64,000 bases of DNA from Polynucleobacter sp. MG-5-Ahmo-C2 (lineage in GTDB: Bacteria; Pseudomonadota; Gammaproteobacteria; Burkholderiales; Burkholderiaceae), in assembly GCF_018687735.1 (NCBI RefSeq), contig NZ_CP061304.1, positions 558,001 to 622,000 on the forward strand. Reading direction: 5' to 3'. Below, piece by piece: positions 1 to 64,000 of the stretch. The stretch's first letter is position 1; each line of letters starts with the position of its first letter. Below the pieces are notes generated by a model. It did not search any database and was not told the DNA's origin. It saw nothing but the letters and a program-made list of their open reading frames with translations. Both the position numbers and the translations under genes were made by a program.

Positions 1-685
1 ATTGCTCCGCAGTCCAGGAGGAGAGGGAGGACATATTTCCCACTCCAGTGGCGTGCCCAACAATATTGCGGAAGGTTCTGCGTGGTGTCATTGCCATTCC
101 AAGGCACCAGCGTGGCTTAGTTGCCATGTTGATCATATTGGCTATGGTGAGTTTGGGTGGGGCGCTCAGACCATTCTTTAGGTCTTTATGACGCTGTCCC
201 AAAATTTGCAGGTCAAGCGTCAGCACTAAGGCTGAGCACTTCGCAGCTTTGGCGCGTTCAATTAAGCGCTCAATAAAGCCGCGATCTTTCATCACGTAGA
301 GCTGAAACCAAAATGGTTTGGTAGTTCTTTCAGCAACATCTTCGATGGAGCAGATGCTCATCGTAGATAAGCAAAAAGGCACGCCAAATTTTTCCGCTGC
401 TTTAGCAGCCAAGATCTCACCATCGGCGTGTTGCATGCCTGTCAGTCCAGTAGGCGCGAGCGCTACAGGCATCGTCACTTCTTGACCAATCATCGTGGTT
501 TTACTTGTGCGATTCGTCATATCAACAGCCACGCGTTGACGTAACTTTATTTTCTGAAAGTCGGATTCATTGGCGCGATAGGTAGATTCAGTCCAAGAAC
601 CAGAATCTGCATAGTCATAAAACATCTTGGGAGTACGTTTTTTATGGAGTACCCGTAGGTCTTCGATATTGGTAATGATTGCCAC
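1..685 (-). CDS. lldD: L-lactate dehydrogenase (FMN-dependent), N-terminal part
   Basis: The reading frame is open to the window edge, so only about the first 228 residues are present and the C-terminus with the catalytic histidine lies outside. It starts at a GTG at 685, preceded on the minus strand by AGAAGGAT. The product is an FMN-dependent alpha-hydroxy-acid dehydrogenase, which oxidises L-lactate to pyruvate at the inner face of the membrane and passes electrons to the respiratory chain. Visible family features are the N-terminal YDYADSGSWTE segment (about residues 23-33), APTGLTG in the FMN-binding core, and FWFQLYV followed by a TLDLQILGQR strand. The match to Burkholderia-type LldD is strong by eye. 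Other members of the hydroxy-acid oxidase family cannot be formally excluded from the N-terminus alone. Confidence 0.9.
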   Translation of the reverse strand, partial: MAIITNIEDLRVLHKKRTPKMFYDYADSGSWTESTYRANESDFQKIKLRQRVAVDMTNRTSKTTMIGQEVTMPVALAPTGLTGMQHADGEILAAKAAEKFGVPFCLSTMSICSIEDVAERTTKPFWFQLYVMKDRGFIERLIERAKAAKCSALVLTLDLQILGQRHKDLKNGLSAPPKLTIANMINMATKPRWCLGMAMTPRRTFRNIVGHATGVGNMSSLSSWTAEQ

Positions 686-830
686 AATCTATCCTTCTAT
701 TGAATGCCTTATATATGAGGCATTTATCTAATTAAACTCTATCTTAGCAATACCAAGGATTTGTTTCTACAATGCTAGGGTATCCCGCCCTTGGAACCCC
801 ACAATAGCTTACTGTCGACATCCCTTCTGA

Positions 831-1742
831 ATGCCTCAACTCAATCTTGCAACCATCTCTTATTTACTGATTGCGACCGCCTTATGGGCTGGTAATGCGA
901 TTGCAGGGCGTGTATTAGTGGGCAGTGGGGCGGTTTCACCCATTACATTAAGTGCGGTGCGTTGGGGTTTAGCAGCACTGTTATTGCTGCCTTTGGGTTG
1001 GCGTGTCTTTGCTTCTAATAGCGCCTTATGGCAGAACAAGAAGCGTTTTGTCTTGTTGGGTTTGTTTGGTGTCGGAAGCTATAACGTACTTTTGTATCTT
1101 GCACTAGAGACTTCAACGGCGATTAATGTCACCTTGATTGGGGCAAGCATGCCCATTTGGATGCTATTCATTGGCGCAGTTTTTTACCAAACCAAACCGG
1201 ATCTATTGCAGTTAGTTGGCGCAGTTGTTTCGCTGCTGGGCGTTGCGATTGTTTTGACGAGAGGTGATTTATCCACTTTGCTTTCCATGCAAATGGTGCT
1301 TGGCGACTTATTAATTATGTTAGCTACGATTACATGGGCTTTCTACAGTTGGATGTTAAGTCGTCCAGGCTCTAGCACTGAACGACAATGGCCTTGGGCT
1401 CAATTTTTAATGGCGCAGGTTTTTGTTGGTCTATTGTGGACAGGATTCTTTGATGGATTTGAGATTGCTGCGGGACATGCTTATTTAGAGATTAATCTTT
1501 GGACTGCATCCTTGATTTTATTTGTTGCCATCGGCCCTTCATTGATTGCTTATCGTTGCTGGGGTCTTGGTGTCAACGGGGCAGGGCCTACTGTTGCAGC
1601 CTTTTTTGCCAATTTCATTCCTTTATTCACTGCAATCCTTTCTGCTGCGATGCTTGGTGAGCCGCCCCAGTTATTCCATGGTTTGGCATTTGCTTTGATC
1701 GTGACTGGAATTGTGGTTTCCTCGAGAGGAAATAAGCTGTAA
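831..1742 (+). CDS. DMT-superfamily (EamA) transporter
   Basis: The 303-residue protein has about ten hydrophobic segments arranged as two EamA repeats (about residues 8-150 and 155-300). This is the usual size and layout of drug/metabolite exporters of the inner membrane. The first repeat begins with the typical LLIATALWAGNAIAGR helix, and the second ends with a hydrophobic helix and a short basic tail. The substrate cannot be read from sequence; relatives export amino acids, nucleosides or other metabolites. No clear Shine-Dalgarno sequence precedes the ATG at 831. The 145-base gap upstream, shared divergently with lldD, should hold promoters for both genes. Confidence 0.9.
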   Translation: MPQLNLATISYLLIATALWAGNAIAGRVLVGSGAVSPITLSAVRWGLAALLLLPLGWRVFASNSALWQNKKRFVLLGLFGVGSYNVLLYLALETSTAINVTLIGASMPIWMLFIGAVFYQTKPDLLQLVGAVVSLLGVAIVLTRGDLSTLLSMQMVLGDLLIMLATITWAFYSWMLSRPGSSTERQWPWAQFLMAQVFVGLLWTGFFDGFEIAAGHAYLEINLWTASLILFVAIGPSLIAYRCWGLGVNGAGPTVAAFFANFIPLFTAILSAAMLGEPPQLFHGLAFALIVTGIVVSSRGNKL

Positions 1743-1856
1743 AGCCCAGCAAAAGCCTCAAAAAGGCATCTTCATGGGGGTTTTAACAAGATCGCCCAAA
1801 AAAGCGCCTAAATCAGTATCATTTAGGGCTAATCACAGAATCCCTAGGAAATCGCT

Positions 1857-3005
1857 ATGCCAGGCTTACTCCCCAACGTTGATCCAGATGGTTTATTAGA
1901 GTTCTCGGTCGTTTATACCGATCGATCCCTAAATCACATGTCTGAAGAATTCAAGCGTGTGATGGTTGATATTTCAGGAGTGCTGAAAGACGCTTATAAC
2001 GCCAGTTCTGCAGTAATTGTTCCTGGCAGTGGCACTTTCGGTATGGAGGCTGTAGCACGTCAATTTGCCAATAAGCAAAAATGCTTGGTTTTGCGGAATG
2101 GCTGGTTTAGCTATCGCTGGACACAAATTTTTGATCTGGCCAATATTACGAGTGACGTTACAGTGATCAAAGGCCGTCAGTTGGAAGCTTCTACCCAGGG
2201 CGTTTTTGCACCTGCACCGATTGAAGAGGTAGTTGCTTTTATCAAAAAAGAAAAGCCAGCAGTTGTTTTTGCGCCGCATGTTGAAACTTCTGCAGGCATC
2301 ATCCTGCCGGATGACTATCTCAAGGCAGTTGGTGAAGCTGTGCGCTCAGTGAACGGCTTGTTTGTTCTCGATTGCATTGCTTCAGGTGCCATGTGGGTGG
2401 ATATGAAAGCCTGCAATGTGGATGTATTGATTACTGCACCTCAAAAAGGTTGGAGCAGTTCACCATGCTGTGCATTGATCGCCCTTGGTGAGAGAGCTCG
2501 TGAACGTATTGATGCAACACAAAGCAGTAGTTTTTCTATGGATCTCAAAAAATGGTGGCAAATTATGGAGGCTTATGAAAAAGGTGGTCACGTGTACCAC
2601 ACGACTATGCCTACTGATGCATTGAAGATCTTGCGCAACGTCATGAAAGAAACCCAATCTCTTGGCTTTGCGGCACTTAAGGCAAGGCAAGTAGAGTTGG
2701 GTGCCAAAGTGCGTGACTTATTAGTTTCGAAGGGCTATCACTCTGTATCTGCTAAAGGCTTTCAGGCTCCGGGTGTAGTAGTTAGTTACACCAAAGATCC
2801 TGACATCCAATCTGGCAAGAAGTTCATTGCTCTTGGCTTGCAAACTGCTGCGGGCGTGCCTTTGCAGTGCGATGAAAGGCCGGACTTCCGTACGTTCCGT
2901 ATTGGCTTATTTGGCTTGGAGAAGTTGGCCAACGTAGATCGGACAGTAGGTCATCTCGAAGCAGCGTTAGAAAAAATTACTGAGGCAGAAGCTCAGCCTG
3001 CGTAA
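1857..3005 (+). CDS. PLP-dependent class V aminotransferase (alanine-glyoxylate aminotransferase-like)
   Basis: The 382-residue protein has the fold-type I layout of the class V family (serine-glyoxylate, alanine-glyoxylate and 2-aminoethylphosphonate aminotransferases). The motif PGSGTFGMEAVARQ (residues 56-69) matches the phosphate-binding turn. LDCIASGA holds the cofactor-ring aspartate D172. K197 in TAPQKGWS is the expected Schiff-base lysine. Near the C-terminus, FRIGLFG carries the substrate-carboxylate arginine typical of the family. It probably moves an amino group onto glyoxylate or pyruvate in the cytoplasm, but the donor is not determinable. AGGA lies upstream of the ATG with about 8 bases of spacing. 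It is followed by a strong terminator at 3026. Confidence 0.88.
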   Translation: MPGLLPNVDPDGLLEFSVVYTDRSLNHMSEEFKRVMVDISGVLKDAYNASSAVIVPGSGTFGMEAVARQFANKQKCLVLRNGWFSYRWTQIFDLANITSDVTVIKGRQLEASTQGVFAPAPIEEVVAFIKKEKPAVVFAPHVETSAGIILPDDYLKAVGEAVRSVNGLFVLDCIASGAMWVDMKACNVDVLITAPQKGWSSSPCCALIALGERARERIDATQSSSFSMDLKKWWQIMEAYEKGGHVYHTTMPTDALKILRNVMKETQSLGFAALKARQVELGAKVRDLLVSKGYHSVSAKGFQAPGVVVSYTKDPDIQSGKKFIALGLQTAAGVPLQCDERPDFRTFRIGLFGLEKLANVDRTVGHLEAALEKITEAEAQPA

Positions 3006-3025
3006 TCCCTTGTTCTAGAGAAAAT

Positions 3026-3053
3026 AAAGGCCATCTGATGATGGCCTTTTTCT
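3026..3053 (+). terminator. Rho-independent terminator after the aminotransferase gene
   Basis: A 10-bp perfect stem (3026-3035 with 3040-3049) closes a 4-base loop. The 3' arm runs straight into a T-rich stretch ending near 3055. It sits 20 bases past the aminotransferase stop codon. Confidence 0.9.
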
Positions 3054-3125
3054 TTACAAAATAAAGTATTCATGACCAATATTTAAGTATTATTGAAGCA
3101 TCCACAAACCATCTTGGAGAATCTG

Positions 3126-3356
3126 ATGATTTCTCGTCTTGCCCACCTTAGCGTGGCCACCTTTATTTCCTTAGCCATTGGCATTTCTCCTATTTCAGTG
3201 ATGGCTGCTGATCCAGTTCCTGCAACAGCCCCAGCCGCTTCTCCAGCAGCAAGCTCAGAAGAGAAGGTGGTCGAGAAGAAAGTGAAGAAGGAAAAGAAAG
3301 CTGAGAAAAAAGTGAAAAAGAAATCGAAGAAGAAAGCTAAGGTAGTCACTCAGTAA
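3126..3356 (+). CDS. Small exported Lys/Ala-rich protein
   Basis: A 76-residue protein is predicted from the ATG at 3126. I chose it over the in-frame ATG at 3093 because GGAGA (3116-3120) sits 5 bases upstream and because it gives a clean signal peptide. Residues 1-27 form a Sec-type signal with a probable cleavage after VMAA. A Pro/Ala/Ser-rich stretch follows, then a tail that is almost entirely Lys, Glu and Val (KKVKKEKKAEKK-type). No enzymatic domain is visible. The very basic tail could bind nucleic acid, lipopolysaccharide or peptidoglycan, but that is a guess from charge. Similar short Lys-rich exported proteins are usually listed as hypothetical in related bacteria. The Lys codons make the opposite strand look open as well; that frame is a shadow. 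Confidence 0.7.
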   Translation: MISRLAHLSVATFISLAIGISPISVMAADPVPATAPAASPAASSEEKVVEKKVKKEKKAEKKVKKKSKKKAKVVTQ

Positions 3357-3367
3357 CACCACACCCA

Positions 3368-3383
3368 CCCCTTAATGAAGGGG
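3368..3383. terminator. Short inverted repeat between convergent genes
   Basis: A 6-bp stem, CCCCTT/AAGGGG, with a 4-base loop lies between the stop of the small basic protein and the stop of the convergent DMT gene, overlapping the latter. No long T-run follows on either strand, so it is at best a weak bidirectional terminator. Confidence 0.35.
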
Positions 3384-4349
3384 TTCGGCACCATCAAAGT
3401 CATTGAGTTCACTTGAGCTCGGTGGCTTTTTTCTTGGGCCATCATTACGCACTAATAGCCACATCGCAAAGATCACCAAACTCATGCCGCAAATTTGAAT
3501 CCAGGTAACGGGTTCTGACAAAATAAAATAGCCCAAAAAGATCGTTGATACCGGACCCAATATTCCGGCCTGGGCTACCAAGGGCGAGCCAATGCGATTA
3601 ATAGCAATCATAATGAGCAGCATCGGAATTACCGTGCACAAGCTTGCGTTTAAGAGGCTCAACCAGTAAATCCCTTGGGCTTGCTCGAAGATAGCGCTTG
3701 GGTTGTAGAGGGATGACTGTATGAAGCTAAGGACCGCAGAGGCGGTGCTTGCATAGACCACTAGCCGAACGCTACCAATGCGCTGAACCATTTCTCCCGA
3801 GCCAATCATATAGGTCGCATAGGAGCAGGCGCTAGCAAATACTAAAGCCATCCCAAGCCATGCGCTAATACCAGTGGAGCTAGCATCCTGAATAAAAACA
3901 ATGAATACACCAAGGTAGCCCACTACTAGTGCATACCATTGCAAACGGGAAATGATCTTCTGCAATACAAAGTATGAGATAACGAGCACGATGGTTGGGG
4001 TGAGATACAGCACGATTCGCTCAAGGCCAACGGATATATATTGCAGCCCTAGAAAATCTAAATAGCTCGATAGAAAGTATCCTAGAAATCCTAAGAAAAA
4101 TAATTTGAACCGATCGGACCAAGTGAGTGGGCTCATTGCTTTCCTTCGCGATTCCCACCAGTAGATTGCCCAAAACATCGGCAGCGCCATCAACATGCGT
4201 AAAGCTAAAAGCGTTTCTGCATTGGCGCCATAGCCAAAGGCAAGTTTAACGAGGATGGCTTTTCCGGAAAAGAGCATCGAGCCTACTCCGGCCATCAAGA
4301 TGCCATAGAGGTAGTGACGTTGATGGTGCGCTGCGCTTACTGATTGCAT
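3372..4349 (-). CDS. DMT-superfamily (EamA) transporter
   Basis: The 325-residue polytopic protein has two EamA repeats and about ten hydrophobic helices, a typical length for this exporter superfamily. The second repeat contains the usual late signature (SPLVAQAGILGPVSTIFLGY, then an acidic SEPVTW element), and the C-terminus is a charged cytoplasmic tail. It is only distantly similar in sequence to the other DMT protein at 831, so it is not a recent copy. It begins 6 bases after the nnrD stop codon on the same strand, so the two are probably cotranscribed. The link to metabolite repair is unclear, and the exported substrate is unknown. Confidence 0.9.
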   Translation of the reverse strand: MQSVSAAHHQRHYLYGILMAGVGSMLFSGKAILVKLAFGYGANAETLLALRMLMALPMFWAIYWWESRRKAMSPLTWSDRFKLFFLGFLGYFLSSYLDFLGLQYISVGLERIVLYLTPTIVLVISYFVLQKIISRLQWYALVVGYLGVFIVFIQDASSTGISAWLGMALVFASACSYATYMIGSGEMVQRIGSVRLVVYASTASAVLSFIQSSLYNPSAIFEQAQGIYWLSLLNASLCTVIPMLLIMIAINRIGSPLVAQAGILGPVSTIFLGYFILSEPVTWIQICGMSLVIFAMWLLVRNDGPRKKPPSSSELNDFDGAEPLH

Positions 4350-4355
4350 AAGACT

Positions 4356-5231
4356 TTATAACAGCTTATTGAGCAAGCTTCTCATCTCTAGGATGGTTTC
4401 GGAGGGGGTTAAGCCAATGGGACCAATACCCTTGCTGACTAAGCTATCAGCTGCAGCTGCATGGAGTTGCACAGCAAGACTAGTAGATTGCCATAAGTTC
4501 AGTTGGTGGCGAATGCCTTGGGCTGTAATTGCAGCAATACTTCCCGTCAGAATATCTCCCATACCTCCAGTACCCATGCCAGGATTGCCTTCCTCACACT
4601 GTAGGGCGGAGTGTTGGGGCGAGCTGATCAAAGTATGTTGACCCTTTAAGATAGCAATGGATTGTGTGAGTGCGATCAATTGCTCTAGGGCGGAAAAGCG
4701 ATCAGCTTGAACATCCTCTGCGCTGATGCCTAGTATTTTGGCTGCTTCACCTGGATGTGGTGTGAGTACAGTTTGCCCAGGAAATTGTTGATTCCGCTGT
4801 TGTAATAGTGCTAAAAGGTCTTTGGATTCTGCAATGAGATTGAGCGCATCTGCATCAATGATGAGGGGTGCATTAGGGTAGTGAAGCACGGCGTTGAGCC
4901 ACGTAGACGCAAGTTCAGATTTACCAAGTCCTGGACCAATCGCAATCACATCGGGCTGAGCATCTATTAAGGCCGTATCAGCCTTTTGATGCGCTAATCG
5001 AATCATTAGCTCTGGAGTATCAATGCAGGCATGCGCAGATGCGGGATCGAGTATTTCCAAAATCGTCCAGCCTGCACCGAGATGAAGGCAGGCATTTCCG
5101 GCAAGTAATAGGGCGCCTGCCATTCCAGGTGCGCCACCGATTAACAGGGTTTTTCCAGCATTGCCTTTATGTTCATTAGCCCCGCGCCTTAAACGCTTGG
5201 CTAGCTCGAATGTTGCCAGTGGTGAGATCAT
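4356..5231 (-). CDS. nnrD: ADP-dependent NAD(P)H-hydrate dehydratase
   Basis: This 291-residue protein is the C-terminal (YjeF-C, ribokinase-like) half of the metabolite-repair enzyme that dehydrates S-NAD(P)HX back to NAD(P)H using ADP. Motifs seen in order are GGAPGMAGAL near residue 33, GPGLGKSE, DADALNLIA, TPHPGEAAKILG and GNPGMGTGGMGDILTG near the C-terminus. The last carries the catalytic aspartate and nucleotide loop. The epimerase domain (NnrE) found fused in E. coli is absent, so a separate nnrE is expected elsewhere. The start at 5231 has an AGGAG-like element about 10 bases upstream. The gene is followed 6 bases later by a DMT transporter gene. Confidence 0.92.
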   Translation of the reverse strand: MISPLATFELAKRLRRGANEHKGNAGKTLLIGGAPGMAGALLLAGNACLHLGAGWTILEILDPASAHACIDTPELMIRLAHQKADTALIDAQPDVIAIGPGLGKSELASTWLNAVLHYPNAPLIIDADALNLIAESKDLLALLQQRNQQFPGQTVLTPHPGEAAKILGISAEDVQADRFSALEQLIALTQSIAILKGQHTLISSPQHSALQCEEGNPGMGTGGMGDILTGSIAAITAQGIRHQLNLWQSTSLAVQLHAAAADSLVSKGIGPIGLTPSETILEMRSLLNKLL

Positions 5232-5289
5232 CCCAATAGTATCGCTCCTATTTCCTGAACTTAGAGGCGGATTGATGAGGATCGATTTT

Positions 5290-6096
5290 TTAATCCGCTA
5301 CTTTTGCGCCTTGAATATTGTGACGCTGCATGACATTAGCTACAAATCCAGATTGCTTTAGCTGGGTAATCACTTCGCTTAAGTAGGTAATGGTAATTTC
5401 AAAATTGGGCCTTGCTTTTGGAATACCAATCGCTTGGTCAATGACCATGAAACGTCCTGGCAACATACGCAATCCTTCATAACGTCTCGCATCACTTTCT
5501 AGCTGTTGCTTTACGCCAGCGGCAACATTACCCTTGCCAGACATAAAGTCATCGACTACGGTTTGTGAGCTAGCGGCTCGTAGTAGAGTCGCATGCTGTA
5601 TTTCTCGCGTAAGGTAGAGGTCATAAGCACTACCTTTGCCAACGACGATTTCACTACCAGCCATATCTACCTCCTCATTGCTCTTGAAAGGGGAGGAGGT
5701 TTTAACCATATAGGCGCCTTCAATTTGGATATAGGCCGGGGTATAGCTGATATCAGCACCACGAACTGGATCGATCGCCACAAACACAAGATCAATGTCA
5801 CCACTTTTGACACCATCTACGGTTGCGCTAGCGGTTTTAAAGGGTATTAGTTGCACTGGTAGATTAATGCGTTGGCCAATTTCGTGAGCGATATCAATAG
5901 TGATGCCACTGAGTTTTTTAGTGACAACATCTTCATAGGCTAAAACAGGATTACCTAAGTTAATTCCAACACGTAAGGTTCCGGTTGGTGCAAATGATTT
6001 GAGGGGGCTAGGGTCAATCGTTTTCATCGCTTGATAGGGTTGACTAAATGTCACCTGTGTAATAGAGAGTAAGACACAGCAGAGGAAGTATTTCAT
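5290..6096 (-). CDS. Periplasmic amino-acid-type ABC transporter binding protein
   Basis: The 268-residue protein has a signal peptide (residues 1-18, cleavage near TFSQ) followed by a bacterial extracellular solute-binding family 3 domain. Landmarks are LRVGINLGNPVL at the start of lobe 1, the GITIDIAHEIG helix, the ligand-contact stretch SGDIDLVFVAIDPVRG, and a hinge return through VVGKGSAYDLYL. The family binds polar amino acids or similar small organic acids in the periplasm. No permease or ATPase gene is adjacent, so the partner transporter is unlinked or the protein acts as a sensor. The usual arginine that clamps the ligand carboxylate is probably in DPVRGADISY. Its start lies just past the terminator of the upstream small gene. 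Confidence 0.85.
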   Translation of the reverse strand: MKYFLCCVLLSITQVTFSQPYQAMKTIDPSPLKSFAPTGTLRVGINLGNPVLAYEDVVTKKLSGITIDIAHEIGQRINLPVQLIPFKTASATVDGVKSGDIDLVFVAIDPVRGADISYTPAYIQIEGAYMVKTSSPFKSNEEVDMAGSEIVVGKGSAYDLYLTREIQHATLLRAASSQTVVDDFMSGKGNVAAGVKQQLESDARRYEGLRMLPGRFMVIDQAIGIPKARPNFEITITYLSEVITQLKQSGFVANVMQRHNIQGAKVAD

Positions 6097-6110
6097 ATGA
6101 GAGCCGGGAT

Positions 6111-6136
6111 AAAAAAACCGCGGCGGACCGCGGTTT
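6111..6136 (-). terminator. Rho-independent terminator of the small membrane protein gene
   Basis: A 9-bp GC-rich stem (6115-6123 with 6128-6136) with a 4-base loop is followed on the minus strand by a run of seven T. It lies 20 bases beyond the stop codon of the gene at 6156-6359. Confidence 0.92.
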
Positions 6137-6155
6137 CATTTAATTGCAGAAAAAC

Positions 6156-6359
6156 TTATTTCTTCGCATCTGCTGCTGGAGCTGCGGCCGGTGCCTCTGG
6201 AGCTGCTGCAGGAGCATCTTTCTTTGCTTCTTCAGCATGAGTAGCTTCAGCGCCATGCTTTTCGCCGCCCATATCAATATTGCCGTCGCCTTTGAGGAGT
6301 AAATAGGCGGTGGCACCAACTAATACCAGTACCATGATGATGATTGAACGGTTACTCAT
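6156..6359 (-). CDS. Small membrane-anchored Ala/Pro-rich protein
   Basis: The 67-residue protein has one transmembrane or uncleaved signal-anchor helix (about residues 5-23). A short polar stretch with several His and Glu residues follows, then an Ala/Pro-rich tail (APEAPAAAPA type) ending in lysines. The tail resembles an extended periplasmic linker. The function is unknown. A good Shine-Dalgarno sequence, GAAGGA, precedes the ATG, and its own terminator follows, so it is a real single-gene transcription unit. Proteins of this style are common and uncharacterised in the genus-level relatives I can recall. Confidence 0.7.
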   Translation of the reverse strand: MSNRSIIIMVLVLVGATAYLLLKGDGNIDMGGEKHGAEATHAEEAKKDAPAAAPEAPAAAPAADAKK

Positions 6360-6557
6360 TGCTTTTCCTTCGGTTTGGTTGAAATTGAGCCAATATTAAC
6401 CCTTGTTGAAGCCGGGGTAAATCCCAACTAGCCCTAGGGGTGACTTAGCAGCGTTCATTTAGGTATTAACACTAAGTTTTTCGCAAGGTGTTGCGGTCAT
6501 ATGTTTGCAAAACGTGAGGGGTAATATGCATTTGATACTGATATCAAAGGGAAAAAT

Positions 6558-7415
6558 ATGAGCCCAAAGCTCCCCGTTAATGATGCCCAGACCATTACGA
6601 ATTTTTTGAGTCTTGAGCCACATCAAATTTCTGAAGAAAGCTCAGAGGAGTCATATAAGCTTGCGTTTGATGACGAAGCCTTTTTGGCTCGCCGAGAGAC
6701 CATCGGAATTCGCTTCGAGCTTGAGCTTTTAAAGCCAGAAATTCTACTGAATGAGCATGGCATTGATCACACCATCACAGTCTTCGGATCAACACGTTTT
6801 GTTAGCCGTGATCAGGCGCTCGAGATGGAAAAGAATGCGCAGACTGTTGATGAACAGGTCAAAGCTAATCGGACCTTGCTCCATAGCCACTATTATGAAT
6901 CTGCACGTCAGTTTGGCAATGTGGTTGCTCACTACAACAGAACTCAAGATGAAGCTTCTAACAAGCTGCACATTTGTACTGGTGGCGGTCCTGGCATTAT
7001 GGAGGCAGCCAATCGTGGCGCCTTTGAGGCGGGGGATCTAACCATCGGGTTTAATATTAGCCTGCCAAGAGAGCAGCATCCCAACCCATACATTAGCCCT
7101 GGTTTAAGTTTTCGGTTTCACTACTTTGCCTTACGCAAGATGCATTTCATGTTGCGAGCAAGAGCAATCGTTGCGTTTCCCGGGGGCTTTGGTTCGTTTG
7201 ATGAGCTCTTCGAAGTGCTTACCTTGATGCAGACCAAAAAGGTGACACGCTTTCCGGTGATTCTAGTCGGCAAAGAGTTTTGGACTGGCATGGTGAAGTT
7301 CCAGGAGATGATCGAGTTTGGTGTGATTGATGAAGAGGATATGAAGGTCATTCATTTTGTAGAGACGGCAGAAGAAGCCTGGGGAGTAATCAAAAATCAC
7401 TATCAATTAGCTTAA
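6558..7415 (+). CDS. LOG-family nucleotide hydrolase-like protein (TIGR00730)
   Basis: The 285-residue protein has a Rossmann-type LOG domain in its C-terminal two thirds. GGGPGIMEA (residues 142-150) and PGGFGSFDE (208-216) are the family's two signature motifs. They build the active site that in LOG enzymes hydrolyses nucleoside 5'-monophosphates to base and ribose phosphate. Compared with short LOG proteins of about 190 residues it has an extra N-terminal region of about 70 residues, as in the larger bacterial subfamily related to PpnN. The real substrate may be AMP, another nucleotide or an unknown metabolite. AAAGGGA lies upstream of the ATG. Confidence 0.87.
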   Translation: MSPKLPVNDAQTITNFLSLEPHQISEESSEESYKLAFDDEAFLARRETIGIRFELELLKPEILLNEHGIDHTITVFGSTRFVSRDQALEMEKNAQTVDEQVKANRTLLHSHYYESARQFGNVVAHYNRTQDEASNKLHICTGGGPGIMEAANRGAFEAGDLTIGFNISLPREQHPNPYISPGLSFRFHYFALRKMHFMLRARAIVAFPGGFGSFDELFEVLTLMQTKKVTRFPVILVGKEFWTGMVKFQEMIEFGVIDEEDMKVIHFVETAEEAWGVIKNHYQLA

Positions 7416-7468
7416 GGAAAGCTTTCATCGCCTGGTTACTTCGCCTGTAAAATAAATAAAGCCCTATC

Positions 7469-7981
7469 ATGACACCACAAGACGCCAGCATCGCCACCTC
7501 TCTAGATCTCCCCAGCTACTTTCTGGGTACCATCATGCTTTTGCTGGTGATGATCTTCCATGGCCTAATCGTGCTGCAAATTGCTAAGCGGTATGAAGTT
7601 AAATCTTTTTTATATTTAGCGGAAAAGAAATACTCTGAGGTTACGCTATGCTTTTATATTAGTGTTTTCTGTTTATTTCTAACTCATATCGCTGAAATTA
7701 TTCTTTGGGGTATTGCGCTTTATGCTTTAAAACTGCTCCCCAACTTAGGTCAAAGTATTTTATTTAGTGGTAGCACCTACACAGCCATGGGGTTTATGGA
7801 AGACATCTTGCCTGACGGCTGGAAAATGTTGGCAGTAATTATCGCCTTCTCCGGAATGTTTGCTTTTGCTTGGACTGCTTCAGTGATGATCTCCATGACG
7901 AAAAATTTTCGCCAGGCCTATACCAAGCGCCACATGGAAAAACTGAATATTGCCTCCGAAATTATTGATCGATTTAAATAG
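7469..7981 (+). CDS. Ion-channel-like membrane protein with degenerate pore
   Basis: The 170-residue protein has an N-terminal hydrophobic segment (about 17-38), a second at 62-88, a re-entrant-looking stretch around 98-112 and a final helix at 120-143. This spacing fits the two-helix-plus-pore-loop layout of Ion_trans_2 potassium channels. The pore loop reads SGSTYTAMGFMED where a potassium filter would read TVGYGD. The glycine-tyrosine-glycine signature is therefore missing, and conductance or selectivity must differ if it is a channel at all. The gene ends 3 bases before the flavoprotein gene and is probably cotranscribed with it. Confidence 0.6.
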   Translation: MTPQDASIATSLDLPSYFLGTIMLLLVMIFHGLIVLQIAKRYEVKSFLYLAEKKYSEVTLCFYISVFCLFLTHIAEIILWGIALYALKLLPNLGQSILFSGSTYTAMGFMEDILPDGWKMLAVIIAFSGMFAFAWTASVMISMTKNFRQAYTKRHMEKLNIASEIIDRFK

Positions 7982-7984
7982 AGC

Positions 7985-9202
7985 ATGACTAAGACATGGG
8001 ATGCCGTCATTATTGGCGGTGGTGCAGCCGGCTTATTTTGTGCCGGTGTTGCTGGTCAGTTAGGCAAAAAAGTTTTAGTCCTCGATCACGCTGCGGTATT
8101 GGGCGAAAAGATTCGCATTAGTGGGGGCGGGCGTTGTAACTTCACTAACTTACACAGCAGTCCGGCTAATTTTCTCTCGCTCAATCCCCATTTTGTAAAA
8201 AGTGCGCTTGCTAAATACCCATCAAAAGAATTTATTAAGTTAGTGGGTTCCTATGAGATTGCCTATCATGAGAAACATCAAGGGCAGCTTTTTTGTGATG
8301 ACTCAGCCAAGCAAATTATTGACATGCTGATGTCAGAGTGCGCTAAGGGTAAGGCCACTATTCGCAATCCCGTTTCGGTCGAATCGATCGTTCAGCAAGA
8401 ATCAGCTTGGGTAGTCCATACAAACACAGGTATTGAAAAAACCAAAGCAGTCGTCATGGCGACGGGTGGCCTGCCGGTGCCTGCAATTGGTGCCACTGCT
8501 TATTCTTTGGATATTGCAAAACAATTTGGGTTGAATGTAATTGACCCAAGGCCTGCATTGGTCCCTCTATCATTTACTGCTGACACCTTCGGCAATCTGA
8601 ATGATCTCGCTGGTTTAAGCGTTCCCGTCAGAATTGCATCCGGCTCAAAAGGTCGGCGTTATGGCGCATGTCGATTCAACGAGGATTTACTCTTGACGCA
8701 TAAAGGTTTATCAGGCCCAGCAGTTTTGCAGGCAAGTAGCTATTGGGTAGAAGGCGAGCCAATTCACATTGACTGGCTTGGTGCGGTTGAGGTACCTGGA
8801 GCATTTAATTGTGATGAGCTTTTTAACGATGAGGATAATCGCTTGAAACTCACAGAGACAATTTTGTCTTCTGTTTTGCCCCAGCGTTTGGCTAAAGCAT
8901 TTACTGAACAGAAAAACATGGGCGGTCGTAAATGGACTGAAGTGTCTAAAAAAGATCGTCAAGCGCTTAAAGAGTTGCTTACCAATTGGGCTGTGAAGCC
9001 TGCTGGAACCTTGGGCTGGAAGAAGGCCGAGGTAATGCTCGGCGGTGTTGATACCAAAGATCTAGATGGGCAGACCATGATGTCACGCAATCATGCAGGA
9101 TTATTTTTTATCGGTGAGTGCGTTGATGTTACTGGCCATTTGGGTGGCCATAACTTCCAATGGGCTTGGGCTAGCGGCTTTGCTTGCGCCCAAGCGCTTT
9201 AA
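7985..9202 (+). CDS. NAD(P)/FAD-dependent oxidoreductase, HI0933/BaiN family
   Basis: The 405-residue flavoprotein has the dinucleotide-binding motif IIGGGAAGLFCAG (residues 9-21). SGGGRCNFTN follows, which is diagnostic of the HI0933-like (YhiN/BaiN) family, and then VMATGGLPVPAIGATAYS. At the C-terminus GHNFQWAWASG closes the FAD site. Family members are cytoplasmic and have been tied to reduction of unsaturated substrates (BaiN in bile-acid metabolism) or tRNA-related roles. The physiological substrate here is unknown. The gene starts 3 bases after the channel-like gene and converges on terC with only 6 bases between the stop codons. Confidence 0.9.
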   Translation: MTKTWDAVIIGGGAAGLFCAGVAGQLGKKVLVLDHAAVLGEKIRISGGGRCNFTNLHSSPANFLSLNPHFVKSALAKYPSKEFIKLVGSYEIAYHEKHQGQLFCDDSAKQIIDMLMSECAKGKATIRNPVSVESIVQQESAWVVHTNTGIEKTKAVVMATGGLPVPAIGATAYSLDIAKQFGLNVIDPRPALVPLSFTADTFGNLNDLAGLSVPVRIASGSKGRRYGACRFNEDLLLTHKGLSGPAVLQASSYWVEGEPIHIDWLGAVEVPGAFNCDELFNDEDNRLKLTETILSSVLPQRLAKAFTEQKNMGGRKWTEVSKKDRQALKELLTNWAVKPAGTLGWKKAEVMLGGVDTKDLDGQTMMSRNHAGLFFIGECVDVTGHLGGHNFQWAWASGFACAQAL

Positions 9203-9208
9203 TACACC

Positions 9209-9970
9209 TCAATCTTTGTTCTTTTTCTTCTTTTCGCGAGAGCGAATATTGAGCAGCTCAACGGAGAGTGAGAAGCCCATTGCAACATATACGTAGCCTT
9301 TGGGAATATGAACGCCCATACCCTCAGCAATCAGCACTACACCAACGACGGTTAAAAATGATAGGGCAAGTACTTTAATTGAGGGGTGGCGATGGACAAA
9401 ATCACCAATTGGTTTTGCGGCAATCAGCATTATTAAGACTGAAGCAAGTACTGCGGCAATCATGACGCTGATTTCATCAACCATACCAACAGCAGTAATC
9501 ACGCTATCAAGCGAGAAGATGATATCCAGCAGGCCAATTTGCAGGACTGAACCAACAAATAAAGCAAACATTGATTTATTGGCGTTTTGACTATTTGGAT
9601 TACTAGGATCATCACCATGTTCGCCAACTTCTACTTCAACATAGATCTCCTTGGATGCCTTCCAAATTAAGAAGAAGCCACCTAGCAATAAAATCAGATC
9701 CCTGCCGCTGATTGCATGATCATTAAAGCTAAGGAGTGGGTTGGTAAGGCCCATTACCCATGACAAGCTGAGCAATAACAGAATGCGGGTGATTAAAGCA
9801 AAAATTAAACCAAAACGCCGTACCTTTTCCCGGATCTCTAGGGGCAACCTATTCGCAATGACGCTGATAAAAATAATATTGTCTATGCCTAGAATAATTT
9901 CTAGCGCTGAAAGTGTTAAAAATGCCACCCATGCATTAGGGTCGCTAATCAGTTGCAAGAGACTTTCCAT
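9209..9970 (-). CDS. TerC-family integral membrane protein
   Basis: The 253-residue protein has about seven transmembrane helices and the two conserved acidic membrane motifs of TerC/YjbE/MeeF proteins: EIILGIDNIIFIS (about residues 24-36) and FSLDSVITAVGM. The paired aspartates are thought to bind metal. Several relatives export manganese, and others act on calcium or in loading exoenzymes with metal. The C-terminus ends in a Lys-rich tail. No yybP-ykoY-like riboswitch is recognisable in the 102 bases upstream. Confidence 0.9.
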   Translation of the reverse strand: MESLLQLISDPNAWVAFLTLSALEIILGIDNIIFISVIANRLPLEIREKVRRFGLIFALITRILLLLSLSWVMGLTNPLLSFNDHAISGRDLILLLGGFFLIWKASKEIYVEVEVGEHGDDPSNPNSQNANKSMFALFVGSVLQIGLLDIIFSLDSVITAVGMVDEISVMIAAVLASVLIMLIAAKPIGDFVHRHPSIKVLALSFLTVVGVVLIAEGMGVHIPKGYVYVAMGFSLSVELLNIRSREKKKKNKD

Positions 9971-10072
9971 TATTTTTTATTTTCAGAGTGAACTTGGGCT
10001 TAGTTTATCTAAGTCAAATCAAATGGTAATAATGACGCTTAAGCCCACAAAAGCGATGAGGTCATCTGTGCC

Positions 10073-10462
10073 TTAATTGGCCTGATTTCTCATCCAATCG
10101 GCGGTATTAAAAAAAGATTCCTCAAGTTGCTTAGCGGCATTACCTTCTATATTGCAGTCTTCAAGCGCTTGATACATGCAGGCAAGCCATTGATTGCGCT
10201 CTTTGAGCCCAATTTTGAATGGTAAATGTTTAGCTCTCAGCATAGGGTGGCCATATTTTGGTGAGTAGATATCGGGGCCACCCATCCAGCCGGTCAGAAA
10301 GAATTTAAGCTTTTCACGGGAGCCGGAGAGATCTTGGGGGTGCATGGCACGCAAGTCGGAAAACTCTGGCTCTAGGGCCATTAAATCGTAAAAGCGGTCT
10401 ACGAGCTCATCGACCTTATCAATGCCGCCTATTAGCTCATAAATGCTCTGCCTATCAGTCAT
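10073..10462 (-). CDS. Group II truncated haemoglobin
   Basis: At 129 residues this has the normal length for a group II (GlbO/trHbO) 2-on-2 globin. GHPMLRAKHLPF (residues 71-82) holds the proximal haem histidine, H79. W92 in NQWLACM is the conserved G8 tryptophan that hydrogen-bonds ligand in group II proteins, and Y25 in DRFYDLM is the likely B10 tyrosine. Such globins bind oxygen and nitric oxide in the cytoplasm and are linked with NO or peroxide detoxification. It is a single gene with about 100 bases on either side. Confidence 0.92.
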   Translation of the reverse strand: MTDRQSIYELIGGIDKVDELVDRFYDLMALEPEFSDLRAMHPQDLSGSREKLKFFLTGWMGGPDIYSPKYGHPMLRAKHLPFKIGLKERNQWLACMYQALEDCNIEGNAAKQLEESFFNTADWMRNQAN

Positions 10463-10567
10463 ATTGGCATTTTAATGCTTTAAATTAGGGGAAATTGGCA
10501 GTTTGCTAATTTCGGTATAGAGTTAATATGAAAATTTCATAAACACCTTCTTTATAGGAGCTTAAAA

Positions 10568-11107
10568 ATGGATGCAAAAGAATTGCAAAATTGGCAACGA
10601 GAGAAAGCTAAAGAGCTGTTTGATTACTCACATACCCTATTAGAAGCCGCCAAGAAACTGAGCGAGCACCATCTTGCTGAGGTTGAGTGGGGCATGAAAA
10701 ATGCTTTAGATAGTGCAAAGTCTGCCGCAAAGAACGACTTAGCAAAACTAAAGGATTTGCAGGAAGAGGCTGCTAAAGAGGCTGCTAAACGCGCTACGGC
10801 CTATCAGAAGAAGGTCAAATCGGTGCTGAAAGATCTTGGCGACAGTGCTGCCGATGAAACCGAGAAGCATCTTGAAAAAGTGCGCGCCTCCTTAGTTACT
10901 TGGCTTGAAGATGCTGAGAATAAATTGCCAGCGCATGCAGAGAAGTTATCCAAGGTAGTTCATGAAATGTCCACCACTGGTCAGAACATGTTTAAAGAAG
11001 GGCGCCGTATTGTGAATGAGGTTGCGGATACTGCAGAAAAAAATATCGATGAGTTGGTGAAGAAATCCTCGGGATCCAAAAAACCAGCGGATAAGAAGTC
11101 TGATTAG
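10568..11107 (+). CDS. Phasin-like polyhydroxyalkanoate granule protein
   Basis: The 179-residue, highly charged, all-helical protein has no signal peptide and contains long stretches of Ala, Lys and Glu. The middle (about residues 40-100) has the heptad-like AKSAAKNDLAKLKDLQEEA pattern seen in phasins, which coat PHA granules and control their number and size. The C-terminus is a Lys-rich tail, KKPADKKSD. TAGGAG lies upstream of the ATG with 6-7 bases of spacing. Polyhydroxybutyrate synthesis is common in Burkholderiaceae. The call rests on composition and family feel more than on a strict motif. Confidence 0.65.
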   Translation: MDAKELQNWQREKAKELFDYSHTLLEAAKKLSEHHLAEVEWGMKNALDSAKSAAKNDLAKLKDLQEEAAKEAAKRATAYQKKVKSVLKDLGDSAADETEKHLEKVRASLVTWLEDAENKLPAHAEKLSKVVHEMSTTGQNMFKEGRRIVNEVADTAEKNIDELVKKSSGSKKPADKKSD

Positions 11108-11139
11108 TATTGCGTTTGAATATTGAGCACTATCCAGAG

Positions 11140-11166
11140 CCGCCTCACATCCTGAGGCGGTTTTTT
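11140..11166 (+). terminator. Rho-independent terminator after the phasin-like gene
   Basis: An 8-bp GC-rich stem (11140-11147 with 11153-11160) with a 5-base loop is followed by six T. It overlaps the last bases of the convergent Trp-rich small gene. Confidence 0.92.
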
Positions 11167-11386
11167 ATTGCCAGCCCTGTATCCAGAGCTCACTATTCGT
11201 CAGATCTCGCCAAGAAATCAGCGAAACTTTTTTCGTATAGACCGCTTCAATTTCAACGAATTCAATTCGTTCATTTGGAGACTCTGGCAGAATTACCTTA
11301 CTCACTAAAAAATGCTTTTGTTTGGCAATTGGTTTAACGGCTGTCCATTTGCTCAGCAAAAGTTTCTTAGGGTTTGCTTGGTTCAT
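11165..11386 (-). CDS. TIGR02450-type Trp-rich small protein
   Basis: A 73-residue protein is predicted from the ATG at 11386. A longer open frame extends upstream to 11515, but that part overlaps the lipoprotein gene. The family pattern NPKKLLLSKWTAV starts right after this ATG, so the short form is preferred. The body follows the TIGR02450 signature: KHFLVSKV, then an EAV.TK strand, SWRDL and a terminal LW..GW. The function is unknown. Family members are short cytoplasmic proteins of gamma- and betaproteobacteria and cyanobacteria. It begins 4 bases after the lipoprotein stop, so the two are probably translated from one mRNA. Confidence 0.75.
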   Translation of the reverse strand: MNQANPKKLLLSKWTAVKPIAKQKHFLVSKVILPESPNERIEFVEIEAVYTKKVSLISWRDLTNSELWIQGWQ

Positions 11387-11390
11387 GACT

Positions 11391-11696
11391 TCAAAGTGCA
11401 CTGCATTGATAATCTCGCTCTTGGCCGATGAGCACACCTGTAGAGGGGGTGAATGTGTAAGTTGATGCTTGGGTGAGTCCGGGGCATTGTTGATCAAAGT
11501 AGCTTTGGTTGCCAAGACTACCGCAATAGTTTAGCTTCAGACTCTTAAATTCCATTTGGGCTTTTCTAAGCACCATGGGAACTTTCGTCTCTGTCATTGA
11601 GTTGCAAGTCCAGCTGGTATAAGTTTCTCGCTCGCAGGCCGATAAGCAGAGGAGGGTGATGGTCAGGAGGATCAGCCGATTGAGGGGAAGGTGCAT
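11391..11696 (-). CDS. Small lipoprotein of unknown function
   Basis: The 101-residue protein has a lipoprotein signal: a basic start, a hydrophobic core and the lipobox LSAC with the lipidated cysteine at about residue 20. The mature part has five further cysteines (in WTCNSM, NYCGS, QQCPG and others), suggesting disulfide bonds in the periplasm. I do not recognise the family. The residue after the cysteine is Glu, so outer-membrane sorting is expected. The stop codon is 4 bases before the Trp-rich small protein on the same strand. Confidence 0.65.
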   Translation of the reverse strand: MHLPLNRLILLTITLLCLSACERETYTSWTCNSMTETKVPMVLRKAQMEFKSLKLNYCGSLGNQSYFDQQCPGLTQASTYTFTPSTGVLIGQERDYQCSAL

Positions 11697-11866
11697 GGGT
11701 CTAGGATAGCTAATATTTCAAAGGCCCGCTGATGTAACTGTAAAAAGCACCCCAAAATTCCCCAAGCTTTTTGATTTGGTATTACTATTTACGTCAGATT
11801 GCTTAATTAAATGACTAATTAAACAACCAATAAAAATAGATATTAAAAATCTTTAAAGGAGACCTT

Positions 11867-12916
11867 GTGGATACAAATCGGAGAGACGCTCTTAAGTTGG
11901 GCGCTACCGCAGCTGTTAGTGGTATGTTTATTTCAAGTGCCATGGCTGCCCCTGGCGACCATCAAACTATTGTGGTTCAGCCAATGACTGGCAAAGCCGG
12001 CCTACGTATTGCTAATTATTTACCGAAGATGGGCGCAAGCTCGCGATTGGGTCTAGTGACAAATGATGGTCTCGTGGTGGATATCGCTACGGAAGCAAAG
12101 CGCCAGAAGATTGAGCTCTCTTTTGATCCAACCTCCATGATTTCTTTAGCAGCCTCTGGTAATCGTGGCTTGGTAGAGTTGGCAACTATTTTCAAAAACC
12201 GTGGCTCGAATTTAGTTAGCGTGAACAATGTAGTTTTTCTATCACCAATTCCTAAACCGCAAAGCAATATTTATTGCGTGGGCTGGAACTATTTAGACCA
12301 TTTTGAAGAAGGTTTAAAGCACCGCGCTGATACTTCTGTAAAAGAGTACCCAAAAGTGCCTGTACTCTTTACTAAAGGTACGCAAACGATGAATGGTCCT
12401 TTTGATCCCATTCCTTATGATGGCAGCTACTCCACTATGATCGACTGGGAGGCGGAGTTGGCGGTTGTGATCGGCAAGAAGGGCAAAAACATAACCGAAG
12501 AAAATGCTATGGATTATGTTTTCGGCTACTCAGCCTATAACGATACGACTGCACGCGATGTTCAGCAAAAGCGTCACTCAGGTCAGTGGTTTAAAGGTAA
12601 GAGCTTGGATGGGCACGGACCAATGGGGCCATGGATTGTGACTGCTGGTGGCGTCAATTTAGAAGATACCCGCATTATTTGTCGTGTAAACGGCGTTGAA
12701 AAGCAAAACGCAAGTTACAAGCAAATGTATTTCAAGATCCCAGTAATTATTTCCGAGCTCTCTCGCAGCCTTACATTGTTACCAGGCGACATTATTGCGA
12801 CGGGAACCCCTTCTGGAGTTGGTGCCGGAAGAACTCCTCAAGAGTTCCTGAAGCCAGGAGATGTCATGGAAACAGACATTACTGGTGTTGGCATCATTCG
12901 CAACAAGATTGCGTAA
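11867..12916 (+). CDS. Tat-exported fumarylacetoacetate-hydrolase-family protein
   Basis: The 349-residue protein starts at a GTG with AAAGGAG (11855-11862) ideally spaced. Residues 1-30 form a Tat signal peptide with twin arginines R5-R6 in NRRDALKLG and a probable cleavage at AMA-AP. The rest is a FAH-fold domain. DWEAELAVVIG (about residue 193) holds the acidic metal ligands, and GYSAYNDTTARDVQ, FKGKSLDGHGPMGP and the late GDIIATGTPSGVG are all family motifs. Members hydrolyse or decarboxylate beta-diketo acids using Mg. Export of this fold is unusual, because most FAH enzymes are cytoplasmic. The substrate is unknown. Confidence 0.85.
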   Translation: MDTNRRDALKLGATAAVSGMFISSAMAAPGDHQTIVVQPMTGKAGLRIANYLPKMGASSRLGLVTNDGLVVDIATEAKRQKIELSFDPTSMISLAASGNRGLVELATIFKNRGSNLVSVNNVVFLSPIPKPQSNIYCVGWNYLDHFEEGLKHRADTSVKEYPKVPVLFTKGTQTMNGPFDPIPYDGSYSTMIDWEAELAVVIGKKGKNITEENAMDYVFGYSAYNDTTARDVQQKRHSGQWFKGKSLDGHGPMGPWIVTAGGVNLEDTRIICRVNGVEKQNASYKQMYFKIPVIISELSRSLTLLPGDIIATGTPSGVGAGRTPQEFLKPGDVMETDITGVGIIRNKIA

Positions 12917-12940
12917 GCAATTGACCTTACAAGGCAGGGA

Positions 12941-14527
12941 TTAGAGAACCCAGAAGTGATGGGTTCCATCCTTGCCTAGTTGTTCTACTAAGCCAAATTC
13001 CCAGTCTAAGTAAGCCTGCATGGCCGCAGGATCTGCGCTGGTACCCTCATAGGGGCGCTTGTAACGATCTAAGGGTGGCGAGGCAAGGCGACTAGGCCCT
13101 TTTTCAAGCTCAAGACCGGCGGCAGCCCAAGCCGCATTGCCCCCCTGCAGTACTAATACTTCTGCCTTCTTGAGGGATTGCAGCTCTTGTGCAACAAATA
13201 TACTTAATTCAGTTGGTGTGCTAGTCAGTACATAGCGATCCACTTGCGGAATTTTCTTGAGCGCGTTCTCTAGTTGTGAGCGTAATGCATACCAGCTACC
13301 AGGAATATGTCCCTTCACATAATTGGCGTGGGTACTGAAATCTACGGCAATCGTATTGCTATCAGTCTTAAGCCACCGAGAGAGCGTATCAGCATCTACA
13401 AATTGAACTTGAGGAAGCGTAGGTAAGGGCGCCTTCCAGATTCCCTGTTCAGTGAGGTCGGATACCTGAATGTCATCTACTACATAAACATCCCAGGCCA
13501 TCTGCGCTAACCAAGATGCTGGCATATTGGCTCTGACGCTGCTGCTGGGGTCGACCAAGACAATGCGGGCCCCACGGACTGGTGCAAGCATTTCAGTTTC
13601 TTGGACTAGTTGGCCGCCTGGTGCAGAACGAAAGCCTGGAAGATGGCCCACTTCATATTCTTCAGGAGTTCGGGTATCAAAAAAATAAGTCGTGCGCTCA
13701 GACTGAGATTTCCATCGCTCAATTTCAGCAAGGCTAGTGCGTTTAACTTTTGCTCTATCGGCAACGCTGCGAGCGCGACCCGATGCTTCGCTTGCCGTGC
13801 TCTCACTCACTTCTTTAAATCTACGACTCTGACCTTTATCTAACTCTTGCCCGGCAAGAGTCCAGCCAATGGTGCCATTACGCAGCGCATTGACTTCATT
13901 TGGAATGCCTGCATTAATCAAGGATTGGGTGCCAATAATGCTGCGTGTTCTACCGGCACAGTTCACAATAATTTTGGTTTTTGGGTTTGGTGCTAGCTCG
14001 GGGACACGCAGTACTAGCTCAGCTCCTGGTACGCTGATGCCGCTGGGAATGCTCATCGTGTTGTACTCATCAAAGCGACGCACATCAACCACCACTATAT
14101 CTTCTTGATCATCTAGAAGTTTTTTCACTTCTTGGGCAGACAGAGAGGGGGTGTGGCGTTTAGATTCAACGAGCTCCCCAAAAGATTTACTAGGTACGTT
14201 CACATCCCGAAATAATTCACCACCGGCTGCTTTCCAAGCCTGAATCCCACCCTCGAAGATAGAGACATCGACATAGCCAAGAGTGATTAATCGCTGCGCC
14301 GCTAACTTAGCATCACCTTCACCATCATCAAGTGTCACGATAGGAACATTTTTTCTGGGTAGCTTGCCGTATGCATCTATCTCAATACGAGAGAGTGGTA
14401 GATTGGCGGCAAATAAAGGATGTTCTTGTGCGTGTGGATCTTCCTCGCGCACATCTAAAAAAGCAATTTCTTCTTTATTCAACAGTTTATTGCGAACAAA
14501 CGCGTAGTTTTTAGTTGGAATACCCAT
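12941..14527 (-). CDS. Four-domain rhodanese-like protein
   Basis: The 528-residue protein is built from four rhodanese modules (about residues 8-105, 128-235, 268-370 and 385-470) plus a C-terminal extension. Each shows the D-R/F-DEY or equivalent start and a terminal GG..AW-like helix. Only module 2 keeps a catalytic loop, NCAGRTRSIIG, with C190. The equivalent loops of modules 1, 3 and 4 carry Asp or Ser instead, and C190 is the only cysteine in the whole protein. It should transfer sulfane sulfur in the cytoplasm through a single persulfide site, with the other modules structural or binding. It sits next to a Bug receptor gene 32 bases upstream. Confidence 0.88.
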   Translation of the reverse strand: MGIPTKNYAFVRNKLLNKEEIAFLDVREEDPHAQEHPLFAANLPLSRIEIDAYGKLPRKNVPIVTLDDGEGDAKLAAQRLITLGYVDVSIFEGGIQAWKAAGGELFRDVNVPSKSFGELVESKRHTPSLSAQEVKKLLDDQEDIVVVDVRRFDEYNTMSIPSGISVPGAELVLRVPELAPNPKTKIIVNCAGRTRSIIGTQSLINAGIPNEVNALRNGTIGWTLAGQELDKGQSRRFKEVSESTASEASGRARSVADRAKVKRTSLAEIERWKSQSERTTYFFDTRTPEEYEVGHLPGFRSAPGGQLVQETEMLAPVRGARIVLVDPSSSVRANMPASWLAQMAWDVYVVDDIQVSDLTEQGIWKAPLPTLPQVQFVDADTLSRWLKTDSNTIAVDFSTHANYVKGHIPGSWYALRSQLENALKKIPQVDRYVLTSTPTELSIFVAQELQSLKKAEVLVLQGGNAAWAAAGLELEKGPSRLASPPLDRYKRPYEGTSADPAAMQAYLDWEFGLVEQLGKDGTHHFWVL

Positions 14528-14559
14528 ATATTTTCTGATTCAGTTTCGTTGGTATAAAT

Positions 14560-15543
14560 TTAGTCTAACTTGGCGCCGGATTTTTTGACCACTTCACTCC
14601 AACGCACAATCTCTTGGTTAATGTAGTTTACTAATTCAGGGCGCGTCATTTTGGGAACGCTTGCGCCTAATGTAGCCCAACGTTCTTTGATCTCTGGCGA
14701 GGCCAGAGCGATTTGTACTTCCGCACTCATCTTGTCGAGAATATCTTTGGATGTTCCCTTAATTCCCCACAAGGCATACCAGCTAAATACTACGAAATTG
14801 TTGATCCCTAGCTCTTGTGCAGTGGGTACATTTGGAAATGCTTCGCTACGTTTATTGCTGGCTACTGCAACAGCAATGAGCTGACCACTCCGGATAAAAG
14901 GGGCTGCACCTGCCAGGGTATCAAACATCATATCCACTTGTCCGGCAACTAGGTCTTGAAGGGCAGGGCCAGTTCCACGATAAGGAATATGGGTAATAAA
15001 TAATTTGTTTTGCATCTTGAATAACTCACCAGTTAAGTGCTGTGAAGTGCCATTACCGGTAGATGCATAGTTATATTTTCCTGGGTTTTTGCGGATTTCT
15101 TCAATGATCGATTTCAAATCATTTTTAGGAAATTTTGTTGGATTAACAACGATGACATGGGGAACGCTGCCAATAATAGCGATTGGTTCAAAGTCCTTTG
15201 TGATGTCGTAAGGTAGGTTGATATACATACTTGGTGCAATAGAGTGATGTACTGCACCAAGAAGCCAGGTATAGCCGTCCGGGGCCATTTTTGCTGCAGC
15301 TGCAGCACCTACGGTGCCGCCTGCACCCCCGCGGTTGTCGACCAGGATAGAGTCATTGAGCTGACTAGAGAGCTGCTTGGCTAATGGGCGCCCAAAAGCA
15401 TCGACGGCCCCGCCAGGCGGAAAGGGGTTAATGAACGTGATTGGCTTAGTAGAGGACGGCCAAGGGTTAGATTGGGCACCAGCAGACAGGGAGAGCCCAG
15501 CAGCTACAAGCAAAAGCAGGATATTTTTGAGCATTTTGATCAT
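14560..15543 (-). CDS. Bug-family (TctC-like) periplasmic solute receptor
   Basis: The 327-residue protein has a Sec signal (cleavage near AGAQ) and the Bug/TctC fold. ITFINPFPPGGAVDAFGRPLA is the first ligand loop, VDNRGGAGGTVGA the second, and YNYASTGNGTSQHL plus ITHIPYRGTGPAL the hinge region. This family binds carboxylic acids, nicotinate-type compounds or amino acids in the periplasm and hands them to a TctAB permease. No permease gene is adjacent, as is usual for the many orphan Bug genes in Burkholderiales. It is probably transcribed with the rhodanese gene downstream, 32 bases away. Confidence 0.92.
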   Translation of the reverse strand: MIKMLKNILLLLVAAGLSLSAGAQSNPWPSSTKPITFINPFPPGGAVDAFGRPLAKQLSSQLNDSILVDNRGGAGGTVGAAAAAKMAPDGYTWLLGAVHHSIAPSMYINLPYDITKDFEPIAIIGSVPHVIVVNPTKFPKNDLKSIIEEIRKNPGKYNYASTGNGTSQHLTGELFKMQNKLFITHIPYRGTGPALQDLVAGQVDMMFDTLAGAAPFIRSGQLIAVAVASNKRSEAFPNVPTAQELGINNFVVFSWYALWGIKGTSKDILDKMSAEVQIALASPEIKERWATLGASVPKMTRPELVNYINQEIVRWSEVVKKSGAKLD

Positions 15544-15694
15544 TTCTCGCCTAATTTCTGTAATTAAAACATTTTGGCTGAAGTGCTGTTTCTAAGCGTT
15601 ATCCCTGATGAAAGTGGCCATTTCCTGCTGTTTTTATGGGGATATACTGACTTCGTTGTTGGTATGAATATTTATTTGATTAATGGGAGACAAG

Positions 15695-15883
15695 ATGTCA
15701 CAACACGATACATTGTTGGCTGCTTTTGAAGCATATAAAGCTGAAAACGAAAAATTCATTGAAAAAGGTATTAAGGCATCTGCAGCACGCGCTCGTAAAG
15801 CTTTGCAAGAAATTGCTGGTGCATGCAAAGAGCGTCGTAAGGAAATTACTGCTACAAAAGAGGCGATGGAAGCTAAGAAGTAA
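15695..15883 (+). CDS. Small histone-H1-like basic protein
   Basis: A 62-residue protein is predicted from the ATG at 15695. The in-frame ATG at 15683 overlaps the Shine-Dalgarno GGGAGA (15685-15690), so it is not the start. The protein is helical and rich in Ala, Lys and Glu. Its second half, SAARARKALQEIAGACKERRKEI, resembles the short histone-like DNA-binding proteins of Burkholderia and Bordetella. A nucleoid-associated role is therefore plausible, but the match is by eye. A strong terminator follows, so it is a single-gene unit that could be highly expressed. Confidence 0.6.
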   Translation: MSQHDTLLAAFEAYKAENEKFIEKGIKASAARARKALQEIAGACKERRKEITATKEAMEAKK

Positions 15884-15904
15884 GTCGCAAGCAAATTCAT
15901 CTGC

Positions 15905-15938
15905 AAGCCTAGTCTAAAAAACTAGGCTTCTTTTTTTA
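15905..15938 (+). terminator. Rho-independent terminator after the histone-like gene
   Basis: A 9-bp stem (15905-15913 with 15921-15929) with a 7-base A-rich loop is followed by a C and seven T. Confidence 0.92.
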
Positions 15939-16003
15939 TAGATTAGCAATTCAAACAGCTTCATGCTGAAAGGTATGGACCTACTGGATTAATCTATTTT
16001 TCT

Positions 16004-17065
16004 TCAGGACACTACTAAAAGTTTGTCTTGCCGCTTACTCATTTGACCAATAACCCGAGCACCTAAAAAATGGTGTTGATTAAAGATATCTAAAACTTCC
16101 TTAACGCAATCTGGGCTACAAGAAACCAGCAGACCACCACTCGTTTGGGGGTCAGTTAATAAAGCAAGTTGCGCTGGAGTGAAGTCTTTAGGAAGCCTTA
16201 CATCAGATCCATAGCTTTGCCAATTTCGATTGGAAGCCCCAGTAATAATTCCATCATCAGCTAGGGCCTGCACATTAGAAAGCAGGGGTACTTGACTCCA
16301 GTCAATATGAGCCGTGCAATTGGAGCCCCGGGCTAGTTCGAGCATATGACCAGCCAATCCAAAGCCAGTGACATCCGTTAGTGCATGAACACCTGCAAGC
16401 TTTGCCAAATCAGGGCCTGCGATATTGAGCTTGGTGGTGTTAGAAATCATTTCGCGATAGCCATCAGGCCCTAGTAAATCTTTTTTCAATGCTGCGGACA
16501 AAATGCCTACGCCCAGTGGCTTACCCAATATTAAGACGTCGCCAGGTTTTGCGCTCGCATTACTTTTCACGTGTTTTGGATCAACGATGCCAATCGCAAC
16601 CAAACCATAAATTGGTTCAACTGAATCTATCGTATGACCGCCGGCAATAGGAATGCCAGCACTACGGCAGGCTTCAGCCCCGCCTTCCAAAATTCGGGCG
16701 ATCGTCTTATTGGATAAAACTTGGATTGGCATGCCTACCAAGGCAAGTGCAAATAGGGGTGTAGCACCCATTGCGTAGATATCGCTGATGGCATTGGTGG
16801 CGGCAATTTTTCCGAAGTCAAATGGATCATCCACAATCGGCATGAAGAAATCAGTCGTTGCAACAATTGCTTGCGACTCACTAATTTGATAAACAGCAGC
16901 ATCATCTGAGGTCTCAATGCCAATCAGCAACTCTTTTGGGAAGGGCAGTTGTGGAACTTGCTTGAGAATTTCAGAAAGAACGCCAGGCGCAATTTTGCAA
17001 CCGCAACCACCACCATGAGATAGGGAGGTGAGGCGGGGTTCGGTGGCTGTCGTATCTTGAGTCAT
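16004..17065 (-). CDS. selD: Selenide, water dikinase
   Basis: At 353 residues this is a full-length SelD, which makes selenophosphate from selenide and ATP for selenocysteine or 2-selenouridine in tRNA. The N-terminal motif SHGGGCGCKIAP (residues 16-27) has Cys rather than selenocysteine at the active position (C21), followed by C23. The AIRS-type body shows TTDFFMPIVDDPFDFGKIAATNAISDIYAMG in several parts and DVTGFGLAGH. No selA, selB or mnmH lies in the window, so the selenium end product is not defined here. It starts 26 bases after the rhlE-like gene on the same strand and is probably cotranscribed with it. Confidence 0.95.
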   Translation of the reverse strand: MTQDTTATEPRLTSLSHGGGCGCKIAPGVLSEILKQVPQLPFPKELLIGIETSDDAAVYQISESQAIVATTDFFMPIVDDPFDFGKIAATNAISDIYAMGATPLFALALVGMPIQVLSNKTIARILEGGAEACRSAGIPIAGGHTIDSVEPIYGLVAIGIVDPKHVKSNASAKPGDVLILGKPLGVGILSAALKKDLLGPDGYREMISNTTKLNIAGPDLAKLAGVHALTDVTGFGLAGHMLELARGSNCTAHIDWSQVPLLSNVQALADDGIITGASNRNWQSYGSDVRLPKDFTPAQLALLTDPQTSGGLLVSCSPDCVKEVLDIFNQHHFLGARVIGQMSKRQDKLLVVS

Positions 17066-17091
17066 GAAAATATTTTATATCTGAGGCGGAT

Positions 17092-18384
17092 TTATCTATT
17101 AAAGCTTCTTTTGGGCGGGCTCGAGCGCTTAGCTGGAGCTTTGCTAGCCCCACCGGTATTGCTTGAGCCTGCAGCCTTGGGCTTTCTAGATTGCTGATGT
17201 TGTTGGCTGCGCAACTGAATGGGTTGAGCAACGGCGTTGGGATCTGGCTCAAAACCGGCAATGACTTCTTGCGGCAGTTTTTGTTTGATGAGTTTTTCGA
17301 TATCTCTGAGCATTTGGTGTTCATCAACGCAAACCAAAGAAACTGCAACACCATTTGATCCTGCACGTCCGGTTCGTCCAATGCGATGTACATAATCTTC
17401 AGAAACGTTAGGCAAGTCATAGTTCACTACGTGAGGTAGTTGGTCGATATCAATGCCGCGAGCAGCAATATCCGTGGCAACTAAAGCGGTTAACTTACCA
17501 GCCTTGAAATCTGCCAATGCTTTTGTTCTAGCGGATTGACTCTTGTTGCCATGAATAGCCATGCTAGTAATACCATCTTTTTCTAGTTGAGTGACAAGTT
17601 TGTTAGCGCCATGCTTAGTGCGAGTAAAAACGAGGACCTGTTTCCAGTCATTCGTTTTAATCAAGTGTGCTAACAGGGGGTGCTTCTTGGTTCTATCAAC
17701 CGGATGAATCAACTGTGCAATGGCTTCATTCGTGCTATTGCTACGCGCAACTTCAATCAGGGCGGGTGAGTTTAATAAGCCATCTGCGAGTGCTTTAATT
17801 TCAGCGGAGAAAGTGGCCGAGAATAGAAGATTCTGGCGTTGCTTAGGCAGAGCAGCTAGGATCTTTTTGATATCTCGCAAGAAGCCCATATCGAGCATGC
17901 GATCAGCTTCATCTAGAACCAGAATTTCAATATCATTGAGTGAGACGCATTTTTGTGACATCAAATCGAGTAAGCGGCCCGGTGTGGCAACCAAAATATC
18001 TAAGCCGCTAGCAATTGCTTTAATTTGCGGGTTGGCACCGACACCACCAAAGATGACAGTGGACTTCAAGCCAGTGTATTTGCCATACGTGACAACCGAC
18101 TCTTGAACTTGGGCTGCTAACTCGCGAGTGGGAGTCAGAATGAGTACACGTAAGAGGCGTTTGCCAGAATTGGCCTTTGAACTGCTAAGGCGCTGCAAAA
18201 TCGGGAGTGTGAAACCAGCGGTTTTACCGGTACCTGTTTGTGCGGCGGCTAAAAGATCCCCGCCTTTCAGTACTGCCGGAATCGACTTCGCTTGAATCGG
18301 TGTGGGGCTGGTGTAGCCTTCTTCTGCAATAGCGCGAAGAATGGGTTCGGATAAACCGAGGTCTGTAAATAACATAAGGGCCAA
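17092..18384 (-). CDS. DEAD-box ATP-dependent RNA helicase (RhlE-like)
   Basis: The 430-residue protein has all superfamily 2 motifs in order: the Q motif [23 protein letters not shown] (motif I), PTRELAAQV (Ia), [11 protein letters not shown] (II, with the DMGF typical of RhlE), SATFSAEI (III), [19 protein letters not shown] (IV), [11 protein letters not shown] (V) and [10 protein letters not shown] (VI). The last 45 residues are a basic, Gln/Lys/Ser-rich tail that should help RNA binding. It acts on RNA structures such as ribosome precursors or decay intermediates. The RhlE assignment is likely but could shift among close subfamilies. Confidence 0.93.
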
Positions 18385-18481
18385 TAAAGTATTGACCCGT
18401 ATTCAATTAAAAGACTATCCCGGTCAATGGGGTGAGCTGCCACGCTAAAGCGTTTGCAGTAAGAGCCTCTATTTTAAAGCA

Positions 18482-18916
18482 TCAGGCCTCATTAGCCAAA
18501 AAGAGCCAATCAGGTAAGGCTTTAGGCTTCAGAGTGCTAGTGTCTACGCAAACAATATGCAAAGTAGCGCTCGCGATGACTTGCATCTCTTTAGTATCGT
18601 TACCCTGAATTTTTCTTTGTGCATTTTGTTTTACGACAACCTGTGTACGGCCACGATGTTCAATCACTTGATCAATATATAAAAGATCATCTAAGCGACC
18701 TGGCTTGTAGAAATGCATGGAGAGTTCTCGGACGGGAAGCAGGATCCCAAATTCATTGATGAGTTTTGTTGGGGTCAGGTCACGCTGCGCCAACCATTCT
18801 GCACGACTGCGCTCAAAGATTTCAAGGTAGCGGCCGTGGTAAACAAAGCCAGCAGCATCGGTATCGGAGTAGCACACACGATGGATGTATGGAAATTGGG
18901 AGTGAGCAGTGGTCAT
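18482..18916 (-). CDS. YbgC/4HBT-family acyl-CoA thioesterase
   Basis: The 144-residue hot-dog-fold protein has the motif YSDTDAAGFVYHGRYLE (residues 16-32). D20 aligns with the catalytic aspartate of YbgC and 4-hydroxybenzoyl-CoA thioesterases. It should hydrolyse short- or medium-chain acyl-CoA in the cytoplasm. YbgC of E. coli is linked to the Tol-Pal operon, but no tol genes are adjacent here. Instead it starts downstream of a GNAT gene on the same strand, 16 bases away. Confidence 0.9.
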   Translation of the reverse strand: MTTAHSQFPYIHRVCYSDTDAAGFVYHGRYLEIFERSRAEWLAQRDLTPTKLINEFGILLPVRELSMHFYKPGRLDDLLYIDQVIEHRGRTQVVVKQNAQRKIQGNDTKEMQVIASATLHIVCVDTSTLKPKALPDWLFLANEA

Positions 18917-18932
18917 AAACAGTGAATGGTTA

Positions 18933-19379
18933 TTAAATAGTATTTACTAATGAGAGCATCATATTACGATGGGCAATCCCTGCTTCGTCATAGATGGCTC
19001 CTTCTGGGAGAAATCCGAGCTTTGCATAAAAAGGAATTGCAGATACCTGAGCATGTAGTGTCAAAACAGAAATTTCTTCTGCTTTGGCTTGGCCAATGAA
19101 ATTGATCAATATTGCTTTGCCAATACCCTGATTGCGGAAAGCGCTTAAGACGGCCATACGCCCAATTTGTGCGTGATTGCTATCCACCATGACTAAACGC
19201 CCAGTGCCTACACACAAAGGGCCTTGATAGGCTAGAGCATGTTTAGCAAGAGGGTCAAATTCATCAAGCTCCATATCCAATGGAACCCCTTGTTCCTCGA
19301 TGAATACTTGCCTGCGTATGAGGTAAGCATCTTGGGATGCCTCCTGCCAAGGTTTGATAAAAATTTCTAAGGTATTCAA
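18933..19379 (-). CDS. GNAT-family N-acetyltransferase
   Basis: The 148-residue single-domain acetyltransferase has the family's acetyl-CoA loop, IGRMAVLSAFRNQGIGKAIL (about residues 72-91), with the R/Q-x-x-G-x-G/A pattern. The N-terminus reads LIRRQVFIEEQGVP, typical of the YjcF/ElaA-type branch. Near the C-terminus FYAKLGFLPEG gives the usual catalytic tyrosine. The substrate is unknown; it may be a small amine or a protein. It is probably cotranscribed with the thioesterase gene. Confidence 0.9.
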   Translation of the reverse strand: MNTLEIFIKPWQEASQDAYLIRRQVFIEEQGVPLDMELDEFDPLAKHALAYQGPLCVGTGRLVMVDSNHAQIGRMAVLSAFRNQGIGKAILINFIGQAKAEEISVLTLHAQVSAIPFYAKLGFLPEGAIYDEAGIAHRNMMLSLVNTI

Positions 19380-19525
19380 CGGGTTTGCTAATTAATAGTA
19401 AGTTTTAGTAGGGTTATTGGCTTAATTTACCAAATAAGCTCAGGAAACTACATATGTCGTGGTTACAATGATTTGGAGCTCTAATTCGGACTCAATCCCA
19501 CCTACTTACTTGCCTAGGAGTTATT

Positions 19526-20107
19526 TTGAAAAAATCTTTACTTGCTGGTTTATTCGCCGCAGTTGGACTTGCTTTTGCAGGCTCTTCTTTCGCTCAGGCG
19601 CCTGCAAAAATGCTGCCATTAGCGGCTGAAGTCATTGTTCTTACTGCTACCGTTGATTCTGTTGATGTAAAGAAGCGCATTGTTGTGCTCAAAGATGCAA
19701 ATGGTAATTTAGCGCAAATGAACGTTGCTAAATCAATCAATGATTTGGATAAAGTTAAAAAAGGTGATGTTTTTGTAGTTGAGCATGCACAAGCGATTGC
19801 TGTTGGCTTAACAGCTGTTACTAAAGATGCTAAGCCAGGTGTTTCTGGTGTTCGCTCTGTAACAGTAGCAGGCAAGGGCTCTGCTAAGCCATTTGAAGAA
19901 ACTACCGATACCATTTATGCAACTGTAAAGATTTCAACAATCGATGCAAAAACCCGTATCGTTACTTTTACACTTCCAAGTGGTGAGAAGCAAAAGGTTA
20001 AGGTTGACCCAGCTGTTTTGGGTCTTGAGAAATTCAAAGCTGGTGACGACGTCATGGTTGAATTTGTTGACGATACAGCCATTGGCTTCGTAACACCTAA
20101 GAAGTAA
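19526..20107 (+). CDS. Exported protein with internal tandem duplication
   Basis: A 193-residue protein starts at a TTG with TAGGAG (19515-19520) well placed. Residues 1-24 are a Sec signal peptide ending SFAQ. The mature protein contains two copies of a beta-rich unit of about 57-60 residues (about 39-95 and 130-189). Both run through [TV]ATV[DK].S[VT]D[AV]K.RIV, a central strand, an LdK-[VF]K.GD strand and a closing D/E-x-A-I-[AG] element. This suggests a doubled OB- or SH3-like barrel in the periplasm. The function is unknown. A terminator follows. Confidence 0.8.
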   Translation: MKKSLLAGLFAAVGLAFAGSSFAQAPAKMLPLAAEVIVLTATVDSVDVKKRIVVLKDANGNLAQMNVAKSINDLDKVKKGDVFVVEHAQAIAVGLTAVTKDAKPGVSGVRSVTVAGKGSAKPFEETTDTIYATVKISTIDAKTRIVTFTLPSGEKQKVKVDPAVLGLEKFKAGDDVMVEFVDDTAIGFVTPKK

Positions 20108-20143
20108 TCAAGCATCTCTGGCTAGGCGCCAGAAGCTAGTAGA

Positions 20144-20167
20144 AAGCCCGCATCTGCGGGCTTTTTC
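20144..20167 (+). terminator. Rho-independent terminator
   Basis: An 8-bp stem (20144-20151 with 20156-20163) with a 4-base loop runs into a T-rich stretch. It sits between the duplicated exported protein gene and the convergent tupA-like gene. Confidence 0.9.
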
Positions 20168-20175
20168 TTTGATCG

Positions 20176-21000
20176 CTACTTCTTGGCGTTCGGGAAGAAG
20201 AGTTGCTCACCACCAATTTGGTAACTTGCAATCACATCTTGACCGTTCTTGGAGATGAGCCAATCAATAAATGCTTGCCCCTCAGCTTTTTTCACGTGAG
20301 GAAACTTCGTTGGATTCACAAGCATTACGCCATATTGGTTGAAAAGTTTGGGGTCACCTTGCACGAGGATTGCTAAATCACCGCGATTCTTGAAGCTCAG
20401 CCAGGTAGCTCTGTCTGCCAGGATGTAGCCATTCATAGCAGAAGCGGTGTTCAGAGCGGGGCCCATACCAGAGCCAGTTTCTTTATACCAAGAGGTGCCA
20501 GGCGCCACAGTAATGCCAGCACCTTTCCAGTAGCGCAGTTCTGCAGCATGTGTGCCACTCTTGTCGCCACGAGAGATAAAAGGAGCTTGCGCAATAGAGA
20601 TTTTCTGTAAGGCTGCTTGGATATCTTTGCCACCACCGACTTTTGCGGGGTCTGACTTAGGTCCAATCAGCACAAAGTCGTTGTACATCACCTCATATCT
20701 TTTAGTGGAGTAGCCCTCCTCAATAAACTTTTCTTCAGCCGGCTTATCGTGCACGAACACAACATCGGCATCGCCGCGGCGCCCAATATCGAGAGCCTGA
20801 CCAGTACCTACCGCAACAACTTTGACTGTAATCCCCGTTTTCATCTGAAAGATTGGGAGAATGAATTCAAATAGCCCGGATTGTTCGGTGGAAGTGGTAG
20901 ATGAAACCACAATGCTTTTCTCTTGGGAGGCGGCTGGGAAAGCGAAGAAGCTCAGATTAACTAGAGCAATCACAATCAAACGAGTGGAAATCAATCTCAT
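20176..21000 (-). CDS. tupA: Tungstate/molybdate-type ABC transporter binding protein (TupA-like)
   Basis: The 274-residue protein has a signal peptide (cleavage near AASQ). It shows the TupA signature VSSTTSTEQSGLFE (about residues 31-44), the GTGQALDIGRRGDAD segment, and SRGDKSGTH, which in TupA contributes the anion-binding serine, threonine and arginine. It should bind tungstate with high affinity in the periplasm, though molybdate selectivity cannot be excluded. The TupB permease and TupC ATPase are not adjacent. The gene diverges from a modA-like gene across a 100-base shared promoter region. Confidence 0.88.
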   Translation of the reverse strand: MRLISTRLIVIALVNLSFFAFPAASQEKSIVVSSTTSTEQSGLFEFILPIFQMKTGITVKVVAVGTGQALDIGRRGDADVVFVHDKPAEEKFIEEGYSTKRYEVMYNDFVLIGPKSDPAKVGGGKDIQAALQKISIAQAPFISRGDKSGTHAAELRYWKGAGITVAPGTSWYKETGSGMGPALNTASAMNGYILADRATWLSFKNRGDLAILVQGDPKLFNQYGVMLVNPTKFPHVKKAEGQAFIDWLISKNGQDVIASYQIGGEQLFFPNAKK

Positions 21001-21100
21001 TAAATACTTTCAGGCTGTTTTAATATTAAATAGGTCTGTTCTGGGTACTTATTGCTTAGTTTAAGCCTACTTGGCTTGATATAAACTGAAGCTAAGTTAT

Positions 21101-21862
21101 TTGCCTGAAATCACATTGCGCCCATTTATCTTCTCCCTCTTTTTGCTTGTATCACAGAGTGTTTTTGCTCAACAGGCTATCGTTGCAGTTGCTGCCAATA
21201 TGAAAGATGCTTTTGGCGAGATTAATACAGCATTTAAGTCTGAAGGCAACCGTGATGTACGCGTCGTATATGGCTCCTCTGGAAACTTCACGGCACAGAT
21301 TATGAATGGCGCACCATTTAACTTATTGATTTCTGCAGATGAACATTTTCCGATTGAATTGTATAGACAAGGGAAGTCGATTGATGAAGGTGTTGTGTAC
21401 GCTATTGGCCAATTGGTAATCATCTCTAAAAATTCTGCTGGCATACGGCTATCAGACAGCAAGACTGAGCTTATTAAGGCAATTAACAAAGCCAATAAGA
21501 TCGCCATTGCTAAGCCTGACTTAGCCCCCTATGGAAAAGCCGCTATTGAGTATCTGAAGGCAGAAGGGCTTTGGAATATTGCAAAAGACAAATTGATCTA
21601 TGCGGACAATGTTGGTATTGCAACGATGTATGTGGTAACAGGCGCCGCGGATTTAGGTTTCACCGCCATCTCTTTGGCCAAGTCTGCGGAGGTCTCTAAG
21701 GAGACCAATTTCATGCTCGTTGATAGCAAACTCTATGAGCCAATTAAGCAAAGAATGGTTTTAATGAAAGGCGCCCCCCAAGAGGCCCTGAGTTTTTATC
21801 GCTTCATGCAAGGTGCTCAGGCTAAATCGATTCTCCAGAAGTACGGTTACAGCACACCTTAA
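21101..21862 (+). CDS. modA: Molybdate ABC transporter binding protein (ModA-like)
   Basis: The 253-residue protein starts at a TTG. It has a signal peptide ending SVFAQQ and a ModA-type body: AIVAVAANMKDAFGEI, VVYGSSGNFTAQI, FNLLISADEHFP, APYGKAAIEYL and DLGFTAISLAKSA. The serines and the alanine main chain in SSGN and the Tyr in DNVGIATMYV position are those that hold the oxyanion in ModA. No modB or modC follows; feoAB comes next. It may therefore share permease parts encoded elsewhere, possibly the same ones used by the divergent TupA-like protein. Confidence 0.87.
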   Translation: MPEITLRPFIFSLFLLVSQSVFAQQAIVAVAANMKDAFGEINTAFKSEGNRDVRVVYGSSGNFTAQIMNGAPFNLLISADEHFPIELYRQGKSIDEGVVYAIGQLVIISKNSAGIRLSDSKTELIKAINKANKIAIAKPDLAPYGKAAIEYLKAEGLWNIAKDKLIYADNVGIATMYVVTGAADLGFTAISLAKSAEVSKETNFMLVDSKLYEPIKQRMVLMKGAPQEALSFYRFMQGAQAKSILQKYGYSTP

Positions 21863-21954
21863 TCCCCCCTTTTTTTACCCTTATCCTTTTTGCGTTGGAT
21901 CAAGCTGCTAAGGCTCTCATTGGCTCATTATTGCCAGGTGGAGGAGGGTTCCCC

Positions 21955-21988
21955 ACGAATGATATTCATTCTCATTTGGGGATATAAT
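21955..21988 (+). promoter_or_regulatory. Fur-like box and -10 element upstream of feoA
   Basis: AATGATATTCATT (21958-21970) matches 12 of 13 bases of the core of the 19-bp Fur consensus. The flanking bases give about 14 of 19. A good -10 hexamer, TATAAT, follows at 21983-21988, so the box covers the expected -35/-10 spacer. This fits iron-dependent repression of feoAB. Confidence 0.75.
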
Positions 21989-22020
21989 TCCCTTACAATT
22001 CACCTAGAAAATCTTATTAA

Positions 22021-22266
22021 ATGAATTTGGACCAAGTCGAACTGGGCAATCTTTACCGAGTTAGTGAGGTAAACGTCCCCAAAGGTGCCCCGCAAATTAA
22101 AGGGCAGCTGGAAGATATTGGCTTTTTGCCGGGTGAGCAGGTTACCGTCCTGCGCAAGGGCTTGCTTGGTAAGGGGCCATACATGGTTCGCGTGGGCGCC
22201 TCTACTTTTGCTTTACGTCAATCTGAGGCACGCATGATTGAAGTTGAATCGGTAGCGCATGTCTGA
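22021..22266 (+). CDS. feoA: Ferrous iron transport protein A
   Basis: The 81-residue SH3-like FeoA has LEDIGFLPGEQVTVLRKG in the middle and FALRQSEARMIEV at the end, both typical. FeoA is a small cytoplasmic protein needed for FeoB-mediated Fe(II) uptake. The last 8 bases overlap feoB, so translation is coupled. A Fur-like box lies upstream. Confidence 0.95.
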   Translation: MNLDQVELGNLYRVSEVNVPKGAPQIKGQLEDIGFLPGEQVTVLRKGLLGKGPYMVRVGASTFALRQSEARMIEVESVAHV

Positions 22267-24172
22267 ATCTAAAGTTCATTTTTTCTCCAACGAACCCGTC
22301 GTTGCATTGCTCGGTAATCCCAACTGCGGTAAAACTGCTCTATTCAATTTGCTGACTGGTAGCCGTCAGAAAGTGGCCAACTATTCTGGTGTCACGGTAG
22401 AGCGTAAAGAAGGGCGTCTTGCACTGGAGTCCGGTAAGAATATTCGTATTCTGGATTTGCCTGGCGCATATAGTCTTTATCCAAGATCATTAGATGAGCG
22501 TGTTACCTGCAATGTTTTATTAGGTAGGGCAGAGGGCGAGAAGCGCCCCGATTTAGTTGTCTGTGTATTGAGTGCCATAAACTTGCGCCGTAATCTGCGC
22601 TTAGTCTTGGCTGCCAAGCGCTTGGGTTTACCCTGCGTAGTTGTCCTGAACATGTTGGATCTCGCAAAACGTCAAGGCTTGCATATTAATACCACTGCAC
22701 TCTCGCGTGAGTTGGGGTTGCCAGTAGTCACTACTATTGGTATTCAGGCGAATGGTGCTGATGATCTTAAACATTTCTTATCGGATTTGGATTGGCGTAA
22801 CTTGGGCGCGTTACAAACGGGCACGAGTGATGCAACCCTGGAAAATGTCGCCTCTCATATTGCCCATACAGAATCTGACAATGTTCAGGTCCAGAAAATT
22901 CTACAGAACCTCAAGCTAGATCAAATCATGCCTGATCACTTAAGCGATCGCTTGGATGGCATCTTGCTCCATCCCTTTTTTGGCCCGCTCATTTTGCTTG
23001 GCCTATTGTTTTTCATTTTCCAGGCGGTATTTAGTTGGGCAACTTTGCCGATGGAGATCATTAAGACTGTGATTGAGTTCTTAGGTGCTCAAATTACTGA
23101 GCTATTGCCTGACAATTGGGTGCGCAGTTTATTGATCAACGGTATTTTGGCTGGACTGGGTGGCGTTGTCATCTTCTTACCCCAAATCTTGATCCTCTTC
23201 TTTTTTATCCTCTTGCTAGAGGAGTTTGGCTATCTGCCCAGAGCTGCCTATTTGCTGGATCGGGTGATGGGATCAGTCGGACTCTCTGGCCGCTCATTTA
23301 TTCCTCTGCTATCGAGCTTTGCATGTGCCATACCCGGCATTATGGCGACCAGAAGTATTTCAAATTCCCGTGATCGCTTGGTAACGATCTTAATTGCACC
23401 AATGATGACTTGCTCAGCCCGTTTGCCTGTGTATGCCTTATTGATCTCTGCTTTTATTCCAGAGAGAAAGCTTTGGGCGAGCATTGATTTGCAGGGCTTA
23501 GTTTTATTCTTACTGTATCTAGCAGGCATTTTGGGCGCAATGGGGGTTGCTTGGATTCTGAAGCGCTTCACCAGCGAGCAGTTTCGGATGAATACCCTGA
23601 TGATGGAGTTACCTAGCTATCACTTACCACGCCTGGGTAATTTAGCTATTAGCTTATGGCAGCGCGCAGAGATTTTCATGCGTCGCGTGGGCGGCATTAT
23701 TCTGATCATGACGGTTGCGCTATGGGCTCTATCCAGCTTTCCACTTCCGCCTGAAGGTGCGATAGGATCGCCCATTCAATATAGCTTTGCCGGCATGATA
23801 GGGCAGGCATTAGCGCATGTATTCTCGCCCATTGGATTTAATTGGCAGATCAGTATTGCTTTAGTTCCAGGTATGGCGGCGCGTGAAGTAGTGGTGAGTT
23901 CCCTGGCTACTGTCTATGCCTTATCAAGCTCTAGTGCCGATGCAGCAGAAGCGCTCATTCCACTAATCTCCTCAGGGTGGTCTTTAGCTACTGCACTTTC
24001 ATTATTGGCTTGGTTTGTATTTGCACCACAGTGTTTATCGACCATTGCTGCAGTGAAGCGGGAAACGGGGGGCTGGAAGATTCCCATCATCATGCTAAGT
24101 TACTTATTTGGCTTAGCCTATTTGGCTTCCTTTATTACCTATAGGATTGCCAGCGCTTTTGGTTTGGCTTAA
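22259..24172 (+). CDS. feoB: Ferrous iron transporter B
   Basis: The 637-residue protein has an N-terminal G domain with G1 GNPNCGKT (residues 19-26), G3 DLPGAYSL and G4 NMLD. A helical linker and a polytopic domain follow, with the two Gate motifs of the Fe(II) permease; a Cys-containing SSFACAIPGIMATRS stretch is clear. It is shorter than E. coli FeoB (773 residues), mainly through a compact linker and C-terminus. No feoC follows, which is common outside the Enterobacteriaceae. It imports Fe(II) across the inner membrane. Confidence 0.96.
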   Translation: MSESKVHFFSNEPVVALLGNPNCGKTALFNLLTGSRQKVANYSGVTVERKEGRLALESGKNIRILDLPGAYSLYPRSLDERVTCNVLLGRAEGEKRPDLVVCVLSAINLRRNLRLVLAAKRLGLPCVVVLNMLDLAKRQGLHINTTALSRELGLPVVTTIGIQANGADDLKHFLSDLDWRNLGALQTGTSDATLENVASHIAHTESDNVQVQKILQNLKLDQIMPDHLSDRLDGILLHPFFGPLILLGLLFFIFQAVFSWATLPMEIIKTVIEFLGAQITELLPDNWVRSLLINGILAGLGGVVIFLPQILILFFFILLLEEFGYLPRAAYLLDRVMGSVGLSGRSFIPLLSSFACAIPGIMATRSISNSRDRLVTILIAPMMTCSARLPVYALLISAFIPERKLWASIDLQGLVLFLLYLAGILGAMGVAWILKRFTSEQFRMNTLMMELPSYHLPRLGNLAISLWQRAEIFMRRVGGIILIMTVALWALSSFPLPPEGAIGSPIQYSFAGMIGQALAHVFSPIGFNWQISIALVPGMAAREVVVSSLATVYALSSSSADAAEALIPLISSGWSLATALSLLAWFVFAPQCLSTIAAVKRETGGWKIPIIMLSYLFGLAYLASFITYRIASAFGLA

Positions 24173-24254
24173 GCCTCACCAGCAGGACTCTAGAGCAGCT
24201 TTTCTCAATCTAGGCTACATTGTTATACATTCGATTGTTTAAGAGAGCATCTTT

Positions 24255-24653
24255 ATGAGTCATAAATCCGCCGCATTTCTCCTATTTAGTTTTCTCGGCC
24301 TTTTCTTTTCTGGCGCAGCCTTTGCTCAGTCTGGTGAAGCCACATACAAACAAGTTTGTGTAAGCTGTCATGGCACTGGCGTGTTAAATGCGCCTAAGTT
24401 TGGCGATAAAGCCAAGTGGGCGCCGCTGATTGCTGAAGGACAGGTTACTCTGACTGCGCATGCATACTTTGGTGTACGTGCTATGCCTCCAAAAGGCGGT
24501 AACCCAAATTTAAGTATTGAGGGATTTTCTGACGCCTTGGTTTACATGGTGAATAACTCCGGCGGCAACTGGAAATCACCCGATGCACAAACCATCGCTG
24601 CTATCAATAAAGAAGTTGAAGCTCGTAGAGTGGGCGCCAATAAGAAGCGGTAA
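24255..24653 (+). CDS. Cytochrome c5-type periplasmic protein
   Basis: The 132-residue protein has a signal peptide ending AAFAQ and one c-type haem site, CVSCH (C35, C38, H39). The likely axial methionine is M77 in RAMPPKGG. This class-I, c5-like layout suits a small soluble electron carrier in the periplasm that feeds a terminal oxidase or other reductase. No oxidase genes are nearby. GAGAG-like bases precede the ATG. Confidence 0.9.
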   Translation: MSHKSAAFLLFSFLGLFFSGAAFAQSGEATYKQVCVSCHGTGVLNAPKFGDKAKWAPLIAEGQVTLTAHAYFGVRAMPPKGGNPNLSIEGFSDALVYMVNNSGGNWKSPDAQTIAAINKEVEARRVGANKKR

Positions 24654-24670
24654 TAAGCTGCAATGAGCTT

Positions 24671-24701
24671 TTCAGCGCTAAGAACCTTTCTTAGCGCTGA
24701 A
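24671..24701. terminator. Perfect 14-bp inverted repeat between convergent genes
   Basis: TTCAGCGCTAAGAA (24671-24684) pairs perfectly with 24688-24701 across a 3-base loop. It lies between the cytochrome gene and the convergent Bug gene. There is no T-run on either side, so it may stop RNA decay or act as a non-canonical terminator. Confidence 0.6.
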
Positions 24702-24710
24702 CTCAATTAC

Positions 24711-25709
24711 TTAGTCCGCCTTAATTCCGGCATCCTTAATCACTTTGCCCCACATGCTTAATTCTCTTTGAATACGCTTCGCTGATTCAGCAGGCGTAAG
24801 GTAGTTGACGTAGACACCAGCAGCCAGCATGCGTTCTTGTACATCTGGGCGCTGCAAAATCACTTTGATGTCCGCATTGAGTTTGTCCATGATCGGCTTT
24901 GGCGTTCCTGCTGGGGCCAAAATTCCGAACATACTCACAACATCAAAGTTTGGTAAGCCTGTGGCCTCAGTCACAGTGGGTACATCAGGTAATTGGCTAA
25001 CGCGTTTCGCAGTAGTCACTGCTAATGCTCTTAATTGACCAGCCTGAATAAACTGCAACGCCGCTGGGACTGTTTCAGACATACTGAGCACTTGGCCGCC
25101 AACCAGGTCTGTCATTGCGGGGCCGCTACCTTTGTATGGCACATGCAAAAGATCTAAGCCCAGTTGCGCACGAAACATTTCCATGGCCAAACGTTGTGGT
25201 GCTCCAGCACCCGATGAGGCAAAAGTGAGTTTGCCAGGATTGGCTTTGGCATAAGCAATAAATTCCTTCATATTCTTTACAGGAACAGAAGGGTTCACCA
25301 CGAACACTAAAGGTACGACACCCACCACTCCTACGGGTGTGAAATCTTTTTCTAAGTTGTATTTAATGCCATCTTTGTTTAAGTCAGTATTGATGGCATG
25401 CGATGTCAGTGCGCCCATCAGAAGTGTGTAGCCATCAGCCGGTGATTTAGCAACCAAGTCTGCGCCAATATTGCCGCTGTCCCCAGATCGGTTATCAGGC
25501 ACCACTTGCTGACCTAAGGATTTGGATAGCTCTTGCGCCATGATGCGACCAATGACATCCGTTGCGCCACCAGGAGGAAAGGGAATCACTAGGCGAACTT
25601 GTTTGTCTGGATAGTTCTTAATTGTTGCATTGGTTTGGGCATGGGCATTGCTCAAAGCAGTAGTTGCGCATAGTGCAATAAAGAGGGATTTTTGGATTAG
25701 TTGTCTCAT
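24711..25709 (-). CDS. Bug-family (TctC-like) periplasmic solute receptor
   Basis: The 332-residue protein has a Sec signal (cleavage near AHAQ), VRLVIPFPPGGATDVIGRIMAQ split over the first ligand loop, DNRSGDSGNIGADLVAKS, and LLHVPYKGSGPAMTDLVGG. Its fold matches the carboxylate-binding Bug receptors. It shares the GxSG/GADLVAKSPADGYTLL motifs with the Bug protein at 28684, closer than to the other two in the window. No TctAB permease is adjacent, and the ligand is unknown. Confidence 0.92.
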   Translation of the reverse strand: MRQLIQKSLFIALCATTALSNAHAQTNATIKNYPDKQVRLVIPFPPGGATDVIGRIMAQELSKSLGQQVVPDNRSGDSGNIGADLVAKSPADGYTLLMGALTSHAINTDLNKDGIKYNLEKDFTPVGVVGVVPLVFVVNPSVPVKNMKEFIAYAKANPGKLTFASSGAGAPQRLAMEMFRAQLGLDLLHVPYKGSGPAMTDLVGGQVLSMSETVPAALQFIQAGQLRALAVTTAKRVSQLPDVPTVTEATGLPNFDVVSMFGILAPAGTPKPIMDKLNADIKVILQRPDVQERMLAAGVYVNYLTPAESAKRIQRELSMWGKVIKDAGIKAD

Positions 25710-25813
25710 GTTTTTTTTGGTATGGATTGAAAATGCGAGTTTGTATTATCACCAGAATTAAGATTCCTGTGCTAGATCAAGGAATTGTTGATTGCACTAA
25801 TTACAATGGACCA

Positions 25814-26095
25814 ATGAACCTTGAGTCCCACCAGATCGAGATCATTGGTTATTGCGCTGCATTCTTAACCACGATCGCCTTTTTGACCCAGGCAATGCAG
25901 TCTTGGCGCACCCGGGATTTATCGGGGGTGTCCTTGGGCATGTACTCCCTGTTTACTGCTGGAGTAGGGCTCTGGTTGATTTACGGCCTCATTATTGAGA
26001 AGTGGCCCCTGATACTAGCGAATGCTTTGACCTTTGCCTTTGCTTTAAGTATCTTGTTACTCAAATTGCGTCATACTTCTAAACATCAGAAATAG
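25814..26095 (+). CDS. SemiSWEET-type sugar transporter
   Basis: A 93-residue protein is predicted from the ATG at 25814. A longer open frame reaches back to 25727, but the upstream part has no family sequence. It has three transmembrane helices (about residues 8-28, 38-60 and 65-85), forming one MtN3/saliva triple-helix bundle. QSWRTRDLSGVSLGMYSLF is the conserved loop and helix 2 start. SemiSWEETs work as dimers and move sugars down their gradient. The usual PQ motif in helix 1 reads LTQAMQ here. No sugar-metabolism gene is adjacent. Confidence 0.85.
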   Translation: MNLESHQIEIIGYCAAFLTTIAFLTQAMQSWRTRDLSGVSLGMYSLFTAGVGLWLIYGLIIEKWPLILANALTFAFALSILLLKLRHTSKHQK

Positions 26096-26129
26096 ACACC
26101 CATCCTCCGCATTTCATTGAAAGGGTTTT

Positions 26130-26822
26130 ATGAATTCAGCATTTGTGATTGATCCACCAGCAGTGATTTCTCTACCAGTGACTGGCGACACTCGCCGTTT
26201 TGCAGTCAATCGTATTTACTGCGTTGGCCGTAACTATGCAGATCATGCGCGTGAGATGGGTCATGATCCAGATCGTGAACCACCATTCTTTTTCATGAAG
26301 CCGGCCAACTCTATCGTGAGCGATGGAAAAGATATGGCTTATCCAAACTTATCAAAAGACGTGCATCACGAAATTGAGATGGTTGTCGCTATCGGTAAGG
26401 GTGGAGCAAATATTCCCGCTGATAAAGCCCTTGATCATGTTTATGGCTATGGCATCGGTTTGGATATGACCAGACGTGATTTACAAGGTGAAGCGAAGAA
26501 GATGGGGCGTCCCTGGGATACAGGCAAGGCTTTTGATCAAGCAGCTCCCTGTGGTGAAATAACTCCGGTAACTCAGTGCGGTCACCCAGCAAAAGGCCTT
26601 GTCAAACTTCTAGTGAATGGTGAAGTACGTCAAGAAGGCGACTTAAACCAGTTGATCTGGAATGTGCCTGACACTATTGCCTATCTTTCAACTTTGTTTA
26701 CATTAGAGTCAGGCGATCTCATCTTCTCTGGTACACCTGCGGGCGTTGGCCCAGTGAAGAAGGGTGATGTACTTGAGGGAAGTGTTGAGGGCTTAGTTAA
26801 TCTCAAAACCAAAATTCTGTAA
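26130..26822 (+). CDS. Fumarylacetoacetate-hydrolase-family enzyme (fumarylpyruvate hydrolase-like)
   Basis: The 230-residue cytoplasmic FAH-fold enzyme has IYCVGRNYADHAREMG, HHEIEMVVAIGKGG with the metal-binding acidic residues, YGIGLDMTRRDLQ and, late, SGDLIFSGTPAGVGPV. The short single-domain form with these motifs resembles fumarylpyruvate and acylpyruvate hydrolases of aromatic degradation. It ends 5 bases before the lipoprotein hydrolase gene on the same strand. It differs from the Tat-exported FAH protein at 11867 in lacking a leader. Confidence 0.9.
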   Translation: MNSAFVIDPPAVISLPVTGDTRRFAVNRIYCVGRNYADHAREMGHDPDREPPFFFMKPANSIVSDGKDMAYPNLSKDVHHEIEMVVAIGKGGANIPADKALDHVYGYGIGLDMTRRDLQGEAKKMGRPWDTGKAFDQAAPCGEITPVTQCGHPAKGLVKLLVNGEVRQEGDLNQLIWNVPDTIAYLSTLFTLESGDLIFSGTPAGVGPVKKGDVLEGSVEGLVNLKTKIL

Positions 26823-26827
26823 TTGAT

Positions 26828-27883
26828 ATGTCTGCAACGAAGCTGCTACTTAGAACCATTGCTGTAGTTTGTACTGCCGCACTATTGTTGGCTAGTTGTG
26901 CAAGCCCAGAGCAGTCAATTGTTAGTACTCCAGCTCCCGTGAGCTTGTATAGCAACGCAGCTCCATTAGATTTGCGTTTAAGCAATTGGCCTTATCCATA
27001 TCCCACTAAGGAATTCAAGACTAGTTTGCAGGGCCAAGCTGCCAGTATGGTTTACATGGATGTGTCGGCCATTGGTAAGCAAAAGGGCGTAGTACTTCTG
27101 TTTCATGGCAAGAACTTCTCTAGCGATTATTGGGCTCTTACGATAGGTGGCTTAACTCAAGCAGGATATCGCGTGATTGCCCCAGACCAAATTGGCTTTG
27201 GTAAGTCTTCTAAGCCAGATGTGGCATATCACTTCGACGATTTAGCTGCCAATACCAAAGCTTTATTGCAGTCTTTAAATATTAAACAGGTTTCAGTCAT
27301 TGCAAATTCAATGGGCGGTATGGTTGGCGTTCGTTTTGCCCGCCTGTATCCTAATGCTGTGCAAAAACTTGTCCTTGAAAACCCTTTGGGACTTGAGGAT
27401 TACAGCAAAGATATCCCGCCGCAGAAAAATGACGATCTGCTCAAGCTAGAAATGGCGCAAACAGAAGCGAGCTATCGTCGTTTCTTGCAAAGCTACTTTC
27501 CTAATTGGCAGCCGGGTTATGAAAAGTTTGTAGAGGTATACGTACGCGTGCAAAAAGGGTCTGACTATCCTGCGTACGCTAAGACCTCTGTCCTAACTTA
27601 TCAAATGATTGCAGAAAAACCCGTCGTCAATGATTTGCCGCTATTAAAGATGCCAGTGTTGTTGGTAATTGGCCAAAAAGATAGGACCGTTTTTGGTCGT
27701 CGCTTTGCTCCACCAGAGGCTGTGAAGTCTTTGGGTAATTTCCCAGAGCTTGGCAAAAAAGCACAAGCTGCAATACCCAACGCAAAACTGGTGCCTATAG
27801 ATGGTGTGGGTCATGTACCTCACGTCGAAGTGCCAGATTTATTTGTAAAGACGGTGGTGGAGTTTCTAAACTCTAAGGACTGA
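26828..27883 (+). CDS. Alpha/beta-hydrolase lipoprotein
   Basis: The 351-residue protein starts at an ATG. It carries a lipoprotein signal with lipobox LASC (C24), followed by an alpha/beta-hydrolase domain. ANSMGGM holds the nucleophile S161 in a G/N-x-S-x-G elbow. A late VIGQKDRT aspartate (about 281) and GVGHVPHVE histidine (about 333) complete a catalytic triad. The residue after the lipidated cysteine is Ala, so it should sort to the outer membrane and face the periplasm. The substrate is unknown; esters or lactones are plausible. It lies directly after the FAH gene. Confidence 0.88.
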   Translation: MSATKLLLRTIAVVCTAALLLASCASPEQSIVSTPAPVSLYSNAAPLDLRLSNWPYPYPTKEFKTSLQGQAASMVYMDVSAIGKQKGVVLLFHGKNFSSDYWALTIGGLTQAGYRVIAPDQIGFGKSSKPDVAYHFDDLAANTKALLQSLNIKQVSVIANSMGGMVGVRFARLYPNAVQKLVLENPLGLEDYSKDIPPQKNDDLLKLEMAQTEASYRRFLQSYFPNWQPGYEKFVEVYVRVQKGSDYPAYAKTSVLTYQMIAEKPVVNDLPLLKMPVLLVIGQKDRTVFGRRFAPPEAVKSLGNFPELGKKAQAAIPNAKLVPIDGVGHVPHVEVPDLFVKTVVEFLNSKD

Positions 27884-27955
27884 GATTCGCCTTAATCCTT
27901 GCTCAAAATAGGCTAATTTCGTTCAATCTTGAGCCTCCTGCGCTAGAATTCTCCT

Positions 27956-28114
27956 ATGTATATGTTCCTGCCTTTTCTGACAGCGCTGATCGGACTGTTT
28001 TTGGTCTGGTTTGAGAGGCGTCTTGCAGGTTTATTTGTCTTGGCCATCACCGTTGGCATATTAGTTGTCTGGTTCCATTCCCATGCAACTACTCATCTCA
28101 ATATCAGTCTGTGA
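27956..28114 (+). CDS. 52-residue membrane protein overlapping dsbB (DUF5993-like)
   Basis: This 52-codon gene runs from the ATG at 27956 to a TGA at 28112-28114 that overlaps the GTG start of dsbB by 4 bases. It encodes two hydrophobic segments (about residues 3-18 and 23-40) joined by the basic FERRLAG turn, with histidines at the C-terminus (FHSHATTH). I recall similar short proteins (DUF5993) beside DsbB-family genes, but could not verify this. The overlap implies coupled translation and a role with DsbB. No good Shine-Dalgarno sequence is visible upstream. Confidence 0.7.
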   Translation: MYMFLPFLTALIGLFLVWFERRLAGLFVLAITVGILVVWFHSHATTHLNISL

Positions 28115-28674
28115 GTAAGACTTCCTTTCCCTCCCTAGCTGCGCTTGGTAATCAACTAGCATTGCTCGCTGTGGTTGGTGTCCTGTCGTACGCCTTTATT
28201 GATCAGCTCTACTTCGGTGAATTGCCTTGCCCACTCTGTTTAATGCAGCGTATCGGATTTGTGATCATTGGCTTTGCTTTGGTTCTCAATATTCGCTGTG
28301 GTTCACATGCTGCCCATTATGGTTGGGGCATTATTGGCGGCCTAGTGGGGATGATGGTTTCATTACGCCAAGTGCTGTTGCATGTTTTGCCCGGTGATAA
28401 AGGCTTTGGCGCTACTTTTCTGGAGCTACATTTTTATACTTGGGCCTTTGTAGGTTACATGGGCCTTTTAATGGGCTTTGCAATTTTATTGATGTTGCCG
28501 AATCGCGATGTTCGCTCTCGCTCGATGTTTGCCAATGCCTTAGTGATCATCTTTATCTTGTTAGTGGCAGGAAATTTGATCTCTACCTTATTCGAGTGTG
28601 GTGTTGGCCCCTGCGCCGATGATCCAGTGCGATATGAGGGTTGGCTCTGGTTGCGCAATCGATTTGGTTTTTAA
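28111..28674 (+). CDS. dsbB: Disulfide bond formation protein, DsbB family (variant)
   Basis: The 187-residue polytopic protein starts at a GTG. PCPLCLMQR (residues 39-47) holds the quinone-side pair C40/C43 at the start of helix 2, as in DsbB, which re-oxidises DsbA and passes electrons to quinones. The second pair is C163/C168 in ECGVGPC, after a fifth hydrophobic segment at about 141-160. In E. coli DsbB it lies in the loop between helices 3 and 4, which here (about 91-109) has no Cys. The tail is therefore expected to be periplasmic. It overlaps the small membrane gene and is followed 9 bases later by a Bug gene. Confidence 0.85.
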   Translation: MSKTSFPSLAALGNQLALLAVVGVLSYAFIDQLYFGELPCPLCLMQRIGFVIIGFALVLNIRCGSHAAHYGWGIIGGLVGMMVSLRQVLLHVLPGDKGFGATFLELHFYTWAFVGYMGLLMGFAILLMLPNRDVRSRSMFANALVIIFILLVAGNLISTLFECGVGPCADDPVRYEGWLWLRNRFGF

Positions 28675-28683
28675 TAGGCGGTA

Positions 28684-29682
28684 ATGACCTTATTTTTAAG
28701 GCTAACCAAGAGCATTTTAGTTCTCGGCTTATTGTGGTTTGCTACTGCTCACGCACAATTCAATAATAAAGCGGATACCTCTTGGCCCAAGCAAGCGATC
28801 CGCATCATTGTCAGCTTTCCCCCAGGCGGTGCGCCTGATATCTTGGCGCGAGTCTTGGCTGAACACTGGCAACAAAATCTTGGTGTGCCAGTACTTGTAG
28901 AAAATCGTCCCGGTTACGGCGGCAACATTGGCGCCGATCTCGTAGCTAAAAGTGATCCTGATGGCTATACCTTATTGATTGGAACTGTGGGCATTCATGC
29001 GATCAATAGTGCGCTTTATGAAAAAATGCCTTTTGATCCGGTGAAGGACTTCACGTCCATTAGTTTCTTGGCGAGCACTCCTAATGTATTGGTTGTGAGC
29101 AAGCAGTTGGGTGTTAGCAATGTTCATGAGTTAATTGAGATTGCAAAAGCCAAGCCAAATCAACTTACTTTTGGATCATCGGGGGTTGGCACTTCTTTGC
29201 ATATGTCTGGCGAGCTTTTTAAAGAAATGGCGGGGATTCAGATTCGACATATTCCCTACAAGGGCCGTGCTCAGTCCTTGCCAGATTTAGTGAGCGGACG
29301 GATTTCGATGCTCTTTGATAATTTATCCTCTTCATTGCCCTTAATTAAAGCAGGGGAAGTGCAAGCCTTGGGAGTGACAAGCTTAAAGCGCTCTCATGCC
29401 GCCCCAGAAATTCCCACATTAGCCGAGCAAGGGTTGCCTGGTTTTGAAGCTGTTTCTTGGTTTTCTTTAATGGCCCCAGCAAATTTGCCAACCGCTATTC
29501 AAAGACGGCTCAATCAATTGACTAAGAGGGCGCTCTACAACCCAGAAGTGAAAAGTAGGCTCTTGGCGGGCGGTTTAGATCCATCCCCTGGCAGCCCACA
29601 GGAGCTTTCTAAATTGATTGCAGCAGAGTCTCGCAAGTGGAGTAAAGTCATTAAGCAGTCTGGCGCCAAAGTAGAGCCCTAA
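28684..29682 (+). CDS. Bug-family (TctC-like) periplasmic solute receptor
   Basis: The 332-residue protein has a signal peptide ending AHAQ, the IRIIVSFPPGGAPDILARVLA ligand loop in two parts, ENRPGYGGNIGADLVAKS, and IRHIPYKGRAQSLPDLVSG. It belongs to the same receptor family as the genes at 14560, 24711 and 46092. It begins 9 bases after the dsbB stop, so it is probably read from the same mRNA. No functional link with disulfide formation is known to me. The ligand is likely a carboxylic acid. Confidence 0.92.
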   Translation: MTLFLRLTKSILVLGLLWFATAHAQFNNKADTSWPKQAIRIIVSFPPGGAPDILARVLAEHWQQNLGVPVLVENRPGYGGNIGADLVAKSDPDGYTLLIGTVGIHAINSALYEKMPFDPVKDFTSISFLASTPNVLVVSKQLGVSNVHELIEIAKAKPNQLTFGSSGVGTSLHMSGELFKEMAGIQIRHIPYKGRAQSLPDLVSGRISMLFDNLSSSLPLIKAGEVQALGVTSLKRSHAAPEIPTLAEQGLPGFEAVSWFSLMAPANLPTAIQRRLNQLTKRALYNPEVKSRLLAGGLDPSPGSPQELSKLIAAESRKWSKVIKQSGAKVEP

Positions 29683-29805
29683 ATTCTCTTTTCCTGTCAG
29701 CCTATGTCTATTTAGCGCGTTATATGGGTAAGAAACAGCTTAGTCGTTGCGACCCCAGTATATTTGATTGAAGCCTAAGAAATTACACCCTATTCATCGA
29801 CCAAA

Positions 29806-31560
29806 TTGCTTAAATTTTCAGCATTAAACTTCTCTAAATTCGGCTTGATCATTTCTGTTCTCGGCATTCTTCTTTTGGCGGGATGCGCAACTCAGAATCA
29901 ACAAATCAAGATGAACCAGTCTAAGGATCTATTCAAGAATGGTGATATTCAGAGCACTGCAGCAACCATTCAGAGTGTTTTTAAAGATAAAAATACACTC
30001 TATTACCTGGAGTTAGGTGAGGTTCAGAGACTGCAGGGCGCTAGTCAAATTCCAAATAGTACGCAAAACTTATTAATAGCAGATCAATTGGTGGAGCAAT
30101 GGGAAGTCACGACAAGGGATAAGCTCAAGCGCTCATTTACCGATATGAGTTCTTATATCCTGTCAGAGGGATTTAGCGGTAATTATGATCCGAAGCCCTA
30201 TGAGGTAAGCCTCTTAAGTCAGACCATTGCATTAAATCATCTGGCGCAAGGTCGCTGGAATGATGCTATGGTCGAAGCAAAAAAAATGGCTCAACGAGAA
30301 AAGGTGATTGAGGAGCTCATACAAAGTAAGGTGGCTGCGGTCTCTAAAGTAGAGCAAGAGCAACAAAATAATCAAAGCACCAGAGGCGCCACTAGTCGTA
30401 TCCAAGATATCAATGGCTATCCCGTTGATTTACTGGACGATGATGAAACGCGTAATCTAAAAAATTCCTATCAAAATCCTGCGGCGTATTATTTATCTGG
30501 CTTTATTCATGAATCGCAAGGGGAGTCCAGCTTGGCGGCCCCAGGATACCGCCTTGCAATTGAACTGCGCCCATCAGTGAATTTTTTCAAGACTAGTATT
30601 GCAAAGCTAGATTCCAATATTGCCAACCAAGGCAAAAAAAGTCTTGCAGATACTCTCATCATGATTGATACAGGCTATATCCCAAAAATTAGCCCCCATC
30701 AAATTAGTCAGTCGATTACCTTTGGGGGGAATTCAAAATTAGTAACCCTCACTTTCCCTGTTATAGAAAAATCAAGCGATCGTTTCACGCCTTATTTCGT
30801 GCAACTTGGTGATCGCATCGCTAACCCAGAATTGGTGAGCAATATTGATGCTATGGCAAGGAAGAATTTGAAGGACGAGATGCCAGGCTATGTTCTCAGG
30901 GCAAGCTCGAGAGCCCTTGTGTCACTAGCAGCACAATATGCAGCTGATCAAGCTGCGCAACAAGCGGCCAGAAGAAATAACCAAAATAACCAAAATAACC
31001 AAAACAACCAGAACAACCAAAACAATACCGCCGCCATTATTGGTGCTATCGCAGGAATGATCACTGGCTATGGCCTGCAAGCGATCAATGTGACGGACGT
31101 GCGTCATTGGTCAACCTTGCCGGCTCAAACCTATATGGCCAGAATGGGCTTGCCGATTGGGCCCACCGTTCTCAAATTTACCCTACCAAACGGAGTTATC
31201 CAAAGCCAAACAGTAAATCTAGTGGGTGGCTACAACGTAGTCTACATTCGTATGTTCAGAAATAAAGCAACGGTCTTGATTTCCAATGATCCGGCAGCGC
31301 TTCCTCCTAAGTCACAGGTAATTGCATCACCTGCTATTGAAGAGGCCAAGCCTAAAGAGAGTAGCTTTACTGGATTAAAGAAAATACTTGGGTTTGAGGG
31401 TACAAAGCCAGAAGAGTTAACTGCGCCGGTAGAGGCTGTATCTCAAGCCGCACCCCCAGCTACAAGCCCCACGCCTAGTCCCGCAAGCGTTAATATGGAA
31501 GGGTTGAAGCCTTATGAGCCACCCAGCCTTCTCAACAGCCTTCAGCAGCTTTTTAATTAA
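29806..31560 (+). CDS. Large lipoprotein, COG3014-like, with Asn/Gln repeat
   Basis: The 584-residue lipoprotein starts at a TTG without a clear Shine-Dalgarno sequence. The signal ends in a lipobox LLAGC (about residue 27), and the Ala after it predicts outer-membrane sorting. The N-terminal half (about 30-270) looks TPR-like, with helical pairs such as NPAAYYLSGFIHESQGESSL. A tract of NNQ triplets (about 391-407) comes just before a small-residue hydrophobic stretch, AIIGAIAGMITGYGL, that resembles a glycine zipper. The C-terminus is Pro/Ala-rich. It heads an operon with ycfL-like, lpoB-like and another lipoprotein gene. A COG3014-like protein with YcfL and LpoB neighbours is known in other proteobacteria, but its function is not established. 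Confidence 0.78.
   Translation: MLKFSALNFSKFGLIISVLGILLLAGCATQNQQIKMNQSKDLFKNGDIQSTAATIQSVFKDKNTLYYLELGEVQRLQGASQIPNSTQNLLIADQLVEQWEVTTRDKLKRSFTDMSSYILSEGFSGNYDPKPYEVSLLSQTIALNHLAQGRWNDAMVEAKKMAQREKVIEELIQSKVAAVSKVEQEQQNNQSTRGATSRIQDINGYPVDLLDDDETRNLKNSYQNPAAYYLSGFIHESQGESSLAAPGYRLAIELRPSVNFFKTSIAKLDSNIANQGKKSLADTLIMIDTGYIPKISPHQISQSITFGGNSKLVTLTFPVIEKSSDRFTPYFVQLGDRIANPELVSNIDAMARKNLKDEMPGYVLRASSRALVSLAAQYAADQAAQQAARRNNQNNQNNQNNQNNQNNTAAIIGAIAGMITGYGLQAINVTDVRHWSTLPAQTYMARMGLPIGPTVLKFTLPNGVIQSQTVNLVGGYNVVYIRMFRNKATVLISNDPAALPPKSQVIASPAIEEAKPKESSFTGLKKILGFEGTKPEELTAPVEAVSQAAPPATSPTPSPASVNMEGLKPYEPPSLLNSLQQLFN
30976..31026 (+). repeat. 9-bp tandem repeat encoding Asn-Asn-Gln
   Basis: Five full copies of AAYAACCAR plus a 6-base partial copy run in frame in the large lipoprotein gene. 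Each copy encodes NNQ. Copies 1-3 are identical, and the later ones differ by single third-position changes. In-frame 9-bp units could change number by slippage without breaking the gene. Confidence 0.92.
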
Positions 31561-31572
31561 GAAAGACCCAGA

Positions 31573-31929
31573 ATGAAAAAATACCTATTGATCTTATTGG
31601 CAGCAATTGCATTGGTTGCCTGCAGCTCAACGCCTTCCATGAAGGAGATGACGGTGCGTATGGGTGACACAGACAGTATTCAGATTACTGATATGCGCAG
31701 TTTGATGCGCAATGGTGTACTGACAGCGCAGGTCACGATTCAGAATGACAGTACATCCAACTTAGTTTCTTACCGCTTCAAGTGGATTGGAAAAAATGGC
31801 ATGGCGGTGACCGATGAAGAGGCTTGGAAGCCGGTAACTATTGCTAAAGGCCAGTCGACCGTTATCATGGGTATTGCGCCAACACCAGATGCCACTGACT
31901 TTCGATTCGAGTTAAATCAATATAAGTAA
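31573..31929 (+). CDS. YcfL-like lipoprotein (DUF1425)
   Basis: The 118-residue lipoprotein has lipobox LVAC (C17), with Ser at the next position (outer-membrane signal). The mature domain is a small beta sandwich of the YcfL/DUF1425 type: MRNGVLTAQVTIQNDSTSNLVSYRFKWIG in pieces, followed by GMAVTDEEAWKP and a late ATDFRFEL strand. In E. coli ycfL is immediately upstream of lpoB, as here. Function is unknown but envelope-linked. It sits 12 bases after the large lipoprotein gene. Confidence 0.82.
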   Translation: MKKYLLILLAAIALVACSSTPSMKEMTVRMGDTDSIQITDMRSLMRNGVLTAQVTIQNDSTSNLVSYRFKWIGKNGMAVTDEEAWKPVTIAKGQSTVIMGIAPTPDATDFRFELNQYK

Positions 31930-31958
31930 ACCTCAGAGTAAACCTTATTAATTAAAAA

Positions 31959-32555
31959 ATGATTATGAAAATTCACACTAAAACTATGTACTTATCCGCA
32001 TTTGCAATGTCTGTACTTTTATTGACAGCTTGCTCAGGACCGCAAGTGCGCTATGGCGATGCCAAGGCTGTTGAGACTGTCAATGCCAATTACGGTTCAA
32101 CTGATCTGCAAATGATTGCTGAAGCCATGACGAGATCGCTCCTTCAATCAAAAGCCATCTCTGGAAGTAAGGATGCGCCGATCGTGACTTTGGCCGACGT
32201 GAAAAACAAGACCTCTGAATACATAGATACGCGTGTGATTACCGACAAGATCCGGACGCAATTGATGAAGAGTGGCCAGGTACGTTTTGCAGTGAGCATT
32301 ACCGAAATGCAAAACCAAACCGATGAGTTAAAACGTCAGAATCAATCGGGCCTGTACAAGAACAGTGCCATTGCTAAAACTGGCAATATGCAGGGCGCCC
32401 AGTACCGTATTGAAGGCTCAATTGCATCTATCGTGAAAAATACTAAAGACGTAAAGGATGTTTACTATGTCTTTAACTTAAATCTCATCAATAATGAATC
32501 AGGTCTGCTTGAGTGGGCTGATGAAAAAGAGATTCGTAAGACTGCAACTCGCTAA
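31959..32555 (+). CDS. lpoB: LpoB-like outer-membrane lipoprotein, PBP1B activator
   Basis: The 198-residue lipoprotein has a signal ending LLTAC and the LpoB-type domain: DLQMIAEAMTRSLLQ helix, APIVTLADVKNKTSEYIDT strand, VRFAVSITEMQNQ and AQYRIEGSIASIVK. E. coli LpoB crosses the peptidoglycan to activate the bifunctional synthase PBP1B (MrcB) through its UB2H domain. A second in-frame ATG lies two codons later (31965). It is the third gene of the lipoprotein operon. LpoB-type proteins outside the Gammaproteobacteria are less studied, so the partner synthase is an inference. Confidence 0.8.
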   Translation: MIMKIHTKTMYLSAFAMSVLLLTACSGPQVRYGDAKAVETVNANYGSTDLQMIAEAMTRSLLQSKAISGSKDAPIVTLADVKNKTSEYIDTRVITDKIRTQLMKSGQVRFAVSITEMQNQTDELKRQNQSGLYKNSAIAKTGNMQGAQYRIEGSIASIVKNTKDVKDVYYVFNLNLINNESGLLEWADEKEIRKTATR

Positions 32556-32571
32556 CTAAGGATGTCAATTA

Positions 32572-33627
32572 ATGCAATTGCTTAAAAAATCGTTTCTAGT
32601 TTGTGCGGGCTTTGGGCTGGTCTTATTGACTGGCTGCGCCTCTAAGCCACCTGTAGCAGTTCCAGAGCAGGCGATTGTTGGAAGGGTTCCGGCTGATCCA
32701 CCTAAAAATCCAGTGATTGATGCTGAGGTTCTAAAGGCGGAATCCAAGTCAATTGCAGTAACGGATATTTACTTTAAAAAAGAAGGTAAGAACTTAGTCT
32801 TCATTGAAGAGACTCGTCATAAGACTAATAACAATGTCACTTCAACCATCACCCCTAAGACAATTGAGGTCGATGCAGATAAGGCTGATGCTTCTGCTTT
32901 AACTGGTGGAGCCAATTCTGCACAATTTCCAGTGAAGTTCACTAACTTGGCGGATCCAAAGTTAACTGCCTCAGGGGCTACTCCTCCTGCAGTAGTGACC
33001 CCTACAGATCCTCAAACATCGAGCAATAGCTCTGATTCTGAAACCCAAACTTCTAAGAAGTCTGGTTATGAGAGCAAGATGGAATATGGCGAGTTGCGCT
33101 ACTTAGCAAACCCCATACGGGGCTTGTTAATTCAATCTGGCTACAAGGTAGTCCAGGCAAAGCCGACAGTAGCGATGCCCAATCAAGGTGATGAGTACTT
33201 TGATATCGTTAAACGCATTAAGGCTGGTGATTTTACAGATGCCAACTATGTGCTCTATGGTGTGTTGGCAGAAGTATCAATAACCGATAACGTAGACGAT
33301 ATCCCGGGCACTAAATCTAGCGCCCAACAAGTGATCTTAGAAGTGGTGGTCGACTTTAATGTGGTTGACACCCAAACCAATCAGATCGTTGCTTCATTTA
33401 TTGCCTCCGGTGATGGCAAAGAAGTGCGCATTGATGGCAAAGACAATAGCTTTAAGCCTAGCATGGCAAAACTGATGAAGTTGGCTTCTTTGGATTTGGC
33501 GGAAGATGTTCGCAAAAACTTAGCGGCACAAAACTTTATTACCAATAATCCAGGATCTGCTGGTTACGAGCGCAATCTCAAGCGCCGTCTAGACGACGAT
33601 GCTTCTACTCTTAAGGTTTATAAGTAA
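32572..33627 (+). CDS. Lipoprotein of unknown function, last gene of the lpoB-like operon
   Basis: The 351-residue lipoprotein has lipobox LLTGC (C17) and a Pro/Lys-rich start. The region from about 170 to 330 has the alternating pattern of a CsgG/LpoB-like alpha/beta domain: YGELRYLANPIRGLLIQSGY in two parts, FTDANYVLYGVLAEVS, then a long VVVDFNVVDTQTNQIVASF strand pair. This resembles the LpoB neighbour in plan but not in sequence. I infer it is a second Lpo-type envelope factor. AAGGA lies 8 bases upstream of the ATG. Confidence 0.75.
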   Translation: MQLLKKSFLVCAGFGLVLLTGCASKPPVAVPEQAIVGRVPADPPKNPVIDAEVLKAESKSIAVTDIYFKKEGKNLVFIEETRHKTNNNVTSTITPKTIEVDADKADASALTGGANSAQFPVKFTNLADPKLTASGATPPAVVTPTDPQTSSNSSDSETQTSKKSGYESKMEYGELRYLANPIRGLLIQSGYKVVQAKPTVAMPNQGDEYFDIVKRIKAGDFTDANYVLYGVLAEVSITDNVDDIPGTKSSAQQVILEVVVDFNVVDTQTNQIVASFIASGDGKEVRIDGKDNSFKPSMAKLMKLASLDLAEDVRKNLAAQNFITNNPGSAGYERNLKRRLDDDASTLKVYK

Positions 33628-33657
33628 GCAGCAATTAAGCAGCAAGTAGGCGGACTG

Positions 33658-35049
33658 CTATACCTCAAGCGGCGGATGCGTTTTTTCATAGCGCTCCGCT
33701 GTTTTTCTAAAGAGGTAGAGTAAAAGACACGCCGCCAAGCCAAGGCTGATGCTGTTCCCAGCCCAGAAACCATTGGCGCCTTGTAAGAAGGTGGGCACAT
33801 TGCCAAAAACATTGAAGCCCATGAGGTAGCCGCCACCAAGGCCAACGCCCCACAATGATCCTGCGTAGATGAGCATTGGCCAAAAGGCAATACGATAGGC
33901 ACGCAAAATAAATGCCGCAGTGATTTGTAGGGCATCAAAGACTTGGTAGAACGCAATAAACAAAAAGAGTGGAATCGAAAAGGCCCTCACTTCTGATGGC
34001 GGATCATATAAATCCAATAACTGCATTCTGAAAACCCAGACTGCGATACCAATCGTGATGCACGTAGCGGTTGTAAAGACCACTGAGGACCAACCAATTT
34101 CTTCGGCGCGCTCTGGCCTGTTAGCCCCAATTGATTGCGATACCAATGTCATGGTTGCAATCGAAAGGGATAGTGGCACCATATAAATTACGGTACCCAT
34201 GTTGGCCACAATTTGATGCCCTGCAAGCGCAGTAGTTCCTAAGCGAGCAATGAAGAGTGACATAAAGGTAAATGAAGTGACCTCAATTAAGTAGCTAAAG
34301 CCAATTGGCGCACCAAGTTTTAACAATATCCAAATTCGATGCCAATCAGGCAGACTGAAACGTGCAAAGATCGCAAAAGGTTTATAGAAGCGATCAAACA
34401 TTACAAAGCCTAGAGTTAAGAGCATCCAAGTCCAGTTAATGATCACAGTAGCTACTGCGCATCCTGGGCCGCCCATGCCTTCAATCCCAAACCCGCCATA
34501 AATAAAGAGTAGGTTCAAAGGTAGCTTGAGGCCTAGGCCAATGAGTTGAGCGATAGTAATGATGGCGGGGCGAGAGACGGCATTGTGTAAGGCCATTAAT
34601 ACGCGCATCACCATGCTGGCAGGTAATCCAATTGCCAGGATATTGAGATACAACTTTGCCTTGTCTTCGATATCCGGGCTCAGGTGAGAAATATCGAGCA
34701 CATGATCTGCATTGGTCAAAATCAAACAGCCAAGAATAGTCAGGCCAAGTGCAAGCCAAGTAGCTTGTCTGACCTCTTCGCCGATTTCGGAATAGCGTTT
34801 AGCGCCAAAGAGTTGTCCAGCAATTGGTGCAAGAGCAGACACCACGCCGGTGAGACCAACATAAATACTGATGAATATTGCTGAGGCCATCGCCAGGGCG
34901 GCAAGGTCCTCGGCAGAGTAGCGTGCTGTCATGGCGGTATCTAATACGCCAAAGGTAATGACTGCCAATTGACCAATGAGTAAGGGGCCGGCAAGCTTGA
35001 GTAAGGCGGGAATATCCTCGCGCAGGCGCGATAGTTTGAAGTGCAGCAC
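33658..35049 (-). CDS. MATE-family efflux transporter
   Basis: The 463-residue protein has about twelve hydrophobic helices in two MatE repeats. The N-terminal LAGPLLIGQLAVITFGVLDTAMTARYS segment (in parts) and the mid-protein LGAPIGFSYLIEVTSFTFMSLF mark the starts of the two halves. MATE proteins export cationic drugs or metabolites in exchange for Na or protons. It follows the glycosyltransferase gene by 3 bases on the same strand. It converges on the lipoprotein operon. Confidence 0.93.
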   Translation of the reverse strand: MLHFKLSRLREDIPALLKLAGPLLIGQLAVITFGVLDTAMTARYSAEDLAALAMASAIFISIYVGLTGVVSALAPIAGQLFGAKRYSEIGEEVRQATWLALGLTILGCLILTNADHVLDISHLSPDIEDKAKLYLNILAIGLPASMVMRVLMALHNAVSRPAIITIAQLIGLGLKLPLNLLFIYGGFGIEGMGGPGCAVATVIINWTWMLLTLGFVMFDRFYKPFAIFARFSLPDWHRIWILLKLGAPIGFSYLIEVTSFTFMSLFIARLGTTALAGHQIVANMGTVIYMVPLSLSIATMTLVSQSIGANRPERAEEIGWSSVVFTTATCITIGIAVWVFRMQLLDLYDPPSEVRAFSIPLFLFIAFYQVFDALQITAAFILRAYRIAFWPMLIYAGSLWGVGLGGGYLMGFNVFGNVPTFLQGANGFWAGNSISLGLAACLLLYLFRKTAERYEKTHPPLEV

Positions 35050-35052
35050 TAT

Positions 35053-36771
35053 TTATTCCGGAATAACTTCGTAAAGACGCAGGCGCTCATCGCGGTCAGC
35101 AGCGCGACGATCTTCCCAAAGTAAATGCAGTTTTTTATTATTCAATTTGGCATAAGCTTTAGCTTCGGATTGGTTGTGAGTCAACATCCAGGGGCAGTCA
35201 GAGTCATCGCGTAGAGAAAGTGTAGTGAAGTAGCTAAAAGAGGCAAGCTGGGAATCACCAATATTGCTGGTGTTAATGCAGCCAGCCCCAGCTGGAACTA
35301 CCTGAGCTAAACGAGCCGATACCTGGCGATAGGTTTTGGCATAGTTAATGGTTGGCAACCATAGGGTCATCAATAAAACCCACATCAAAGTTGTGCCAGA
35401 TGCCGAGATGATAAGGCAGCGCCAGATTTCTTTAGGGGCCCGAGAGGTTCTCCAGCGCACAACTGCAAGCCATAAACCAGTAATGATGAGCGCTATCACA
35501 AAAGCAAACCAATTAAATTGAAATGTAAAGCCAGGTAAAAGTCTAGCCAGGTTCGCGGCAGTCGATTCTGGGTAGCCGGTCACTTTTGCCAGCCAAATAA
35601 TCCAAATGGCGATAGCAATGATGGTGAAGCTGAACATTGCGAACCAATCAATAAAGCTAATCAGGCTGCGTTTTAAAACAGGCAGACTGAAGGCGGCAAT
35701 GATTGCAAGACTTGGAATCAAAATCATCAAGTCATGCTCATTCGCCTCTGAGCGAAACAAGACATAAATGAAGCTACCAATAAATAAACTAAGGGGAATA
35801 CAAAGATGTGGAGCGCGCCATGCGCCAGCCTTCTTCGCTCTGCCCCAGTGAGCAAGTGAGATGATTGCTAGTGGCCAAACAGGCCACGCATAGGCCCAGA
35901 AGTTGATGCTTAAGAAGCCCAATGATTCAATTGAGGGAGTAGCTTTCATTTCCGGAAGATTCCGCCAGCCTTCTTCGGCAATGTGACGCCAATAAACCGG
36001 AAGATCTGCCAGGTACCAAATCATGGGCCAAATCGCAAATCCAATAAGACCCAGCACAGTACTAGTAAACGTCCAACGAAAACGTAGCTTCGCATTGCTC
36101 GCTAAAACGGCGATGATAGTTGAACTAACAATGATTAAGCTTAGGGTGAGATTGCTAGAGAGCGCAACAATGGCAATCCCAAGACCAGTCCAGAGACCGC
36201 CTTGCCATGGTTTATCGAGACCGCGTACTGTGCCGTAGAGTACGATGCTGATGCCCATGAGTTGCGCCATCATCGGCGTGGTTTCGTGGGCGCGTTGAGC
36301 TAAACCAACGCAAGCCAGGAAGATGAGGAGTGCACCGTCTGCCAAGGTCATGCCGTAACTCTTTAAATCAGGCTGCCCACCAACAGCAAGTGCCATTGGC
36401 TGGACTTCACGACGGCGACCTAAGAGATAGGTGGCATACCAAATCGCTAAGGCAGCAGAGAAAAAGCAAACGGCAGAGTAAAGGCGAGCTGCATTAGCGG
36501 CGCCAATGAGCCAGCCAAACAAATCAATAAAGGTGGCGCCAATCCAGTAGGGCAGCGGTGCGCCCAGCGAAACATCGCGACCAGCTAAGTGCGGAACTAT
36601 CCAGTCGATTGAATTGCCACGAAATAAGGTCCACATACCGCCAAAGCCGATGGCATCTTCATTCTTCCAGGGATCACGAAAGAACAGGCCTACAAAACCA
36701 TAAACCAAAGTCAGCGCAAAAATAATAATGCGCGGAATCGATTTAGTAGCGGCGGCAGTAAGTTTGACCAT
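35053..36771 (-). CDS. GT39/ArnT-like membrane glycosyltransferase
   Basis: The 572-residue protein has an N-terminal anchor, about eleven further hydrophobic helices and a soluble C-terminal end. The first external loop reads FFRDPWKNEDAIGFGG, with the paired acidic residues characteristic of GT-C (PMT/ArnT) enzymes. These transfer sugars from polyprenyl-phosphate donors to lipid A or proteins in the periplasm. The acceptor is not determinable. It is followed by the MATE gene 3 bases later. No clear Shine-Dalgarno sequence is seen at the start. Confidence 0.82.
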   Translation of the reverse strand: MVKLTAAATKSIPRIIIFALTLVYGFVGLFFRDPWKNEDAIGFGGMWTLFRGNSIDWIVPHLAGRDVSLGAPLPYWIGATFIDLFGWLIGAANAARLYSAVCFFSAALAIWYATYLLGRRREVQPMALAVGGQPDLKSYGMTLADGALLIFLACVGLAQRAHETTPMMAQLMGISIVLYGTVRGLDKPWQGGLWTGLGIAIVALSSNLTLSLIIVSSTIIAVLASNAKLRFRWTFTSTVLGLIGFAIWPMIWYLADLPVYWRHIAEEGWRNLPEMKATPSIESLGFLSINFWAYAWPVWPLAIISLAHWGRAKKAGAWRAPHLCIPLSLFIGSFIYVLFRSEANEHDLMILIPSLAIIAAFSLPVLKRSLISFIDWFAMFSFTIIAIAIWIIWLAKVTGYPESTAANLARLLPGFTFQFNWFAFVIALIITGLWLAVVRWRTSRAPKEIWRCLIISASGTTLMWVLLMTLWLPTINYAKTYRQVSARLAQVVPAGAGCINTSNIGDSQLASFSYFTTLSLRDDSDCPWMLTHNQSEAKAYAKLNNKKLHLLWEDRRAADRDERLRLYEVIPE

Positions 36772-36797
36772 GAGCTCTATTTAAGTAAAAACAAGCA

Positions 36798-36823
36798 ATA
36801 AAAAAGGCAGCAAACGCTGCCTT
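36798..36823 (-). terminator. Rho-independent terminator after rpmE2
   Basis: An 8-bp stem (36804-36811 with 36816-36823) with a 4-base loop is followed on the minus strand by a T-run. It separates rpmE2 from the glycosyltransferase gene. Confidence 0.9.
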
Positions 36824-36872
36824 GATTATCTCGCAGAGCAGGTATTTCAAATACCCTGCGAATTGAAGTGAT

Positions 36873-37220
36873 TTAAGCCTTCTTCTTAGCTGGCTTTTCA
36901 GCAGCTTTAGCTTCTGCAGCAGCAGCTTTTTTCTCAGCTGTTTTAGCAGCGCCATCACCGGTAGCTTTAGCAACAGCCTTAGTACCGAATTTCTGACGGA
37001 ATTTCTCAACACGACCGGCGGTATCCATGATTTTTTGGGTGCCAGTGTAGAAAGGGTGTGACTCAGATGAAGTCTCGATTTTTGCCAATGGATATTCATT
37101 GCCATCTTCCCACTTGATTTTCTCTTTAGTGGACATGGTGGAGCGAGTCTTAAAGCTGAAGTTGTTTGAAACGTCTACAAAGACGATTTCACGATATTCG
37201 GGGTGAATGCCAGGTTTCAT
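36873..37220 (-). CDS. rpmE2: 50S ribosomal protein L31 type B, long-tailed
   Basis: The 115-residue protein starts at the ATG at 37220, with AGGAC upstream; the open frame reaches further, but family sequence begins here. The L31 body has [29 protein letters not shown] and [11 protein letters not shown]. It has no CxxC pair, so it is the zinc-independent C- type. An additional tail of about 35 residues, almost wholly Ala and Lys, follows the normal end. L31 links the two ribosomal subunits, and the tail would add positive charge there. Confidence 0.95.
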
Positions 37221-37373
37221 TTTGAGTCCTATTAGCGGGTAGCCGTTTAAGTTAAAACAACCTAAATACTTTCCCAAGTTAAAAGCAGTAAAGGCGAAAT
37301 TATGCCATGAAATCAACAACAAAGCTCACTTTTGGGGTCTAAAAGGGGCTAAATGGCCCCCGGGACGCCTAAA

Positions 37374-38636
37374 TTAGCCTCCGCGACGCATTAGATCGAA
37401 GAATTCACCGTTGTTTTTAGTCGATTTGAGCTTATCTACGATGAAGTTCATTGCTTCAATATCGTCCATATCAGCCAGCAATTTGCGCAATACCCAGATC
37501 TTCTGGAGGTTCTCAGCTTTAACCAGAAGCTCCTCACGACGAGTGCCAGACTTGTTAAGGTTGATTGATGGGTAAACGCGACGCTCAGCCAAGCGACGCT
37601 CTAGGTGAACCTCCATATTGCCAGTTCCCTTGAATTCCTCGTAAATAAGGTCATCCATACGACTACCCGTTTCAATCAAGGCAGTAGCAATGATGGTTAA
37701 TGAGCCGCCTTCTTCAATATTACGAGCAGCACCAAAGAAACGTTTTGGACGTTGCAAAGCGTTTGCATCCACACCGCCAGAGAGTACTTTGCCTGATGAG
37801 GGAACAACCGTGTTGTAGGCGCGAGCAAGACGGGTAATCGAGTCAAGCAAGATGATTACATCTTTACCCATTTCTACTAAACGTTTCGCTTTTTCAATCA
37901 CCATCTCAGCAACTTGAACGTGACGCACTGCTGGCTCATCAAAAGTGGAGGCCACAACTTCACCGCGAACGGAGCGTTGCATTTCAGTAACCTCTTCAGG
38001 GCGCTCATCAACGAGCAAGACGATCAAAATGGCTTCAGGATTATTGGCTGCAATTGCGTGTGCAATGTGCTGCATCATTACAGTCTTACCAGACTTCGGT
38101 GATGCCACGATCAGACCACGTTGGCCGTAACCAATCGGGGAGATCATATCGATAATGCGGCCAGTCAAATTTTCTTCGGCCTTGATATCTCGCTCGAGGC
38201 TAATCACACGGTTTGGATGCAATGGCGTTAAGTTTTCAAACATGATGCGGTTTTTGAGGGCTTCTGGAGCCAAACCGTTGATCTTGTCTACTTTTACTAA
38301 CGCAAAGTAACGCTCACCATCTTTAGGGGTGCGTACTTCGCCTTCAACGCTGTCGCCAGTATGTAAGTTAAAGCGGCGAATCTGTGCGGGGGAGATATAA
38401 ATGTCGTCAGGAGAAGCCATATAAGAGGCTTCAGGGGAACGCAAGAACCCAAAGCCGTCGGGTAAAACTTCCAAAGTACCGTCACCAAATACTGTTTCAC
38501 CAGCCTTCGCGCGTTTTTTGAGAATGGCGAACATCAATTCTTGTTTGCGCATCCGTTGGGTGTTTTCAATCTCCAGGCTGGCTGCCATTTCAAGCAGGGC
38601 GGATACGTGGAGGACTTTAAGTTCAGTTAATTGCAT
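37374..38636 (-). CDS. rho: Transcription termination factor Rho
   Basis: At 420 residues this is the standard length. The N-terminal RNA-binding domain includes [19 protein letters not shown] with the cold-shock-like strand. The ATPase domain has [12 protein letters not shown] (Walker A), [30 protein letters not shown] and the Q- and R-loop regions. The [12 protein letters not shown] and DLMRRGG end is diagnostic. Rho ends transcription at unstructured C-rich RNA. It lies downstream of trxA on the same strand with a 271-base spacer, an order common in betaproteobacteria. Confidence 0.98.
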
Positions 38637-38864
38637 GTGGTTCTCAGGTGTTGATAAAGATAAAAATGAATAAGGGAAATTTGTTTTGGGATATAGCCGC
38701 GCTGATTTAGATCACGCAGATGTGGAAAAACAGAATTTTGGGGATTTGCTTAAGAAAGGGGAGGGGATAAATTGCTGGAAATGAACGCTGTTGTGAAAGC
38801 GCTGGACTACTCTTAGATGTAATACTACACTAAAAAACGGGCCTTACAAGTACTTGATGCATGT

Positions 38865-38899
38865 AAAAACCACAGGCTCAGGGTGTGAACCCGTGGTTT
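38865..38899 (-). terminator. Terminator-like hairpin after trxA
   Basis: AAACCAC (38867-38873) pairs with GTGGTTT (38893-38899), and an inner 4-bp stem (38881-38884 with 38889-38892) stacks on it across a 7-base bulge. On the minus strand it is followed by T residues. The rest of the 38637-38864 spacer before rho shows no gene. It probably carries the rho promoter and leader. Confidence 0.7.
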
Positions 38900-38907
38900 G
38901 AGACTAT

Positions 38908-39234
38908 TTACAGATGACTATCAATAAAGGCAGACAGCTGAGATTTGGCCAAAGCGCCTACTTTTTGAGCAGCTACAGTGCCATTTTTAAATAGGATCAA
39001 GGTCGGAATACCGCGAATGTTGAATTGGGCTGGAACACCTTGGTTCTCATCCACATTCATTTTTGCGATCTGTAATTTTTCGCCATATTCGCCAGCGAGT
39101 TCTTCTAGGATTGGCCCGATCATTTTGCAAGGACCACACCATTCAGCCCAGAAGTCGAGCAGAACAGGTTTATCGGACTTGAGGACGTCTTGCTCGAAAG
39201 AAGCGTCAGTTACATGTTTAATGCCGGCACTCAT
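38908..39234 (-). CDS. trxA: Thioredoxin 1
   Basis: The 108-residue protein has the full thioredoxin fold and the active site WCGPC in [11 protein letters not shown], with the cis-proline in RGIPTLILF. It reduces disulfides in cytoplasmic proteins such as ribonucleotide reductase. The start is divergent from the addB gene across about 110 bases that contain a perfect 16-bp palindrome. Confidence 0.97.
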
Positions 39235-39268
39235 GAAAATTCCTTATTTAGACTTATTTAGCGAGTTA

Positions 39269-39297
39269 TTTAATTATGGCGTTACAACGCTTATATT
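39269..39297 (+). promoter_or_regulatory. Putative sigma70 promoter of addBA
   Basis: TTTAAT (39269-39274) and TATATT (39292-39297) are separated by 17 bases, fitting a sigma70 promoter. The predicted start of transcription is about 39304, directly before the palindrome. Confidence 0.55.
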
Positions 39298-39304
39298 AGC
39301 AATA

Positions 39305-39320
39305 AGCAGAACGTTCTGCT
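39305..39320. promoter_or_regulatory. Perfect 16-bp palindrome at the addB transcription start
   Basis: AGCAGAACGTTCTGCT reads the same on both strands. It sits 25 bases before the addB ATG and just after the predicted -10. It could be an operator or an mRNA 5' hairpin. It does not match the LexA box present at umuD. Confidence 0.6.
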
Positions 39321-39344
39321 CAAAATAGATAAATTACTCCATTA

Positions 39345-42300
39345 ATGCCTCAGCCTTTCCCCACTATTGCAAAGCAAAAGCATCCGCTTGATTGGAGCAT
39401 TACGCCCAATAGCCAAGCGCTGACCGAGCTGGCTAAAGGTATTTGGGATTGTGCAGTGCAAACCAATCAACGCCCTTTGGTGCTGCTGAGTACTGCTGGT
39501 CCACTCATTGGGGTAAGAGCAGCCTTAGAACAACACCGACCAAAAGAGCTGCCTAGCAAGATTGCCTTCTTGCCGCAAGTCATTAGTTTTGCTGATTGGT
39601 TAGAAGCAGCGCCAGGTGCATGGAAGTTTCCGAAAAAACAAAGCGATCTAGAAAGATGGTTATCGGTCTATATCAATCTGCGCAAACATCCCAAGCTCAA
39701 AGCTTGGTTTAAAGCGGAGAGCGATTCGGGTGCGTGGGGATTGGCTCAAGCAGTTATTGATGCATGTGATGCCTTGTCTGAATTAGTGGTTCCCCAGTTG
39801 CAAGACGAGCTCAATACCTTATTAGAGACGCACTCGCTAGATGCTCAAGCTTGGCTTAAAAAAGTGGAGCTTGTACTAGATCAGGCAGTTGCAAAAGCTT
39901 ACGTAGGTCTCTCGCGTAATATCGTAGATGAAGAGTCTGCGGTCCTCTTAACATTCTGGCGCTACCTCACCAGCATTGGCGATCCTATTATTCGTAAGCA
40001 TTTGGCCATGGCTACTCACCTGCAAGCAGCAAAAGAAAATGCAAAAAATAGTCCAGGCACAGCACGCCCATTTATCTGGGTGCAAACTGCAGACCCAAAG
40101 CCTGTAGATCAGGAGTTAATCGATAGCTACCTACGTGAGTACGCTCAATATGCGACAGTAGTACGCGTCAGTCTTGATTGGCAAACCGTTGCTTTATGGC
40201 CAGAGGCGCTTTGCGGGCAAGACGCCGAGGGCGAAATCGTTATTGCAGATACATCAGAAGAACAGCAGGTTGAGCGCAATATCAACTCAAGTCGTCATGA
40301 AGGCTGGCGCTTGCTAGCAGCAAGACGTTTTGAGGAGTTGGCATGGGTAGCGGCAAAATCAATCGAGTCGCATTTAGTCGATAAGAAGAAAAATATTGCG
40401 CTAGTAGCGCAAGATCGTTTGGCAGCACGCCGTGCACGTGCACTTCTAAGCCGCCTTGGGAATTCTCTTCGTATCCGTGATGAAACGGGGTGGAAGTTAT
40501 CAACTACAAGAGCGGCAGCAGCATTTGATAGTTTGCTGGAGTTGATCCGTGCGCCTAAGGAAGGTCCTAGTGCGAACGTCTTACTCGAGTTTTTGCAAAA
40601 CCCTTATTTTGATTTAGCGCGCAGCCTGCAAAAGAGCTCCCAGGTTTGTGTTGACCTCATTACGCAGCTCGAAGATATCTTGCTTGCTAGTCAAGCAAAG
40701 TCTGGCTGGGAAACATTTATTGCTGCAATTGATAAGGCTAATGGATATGCCAGTACGCATGGCGGTTCACCAAATGAGCAGCTCATAAAATTAATCCAGT
40801 TTGCTAAAAAACTGCATTTAGCTTGGCAGTCACCGCTTCTTGAATGCTCAAGTGCCTATGCCCAGCTTCAAAATAGCCTTGAGGAGGCTGGCATGGCTCA
40901 GCGACTTGAGAAAGATGCTGCCGGTAAGCAGCTTTTAGAGGTTCTTAAACGCTTCGATCTGAGTGGTGGGCCATACAAAGATCTGAAGATGCGATTACCA
41001 GAGTGGTTGAGTCTTCTCAAAACGGTGATCGAAGAAGCTGCTTATGAGGAGGCCGGCAAAGAAGCAGAGGCTACTTTGAGTATTTTGCCTCTCAGTTCAA
41101 CACGCCTACGTGAATTTGATGCTGTAGTTGTCATAGGTTGCGATGAGCAACAATTGCCAGCATTTTCTGAGCCACCATTGTTTTTTTCGGATGCGCTTAA
41201 TCGTTATCTAAAGTCATCGACTATTACTGCGCAATACATTCAACAAGCTCGAGATCTTTCTCAACTATTAGTAACCTGTAAGAGCGTAGATTTAATTTGG
41301 CAAAGCAAGAGTAAAAGTGGTGAACCCTTAAGGCCATCTGCTTGGATTCAACGCTTACAAGTCGTGCTCAAAAAGAAAATTCCATGGGAAGCGGTGGAAG
41401 TAAAACTCAAGCCATTTGAAGGACAATCACAGCCTATTCAAAAATCGGTAAGTATTCCAGATTTAGATTTGAGAATCCCAACTACGGTTTCGCCAAGTGC
41501 CTATAAGGCTTTGAGAGATTGTCCTTATCGTTACTACGTAAGTAATTTATTGGGTTTGCGTAAGGTAAAAGAATTCGAAGAGGGCTTTGATGCCTCTTTG
41601 GCTGGCCAGACTTTACATGCCCTATTGAGAAACTTTTTTCAGGCACTTAAAACGGAAGAAAAAAAATCGCACTCAACTATTCATGGCGGTTCGGATGCAA
41701 GACGTCAATGGATGATTGAGCATCTCATGAAGTTTTCTGACAAAGAATTCGAGAAGCTAATTGCTGGTGATGCCAGAATATTGGGAACTTTACGGGATTG
41801 GCAAAAACAGATACCCAGTTTTGTCGATTGGCAACTAAAGCGTGAGAATGAAGGTTGGCGCTACCATGATGCTGAGTTGTCTGTTGGTTTTACTTTGTCG
41901 ATTACCGATCCCAACGGAATCAAGCAAGATATCCGGATTGCCGGGCGTGCTGATCGATTTGATATTCATGAGTCCGATGCCAGTGCAGCTGCGGTGATCG
42001 ACTATAAAAACCAGAAGATAAAGAAAATTACTCAACGTGCAGAGAATATTCTGGACGATCCACAGTTATTGATTTATGCCAGGGGCGCAACCGAGAACCC
42101 TGTTGAAGCTCGCATTCCAGGGCGAGAGGTAGAGCAGGCCGAATGGGTCACTCTGAGAGCTGACGTGAAGGACGCAGAAAAGATTGTTCGAGTTCATCCA
42201 GTTGAGGATATGCCTGCAGTAATGGCGGAATTTTCCGAACAGGTAGTTAATGACTTGAATGATTTATGGGCGCGCAAACCCATGAAGGCATTCGCCCCCG

Positions 42301-42356
42301 ATAGCGTATGTCAATACTGTGAAGCAAGAGGCGTTTGCAGAAAGGGAATGTGGTGA
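39345..42356 (+). CDS. addB: AddB-like ATP-dependent nuclease subunit
   Basis: The 1003-residue protein ends in a PD-(D/E)XK nuclease domain. VIDYKNQK holds catalytic D886 and K888. Four cysteines, C726 in RDCPYRYY and C989, C992 and C998 in the last 15 residues, match the iron-sulfur cluster that locks the AddB nuclease. The N-terminal helicase-like part lacks a Walker A lysine (STAGPLIG instead), so it is likely inactive as a motor. With AddA it processes DNA double-strand ends for RecA. It overlaps addA by 4 bases from the preferred GTG start. Confidence 0.9.
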   Translation: MPQPFPTIAKQKHPLDWSITPNSQALTELAKGIWDCAVQTNQRPLVLLSTAGPLIGVRAALEQHRPKELPSKIAFLPQVISFADWLEAAPGAWKFPKKQSDLERWLSVYINLRKHPKLKAWFKAESDSGAWGLAQAVIDACDALSELVVPQLQDELNTLLETHSLDAQAWLKKVELVLDQAVAKAYVGLSRNIVDEESAVLLTFWRYLTSIGDPIIRKHLAMATHLQAAKENAKNSPGTARPFIWVQTADPKPVDQELIDSYLREYAQYATVVRVSLDWQTVALWPEALCGQDAEGEIVIADTSEEQQVERNINSSRHEGWRLLAARRFEELAWVAAKSIESHLVDKKKNIALVAQDRLAARRARALLSRLGNSLRIRDETGWKLSTTRAAAAFDSLLELIRAPKEGPSANVLLEFLQNPYFDLARSLQKSSQVCVDLITQLEDILLASQAKSGWETFIAAIDKANGYASTHGGSPNEQLIKLIQFAKKLHLAWQSPLLECSSAYAQLQNSLEEAGMAQRLEKDAAGKQLLEVLKRFDLSGGPYKDLKMRLPEWLSLLKTVIEEAAYEEAGKEAEATLSILPLSSTRLREFDAVVVIGCDEQQLPAFSEPPLFFSDALNRYLKSSTITAQYIQQARDLSQLLVTCKSVDLIWQSKSKSGEPLRPSAWIQRLQVVLKKKIPWEAVEVKLKPFEGQSQPIQKSVSIPDLDLRIPTTVSPSAYKALRDCPYRYYVSNLLGLRKVKEFEEGFDASLAGQTLHALLRNFFQALKTEEKKSHSTIHGGSDARRQWMIEHLMKFSDKEFEKLIAGDARILGTLRDWQKQIPSFVDWQLKRENEGWRYHDAELSVGFTLSITDPNGIKQDIRIAGRADRFDIHESDASAAAVIDYKNQKIKKITQRAENILDDPQLLIYARGATENPVEARIPGREVEQAEWVTLRADVKDAEKIVRVHPVEDMPAVMAEFSEQVVNDLNDLWARKPMKAFAPDSVCQYCEARGVCRKGMW

Positions 42357-45300
42357 GCGATAAGTTAGAAACCGCCATAGCCTGCAATCCCGCTGAATCG
42401 GTAATTGTTTCCGCTTGCGCTGGAAGTGGCAAAACATGGCTATTGGTGTCACGCATGATTCGTTTGCTACTAGCCGGCGCAAAACCACAGCAAATCTTGG
42501 CACTGACATTTACTCGCAAAGCTGCGCAGGAGATGCGCGATCGCCTTTATAAATTGCTAGAGGAGTTTTCTACCTGCGATGATGCTACCTTGATCAGTGA
42601 GTTGGTAGAGCGAGGTTTAGATGGAAAAGATGCCATTGCATTACTCCCACAGGCAAGAGCGCTGTACTTAAATGTATTAGCAAGCCCGCAGGCAGTTGTT
42701 ATAGACACTTTCCATGGCTGGTTTGGCCGCCTATTGGGGGCTGCGCCTGTATCTGCGGAGGTTCAGCCAGGCTTTAGCTTGCGTGAGGATGCCAAGCGCT
42801 TGCAAGAAGAATGTATGGCGGATTGGTGGGGCGATTTACCTGATGATCTACAAAAGCACTACGACGTTTTGTTGGAAGAGTTTGGTGCGGTAGAGACTCA
42901 AAAATTCTTGATGGGTAACTATAGTCTTTTCAAGCAAAGAGGCGCATGGACATTTTTCCAAGAGTCTTGCAAGAAACAGCACATTAAACCGATTGAGTGC
43001 TTAGAAAGAATACTGCCGCACTTGGGAACCTTAAACCCCCTTGAGGCACTTTGGAGGCAACCCCAGACAAAAACGAATTTAGAGTTTCTCTATAAATGTT
43101 TTTGTAACGGAACTCCAACCCAAATAGGAAGCGCCCCCTATATTGAGGAGGTCATCAAGCACCATATGGCAGGTGGATCCGTGATGGATATTGCTGATCA
43201 ATGGGAGACATACTTTTTTACCCAAAAACGTACTCCATTAGCTACTATTGCAAAGCCCTCCGCTCCTATGACTAAGTATCTCAAGAGTATCGGTGGGGAT
43301 CCTGATGAATTTACTGCGATTTGTCAGGGGTGGGTAGATGCCTATGAAGCCCTATTTGCGTGGCAGGGCGAGCATTTGATGCATACTTTAAATGATGCAT
43401 GGTTTGCTATGAGTGAAGCAATGCTTGCTCATATGGGAAAAACTAAAGAAGCCATGCGCGTTCGGGACTTTGATGATTTAGAAATTGGCGTAAGCCAATT
43501 AATGGCGAGCCCCGATAATGCTGCCTATCTACAGGCCAGATTAGATGCTAGATATAAACATATTCTGATTGATGAGTTTCAGGATACCAATCCACTACAG
43601 TGGCAGATTTTGCGCGCTTGGTTAGCGGGATATGGCGATGATGGCTCAATGCCAAGCATTTTTATCGTGGGTGATCCAAAGCAATCGATTTATCGCTTCC
43701 GCCGTGCGGACCCAAGATTATTTGAGAGTGCCCGCATATTTTTAGAGACTAAGCTTAAGGCTAAAGCCCAAAATAAAAATACGACACGCCGTAATGCGCT
43801 TGCTATAAATGAAGCAGTGAATAAGATTTTCTTGGCAGGGCCTTTGCCTGATACCTATCGGTATACAAAACAGGAAACTGCCTGGAAACCTTTATTAGAA
43901 GGCATTTCGGAGCACGACTACGCTGCAACTGGTGAAGCTTATCTATTGCCTTTGATAGAGCGCAAAGATCCGTCGATAGTAGAACGAAATGGTACGGCGT
44001 TTGATGGCCCTATTGAGGATGCCGGGAGCACTACAAGTGTTCAGCAACGCTATGAAGAAGGGGAAGTCGTTGCTCGTTTGATTCATCACATCATAGCTAC
44101 TCGCAAAGTGATGGATAAAAAAGATGGAAAACACTTCTGGCGTGAGGCTAGGGGGAGCGATTTCATTTTATTGGTGAAGCGACGCCAATTTTTACCCCAA
44201 TATGAAAAGGCTTTGCGTGATGCAGGCCTTGCTTATGACAGTTCGCGCTTAGGTGGTTTGTTAAATACTCTTGAGATCGATGATCTGATTGCATTGTTAA
44301 CGGTATTAGTTTCGCCAAGACATGATTTGCCTTTAGCGCAAGTATTGCGTAGTCCTATTTTTAGTTTTACTGAAGAGCAAATGCAAGAGCTCCGTAAGAG
44401 CATGGCTGACGGATTTTCATCATGGTGGGATGCTTTGCAGGCTAGCCAGAATCCACCAATACAAAAGGCTGCGCGGTATTTAGAACATTGGCGTGGTCTG
44501 GGCGAGGTATTGCCTGTGCATGACTTGTTAGATTTGATTTATCACGAGAGTAATTTACGAGTGAGTTACGCCATTTCTGCGCATAATCTAGCTCGTGCAC
44601 AGATGTTAGCTAATTTAGACGCCTTTTTAGAGCTCGCTTTAAATCAGGATGGTGGACGCTATCCTAGTTTGAGTCGCTTTATTGATGAAATGAATGCGAT
44701 GCGGCGTGGTGATGATGATGAAACGCCGGATGAGGGAGATGTAGAAGCGGAAACTGAGACTGATGCTGATGATGATATTGGCGAGGTAGATCTAGATAGT
44801 GAGATGTCAGATGAGGAGCGGCATCGACGTGTGCGCTTAATGACAATTCATGGTGCAAAGGGATTGGAGGCGCCGTTTGTTTTCATCCTTGATGCCAATA
44901 ATACGGAGTGGAAAGCGCCGCACCGAGGGGTGTTGTTAGATTGGCCACCAGAGCAGAATAGTCCAACCCATCTTTCTATGTATACCGCTAAAACTCTAAC
45001 AGGCGAACGTAGCGTGGTATTTAAAAAAGAGGGTGAAGTCAGTCAGAATGAAAACTGGAATTTGCTCTATGTGGCAATGACCAGATCTAAACAAGGCTTA
45101 TGGATTAGCGGTGTCGCAGCGAAGTCAAAATCTGGAATTAAAGAGCGCTCTTGGTATGGCAGGGCCTTGGCAGCAGGTATACCTACATTAGATATTGATG
45201 CACTCAACCTTCCAAGTGTTGCAATAGATACAAAAGAGATTGAAGTTGAGCGTGGCAGCATGCCATTTAAGATTGATCACTTTCAAGTTGAGTGGGGTAG

Positions 45301-45871
45301 TGCAATCACTACCCATCAAGAGCATCTTGCCAAGATTGAGAGTGGTGCATTAGCTCAAGAGTTGAGGGCGAAAGCTTTGGAGCAAGCAAAAGAAGAGCCG
45401 GATCCAGAAACCTTAGAAGAGGGTACAAACTTCCACAAGCTGCTCGAGTTCATTACCCCAGACTCCGCCAATCAAAACAAGCCAGCTATGCCAAGTGAGC
45501 AAGAGCTCATGAACTGGCTTGGTGTTGATCAGGGGGGCGCAAACAAACTTATTGCACACGTCCAAAAAGTACTCACAACCCCAAAGTTAAAATACTATCT
45601 GACCTCAGGCGAGTGGGTGCAGGCTTGGAATGAGTTGGATATCGCTAGTGAACAAGGCAAGAGCTACCGCATGGATAGATTGGTTGAGTTTGATGATCAC
45701 TTGGCCATCATCGATTACAAGCTCACCATCCCAGAAGTAGGTGGTGAGAAGTATGAAAAGTATCGCAAGCAGTTACAGGGCTACCAGGCTGAACTCACGC
45801 GCATCAGAAAAGACAAAACAAACAAGGCTTACTTGATTTCATCTAAGGGCGAGATGGTTGAGGTGAAGTAA
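42353..45871 (+). CDS. addA: AddA-like UvrD/RecB helicase-nuclease subunit
   Basis: A 1172-residue protein is predicted from the GTG at 42353. The open frame also has a TTG at 42335, but AAGGGA (42342-42347) is spaced for 42353, and the GTGA overlap with addB is typical. Superfamily 1 motifs are ACAGSGKTWLL (I), LTFTRKAAQEM (Ia), DEFQDTNPLQW (II), GDPKQSIYRFRRAD (III), MTIHGAKGLEAPFVF (V) and LLYVAMTRSKQ (VI). A C-terminal RecB-type nuclease is marked by YRMDRLVEFDDHLAIIDYK. The linker before motif V (about residue 790-820) is very acidic. It is the motor and one nuclease of the double-strand break-processing complex. Confidence 0.94.
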   Translation: MSDKLETAIACNPAESVIVSACAGSGKTWLLVSRMIRLLLAGAKPQQILALTFTRKAAQEMRDRLYKLLEEFSTCDDATLISELVERGLDGKDAIALLPQARALYLNVLASPQAVVIDTFHGWFGRLLGAAPVSAEVQPGFSLREDAKRLQEECMADWWGDLPDDLQKHYDVLLEEFGAVETQKFLMGNYSLFKQRGAWTFFQESCKKQHIKPIECLERILPHLGTLNPLEALWRQPQTKTNLEFLYKCFCNGTPTQIGSAPYIEEVIKHHMAGGSVMDIADQWETYFFTQKRTPLATIAKPSAPMTKYLKSIGGDPDEFTAICQGWVDAYEALFAWQGEHLMHTLNDAWFAMSEAMLAHMGKTKEAMRVRDFDDLEIGVSQLMASPDNAAYLQARLDARYKHILIDEFQDTNPLQWQILRAWLAGYGDDGSMPSIFIVGDPKQSIYRFRRADPRLFESARIFLETKLKAKAQNKNTTRRNALAINEAVNKIFLAGPLPDTYRYTKQETAWKPLLEGISEHDYAATGEAYLLPLIERKDPSIVERNGTAFDGPIEDAGSTTSVQQRYEEGEVVARLIHHIIATRKVMDKKDGKHFWREARGSDFILLVKRRQFLPQYEKALRDAGLAYDSSRLGGLLNTLEIDDLIALLTVLVSPRHDLPLAQVLRSPIFSFTEEQMQELRKSMADGFSSWWDALQASQNPPIQKAARYLEHWRGLGEVLPVHDLLDLIYHESNLRVSYAISAHNLARAQMLANLDAFLELALNQDGGRYPSLSRFIDEMNAMRRGDDDETPDEGDVEAETETDADDDIGEVDLDSEMSDEERHRRVRLMTIHGAKGLEAPFVFILDANNTEWKAPHRGVLLDWPPEQNSPTHLSMYTAKTLTGERSVVFKKEGEVSQNENWNLLYVAMTRSKQGLWISGVAAKSKSGIKERSWYGRALAAGIPTLDIDALNLPSVAIDTKEIEVERGSMPFKIDHFQVEWGSAITTHQEHLAKIESGALAQELRAKALEQAKEEPDPETLEEGTNFHKLLEFITPDSANQNKPAMPSEQELMNWLGVDQGGANKLIAHVQKVLTTPKLKYYLTSGEWVQAWNELDIASEQGKSYRMDRLVEFDDHLAIIDYKLTIPEVGGEKYEKYRKQLQGYQAELTRIRKDKTNKAYLISSKGEMVEVK

Positions 45872-45895
45872 GGCATAAAGCGCTATTATTGAATC

Positions 45896-46021
45896 ATGGA
45901 ACGCTTCCCCATCATTATCGAACTAGTAGAAACTGTGCAGCCTTGGATCTTCCGGGCCAGCGTTTATCTCTCCAATGCCTTTCTAGATGATCCGGCAATT
46001 CTGGCATTTGCTTTTTGCTAA
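45896..46021 (+). pseudogene. 41-residue open frame, possible fragment
   Basis: The open frame runs from the ATG at 45896 to a stop at 46019-46021. It encodes a hydrophobic peptide, MERFPIIIELVE then a stretch ending DDPAILAFAFC. The FPIII.W and DDPAI pieces resemble the C-terminal helices of TerC-family proteins, so this may be a decayed remnant. No Shine-Dalgarno sequence is seen. It could also be chance. Confidence 0.3.
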
Positions 46022-46036
46022 AACAGAAAGCAGGCG

Positions 46037-46077
46037 CCCAAATAAAAAACCACCGCATCGGTGGTTTTTTATTTGGG
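46037..46077. terminator. Strong bidirectional terminator (19-bp perfect stem)
   Basis: 46037-46055 pairs perfectly with 46059-46077 around a 3-base loop. Six T and six A inside the arms give T-runs for both directions. It lies between addA and the convergent Bug gene. Confidence 0.95.
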
Positions 46078-46091
46078 GCTAAAGAATTACC

Positions 46092-47054
46092 TTACTTAAT
46101 CATCCCTGCATTCTTGGCATCGTCCATCGCTTGAGCTGTTTTCTCTTTCATGAATGCTGGCATCTTTGCCAAAGGAACATCCACAATTACAAAGCCAGCA
46201 TCCTCTAATTTCTTCTTGGTTTCAGGATCGGCATTGAGCTTTGCAAAGTAGTCAGACATCTTTTGTTGTAGCACCAGTGGAGTGGCTTTAGGAACCGCTA
46301 CACCACGATACGCACCGTCCACCCAGTTCAGACCCAGCTCTTTGAACGTTGGTACATCCGGTAGAGCGGGGTTACGCTTCTCAGTCGCAATCGCCAGCGT
46401 ACGCACCTTGCCTTTTTGCTGAATGGCTAATGGTAGATATCCCATGGCGCCATCCACGTGCATTCCAATCAAAGCAGTAATTAAATCACCCGTACCTTTA
46501 AAAGGAACGTAATTGATTTTGACACCAGCCAACTTATTGAGACGCTCAACAGCCATATGATTGGCCGAGAACTGGGCCGAGCCCGCTAAAGATAGCTTAC
46601 CCGGTTCTTTCTTCGCTGCAGCAATAAATTCTTGATAGGTTTTGTAAGGGCTATCCGCAGAAACCATCAAAGCATCTGGAGTGAAGTGGTAATAGTAGAT
46701 CGCATTAATGTCCTCAGTTTTGTACTGAATACCCTCCTGAAGAGGCTGCAAAATCGTATGGGGAATATTGACGCCCACCACTGTTGTGCCATCAGCGGGG
46801 TAGGTATTGAGGGCACTCCATACCAAGGCGCCACCAGCACCAGCGCGATTCATGACCACCATGGGCTGCTTAAATTTCTTGGCAGAGATGTCGGCTTGGT
46901 AGCGTGCTACTAAATCAGATTCACCGGCAGCAGGAAAAGGAATGATGTACTGAATGGTTCTATCAGGGAAGGGCTGGGCACTTGCTCCCGATAGTAAGCC
47001 GCAAGAAATTAAACAGGTGCCCAGTAAAACGCGAAGCAATGGAAATAGTTTCAT
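46092..47054 (-). CDS. Bug-family (TctC-like) periplasmic solute receptor
   Basis: The 320-residue protein has a signal peptide ending ASAQ and the Bug fold: IQYIIPFPAAGESDLVARYQ as first ligand loop, VMNRAGAGGALVWSA, and INYVPFKGTGDLITALIGM. It differs from the other three in the window (PAAGESD instead of PPGGAxD), so it likely binds a different acid. It overlaps the upstream tartrate-dehydrogenase-like gene by 4 bases, which suggests the ligand is that enzyme's substrate or a relative. The permease is not adjacent. Confidence 0.92.
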   Translation of the reverse strand: MKLFPLLRVLLGTCLISCGLLSGASAQPFPDRTIQYIIPFPAAGESDLVARYQADISAKKFKQPMVVMNRAGAGGALVWSALNTYPADGTTVVGVNIPHTILQPLQEGIQYKTEDINAIYYYHFTPDALMVSADSPYKTYQEFIAAAKKEPGKLSLAGSAQFSANHMAVERLNKLAGVKINYVPFKGTGDLITALIGMHVDGAMGYLPLAIQQKGKVRTLAIATEKRNPALPDVPTFKELGLNWVDGAYRGVAVPKATPLVLQQKMSDYFAKLNADPETKKKLEDAGFVIVDVPLAKMPAFMKEKTAQAMDDAKNAGMIK

Positions 47055-48118
47055 TTAGAAATCTCCTCAATCACTGCGTTGGTGACATCACTCATCATGG
47101 CTGTGCCGCCTAAATCACGGGTATGCAACTTCGGATTGGCCGTGACTTTTTCAATCGCGGCCATGAGTTTTGCTCCGAGAGCTTTCTCGCCCAAGAAGTC
47201 GAGCATCATCACTGCAGACCAGAAAGTGCCAATTGGATTAGCGAGGCCTTTACCCATGATGTCAAATGCAGAACCGTGAATCGGTTCAAACATCGATGGA
47301 TAGCGGCGCTCTGGATCAAGGTTGGCAGTTGGCGCAATACCTAAACTACCTGCTAGTGCTGCAGCCAAATCACTCAACACATCTGCATGCAAGTTGGTCG
47401 CCACAATGGTGTCTAAAGATTCTGGGCGATTCACCATGCGCGCCGTTGCCGCATCAACCAATTCTTTGTCCCAAGTAACATCTGGAAAATCTTTAGCAAC
47501 GATATTGGCGATTTCATCCCACATCACCATGCCATGGCGCTGCGCATTCGATTTAGTAATGACGGTAAGATGTTTACGGGGGCGTGATTGCGCTAACTTA
47601 AAGGCAAAGCGCTGTACACGTTCCACGCCAACGCGGGTCATGATGCTCATATCAGAAGCCACTTCAATCGGGTGACCTTGATGTGCCCTACCACCCACGC
47701 CAGAGTATTCGCCTTCGGAGTTCTCGCGCACGATCACCCAATCCAGTTGGCCAGGCTTGCAGTTGCGTAGCGGTGTTTCAATACCAGGAAGAATGCGAGT
47801 AGGACGCACGTTTGCATACTGATCAAAGCCTTGGCAGATTTTGAGGCGCAAGCCCCACAAAGTAATGTGGTCCGCAATGTTGGGATCACCAGCCGAGCCA
47901 AACAAGATGGCATCTTTAGAGCGTAAAGGCTCAAGGCCATCGTCGGGCATCATAATGCCGTGCTTGCGGTAGTAATCACCACCCCAATCAAAGTGCTCAA
48001 ACTCAAAAGCGACTTCAGGATGTTTTTTGCTTAAGGCGGTTAAAACCTTTTCGCACTCAGGAATTACTTCTTTGCCAATTCCGTCGCCCGGAATGGACGC
48101 TATCTTGTACGTCTTCAT
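47051..48118 (-). CDS. Tartrate dehydrogenase/isopropylmalate dehydrogenase family enzyme
   Basis: The 355-residue beta-decarboxylating dehydrogenase has IASIPGDGIGKEVIPE at the start, VRENSEGEYSG in the substrate loop, RPRKHLTVITKSNAQRHGMVMW, and ATNLHADVLSDLAAALAGSLG, which holds metal-binding aspartates. FEPIHGSAFDI closes the NAD site. These resemble tartrate dehydrogenase (TtuC/YeaU), which acts on tartrate or D-malate, more than LeuB. Its last 4 bases overlap the Bug gene. It diverges from umuD across 147 bases. Confidence 0.88.
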   Translation of the reverse strand: MKTYKIASIPGDGIGKEVIPECEKVLTALSKKHPEVAFEFEHFDWGGDYYRKHGIMMPDDGLEPLRSKDAILFGSAGDPNIADHITLWGLRLKICQGFDQYANVRPTRILPGIETPLRNCKPGQLDWVIVRENSEGEYSGVGGRAHQGHPIEVASDMSIMTRVGVERVQRFAFKLAQSRPRKHLTVITKSNAQRHGMVMWDEIANIVAKDFPDVTWDKELVDAATARMVNRPESLDTIVATNLHADVLSDLAAALAGSLGIAPTANLDPERRYPSMFEPIHGSAFDIMGKGLANPIGTFWSAVMMLDFLGEKALGAKLMAAIEKVTANPKLHTRDLGGTAMMSDVTNAVIEEISK

Positions 48119-48242
48119 GTGTCTCCTACTGTTTTTATATGGGCTATTTCAGTAATAGCCTCTAGAGCCATTATGCAATCCCTTGCCCCCTAAAGGCATC
48201 AAAACAACAAAAACAGCCTCATTTTTACGGTTTTTACATATA

Positions 48243-48258
48243 CTGTATAAACATACAG
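48243..48258. promoter_or_regulatory. LexA (SOS) box upstream of umuD
   Basis: CTGTATAAACATACAG has the CTG-N10-CAG pattern of the Gammaproteobacteria/Betaproteobacteria LexA box. It lies 7 bases before the first umuD ATG and overlaps likely -10 elements (for example TATAAA at 48246), so LexA should block transcription. Start codons in frame at 48266, 48272 and 48284 leave the umuD start uncertain. Confidence 0.92.
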
Positions 48259-48265
48259 TATATTA

Positions 48266-48766
48266 ATGACTATGACACATCAAATGAATCCTGCCAAAGT
48301 AAGTCTTAGTCAAGAACCACAAGCCTTGGCGGGGCATTTTGCCGTCTATGAGCTCAAGCTCTTGAGTCACCGGATTTCAGCTGGATTCCCTAGTCCGGCA
48401 GCAGATTACGCCGAAGACGGCCTAGATCTGAACCATTATCTGGTCCAAAACAAGCCAGCCACCTTTATGTTCACCGTGAAGGGTGACTCGATGCTGGGTG
48501 CTGGGATTTGTGATGGTGACAAGGTAGTGGTTGATAAAGCCCTGAAACCAAAACACAAAGATATCGTGGTGGCGGTGGTTGATAGCGAATACACCATTAA
48601 GCGTTTGTATCAATTGCGTGGTCGTATTGAGCTTCAAGCGGAAAACCCCAACTATCAAGCCATCACCTTTAATGAGGGTAGTGAGTTACAAATTTGGGGA
48701 GTGGTAGTTGGGGTGGTACGCAAGTACAGTAACGCGAGTACGAGATATAGCAAAGGTACACAGTGA
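48266..48766 (+). CDS. umuD: UmuD, SOS mutagenesis autoprotease
   Basis: The 166-residue protein (from the first ATG) belongs to the LexA/UmuD S24 family. Self-cleavage is expected at A39-G40 in [13 protein letters not shown]75 in GDSMLG and K112 in YTIKRLY form the Ser-Lys dyad and keep the same 37-residue spacing as in E. coli UmuD. Cleaved UmuD' is the partner of UmuC in DNA polymerase V. It overlaps umuC by 1 base (TGATG). Confidence 0.95.
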
Positions 48767-50082
48767 TGAGCGCACGTTCTGAAGATTCGCTAAGCCCACT
48801 TTTTGCACTCGTTGATGTGAATAACTTCTATGTTTCTTGCGAGCGCGTGTTCCAGCCGAAGTTAGAAGAGGTGCCAATGGTGGTGCTCTCGAATAATGAT
48901 GGTTGTGCAGTAGCACGTAGTGCTGAAGTCAAAGCACTGGGCGTGAAGATGGGAGCGCCTTGGTTTCAGATGCAAGAGCTGGCTAAAAAGCATGGTATCA
49001 AGGCTTACTCATCCAACTACACCTTATACGGCGATATGAGTAGCCGTGTAGTGCAAGTGCTCAGAGCCTTTACGCCAAATTTAGAGGTTTACAGTATCGA
49101 TGAGAGTTTTCTGCAAATTGAAACTGTCCTAAAGCAATACCAGGACACAGTTGAATTGGGTCAAAGGATTAAGCAGCAAGTCAAAGACATGACTGGCTTA
49201 CCAGTCTGCGTTGGTATTGGCGCTAGTAAGACCTTAGCAAAGCTTGCCAATCATTTGGCCAAAAAACATCAGCAGTTCGCTGGCGTATGTGATGTGAATG
49301 CCATGACAAAACCAGAGCGCTATCAATGGATGAGCGAGACCGAAGTTGGCGAAGTGTGGGGTGTTGGTAGACAAATTGCCAAAAAACTCAAAGCCCAAAA
49401 TATTCATACCGTATTTGATCTCTTGCAGGCTTCACCACAGGCAATGCGTCAACAGTTTGGGGTCGTGATGGAGCGCCTTTGCTATGAGCTACGCGGCACC
49501 TCTTGTCTGCAACTCGAAGAGGTAGCGCCAGCCAAGCAACAAATTATTGCCTCACGTAGCTTTGGAAAACCAGTTACCAGTCAAGCGGAGCTTGCTGAAG
49601 CGGTTGCCACCCACGTAGCACGAGCAGCCGAAAAATTGAGAACTCAAAATAGCATTACGGGCGCGCTCACAGTATTTATTCAGACTAACCCGTTTAAACA
49701 AAACGAGCCACAGTACTACCAAAGCGTCACTATTCCGCTCGCAGATGCAACAGACAACACGCTAGCATTAACCAACGCAGCGCTGGCAGGTCTTAAGAAA
49801 ATATATCAACCTCACTTTCGTTACAAGAAAGCGGGCGTCATTCTGAATCTGATTGGCGATAAGCCAAGCGTACAGCAATCCTTATTTGAGGATATCGAAA
49901 GTAAAGGAAAGTCAGCACATCTCATGAAAGCCATGGATGAGATCAACAATCGCTTTGGTAATGCAGCAATCCGATCTGCGGCTGCAGGAACAAATAGCAG
50001 TAAACAAGAGTGGCAAATGAGATCGAGCAATAAATCGCCGAACTACACCACCAAGTGGGATGAGTTACCAGTAGCTAGATAA
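48766..50082 (+). CDS. umuC: UmuC, translesion DNA polymerase V catalytic subunit
   Basis: The 438-residue Y-family polymerase starts at the ATG at 48766, though a GTG one codon upstream is possible. [15 protein letters not shown] holds the first catalytic aspartate. SIDESFL holds the second acidic pair. [17 protein letters not shown] is the helix-hairpin DNA-binding part, and the C-terminal little finger follows. It copies past DNA lesions when the SOS response is on. Transcription should be controlled by the LexA box before umuD. Confidence 0.96.
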
Positions 50083-50116
50083 ATGTAATAAAAAACAATA
50101 CACAAAGGAGAAGCAA

Positions 50117-50248
50117 ATGGACTTACTAAATAACTTTAATGGAATCTCTCTCGCCGTGATCATGGTTCTGTCATATTGGGCGGTATTGAAAAACACCAAG
50201 CGGCATGCAGGTGAAACGAAGCAAGTATTAAACGGTACTTATCGGTAA
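50117..50248 (+). CDS. 43-residue membrane peptide in the umuDC operon
   Basis: A short gene with an ideal AAAGGAG (50104-50110), 6 bases before the ATG, lies 34 bases after umuC and before the operon terminator. It encodes an N-terminal polar segment, a single transmembrane helix (about residues 10-24) and a basic cytoplasmic tail (KNTKRHAGETKQ). I do not recognise the family. Position between umuC and the terminator, with no promoter or terminator seen before it, puts it under LexA control. SOS-linked small membrane peptides elsewhere (such as TisB, or division inhibitors) make a toxin or division role conceivable, but that is inference. Confidence 0.7.
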   Translation: MDLLNNFNGISLAVIMVLSYWAVLKNTKRHAGETKQVLNGTYR

Positions 50249-50281
50249 AGTAGTAGCCAGAAAAGAGGCGGTAGGTAGAGG

Positions 50282-50325
50282 GGGAATAAGGAAATCACGG
50301 ATTCCTTATTCCCTTGTTATTGTTC
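50282..50325 (+). terminator. Terminator of the umuDC-peptide operon
   Basis: A 12-bp perfect stem (50282-50293 with 50302-50313) with an 8-base loop is followed by a T-rich stretch. From 50326 to 50607 no gene is seen; a near-palindrome lies at 50566-50582. Confidence 0.9.
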
Positions 50326-50607
50326 GTTCCCGACAACTGAATATCTTCGGTATCAGAGTTTTCTTGTAGCGAAATCATCTCCTACCTCTTTCACTTATTT
50401 ACTCAAACTTCTACGCTGAGCTCTTCAATATGGAGGAGGGCTTGTTTTGCGAGTTTCTATTGAGTGTTCTCATAAGCAGTTGCAACTATTCAGAGTTTCA
50501 TTAGACGCAAGAACTGTCCTAGTTTTGGCAATTATTTGGATGATTTGGGGAATTTTCAGGATTGTGAAGATCTTCTGAAGATCTGCTTTTAATATGGGGG
50601 AGGGTGG

Positions 50608-50703
50608 ATGAGCCAAACCCCCGGCACTGGCAGAAAATGGGTTTGGCTGCTTCGTTCCCGACCTGACCAGGTTATCCAACCCACCATGCGGGGAGGCCCA
50701 TCC
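50608..50703 (-). ncRNA. ffs: Signal recognition particle RNA (4.5S-type)
   Basis: The minus strand gives GGATGGGCC at the 5' end pairing with GGCTCATCC at the 3' end (with one G-U). The internal GGTCAGGTC...GAAGCAGCC is the conserved SRP54/Ffh-binding tetraloop region, with loop GGGAACG. The length of about 96 bases fits the small bacterial form. It works with Ffh to target membrane proteins. It is divergent from dnaX; a -10-like TAAAAT lies at 50709-50714 on the minus strand. Confidence 0.92.
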
Positions 50704-50734
50704 AATTCCATTTTAGCTTGTTAGAATGTAAGAC

Positions 50735-52399
50735 ATGACAGCATTGGCATTAGCCCGTTCGTGGCGCCCCAAAACATTCTCTGAGTTGGTAGGACAAGAC
50801 CATGTGGTTAAGGCCTTAACCCATGCCTTAGATCAAGGGCGCTTACATCATGCGTGGCTCTTTACGGGCACTCGTGGGGTAGGTAAGACCACAATCGCTC
50901 GCATTATGGCTAAAGCACTTAATTGCACTGGAGCCGATGGCTCAGGCAAGATGACTTCAGAGCCTTGCGGAAAATGCCCAGCTTGCCTAGAGATTGATGC
51001 TGGTCGTTTTGTTGACTATATCGAGATGGATGCTGCAAGCAATCGTGGTGTTGACGATATTGCCGCTCTCCTTGAAAAAGCAGCATATGCACCAAGCAAC
51101 GCTCGCTATAAGGTATACATGATTGACGAGGTGCATATGCTCACCAATCATGCCTTCAATGCCATGCTGAAAACTCTGGAAGAGCCACCAGAGCACGTCA
51201 AATTTATTCTGGCAACCACGGATCCACAAAAGATCCCAGTCACCATTTTGTCTCGTTGCTTGCAGTTCAATCTCAAGCAAATGCCAGTACCGCTCATCGT
51301 TGAGCATTTGGAAAAAGTACTCGCAGCAGAAAAAGTTGAATATGAAGTTAATGCATTAAGAGTCCTCGCTAAAGCGGCCCAAGGTTCCATGCGTGATGCC
51401 TTATCACTTGCTGACCAGGCAATTGCTTATGCTGCTGGAAAAGTAAGCGAAGAGTCTGTGCGTGGCATGCTCGGCACATTAGATGATGCTTATCTCATTC
51501 GTATTCTGGATTGCCTAATTGCTAAAGACGGTGCAAGCCTCCTTGCTGTTGCTAACGAGATGGGTGAGCGCAGCATGTCTTTCTCATTAGCGCTGCAAGA
51601 CTTATCAAGCCTCTTGCAAAAAATTGCAGCAGCGCAAGTTGTCCCAGAATCCGTATTGGATGATTGGCCAGAAGCAGGCGAGATTCGTCGCTTAGCTACG
51701 CAACTCACTAAAGAAGAAGCACAACTCTTCTACCAAATCACCATTACTAGCCGTCCTGACTTGTCACTCGCGCCAGACGAGCAGACTGGCTTCGCCATGA
51801 CGCTCTTGCGTATGTTGGCTTTTCGTCCAGGCAATGGTGGAGGTAGCTCCGCCCCAACTCCATCAGCTCCGCCAGTAAATACAGTACGTCCGGCTGCTGC
51901 AACAGCTCCAGCGGCTAGAGCCCCTGCAGCTAAAACAGCGGCACCCCCTGCTAGCAAGCCTGTTGCTCCTACTCCAGCGCCTGCTGCCGCAGCTGCTCCG
52001 GTTGGCAATTCAGCAGAGCGCCCTGATTGGCATGGCTTGATGCGTCAATTACCAGTTAAAGGCTTGGTGCAACAGTTGGCATTTCAGACAGAGTTACAAG
52101 ATTGGAATGATTCAGCAGCGGGTGTGCGTGCAACTATCGTTACACCAATGCCACAGCTAGCTTCCGAGGCTTCTGTTGCAAGATTGGCTGATGCACTGAC
52201 TGCATATTTTGGTAAGCCAGTGAAGATCGTGATTGAAAAAGGTGAGGTGGAGGGCAAGACAGTTGCTAAGGTTGATGCCCAGATTCATCAAGAAAAAAGA
52301 ATGAATGCTGAGCAAATGATTGCTGCCGACCCATTTATTCAACAATTAGAAAAAGAGTTTGGGGCTAAGGTAGTTGGCGGCTCAGTGAAGCCCCTGTAA
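50735..52399 (+). CDS. dnaX: DNA polymerase III subunits tau/gamma
   Basis: The 554-residue clamp-loader protein has GTRGVGKTTIAR (Walker A), a four-Cys zinc site in the segment around residues 64-82 (CTGADG...EPCGKCPACLE), DEVHMLTNHAFNAMLK, and the sensor 1 ATTDPQKIP. An Ala/Pro-rich linker (about 370-430) leads to the C-terminal tau domain. I found no in-frame A_AAA_AAG slippery site at the E. coli position, so a gamma form made by frameshifting is not evident. It is followed by ybaB and recR. Confidence 0.96.
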   Translation: MTALALARSWRPKTFSELVGQDHVVKALTHALDQGRLHHAWLFTGTRGVGKTTIARIMAKALNCTGADGSGKMTSEPCGKCPACLEIDAGRFVDYIEMDAASNRGVDDIAALLEKAAYAPSNARYKVYMIDEVHMLTNHAFNAMLKTLEEPPEHVKFILATTDPQKIPVTILSRCLQFNLKQMPVPLIVEHLEKVLAAEKVEYEVNALRVLAKAAQGSMRDALSLADQAIAYAAGKVSEESVRGMLGTLDDAYLIRILDCLIAKDGASLLAVANEMGERSMSFSLALQDLSSLLQKIAAAQVVPESVLDDWPEAGEIRRLATQLTKEEAQLFYQITITSRPDLSLAPDEQTGFAMTLLRMLAFRPGNGGGSSAPTPSAPPVNTVRPAAATAPAARAPAAKTAAPPASKPVAPTPAPAAAAAPVGNSAERPDWHGLMRQLPVKGLVQQLAFQTELQDWNDSAAGVRATIVTPMPQLASEASVARLADALTAYFGKPVKIVIEKGEVEGKTVAKVDAQIHQEKRMNAEQMIAADPFIQQLEKEFGAKVVGGSVKPL

Positions 52400-52451
52400 T
52401 TTAAATTCAGTAACTCATAAGTACTCAACATAAGCACTAAGGAATAAAGCG

Positions 52452-52775
52452 ATGATGAAAGGTGGACTTGCCGGCCTCATGAAACAGGCTCAGCAGATGC
52501 AAGAGAAAATGAAAACTGCGCAAGCCGAGTTGGCTGCGCTAGAGGTGACTGGCCAAGCTGCTGGCGGCTTAGTTAAAGTCACTATCTCTGGCAAATACGA
52601 ACTGAAGCGTGTGCAAATTGATCCAGGTGCGATGGATGATCGTGAGATGTTAGAAGATTTGATCGTTACGGCTTATACAGAAGCATTTAAGCAAGTAGAG
52701 GCGGCTAGTGCGCAAATGATGTCTGGTGCGACTGCTGGTATGCCAATGCCCCCTGGCTTTAAGTTACCTTTCTAA
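52452..52775 (+). CDS. ybaB: Nucleoid-associated protein YbaB/EbfC
   Basis: The 107-residue protein begins MMKGGLAGLMKQAQQMQEKM and contains GLVKVTISGKYELKRV, the standard YbaB dimer fold. It binds DNA as tweezers-shaped dimers. It sits between dnaX and recR, the conserved order in many bacteria. Confidence 0.95.
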   Translation: MMKGGLAGLMKQAQQMQEKMKTAQAELAALEVTGQAAGGLVKVTISGKYELKRVQIDPGAMDDREMLEDLIVTAYTEAFKQVEAASAQMMSGATAGMPMPPGFKLPF

Positions 52776-52796
52776 TTTCATTGATTTAATTCACTT

Positions 52797-53411
52797 ATGG
52801 CACGCATAGAGGCACCTGTTGATGCACTCGGTCGTTTGATCGAGGCATTGCGTGTGCTGCCAGGTGTTGGCCCTAAGTCTGCTCAGCGCATGGCCTTTTA
52901 TCTTTTGCAACATGATCGCAATGGCGCTGCAGTACTGGCCCAATCATTGGGTGAAGCGGTAGAGACTGTCGGCCACTGCGCGCGTTGCAATACTTTTTCT
53001 GAAACGCAGATTTGTAGCACTTGCGCAGATGAGCGTCGTGATCCATCCTTACTTTGCATAGTGGAGACGCCTGCTGATCAAGTGATGGTGGAGCAAACCT
53101 TAAGTTTTAAAGGCAACTACTTCGTTCTCATGGGTCGTCTCTCGCCACTCGATGGTATGGGGCCTAATGAAATTCATTTTGATCGTTTACTCACTCGTAT
53201 TGAAAATCCAGATACTGGCGTACCCATACGGGAAGTAGTATTAGCGACTAATTTCACGAGTGAAGGTGAGGCTACTGCTCATTACATTGGGGAAGTGCTT
53301 AAAGCTAAAGGTATCAAAGTCACCCGTATTGCAAGAGGCATTCCCGTAGGCGGCGAACTCGAGTATGTTGATGCGGGAACTCTGGCTAGGGCTTTAATGG
53401 ATCGCCGCTAA
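52797..53411 (+). CDS. recR: Recombination protein RecR
   Basis: The 204-residue protein has the helix-hairpin-helix [17 protein letters not shown], the zinc finger [16 protein letters not shown], and a Toprim domain starting [17 protein letters not shown]. It works with RecF/RecO in loading RecA at gaps. It is the last gene of the dnaX-ybaB-recR block. Confidence 0.97.
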
Positions 53412-53837
53412 TTTGCTGGTTTCTATTGAGTTGTCATAGTCATTCATTGATGATGCGAATTCTGCCTCGGGTATTGCAAAAAGAACCATCTATGTGAAGG
53501 CAATCCTGATCTACAAGTCAATATGCTCCAGGATATTTTGGCAAGTAGAGCAGAGATGAATCTCAATAAGTTAAGTCAATTTCGTTTTGGGCAGCCTAGC
53601 TAAATATCCCTTGAGTGCCCAGTAAGTTGTTTTCAGAGCACGGTGCCATCCCCTGTGCACCAAGCTCTAATCACCAATCTGTCATTCCTTTGCCATAAAG
53701 ACTAGGTAAATTGCTTATTTTTGGGGATAATTTGCCTGCAGCATCCTTGGTCTTCAATTTCAAGCTTGCCCGGCTTTCCCCTGTCGGTGTATTTACTTTT
53801 GCTTTGATTGAGCCGGCATCCTAATTAGAAGTTGTGA
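53412..53837 (+). other. 426-base intergenic region before the porin gene
   Basis: No gene-sized frame was found here. One short open stretch without an evident start (to a stop near 53602) contains NPDLQVNMLQDILASRAEMN and may be a remnant or chance. The rest probably holds the promoter of the porin and exporter genes. No clear operator was recognised. Confidence 0.5.
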
Positions 53838-55241
53838 ATGACCCGCAAGTTTTACTTACTCCTCCTGTTGAGCATTTTGTGTACTTCTGCATTTGCGCAA
53901 AAAGCAGGGTCAGGCGCTGACCAAATCGCGAGTTTTGCTGATGACGTTTCATGGCTGTCAACAGAAGGTGAGATTTTTGGCCTGCCTGTAAACGTACACG
54001 GTCAAACAACCTATATTAATCAGCGTTACAACAATTTCACATCTTCATACTCTGGCCAAAATAGTATGAGTGAGCTGAAATCCATGAGCTATACCTGGTC
54101 TGGTACTTTGTTTTTGGGTTCTCGCTTAGCGCCAAACACAGATGTGTATTTCAATCCAGAAGTCGTTTCTGGCGTACCTTTTTCTGGCTTAGTTGGTCTA
54201 GGTGGTTTTACGAACGGCGAAGCAACAAAGGCGGGCGGCGCTCAGGCCAAGTTTTATTCTGCACGCGCATTTCTGCGTCACACTATTAATCAAGAGGGTG
54301 ATAAGGTTTTGCTGGAGAATGATGCAAACCAAATTACGCAAACGGTAAGCAGCAATCGCATTGTGGTAACTGCTGGACAGTTTTCCACTTTAGATATTTT
54401 TGACGATAGTCGTTATGCTAAAGATCCTCGAGTTCAATTTATGAACTGGGGCAATATGACCTACCTTGCGTATGACTACTCTGCTGATGCACGTGGCTAC
54501 AGCACTGGCTTAGCAGGTGAGTGGTATCTTGAGAATTGGGTCTTGCGCGCCTCTCGCATGCTCGCACCTAAGAACCCCAATGGTCGTGATTTGAACTGGC
54601 AAATCTTCAATACTTATGGCGATCAAGTTGAGGTTGAGCGACAACACAATATTGCTGACTTGCCTGGAAAGCTCAGCGTACTGGCGTATCGCAACAGAAT
54701 GATCTTGGCACGCTTTCAGGATGCGACCAACTATGTCAACGCAAACAATGCGCAAGGTACACAGGCAATTAATAATGTTCGCACTAACTACCAATACAAA
54801 ACAGGTATTGGTATCAATGGTGAACAAGCCTTGACCAAAGATCTCGGTATCTATGGTCGCGCATTTACCTCCGATGGGCATACAGAAACCATGTCATTTA
54901 CTGAGGCAGATAACTCGCTTTCAGTTGGTATGGGTCTGAATGGAACAAGTTGGAAACGGCCGAGTGACAGTATCGGAATCTCGATGATGCAAAACGGCCT
55001 CTCGAGTTTTAGAAGAGGCTATTTGCAAGCTGGTGGCGTGTCTTACTTTATTGGTGACTATGCAGGTCCTTCACAAACGATCTCGTATCGCCCAGAAAGA
55101 ATTGGTGAGGTGTACTACAACGCCCTAGTGGTCAAAAATGTATTGGCGGGATTGAACTTTCAGCACATTAGTAATCCAGCCTACAACTCAGCCCGCGGCC
55201 CTGTAAATATTGTGTCTTTCAGGATCCATGCCGAGTTTTAA
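53838..55241 (+). CDS. OprB-like carbohydrate porin
   Basis: The 467-residue protein has a signal peptide ending SAFAQ and a beta-barrel pattern of alternating residues. It ends in phenylalanine (HAEF), as outer-membrane proteins do. GQTTYINQRYNNFTSSYSG and a YNSARGPVNIVSFRIHAEF end (in parts) fit the OprB family of substrate-selective porins. It lies 185 bases before the TolC-like gene on the same strand. It may share regulation, but a joint transcript is not proven. The sugar or acid transported is unknown. Confidence 0.82.
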   Translation: MTRKFYLLLLLSILCTSAFAQKAGSGADQIASFADDVSWLSTEGEIFGLPVNVHGQTTYINQRYNNFTSSYSGQNSMSELKSMSYTWSGTLFLGSRLAPNTDVYFNPEVVSGVPFSGLVGLGGFTNGEATKAGGAQAKFYSARAFLRHTINQEGDKVLLENDANQITQTVSSNRIVVTAGQFSTLDIFDDSRYAKDPRVQFMNWGNMTYLAYDYSADARGYSTGLAGEWYLENWVLRASRMLAPKNPNGRDLNWQIFNTYGDQVEVERQHNIADLPGKLSVLAYRNRMILARFQDATNYVNANNAQGTQAINNVRTNYQYKTGIGINGEQALTKDLGIYGRAFTSDGHTETMSFTEADNSLSVGMGLNGTSWKRPSDSIGISMMQNGLSSFRRGYLQAGGVSYFIGDYAGPSQTISYRPERIGEVYYNALVVKNVLAGLNFQHISNPAYNSARGPVNIVSFRIHAEF

Positions 55242-55426
55242 AGGTTTTGTAGATCATGAGCTTAATTATTATCTTTAGAATCAATAAGATAGAAATTTTC
55301 AATAATTCGACTTTTGCCTTTTGTACCCTATAATCCTTTAAACCCCCTTTAGTAGGCATTGCAAGCCATAAATGTGTACCAGGGGCTATAAAAACAGCAT
55401 TTTTATTGATTTAGAGGCAGCTGCAT

Positions 55427-56944
55427 TTGTTTATTCTCAGTACACGTAAAACGAGCGTAGCAAATCTACTCAAAAGTATTGCACTCTTTGCAATAACTGC
55501 TTTTGCTTTCTCGGTATTTGCGCAAACATCCGCTGATAACGCCCCTGCTAGCGTCACTGTGCAATCAGGCGATTCTTCTTTAGCATCGCCACCATCGATC
55601 GGCGCGCAACTGAGTGCCCAAGACCAGAGTTCAAAGGCGGCAGAATTATTTGCGCCGGTAACCAAAGCCAATACGCCTAAGATTTATACGAAGCCTGCTT
55701 CAAATGGCCCAATGGAGATGGACTTACGCCAACTGTGGAGTGAGCTCAAACTCAATAACCCACAATTGTCTTCATTGCGTGAATCTTATCTCTCTGCTAA
55801 GGCAACGGTACCTCAGATTGCAGCACCAGCAAATCCACAGGTCGGCTTGGTGTGGTCTGGTATGCCAGTCAATTCACCATTTGCATTGGGTGGTGCGAAT
55901 ACGCCTTCAGCAGCAAATCCCAATGGAATCAGCAGTAATAATGCAATTTCTGTAGCACAACCTTTTCAGTTTCCAGGCAAGAAAAGTCTTGCGGCAGACA
56001 TTGCTGATACCAATGCAGAGGCACTCTTAGCCAGCTCTGAGTCGACTTACTTGCAATTGGGGGCACAGCTTTCTACTTTGTATTACAACGCACTGGCGGC
56101 TCAGAAGCAGTTGCAGGTTTTGAAAGAGTCTGTCATGCGCCTGGAGATGGTGAAGAATGTTGCTAAAGCACGCTACGCTAATAATGCTGCGGCTTATGTT
56201 GAATATCTCAATGCTCAGGTCGCACAAAGTGCAGCACAAGCAGATCAGTTCAATGTTGAGCGCCAATTACAAGTTGGACTGAATAACATCAATACTTTGG
56301 TAGGTCGCCACTCACGTGAGAAATTGGTGCTGCGCGGTGATGTGCGCCGCGCTATGAATAGTGTGCCCACACTAGTTGAGTTAGAGGACTACGCAGAATC
56401 AAGCCATCCCTCCTTAAAGAGCTCAGCATTGCAATTAGATGCTGCACGCAAGGGTGTTGCACTTGCAAAGAAGGCATATTTGCCAGACTTTCAGGTAATC
56501 GGGTCTTCTTACACGCCACGCGGACCATTTGCTGCTAACAATGGCGCGATGTTCTATCAGTTCGAATTGGATCTAATAATTCCCTTATATTTCTTTACTA
56601 AAGAAAAGTATGGTGTAGAGCAGGCGCAGCGTAATCAAGCGGCTGCTGAAGCAGGTAACATTTCCAATCGACAGCAAATTGTGCTGGCGGTAAACACTGC
56701 TTATGCTGCTTACGAGCAGGCTAAGACCCAAACCCAATTTTTGAGGGAGCGTCAAGTGCCCCAAGCGGATGCTGCTTATAAAGTAGGATTAATACAGTAT
56801 TCCAATAATGGTCAAGGTTTTAATGATTTGTTGACAGCGCAAACCCAATTGCGTAGCTTGGAAGTTCAGTTAGCTTTGGCTGAGGCAAATTTACTGCAGG
56901 CTCAGGCGGTATTGCTCGTCTCTGCAGGTAAAGAACCTTTTTAA
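55427..56944 (+). CDS. TolC-family outer-membrane channel (CzcC-like)
   Basis: The 505-residue protein starts at a TTG with GAGG upstream and has a signal peptide ending FAQ. Two OEP repeats are present, each with long coiled-coil helices. It shows LNNPQLSSLRESYLSAKA, then a second-half set ending ALAEANLLQAQAVLL. It forms the trimeric duct of a tripartite exporter with the adaptor and pump that follow. The adaptor gene starts 9 bases later. Confidence 0.9.
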   Translation: MFILSTRKTSVANLLKSIALFAITAFAFSVFAQTSADNAPASVTVQSGDSSLASPPSIGAQLSAQDQSSKAAELFAPVTKANTPKIYTKPASNGPMEMDLRQLWSELKLNNPQLSSLRESYLSAKATVPQIAAPANPQVGLVWSGMPVNSPFALGGANTPSAANPNGISSNNAISVAQPFQFPGKKSLAADIADTNAEALLASSESTYLQLGAQLSTLYYNALAAQKQLQVLKESVMRLEMVKNVAKARYANNAAAYVEYLNAQVAQSAAQADQFNVERQLQVGLNNINTLVGRHSREKLVLRGDVRRAMNSVPTLVELEDYAESSHPSLKSSALQLDAARKGVALAKKAYLPDFQVIGSSYTPRGPFAANNGAMFYQFELDLIIPLYFFTKEKYGVEQAQRNQAAAEAGNISNRQQIVLAVNTAYAAYEQAKTQTQFLRERQVPQADAAYKVGLIQYSNNGQGFNDLLTAQTQLRSLEVQLALAEANLLQAQAVLLVSAGKEPF

Positions 56945-56953
56945 GGAGTTGTT

Positions 56954-58213
56954 TTGAAGGACAAGTTAATTAAAATTCTGAGCCGAACTTCTGAGGAGTT
57001 GAAGAAGTTAAAGGCTAAGTTTATTGCTCGAATTGAGGCCAATACGAATGAAATACATCGTTCTTATTGGGCTCTCCCACTGGAAACCCGTGCTCGACTT
57101 CGTTTGGCCATTATTTGCGCATCCATTCTGATGCTTGGTATTGTCATCGGATTATTTGTAAACGTGAATCGCCCCGTCAAGTTAGATAAAACAGTAAAGT
57201 CTGTGAGCGTTGAGGGTACGGGCGCTATGGAATTAAAGCTTCCAGGGATTCAGCTTAATCCCAGTATTTATGTTTTTCAAGATGCTACTGTGGTTAAGGT
57301 TCCTGTAGAGCTTAAGGTTCCTGGGCGCTTAGCATTTAATGCTGAAAAAGCAAAAGTGCTTTCTGCAAGAGCGCCGGGTAGAGTTGAGAGGATCTATGCC
57401 TTTGATGGGGCTCCTGTAGAGGTTGGCACGCCAGTGATAGAACTTTATAGCCCTGAATTTTTGTCTGCTCAGCAGGAATACCTTTTGTCATCCAAGACCG
57501 CAAAGATCTTGGAGGTTAATAAAACAATGAGCGATCTTTTGGGTGATGCGCAAATCACGCAACAAGCTGCAGGGAATCGCATGCGCAACTTGGGTGCAAG
57601 TGAAGGCGACATTAAATCGCTTGAAAAAACTGGCAAGACCCAGACTAATCTCATCATGCGTTCACCGCTGCAGGGTGTTGTGGTGAAGCGTGCTGTTGAG
57701 CCTGGTTCGATTGTGAGTGCTGGCGACGTATTAGTCTCTCTCGCTAATCCAAAAGAACTTTGGTTCTTGGGCAATATATACGAGCAAGATATTCGCAAGA
57801 TCCAAAAAGGGCAGACGATGATTCTTCGATCAGAGTCTTATCCAGACAAAGAGTTTATCGCTACAGCCAATTACATTGCGCCAGCGATTGATCCAGAAAC
57901 GCATGCTTTGCTGATTCGCTGTGATGTTGAGAATACCGACGGACTTCTGCGTCCTGATATGTACGTTAGTGCACGCTTAAAGACCGCCGAAACTGAGGCA
58001 GTAGTTGTGCCTCAATCTGCCATTGTGCGTGTACGTGAAATGCGTTACGCCATTATCAAAACAGGACCCGATACTTATCGGAGATTCCTAGTAAAGGGTT
58101 ATGACCTGGATGGTAAAAAGTTTGCTGTAACCGAGGGCTTGGAGCCTGGCATGAAAGTTTTAACTGATGGCGCGGTCTTATTAAACGACCGCTTTGCCAA
58201 GCAGGAGGAATAA
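56954..58213 (+). CDS. RND periplasmic adaptor (CusB/CzcB-like)
   Basis: The 419-residue protein starts at a TTG with AAGGAG upstream. An unusual N-terminal basic stretch of about 45 residues precedes a transmembrane anchor (about 51-70). The HlyD-like body has an SARAPGRVERIYAFDGAPVEVG lipoyl hairpin in two parts, an alpha hairpin, and LRPDMYVSARL in the barrel. It links the inner pump to the outer channel. Its stop codon abuts the pump GTG start. Confidence 0.9.
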   Translation: MKDKLIKILSRTSEELKKLKAKFIARIEANTNEIHRSYWALPLETRARLRLAIICASILMLGIVIGLFVNVNRPVKLDKTVKSVSVEGTGAMELKLPGIQLNPSIYVFQDATVVKVPVELKVPGRLAFNAEKAKVLSARAPGRVERIYAFDGAPVEVGTPVIELYSPEFLSAQQEYLLSSKTAKILEVNKTMSDLLGDAQITQQAAGNRMRNLGASEGDIKSLEKTGKTQTNLIMRSPLQGVVVKRAVEPGSIVSAGDVLVSLANPKELWFLGNIYEQDIRKIQKGQTMILRSESYPDKEFIATANYIAPAIDPETHALLIRCDVENTDGLLRPDMYVSARLKTAETEAVVVPQSAIVRVREMRYAIIKTGPDTYRRFLVKGYDLDGKKFAVTEGLEPGMKVLTDGAVLLNDRFAKQEE

Positions 58214-61200
58214 GTGAGTTTCGTTACCTCCTTCATTCGGGGAGTTTTAGAAAAGCGCGTCATTATTCTTGCGGCTGCAGTAGTGCTATTGATTTTTGGC
58301 GCATTTAGTTTAAAGCAGTTACCAATTCAGCCATATCCTGGCGTTGCTCCGCTGACAATTCAAGCGATTTCACAGTGGCCTGGCAGGAGTACCACTGAGG
58401 TAGAGCAGCAAGTTACGATCCCTGTGGAAAATGCCTTGGCCGGTATTCCGGGGGTAAAAACTTTTCGCTCCGTATCTTTGTTTGGCTTGTCAGTTGTAAC
58501 CTTAAAGTTCAACGACAATGTGGATCCATTTAAAGTCCGCCAAATTTTTTCAACCAATTTAGGTAATGTAGCTTTTCCACCAGGCGTTAGCTCCAGCGTT
58601 AGCCCTGACTCAGATGCTACTGGCGAGATCTTGCGCTATCAGGTGATTTCTGATTACGCTTCACCTACACGTTTAAAGACATTGCAAAACTATGAAATCT
58701 ATAAAGAGTTAAAGCAAACTCCGGGTATTGCAGACGTTTCCTCATTTGGCGGCAAGATCCGACAGTATCAAGTCATCGTAAGCCCCGAGAGCCTGCAGTC
58801 CAAAGGGGTTACTGTTGCGCAATTAATTGAAGCGCTCTCTAGGGCGAATGACAATACTGGCGGTGGTGTTCTGCCAAGCGGTGAACAACAGTTTGTAGTA
58901 CGTGGCGTTGGTCTATTGCGCAATATTGATGACATCAAACAGGTTGTCATTGCTGTGAACAAGGGTATTCCTGTTCGTATTGGTGATGTAGCTACGGTAG
59001 AAATTGGTAATGCGCCCCGCTTGGGGCTATTCCAGTTTGACAACAATCCTGATTCAGTAGAAGGAATTGTTTTTTTGCGTCGCGGTGAAAATGCTTCTGA
59101 AGTATTGGCTAGAGTGCGCGAACGAATCGATAACATTAACAGTCATATATTGCCCCCTGGCATTCAGATTAAACCTTTCTATGATCGTCAAGTACTCCTA
59201 GACATCACAGTGGGTACTGTAAAGCACACCATGTTCTTTGGTATCACGATGGTACTTGCCTTACTCTACGTTTTCTTGGGAAATTTGCGCGCTGCTGCAA
59301 TTGTTGCTGCGGTGATTCCGCTCGCTCTATGTTTCTCCTTCATCATGATGTATCTCTTTAATGTGCCAGCTAACCTTATCTCTTTGGGTGCAATTGATTT
59401 TGGTGTGATTGTGGATGCGGCCGTAATCATTACAGAGAACGTCATGCGCCATCTAGAAGAAGGCGGTAAGCGTGTAAATCAAAGTATTATTTTGGCTACT
59501 AGCGAAGTCCAGCGCGCGATGGTCTATTCCACAAGCATCATTATTGTTGCGTATTCACCATTGTTCTTAATGGGCGGCGTTGAAGGCATTATCTTTAAGC
59601 CAATGGCTTTCACTATGGGTTTTGCTCTGGTAGCCTCGATTATTCTCAGTCTGACATTCCTACCTGCATCGATGTCATACGTCTTCGGTAACAATTTTAG
59701 TCATACGCCACCAAAATTTATAGGTTGGATGTTAGCTCACTACCGTCCTTTATTAAGGAAATGGATGGATCATCCACGCCATGTCATTACGGTTTCTATT
59801 TTCATTTTGGGCGTGACGCTATTGAGCGCTACCAGACTGGGAACAGCGTTCTTGCCAACCTTAGAAGAAAACAATATCTGGTTACGCGTAACACTACCAA
59901 ATACAGTAGATCTTAATTACTCTATTAAGGTGGCTAATCAGTTGCGTGAAATTTTCTTAAAGCAGCCTGAGTTGGAGAAGGTTGCAGTCCAGATTGGGCG
60001 CCCCGATGATGGCACTGACTCTACGGGTGTCTTTAATCAAGAATATGGCTTGTATTTGAAATCTCCCGAAGAAATGCCAAAGGGAACAAGTAAGCATTTG
60101 CTAGTTCAGCATCTTCAGGCCGAGCTTGGAAAGATTCCTGGAATTAACTTTAGTTTTTCTCAATACATTCAAGATAACGTCAATGAGGCTTTATCTGGCG
60201 TTAAGGGCGAGAATTCAGTCAAAATCTATGGGGCAGATCTAGATGTCTTGGCAGATAAGGCGCACGATGTAGTTGCACAATTAAAGAAGGTGCGCGGTAT
60301 CGAGGATGAGAACGTTCTTAAAGAATTAGGGCAACCTACCTTAAACATTCAAATTGATCGTGAGAAGTCTGCGCGCTATGGTGTGAATGTCGCAGACATT
60401 CAAACTGTTGTTGCCAATGCTATTGGTGGTGCGCCAGTAACCAACTTCCTTGAAGATGAAAAAACATTTGGGATTGCCGTGCGCTTGAACGAGGCTAGTC
60501 GAAATGATATTCCCGATGTCACCAACTTGTTAGTTGATGCACCAAATGGGCAAAAAGTACCTTTGGGAATGGTGGCCAACGTCAGGCTGACAGATGGACC
60601 TTTCTTTATCTATCGTGAATCAGGAAAGCGCTACATTGCAGTGATTTTCAGCGTACGCGGCCGAGATTTGGGTAGTGCTGTCGAAGACGCTAAGTATTTG
60701 GTTGAAAAGAATGTCAGTTTGCCAGCCAACTATATGATTTCTTGGGATGGCCAGTTCAATCAAATGAAAGCCGCTCAACAAAAGTTGATGGTCATCATTC
60801 CATTAACTTTAGTGGCAATTTTCTTGCTCTTAGTTGCTGCTCTGGGCAACTTCCGAGATGCTGTCATTGTTTTGATTAATGTTCCTTTTGCCGCCATTGG
60901 GGGAATCATTGCACTTCACTTGGGTGGTGAGACCTTGAGTATCTCCGCACTATTTGGCTTTCTCTCATTATTCGGTATCGCGATTCAGGATGGCGTAATT
61001 CTAGTCTCTTATATCAATAAGACGGTAGCTGAAGAACATGGTGCCATGAAAGATGCCATGGTAGATGGCGCTGCCTTACGTGTTCGCCCTGTCATGATGA
61101 CTGCGATGTTGGCTGGCCTAGGTCTATTACCTGCAGCTCTCTCTCATGCTATTGGATCTGAAGCGCAGCGCCCATTAGCCTTGGTAATTGTCGGCGGCAT

Positions 61201-61291
61201 GGTCACCACCACCATCTTGACGCTCTTGGTATTGCCGGTGATTTACGCAGCTATGAAATCACGCGGTAAGCATTCTCCTGGGCTGGTGTGA
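58214..61291 (+). CDS. Heavy-metal-type RND efflux pump (CzcA/CusA-like)
   Basis: The 1025-residue inner-membrane pump starts at a GTG directly after the adaptor stop. It has twelve helices and two large periplasmic loops. Helix 4 reads [15 protein letters not shown] (about residues 393-407), carrying the Asp, Asp and Glu relay of the HME subfamily. DFG rather than the AIG of CusA points to divalent cations such as Zn, Co, Cd or Ni more than to Cu or Ag. [11 protein letters not shown] marks helix 10. Metal substrate is inferred only from this motif. It overlaps surE by 1 base. Confidence 0.92.
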
Positions 61292-62076
61292 TGTCAAGAC
61301 TACCGCACATTCTGGTTTCTAACGATGATGGCTACCTCGCTCCTGGCTTATTGGCTTTGGTAAACGCCGTACGTCCACTAGGCCGCATTACCGTGATTGC
61401 GCCTGAGCAAAATCACAGTGGAGCCTCAAATTCATTAACCTTATCTCGACCGCTATCGATTCACCGAGTAGCGGGTGGCGACCGAGATGGCTTCTTCTTT
61501 ATCAATGGCACGCCAACGGATTGCGTGCATGTGGCCATGACTGGTTTCTTAGATGAAAAGCCTGACTTAGTAATTTCAGGCATTAACCAGGGCGAGAATA
61601 TGGGCGAAGATGTGCTTTATTCTGGTACGGTTGCAGCAGCAATTGAAGGGGTGATGTTTGGTGTTCCTGGCATTGCTTTCTCGCAAATTGATCGTGGCTG
61701 GAATCGTATTGATGATGCCGCTCAAGCTGCGCATGATGTTGTGGCGCAAATGCTAGTTTCGACTCTTGCTAGAGCTGAGGGCACGGCGACACTGCTCAAC
61801 GTCAATATTCCCAATCGCCCCTATGCTGATTTATACCGCTGGCGCGTGACCCGTTTGGGTAACCGCCACCACTCTCAGCCAGTGGTTGTGCAAGATAGCC
61901 CCCGTGGCGATAAGATTTATTGGATTGGTGCGGCTGGGCATGTAAAAGATAATTCTGAAGGCACTGATTTCCATGCAATTGATGAGGGTTGTATTTCAAT
62001 TACCCCAATGCAATTGGATTTGAGTCATCACGCACGCTTGGCGGCGATGCGTTCTAACGGTTGGGATCGCGGTTGA
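61291..62076 (+). CDS. surE: 5'/3'-nucleotidase SurE
   Basis: The 261-residue protein (ATG at 61291; a GTG one codon earlier is possible) has the metal-binding start [39 protein letters not shown] and [22 protein letters not shown] follow in order. SurE removes phosphate from nucleotides and short polyphosphate and is linked to stationary-phase survival. It overlaps the exporter gene and pcm. Confidence 0.96.
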
Positions 62077-62729
62077 AGGCTCCAACTGAAAGATTTGCCG
62101 CCTATCGTCAAGCACTGGCAGCCAAAGTACATGATGCTGGCGTGAAGCACGGAAAAACTCTAGAGGCTATTGCTACAGTTCCGCGTCACGCATTCATTGA
62201 TGCTGGTTTACATGCGCAAGCGTATGAAGATACGGCGCTGCCAATTGGTCAAGAGCAAACTATTTCTAAGCCATCGGTAGTAGCTCGCATGATCGAGCTA
62301 TTGCATAAGCCCAGGCATAAACTTGGAAAAGTACTCGAGATCGGCACAGGTTGTGGTTACCAAGCCGCAGTTCTAAGCTTATTAGCAGATGAGGTGTATT
62401 CAATAGAGCGCATACGTCCGCTGCATGATCTGGCTAGAGCAAAGTTACGCCCATTTCGTATTAATAATTTGCGCCTGATCTACGGTGACGGTATCTTGGG
62501 TTTGCCGCAAGCCGCCCCTTTTGATGGAATCATTTTGGCGGCCGCAGGTTTGGGCATTCCGGATGCCTTATTGGACCAATTGGCTATCGGAGGGCGTTTA
62601 GTTGCCCCTGTAGCTAAAAATGAAAAAGAGCAGCAGCTGATTATGGTTGAAAGAATGAGCTCTCAGCGTTATGAAAGAACTGTTCTGGACGAGGTCTTTT
62701 TTGTCCCCTTACAATCAGGGGTAGTATGA
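62061..62729 (+). CDS. pcm: Protein-L-isoaspartate O-methyltransferase
   Basis: The 222-residue protein repairs isoaspartyl residues with S-adenosylmethionine. Motifs are [19 protein letters not shown] and [20 protein letters not shown] (SAM motif I). The start is either the TTG at 62061 or a TTG at 62073; both overlap surE. It is followed by nlpD with a 4-base overlap (ATGA). Confidence 0.94.
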
Positions 62730-63511
62730 AATCGAATCAGAATTCAATATCGAATATGCCTAATAGCTTATCCAAAAGCTTCTTGATTGCAGCCCTCTCT
62801 GCATCATTGCTGTTGACTGTCGGGTGCTCTACGCCGCGGACCAAGCCTGCCAGTGTGACTGATCGTAGCGGGGGGTCGTATGAGCCAGCGCCTGCTGGTT
62901 ACTATCGCGTGAAGAGGGGTGACACCTTAGCGCGCATTGCCTTGGATCATGGGCAGGCACCACGTGATGTGGCGCAGTGGAATGCTTCAGTCAATCCAAG
63001 CTTTAATCCAAATGTAATTGAAGTTGGCGACTTGGTGTTAATTAAAGCGCCTGCAGGCTTAAAGTCTGCTAAAGCAGTTGATAAAAAACCAGAGGGCGAT
63101 AAATTAGATGCATTGCCCACAGAAGCTACCAAGCCAGAAGTGGTGGCTGAGCCTGGCATTCGTTTGTCTTGGCCGGCTAAAGGTAAGCTTACTGGTGAAT
63201 TTAACGAAACTAATAAAGGGATCGATATCGCCGGTAAAGTTGGCGAGCCGATATTGGCTGCCTCGGATGGCAAAGTTGTTTACGCTGGGAATAGCTTGCG
63301 TGGTTACGGTAACTTGGTAATTGTTAAACATGACAATACTTATCTCACTGCTTATGCACATAACAGCAAGCTTTTGGTGAAAGAGGGTGATGCTGTTCGC
63401 AAGGGGCAGAAGATTGCTGAAATGGGCGACACAGATACCACCGCTGCCAAGCTCCATTTCGAATTACGAGTAAACGGTAAGCCTGTAAATCCAACGCCGT
63501 ACCTCCAGTAA
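62726..63511 (+). CDS. nlpD: NlpD-like LysM/LytM lipoprotein
   Basis: The 261-residue lipoprotein has lipobox VGC (about residue 34), a LysM domain ([18 protein letters not shown] at about 53-70) and a C-terminal LytM domain. The LytM zinc site is degenerate: the usual H-x-G-x-D reads NKGIDIAG, as in E. coli NlpD, so it should not cut peptidoglycan itself but activate an amidase such as AmiC. It completes the surE-pcm-nlpD run. Unlike in many proteobacteria, rpoS does not follow. Confidence 0.94.
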
Positions 63512-63528
63512 GTTTTCGGCAAGAGCGT

Positions 63529-64000
63529 ATGGCCACCGTACTCGTATTTGATATTGAAACTATTCCCGATGTATCTGGATTGCGTCGTCTGGAAGAGTAT
63601 CCAGCCCCTATGAGCGATGCTGAAGTAGCAGCTAAGGCTATGTCCGATAGGGCCACTAAAACTGGTAGCGAATTTCTGCCGCTGTATCTGCAAAAGATTA
63701 TTGCCATCTCTTGTGTGATTCGGAGAAGTACTAAAGAAGGCGCTCCTCAAATTAAAGTAGGCACGCTAGGTACGCCACAAGATGATGAGAAGGTATTAAT
63801 TCAAGCCTTCTTCGATTTAATTGAAAAATACACTCCACAATTGGTTTCCTGGAACGGAAGTGGTTTTGATTTACCAGTGTTGCATTACCGAGCACTTGCC
63901 AATCATGTTCAGGCACCACGTTATTGGGAGATGGGTGAGAGTCAAGAGACAGATAGCCGTGACTTTAAGTGGAATAACTATATTAGCCGCTATCACATGC
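63529..64000 (+). CDS. PolB-like 3'-5' exonuclease, N-terminal part
   Basis: The open frame runs off the window after about 157 residues. It starts VLVFDIETIPD, whose D-x-E pair is the first DEDD exonuclease motif. LVSWNGSGFDLPVL supplies the second. The spacing fits the predicted PolB-like 3'-5' exonuclease family (PF10108-type) of bacteria. It should degrade DNA or RNA from the 3' end. No rpoS gene intervenes between it and nlpD. Confidence 0.85.
   Translation, partial: MATVLVFDIETIPDVSGLRRLEEYPAPMSDAEVAAKAMSDRATKTGSEFLPLYLQKIIAISCVIRRSTKEGAPQIKVGTLGTPQDDEKVLIQAFFDLIEKYTPQLVSWNGSGFDLPVLHYRALANHVQAPRYWEMGESQETDSRDFKWNNYISRYHM

Follow-up and report, generated by a model that had tools for sequence, protein, structure and literature searches.

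Judged by its conservation and its pattern of substitution, the 43-codon open reading frame directly behind umuC in the window (the whole 64-kb stretch of DNA analysed, from a genome of one 1.82 Mb contig) is a genuine gene, and one that belongs to the genus Polynucleobacter. It is very probably translated, and its product is probably bound to the membrane. The frame, called here simply the ORF, takes the third place in a umuDC unit made up as follows (coordinates are those of the window):

48243..48258, no strand assigned: LexA-type operator CTGT-N8-ACAG (CTGTATAAACATACAG), 5' of umuD, seen in the sequence
48266..48766, + strand: umuD (Pfam Peptidase_S24, E 8.8e-31)
48766..50082, + strand: umuC (Pfam IMS, E 9.8e-39; IMS_C, 7.7e-23; DUF4113, 6.6e-21)
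50105..50110, + strand: Shine-Dalgarno sequence AAGGAG, seen in the sequence, 6 nt 5' of the ATG
50117..50248, + strand: the 43-codon ORF, third gene of the umuDC unit, encoding a predicted single-pass membrane peptide (conservation in the genus and in-frame constraint)
50141..50188, + strand: predicted hydrophobic helix, codons 9-24 of the peptide (GISLAVIMVLSYWAVL; Kyte-Doolittle, charge, AlphaFold2)
50280..50315, + strand: hairpin of 14 pairs in the window, with loop ATCACGGA at 50294-50301 and a covarying stem

The pattern CTGT-N8-ACAG occurs nowhere else in the 64 kb. The original prediction is borne out as to the order of LexA box, umuD, umuC, and small gene, and also as to the Shine-Dalgarno sequence, which falls within the spacer of 34 nt between the umuC stop codon and the ATG of the ORF. 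It had further held that no promoter or terminator separates umuC from the small gene. That is so in this genome, where a consensus scan of the window (which covered the antisense strand as well) found no promoter-like or terminator-like site on the + strand of the spacer, but it does not extend to the genus, where a promoter-like module stands in the gap in 58 of the 115 umuC-linked copies. On the far side of the hairpin, on the opposite strand, is the gene for the small SRP RNA (50604-50702), and beyond it a gene that we take to be dnaX. At the near end of the unit, the LexA box and the first ATG of umuD are 7 nt apart, with no visible Shine-Dalgarno sequence (48259-48272), so the umuD message may be nearly leaderless.

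Evidence that the ORF is a gene

In an initial search that covered 61 genomes, 24 of the 37 from the genus, the source genome among them, had strong matches (E of 1.4e-8 or lower), and 4 of the 24 from other genera had matches that were no more than weak (E of 0.16 or higher). Weak matches were also noted in G035, G026, and G034. Within the genus, a profile of 22 rows matched the ORF (E <= 0.001) in 116 of 186 genomes, at 119 places that reduce to 118 distinct sequences. The search of a profile against 5.8 billion proteins returned 272; among the 120 of these that were listed, most were nameless, and the organism names given were either Polynucleobacter or unspecific. A scan of named genome contigs added 67 loci, all of them titled as Polynucleobacter except metagenome bins, whose titles read uncultured beta proteobacterium, Betaproteobacteria, or Burkholderiaceae. 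Among the strong matches of the 61 genomes, the proteins listed (at least 120), and the 67 contig loci, none bears the name of another genus.

The substitutions are those of a coding sequence. Over 25 codons in 115 copies (the two copies that stand alone and the decaying L088, described below, were left out), pN/pS is 0.117 in frame as against 1.14 and 1.80 in the other frames, these being uncorrected values summed over all pairs, which ignore shared ancestry and saturation. For comparison, the C-terminal part of umuC gives 0.184 (110 rows). The ratio is nearly the same in the 58 copies with a long gap behind umuC (0.116) as in the 57 with a short gap (0.120), while the other frames of the ORF give at least 1.03, and on these figures the ORF is tightly constrained also where LexA is the sole visible control. 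Mean entropy at codon positions 1, 2, and 3 is 0.30, 0.14, and 0.99 bits, and a clear Shine-Dalgarno sequence (a score of 3 or more by our own script) precedes 111 of the 118 copies. One might still suppose that the frame is open by chance and goes untranslated. That notion was rejected on the in-frame constraint, and since the variation gathers at third positions, the Shine-Dalgarno sequence is conserved, and the profile search found 272 proteins, it deserves next to no credence. Strong constraint within the frame is what makes translation very probable. The original prediction proposed to check whether the frame persists behind umuC in relatives and changes mainly at synonymous sites, and the outcome is strongly in its favour.

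Linkage to umuC and the copies that stand alone

The ORF lies directly behind umuC, or a remnant of it, in 115 of the 118 distinct copies, and 117 of the 119 places are at the umuDC locus. Three copies are exceptional. In one (L088, in G086), umuDC has been lost and the LexA box now stands before the ORF, which has the replacement Y20D and an early stop and looks to be in decay. The other two, L094 (G171) and L095 (G016), are orphans. In four further genomes (L089-L092), umuC is broken and the ORF intact, although assembly errors are possible; since the ORF (130 bp) is ten times shorter than umuC (1.3 kb) and would be expected to escape damage more often, an intact ORF beside a broken umuC is weak evidence of independence.

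Seen from the side of umuC, which was matched in 168 of the 186 genomes of the genus, the two genes occur together in 114 genomes, umuC alone in 54, and the ORF with no umuC match at the cut-off in two (G086 and G101). Where the listed umuC match reaches 75% identity or more, as it does in 112 genomes, the ORF is present in 111; in the remaining one, G129, the sequence reads N behind umuC. From the 54 loci with umuC and no ORF, 20 were fetched, namely G129 and 19 others, and no similar ORF was found behind umuC in those 19 (49-73% identity; one contig ends 441 nt past umuC). On a tree built from 129 umuC rows, those with the ORF, plus G129, are set apart from the rest by a single branch (92/64.8 support, not starred). 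Four of the 20 fetched loci without the ORF (L084-L087, which are the most distant but one) are left out of this tree, as are the ORF loci L088, L089, L093, L094, and L095. A umuC lineage at 62-63% identity (L080-L083) carries, about 70 nt behind umuC, an unrelated conserved ORF of 76 aa with one N-terminal hydrophobic segment.

Orphan L095 (G016:C1:1330500-1334500) encodes a peptide of 33 aa, has a regulatory dyad of its own (of the kind considered in the next section), and lies directly before a gene for a C-5 cytosine methylase with a MerR-like N-terminus, which faces a gene for an Eco47II-type nuclease. The same 19 kb also holds a WYL regulator and two more dyads, as well as a gene that we take to be integrase-like, for which Pfam gave no match. 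Perhaps, then, this was once a mobile gene, selfish or directed against phage, that settled behind umuC and has been kept there for some reason unrelated to the SOS response. The methylase and nuclease neighbours, the presumed integrase, and the WYL regulator with its dyads all suit such a history. The placement of 117 of 119 places at the umuDC locus does not, nor does the single clade that they form on the umuC tree, nor the result that L094 used as a query brought up three proteins only, all close to L094 itself. We regard a mobile past of this sort as unlikely. Origin from a phage was considered and rejected: the sole match in IMG/VR (L232) is a piece of contig with umuC, dyad, ORF, and hairpin in chromosomal order.

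Control regions at either end of the ORF

Control of the operon by LexA, as originally predicted, is supported by a LexA-type box before umuD in all 20 loci examined, ten with a long gap between umuC and the ORF and ten with a short one. In the source genome, the strict form TACTGT-N8-ACAGTA is found at three places only, before umuD and before two genes that we take, from their sequences, to be recA and mraZ. The box near the putative mraZ, presumably the head of the division and cell-wall cluster, is perfect and about 215 nt upstream of it (G000:C1:145001-145020; L098 1002-1021).

The gap between umuC and the ORF falls into two classes, 25-72 nt in 57 copies (the window's included) and 106-227 nt in 58. 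Every one of the 58 long gaps contains a dyad, GCTCA-N5-TGAG(C/T), as do both orphans, and none of the 57 short gaps does. At an identical distance from the dyad there is a sequence resembling a -10 element, TA-N-(C/T)-CT (TANYCT), in 57 of the 58 long gaps and again in both orphans. Dyad and TANYCT are probably the ORF's own promoter, with the dyad so placed that a regulator bound to it would overlap the -35 region. On the umuC tree (113 scored rows), the state of the gap changed at least 25 times, a count that rests on 560 nt and may be affected by recombination. Since both orphans have the dyad, the changes are read mostly as repeated losses. The gene probably began as a unit of its own and repeatedly lost its promoter, which left it to the LexA operon.

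What might read the dyad? Defined more strictly, the pattern turns up in 63 of the 186 genomes and never in the reversed control. Away from the ORF it was found 35 times, on 33 occasions within 5 kb of a gene for a WYL-domain regulator and on 17 within 600 nt; most of the fetched instances, not all, precede short genes that start with a hydrophobic segment (judged by eye). The regulator has WYL and WCX domains, and its solved relatives include PafBC and other WYL proteins, some of them presumably the damage sensor DriD. The distribution of the regulator fails to follow that of the ORF's dyad. A match to the WYL protein of the genus was found in 26 of 58 long-gap genomes and in 18 of 57 short-gap genomes (Fisher p 0.18, kinship ignored), which leaves 32 long-gap genomes with none. 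The whole WYL family (PF13280) had no match in 10 of 11 long-gap genomes, picked partly because they had earlier shown no close WYL match, and the source genome has neither dyad nor WYL match. The WYL protein is therefore unsupported as the reader of the ORF's dyad, and with matches missing from over half of the long-gap genomes, the link of that dyad to DNA damage is weak.

At a number of loci (L183 3334-7034, L185 5656-9592, L192 3110-7658, and others), a WYL regulator stands in an island with short genes and dyad-TANTCT modules, and several of the short genes begin with a hydrophobic segment. The island in L183 encodes two further proteins, one of the HAD_SAK_2 and one of the DUF3857/transglutaminase kind. 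Two dyad modules face each other, at a distance of 1.4-3.9 kb, in seven genomes (G073, G004, G016, G149, G124, G125, and G109).

Behind the ORF, the window has a hairpin of -19.5 kcal/mol (z -4.06) with no match in Rfam at E <= 1. Among the 116 non-orphan copies, 108 carry the same invariant loop of 8 nt, 26-97 nt behind the stop codon. In these 108 rows, which display 44 distinct stems, each of the stem pairs 1-13 is formed in 102-108 cases, and there is covariation at several pairs (A-T/G-C, G-C/A-T, A-T/C-G, and T-A/C-G). The hairpin is absent from six copies that form a subgroup with another type of peptide tail (L020, L021, L093, L159, L160, and L167) and from L155, which is at a contig end; the loop of L101 differs by one base. 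Orphan L095 has no hairpin, and a loop match 290 nt downstream of orphan L094 was discounted, as it is inside the neighbouring gene.

The exact core of the hairpin occurs 94 times in 93 genomes, once in 92 of them (the source genome has its one copy) and twice in G021, where the locus is present in duplicate. All but two of these cores are within 400 nt of an ORF place, the two being those of G079 (at a contig end) and G129 (where N follows umuC), and on this account a family of repeats was rejected. The structure had been taken for a terminator with a stem of 12 bp. A hairpin there is, but the T-tract is weak in the window and many copies have no T-run directly past the stem, so the label of terminator is unsupported. 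That the loop stays invariant while the stem covaries points to a factor that binds there, or to an element that protects the end of the transcript, more than to a simple terminator. The ACGGA within ATCACGGA is, we assume, a candidate CsrA-like motif. Pairing between the loops of dyad and hairpin was also entertained, by eye, and dropped: the dyad loop varies and the hairpin loop does not, and short-gap genomes have no dyad.

The peptide and its possible role

The 118 copies encode peptides of 33-47 residues, mostly 43-47, with a single hydrophobic stretch (residues 8-24, maximum Kyte-Doolittle mean 1.81). The mean net charge is -0.7 before this stretch and +2.1 over the ten residues after it. 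AlphaFold2 predicts one helix from residue 2 to 41 with a mean pLDDT of 72 (90 for the block 11-20). A hydrophobic helix of this short length, positively charged on balance at its C-terminal flank, supports the prediction of a membrane peptide, and under the positive-inside rule the N-terminus would be outside and the C-terminus inside. The conserved core reads N-N-F-N-G ... L-S-Y ... V-L-K-N-T-K-R, and beyond residue 29 the tail is variable. Ten positions are invariant in the 22-row set (N5, N6, N8, G9, S11, S19, Y20, V23, K25, and T27), a few of them broken in copies outside it, for example by D at position 20 in L088.

Searches of Pfam, NCBIfam, PHROGs, and PDB turned up no convincing relative of the peptide, the lowest E values being 0.018, 0.045, 0.28, and 0.79, respectively. 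The CcoQ/FixQ subunits of cbb3 oxidases resemble it in size and in having one helix, but they differ in gene context, since 115 of 118 ORF copies are behind umuC rather than between ccoO and ccoP. The weak match L025 (E 0.16) is flanked by genes that are presumably ccoO and ccoP, and in view of its score and its cbb3 context, homology to CcoQ was rejected.

With its 33-47 aa, one helix, predicted location in the membrane, and a LexA box before the unit by which it is presumably controlled, the peptide has features to be expected of a small membrane peptide of the SOS response (under about 75 aa). In E. coli, TisB of the type I system TisB-IstR is of this kind, LexA-controlled and preceded by a long regulated leader. 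The ORF peptide, likewise small, hydrophobic, and linked to LexA, might similarly permeabilise the membrane and slow growth, promoting persistence. The ORF, however, starts right behind umuC with a strong Shine-Dalgarno sequence, at 34 nt in the window and 25-72 nt in the short-gap copies, which leaves no room between the two for a long regulated leader. Moreover, the polar residues conserved in the 22-row set (N5, N6, N8, G9, S11, S19, Y20, K25, and T27) suggest specific contacts rather than bulk pore formation, and the hydrophobic moment (0.25 on the Kyte-Doolittle scale, residues 9-24, a value with no comparator) seems low. A peptide acting as TisB does is accordingly quite improbable.

Other members of the class act on division. 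In Caulobacter, SidA (29 aa, under LexA) and DidA (71 aa, under DriD) are proposed to block the FtsW/I/N complex (PMC4211646), and the transmembrane helix of YneA binds FtsW (as stated in PMC13396833). The likeness of the ORF peptide to these three is one of size, topology, and regulation only. It shares with SidA, an inhibitor of division that acts on FtsW in the inner membrane, the condition of a tiny membrane peptide under a LexA box, but it is longer and encoded within a umuDC unit. DidA, an inhibitor of division under a LexA-independent damage regulator, resembles it as a small single-pass membrane protein (a prediction for the ORF) and in its second, LexA-independent control, which for the ORF is suggested by the dyad module, found elsewhere near WYL genes. 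The parallel with DriD fails at the activator itself, as over half of the genomes with a dyad before the ORF lack a WYL gene, and the source genome, which has no dyad, has no WYL match either. Like YneA of Bacillus, whose helix binds a membrane partner, the ORF peptide would be SOS-induced, but YneA has an extracellular LysM domain, for which the ORF peptide has no room.

The reading that we favour, tentatively and at rather less than even confidence, is that the peptide is a membrane effector of the damage response, most plausibly one that binds a membrane protein of division or the envelope and so delays septation during lesion bypass. The gene would at first have been under its own regulated promoter (dyad plus TANYCT), and repeated deletion of the segment with the dyad would have left it under LexA alone. 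In the source genome, with no visible element between it and umuC, the gene would be co-transcribed with umuDC and made only upon cleavage of LexA. The peptide would then insert in the inner membrane, its basic tail in the cytoplasm, and through its partner hold back septation while lesions are bypassed, much as SidA, DidA, and the membrane part of YneA may do. There may be a vacancy for such a brake. Of the 61 genomes searched, none had SulA (PF03846) over the Pfam cut-off, with a single weak match beneath it in G016, nor was SulA among the Pfam matches of the 22 peptide rows at E <= 1, so the genus has room for another means of restraining division in the SOS response.

The near-complete linkage to umuC suits equally well the main rival, a membrane partner of polymerase V that holds UmuC (or UmuD2C) at the inner membrane or aids its release or turnover, thereby restraining the polymerase in space. 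The presence of the ORF in 111 of the 112 genomes with a close umuC, the one exception reading N, is as expected of such a partner. Furthermore, UmuC of E. coli is held at the inner membrane before UmuD is cleaved, and the pertinent passages of the two papers (PMC4552617, PMC6375631) name no tether. On the other side, the more distant umuDC lineages fetched from Polynucleobacter do without the ORF, orphan copies and a promoter-like module of its own exist, and the ORF is intact beside a broken umuC in four genomes (barring errors of assembly). Nor is E. coli known to need such a gene in order to hold UmuC at the membrane. We think this alternative possible, if doubtful. A fuller version of it, somewhat less probable again, is that the peptide serves polymerase V alone as its membrane partner: having arisen with a promoter of its own, it would have been taken up behind umuDC and have repeatedly lost the promoter so as to be made in step with UmuC, which it would restrain at the membrane or release from it, and it would be accompanied by an mRNA element whose invariant 8-nt loop marks where the message ends.

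The tie to polymerase V that was originally proposed therefore has the linkage (115 of 118) in its favour, and against it the two copies that stand alone and the separate module in 58 linked copies. Orphans with the module, together with its presence in half of the linked copies, make the peptide look like an independent unit captured by the operon and not like a subunit of the polymerase. Sequence data alone cannot decide between effector and partner: the orphans and the module speak somewhat for the effector, the linkage for the partner.

Small membrane peptides linked to DNA damage are already known as a class, and to this small set the ORF would add a new family of sequences without convincing relatives. 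We know of no other such peptide encoded in the operon of a mutagenic polymerase, and the literature searched yielded no paper on this gene, its placement in umuDC, its two regulatory states, or its 3' element, which is no proof that none exists. Should the peptide act on UmuC, it would bear on the way in which polymerase V is kept at the membrane; should its target be division, it may provide Polynucleobacter with an SOS brake on that process, no SulA having passed the cut-off in the 61 genomes. Lineages in which the gene is under LexA alone and lineages in which it has retained its probable promoter, separated by at least 25 switches on the tree, offer a natural comparative test of what SOS timing is worth.
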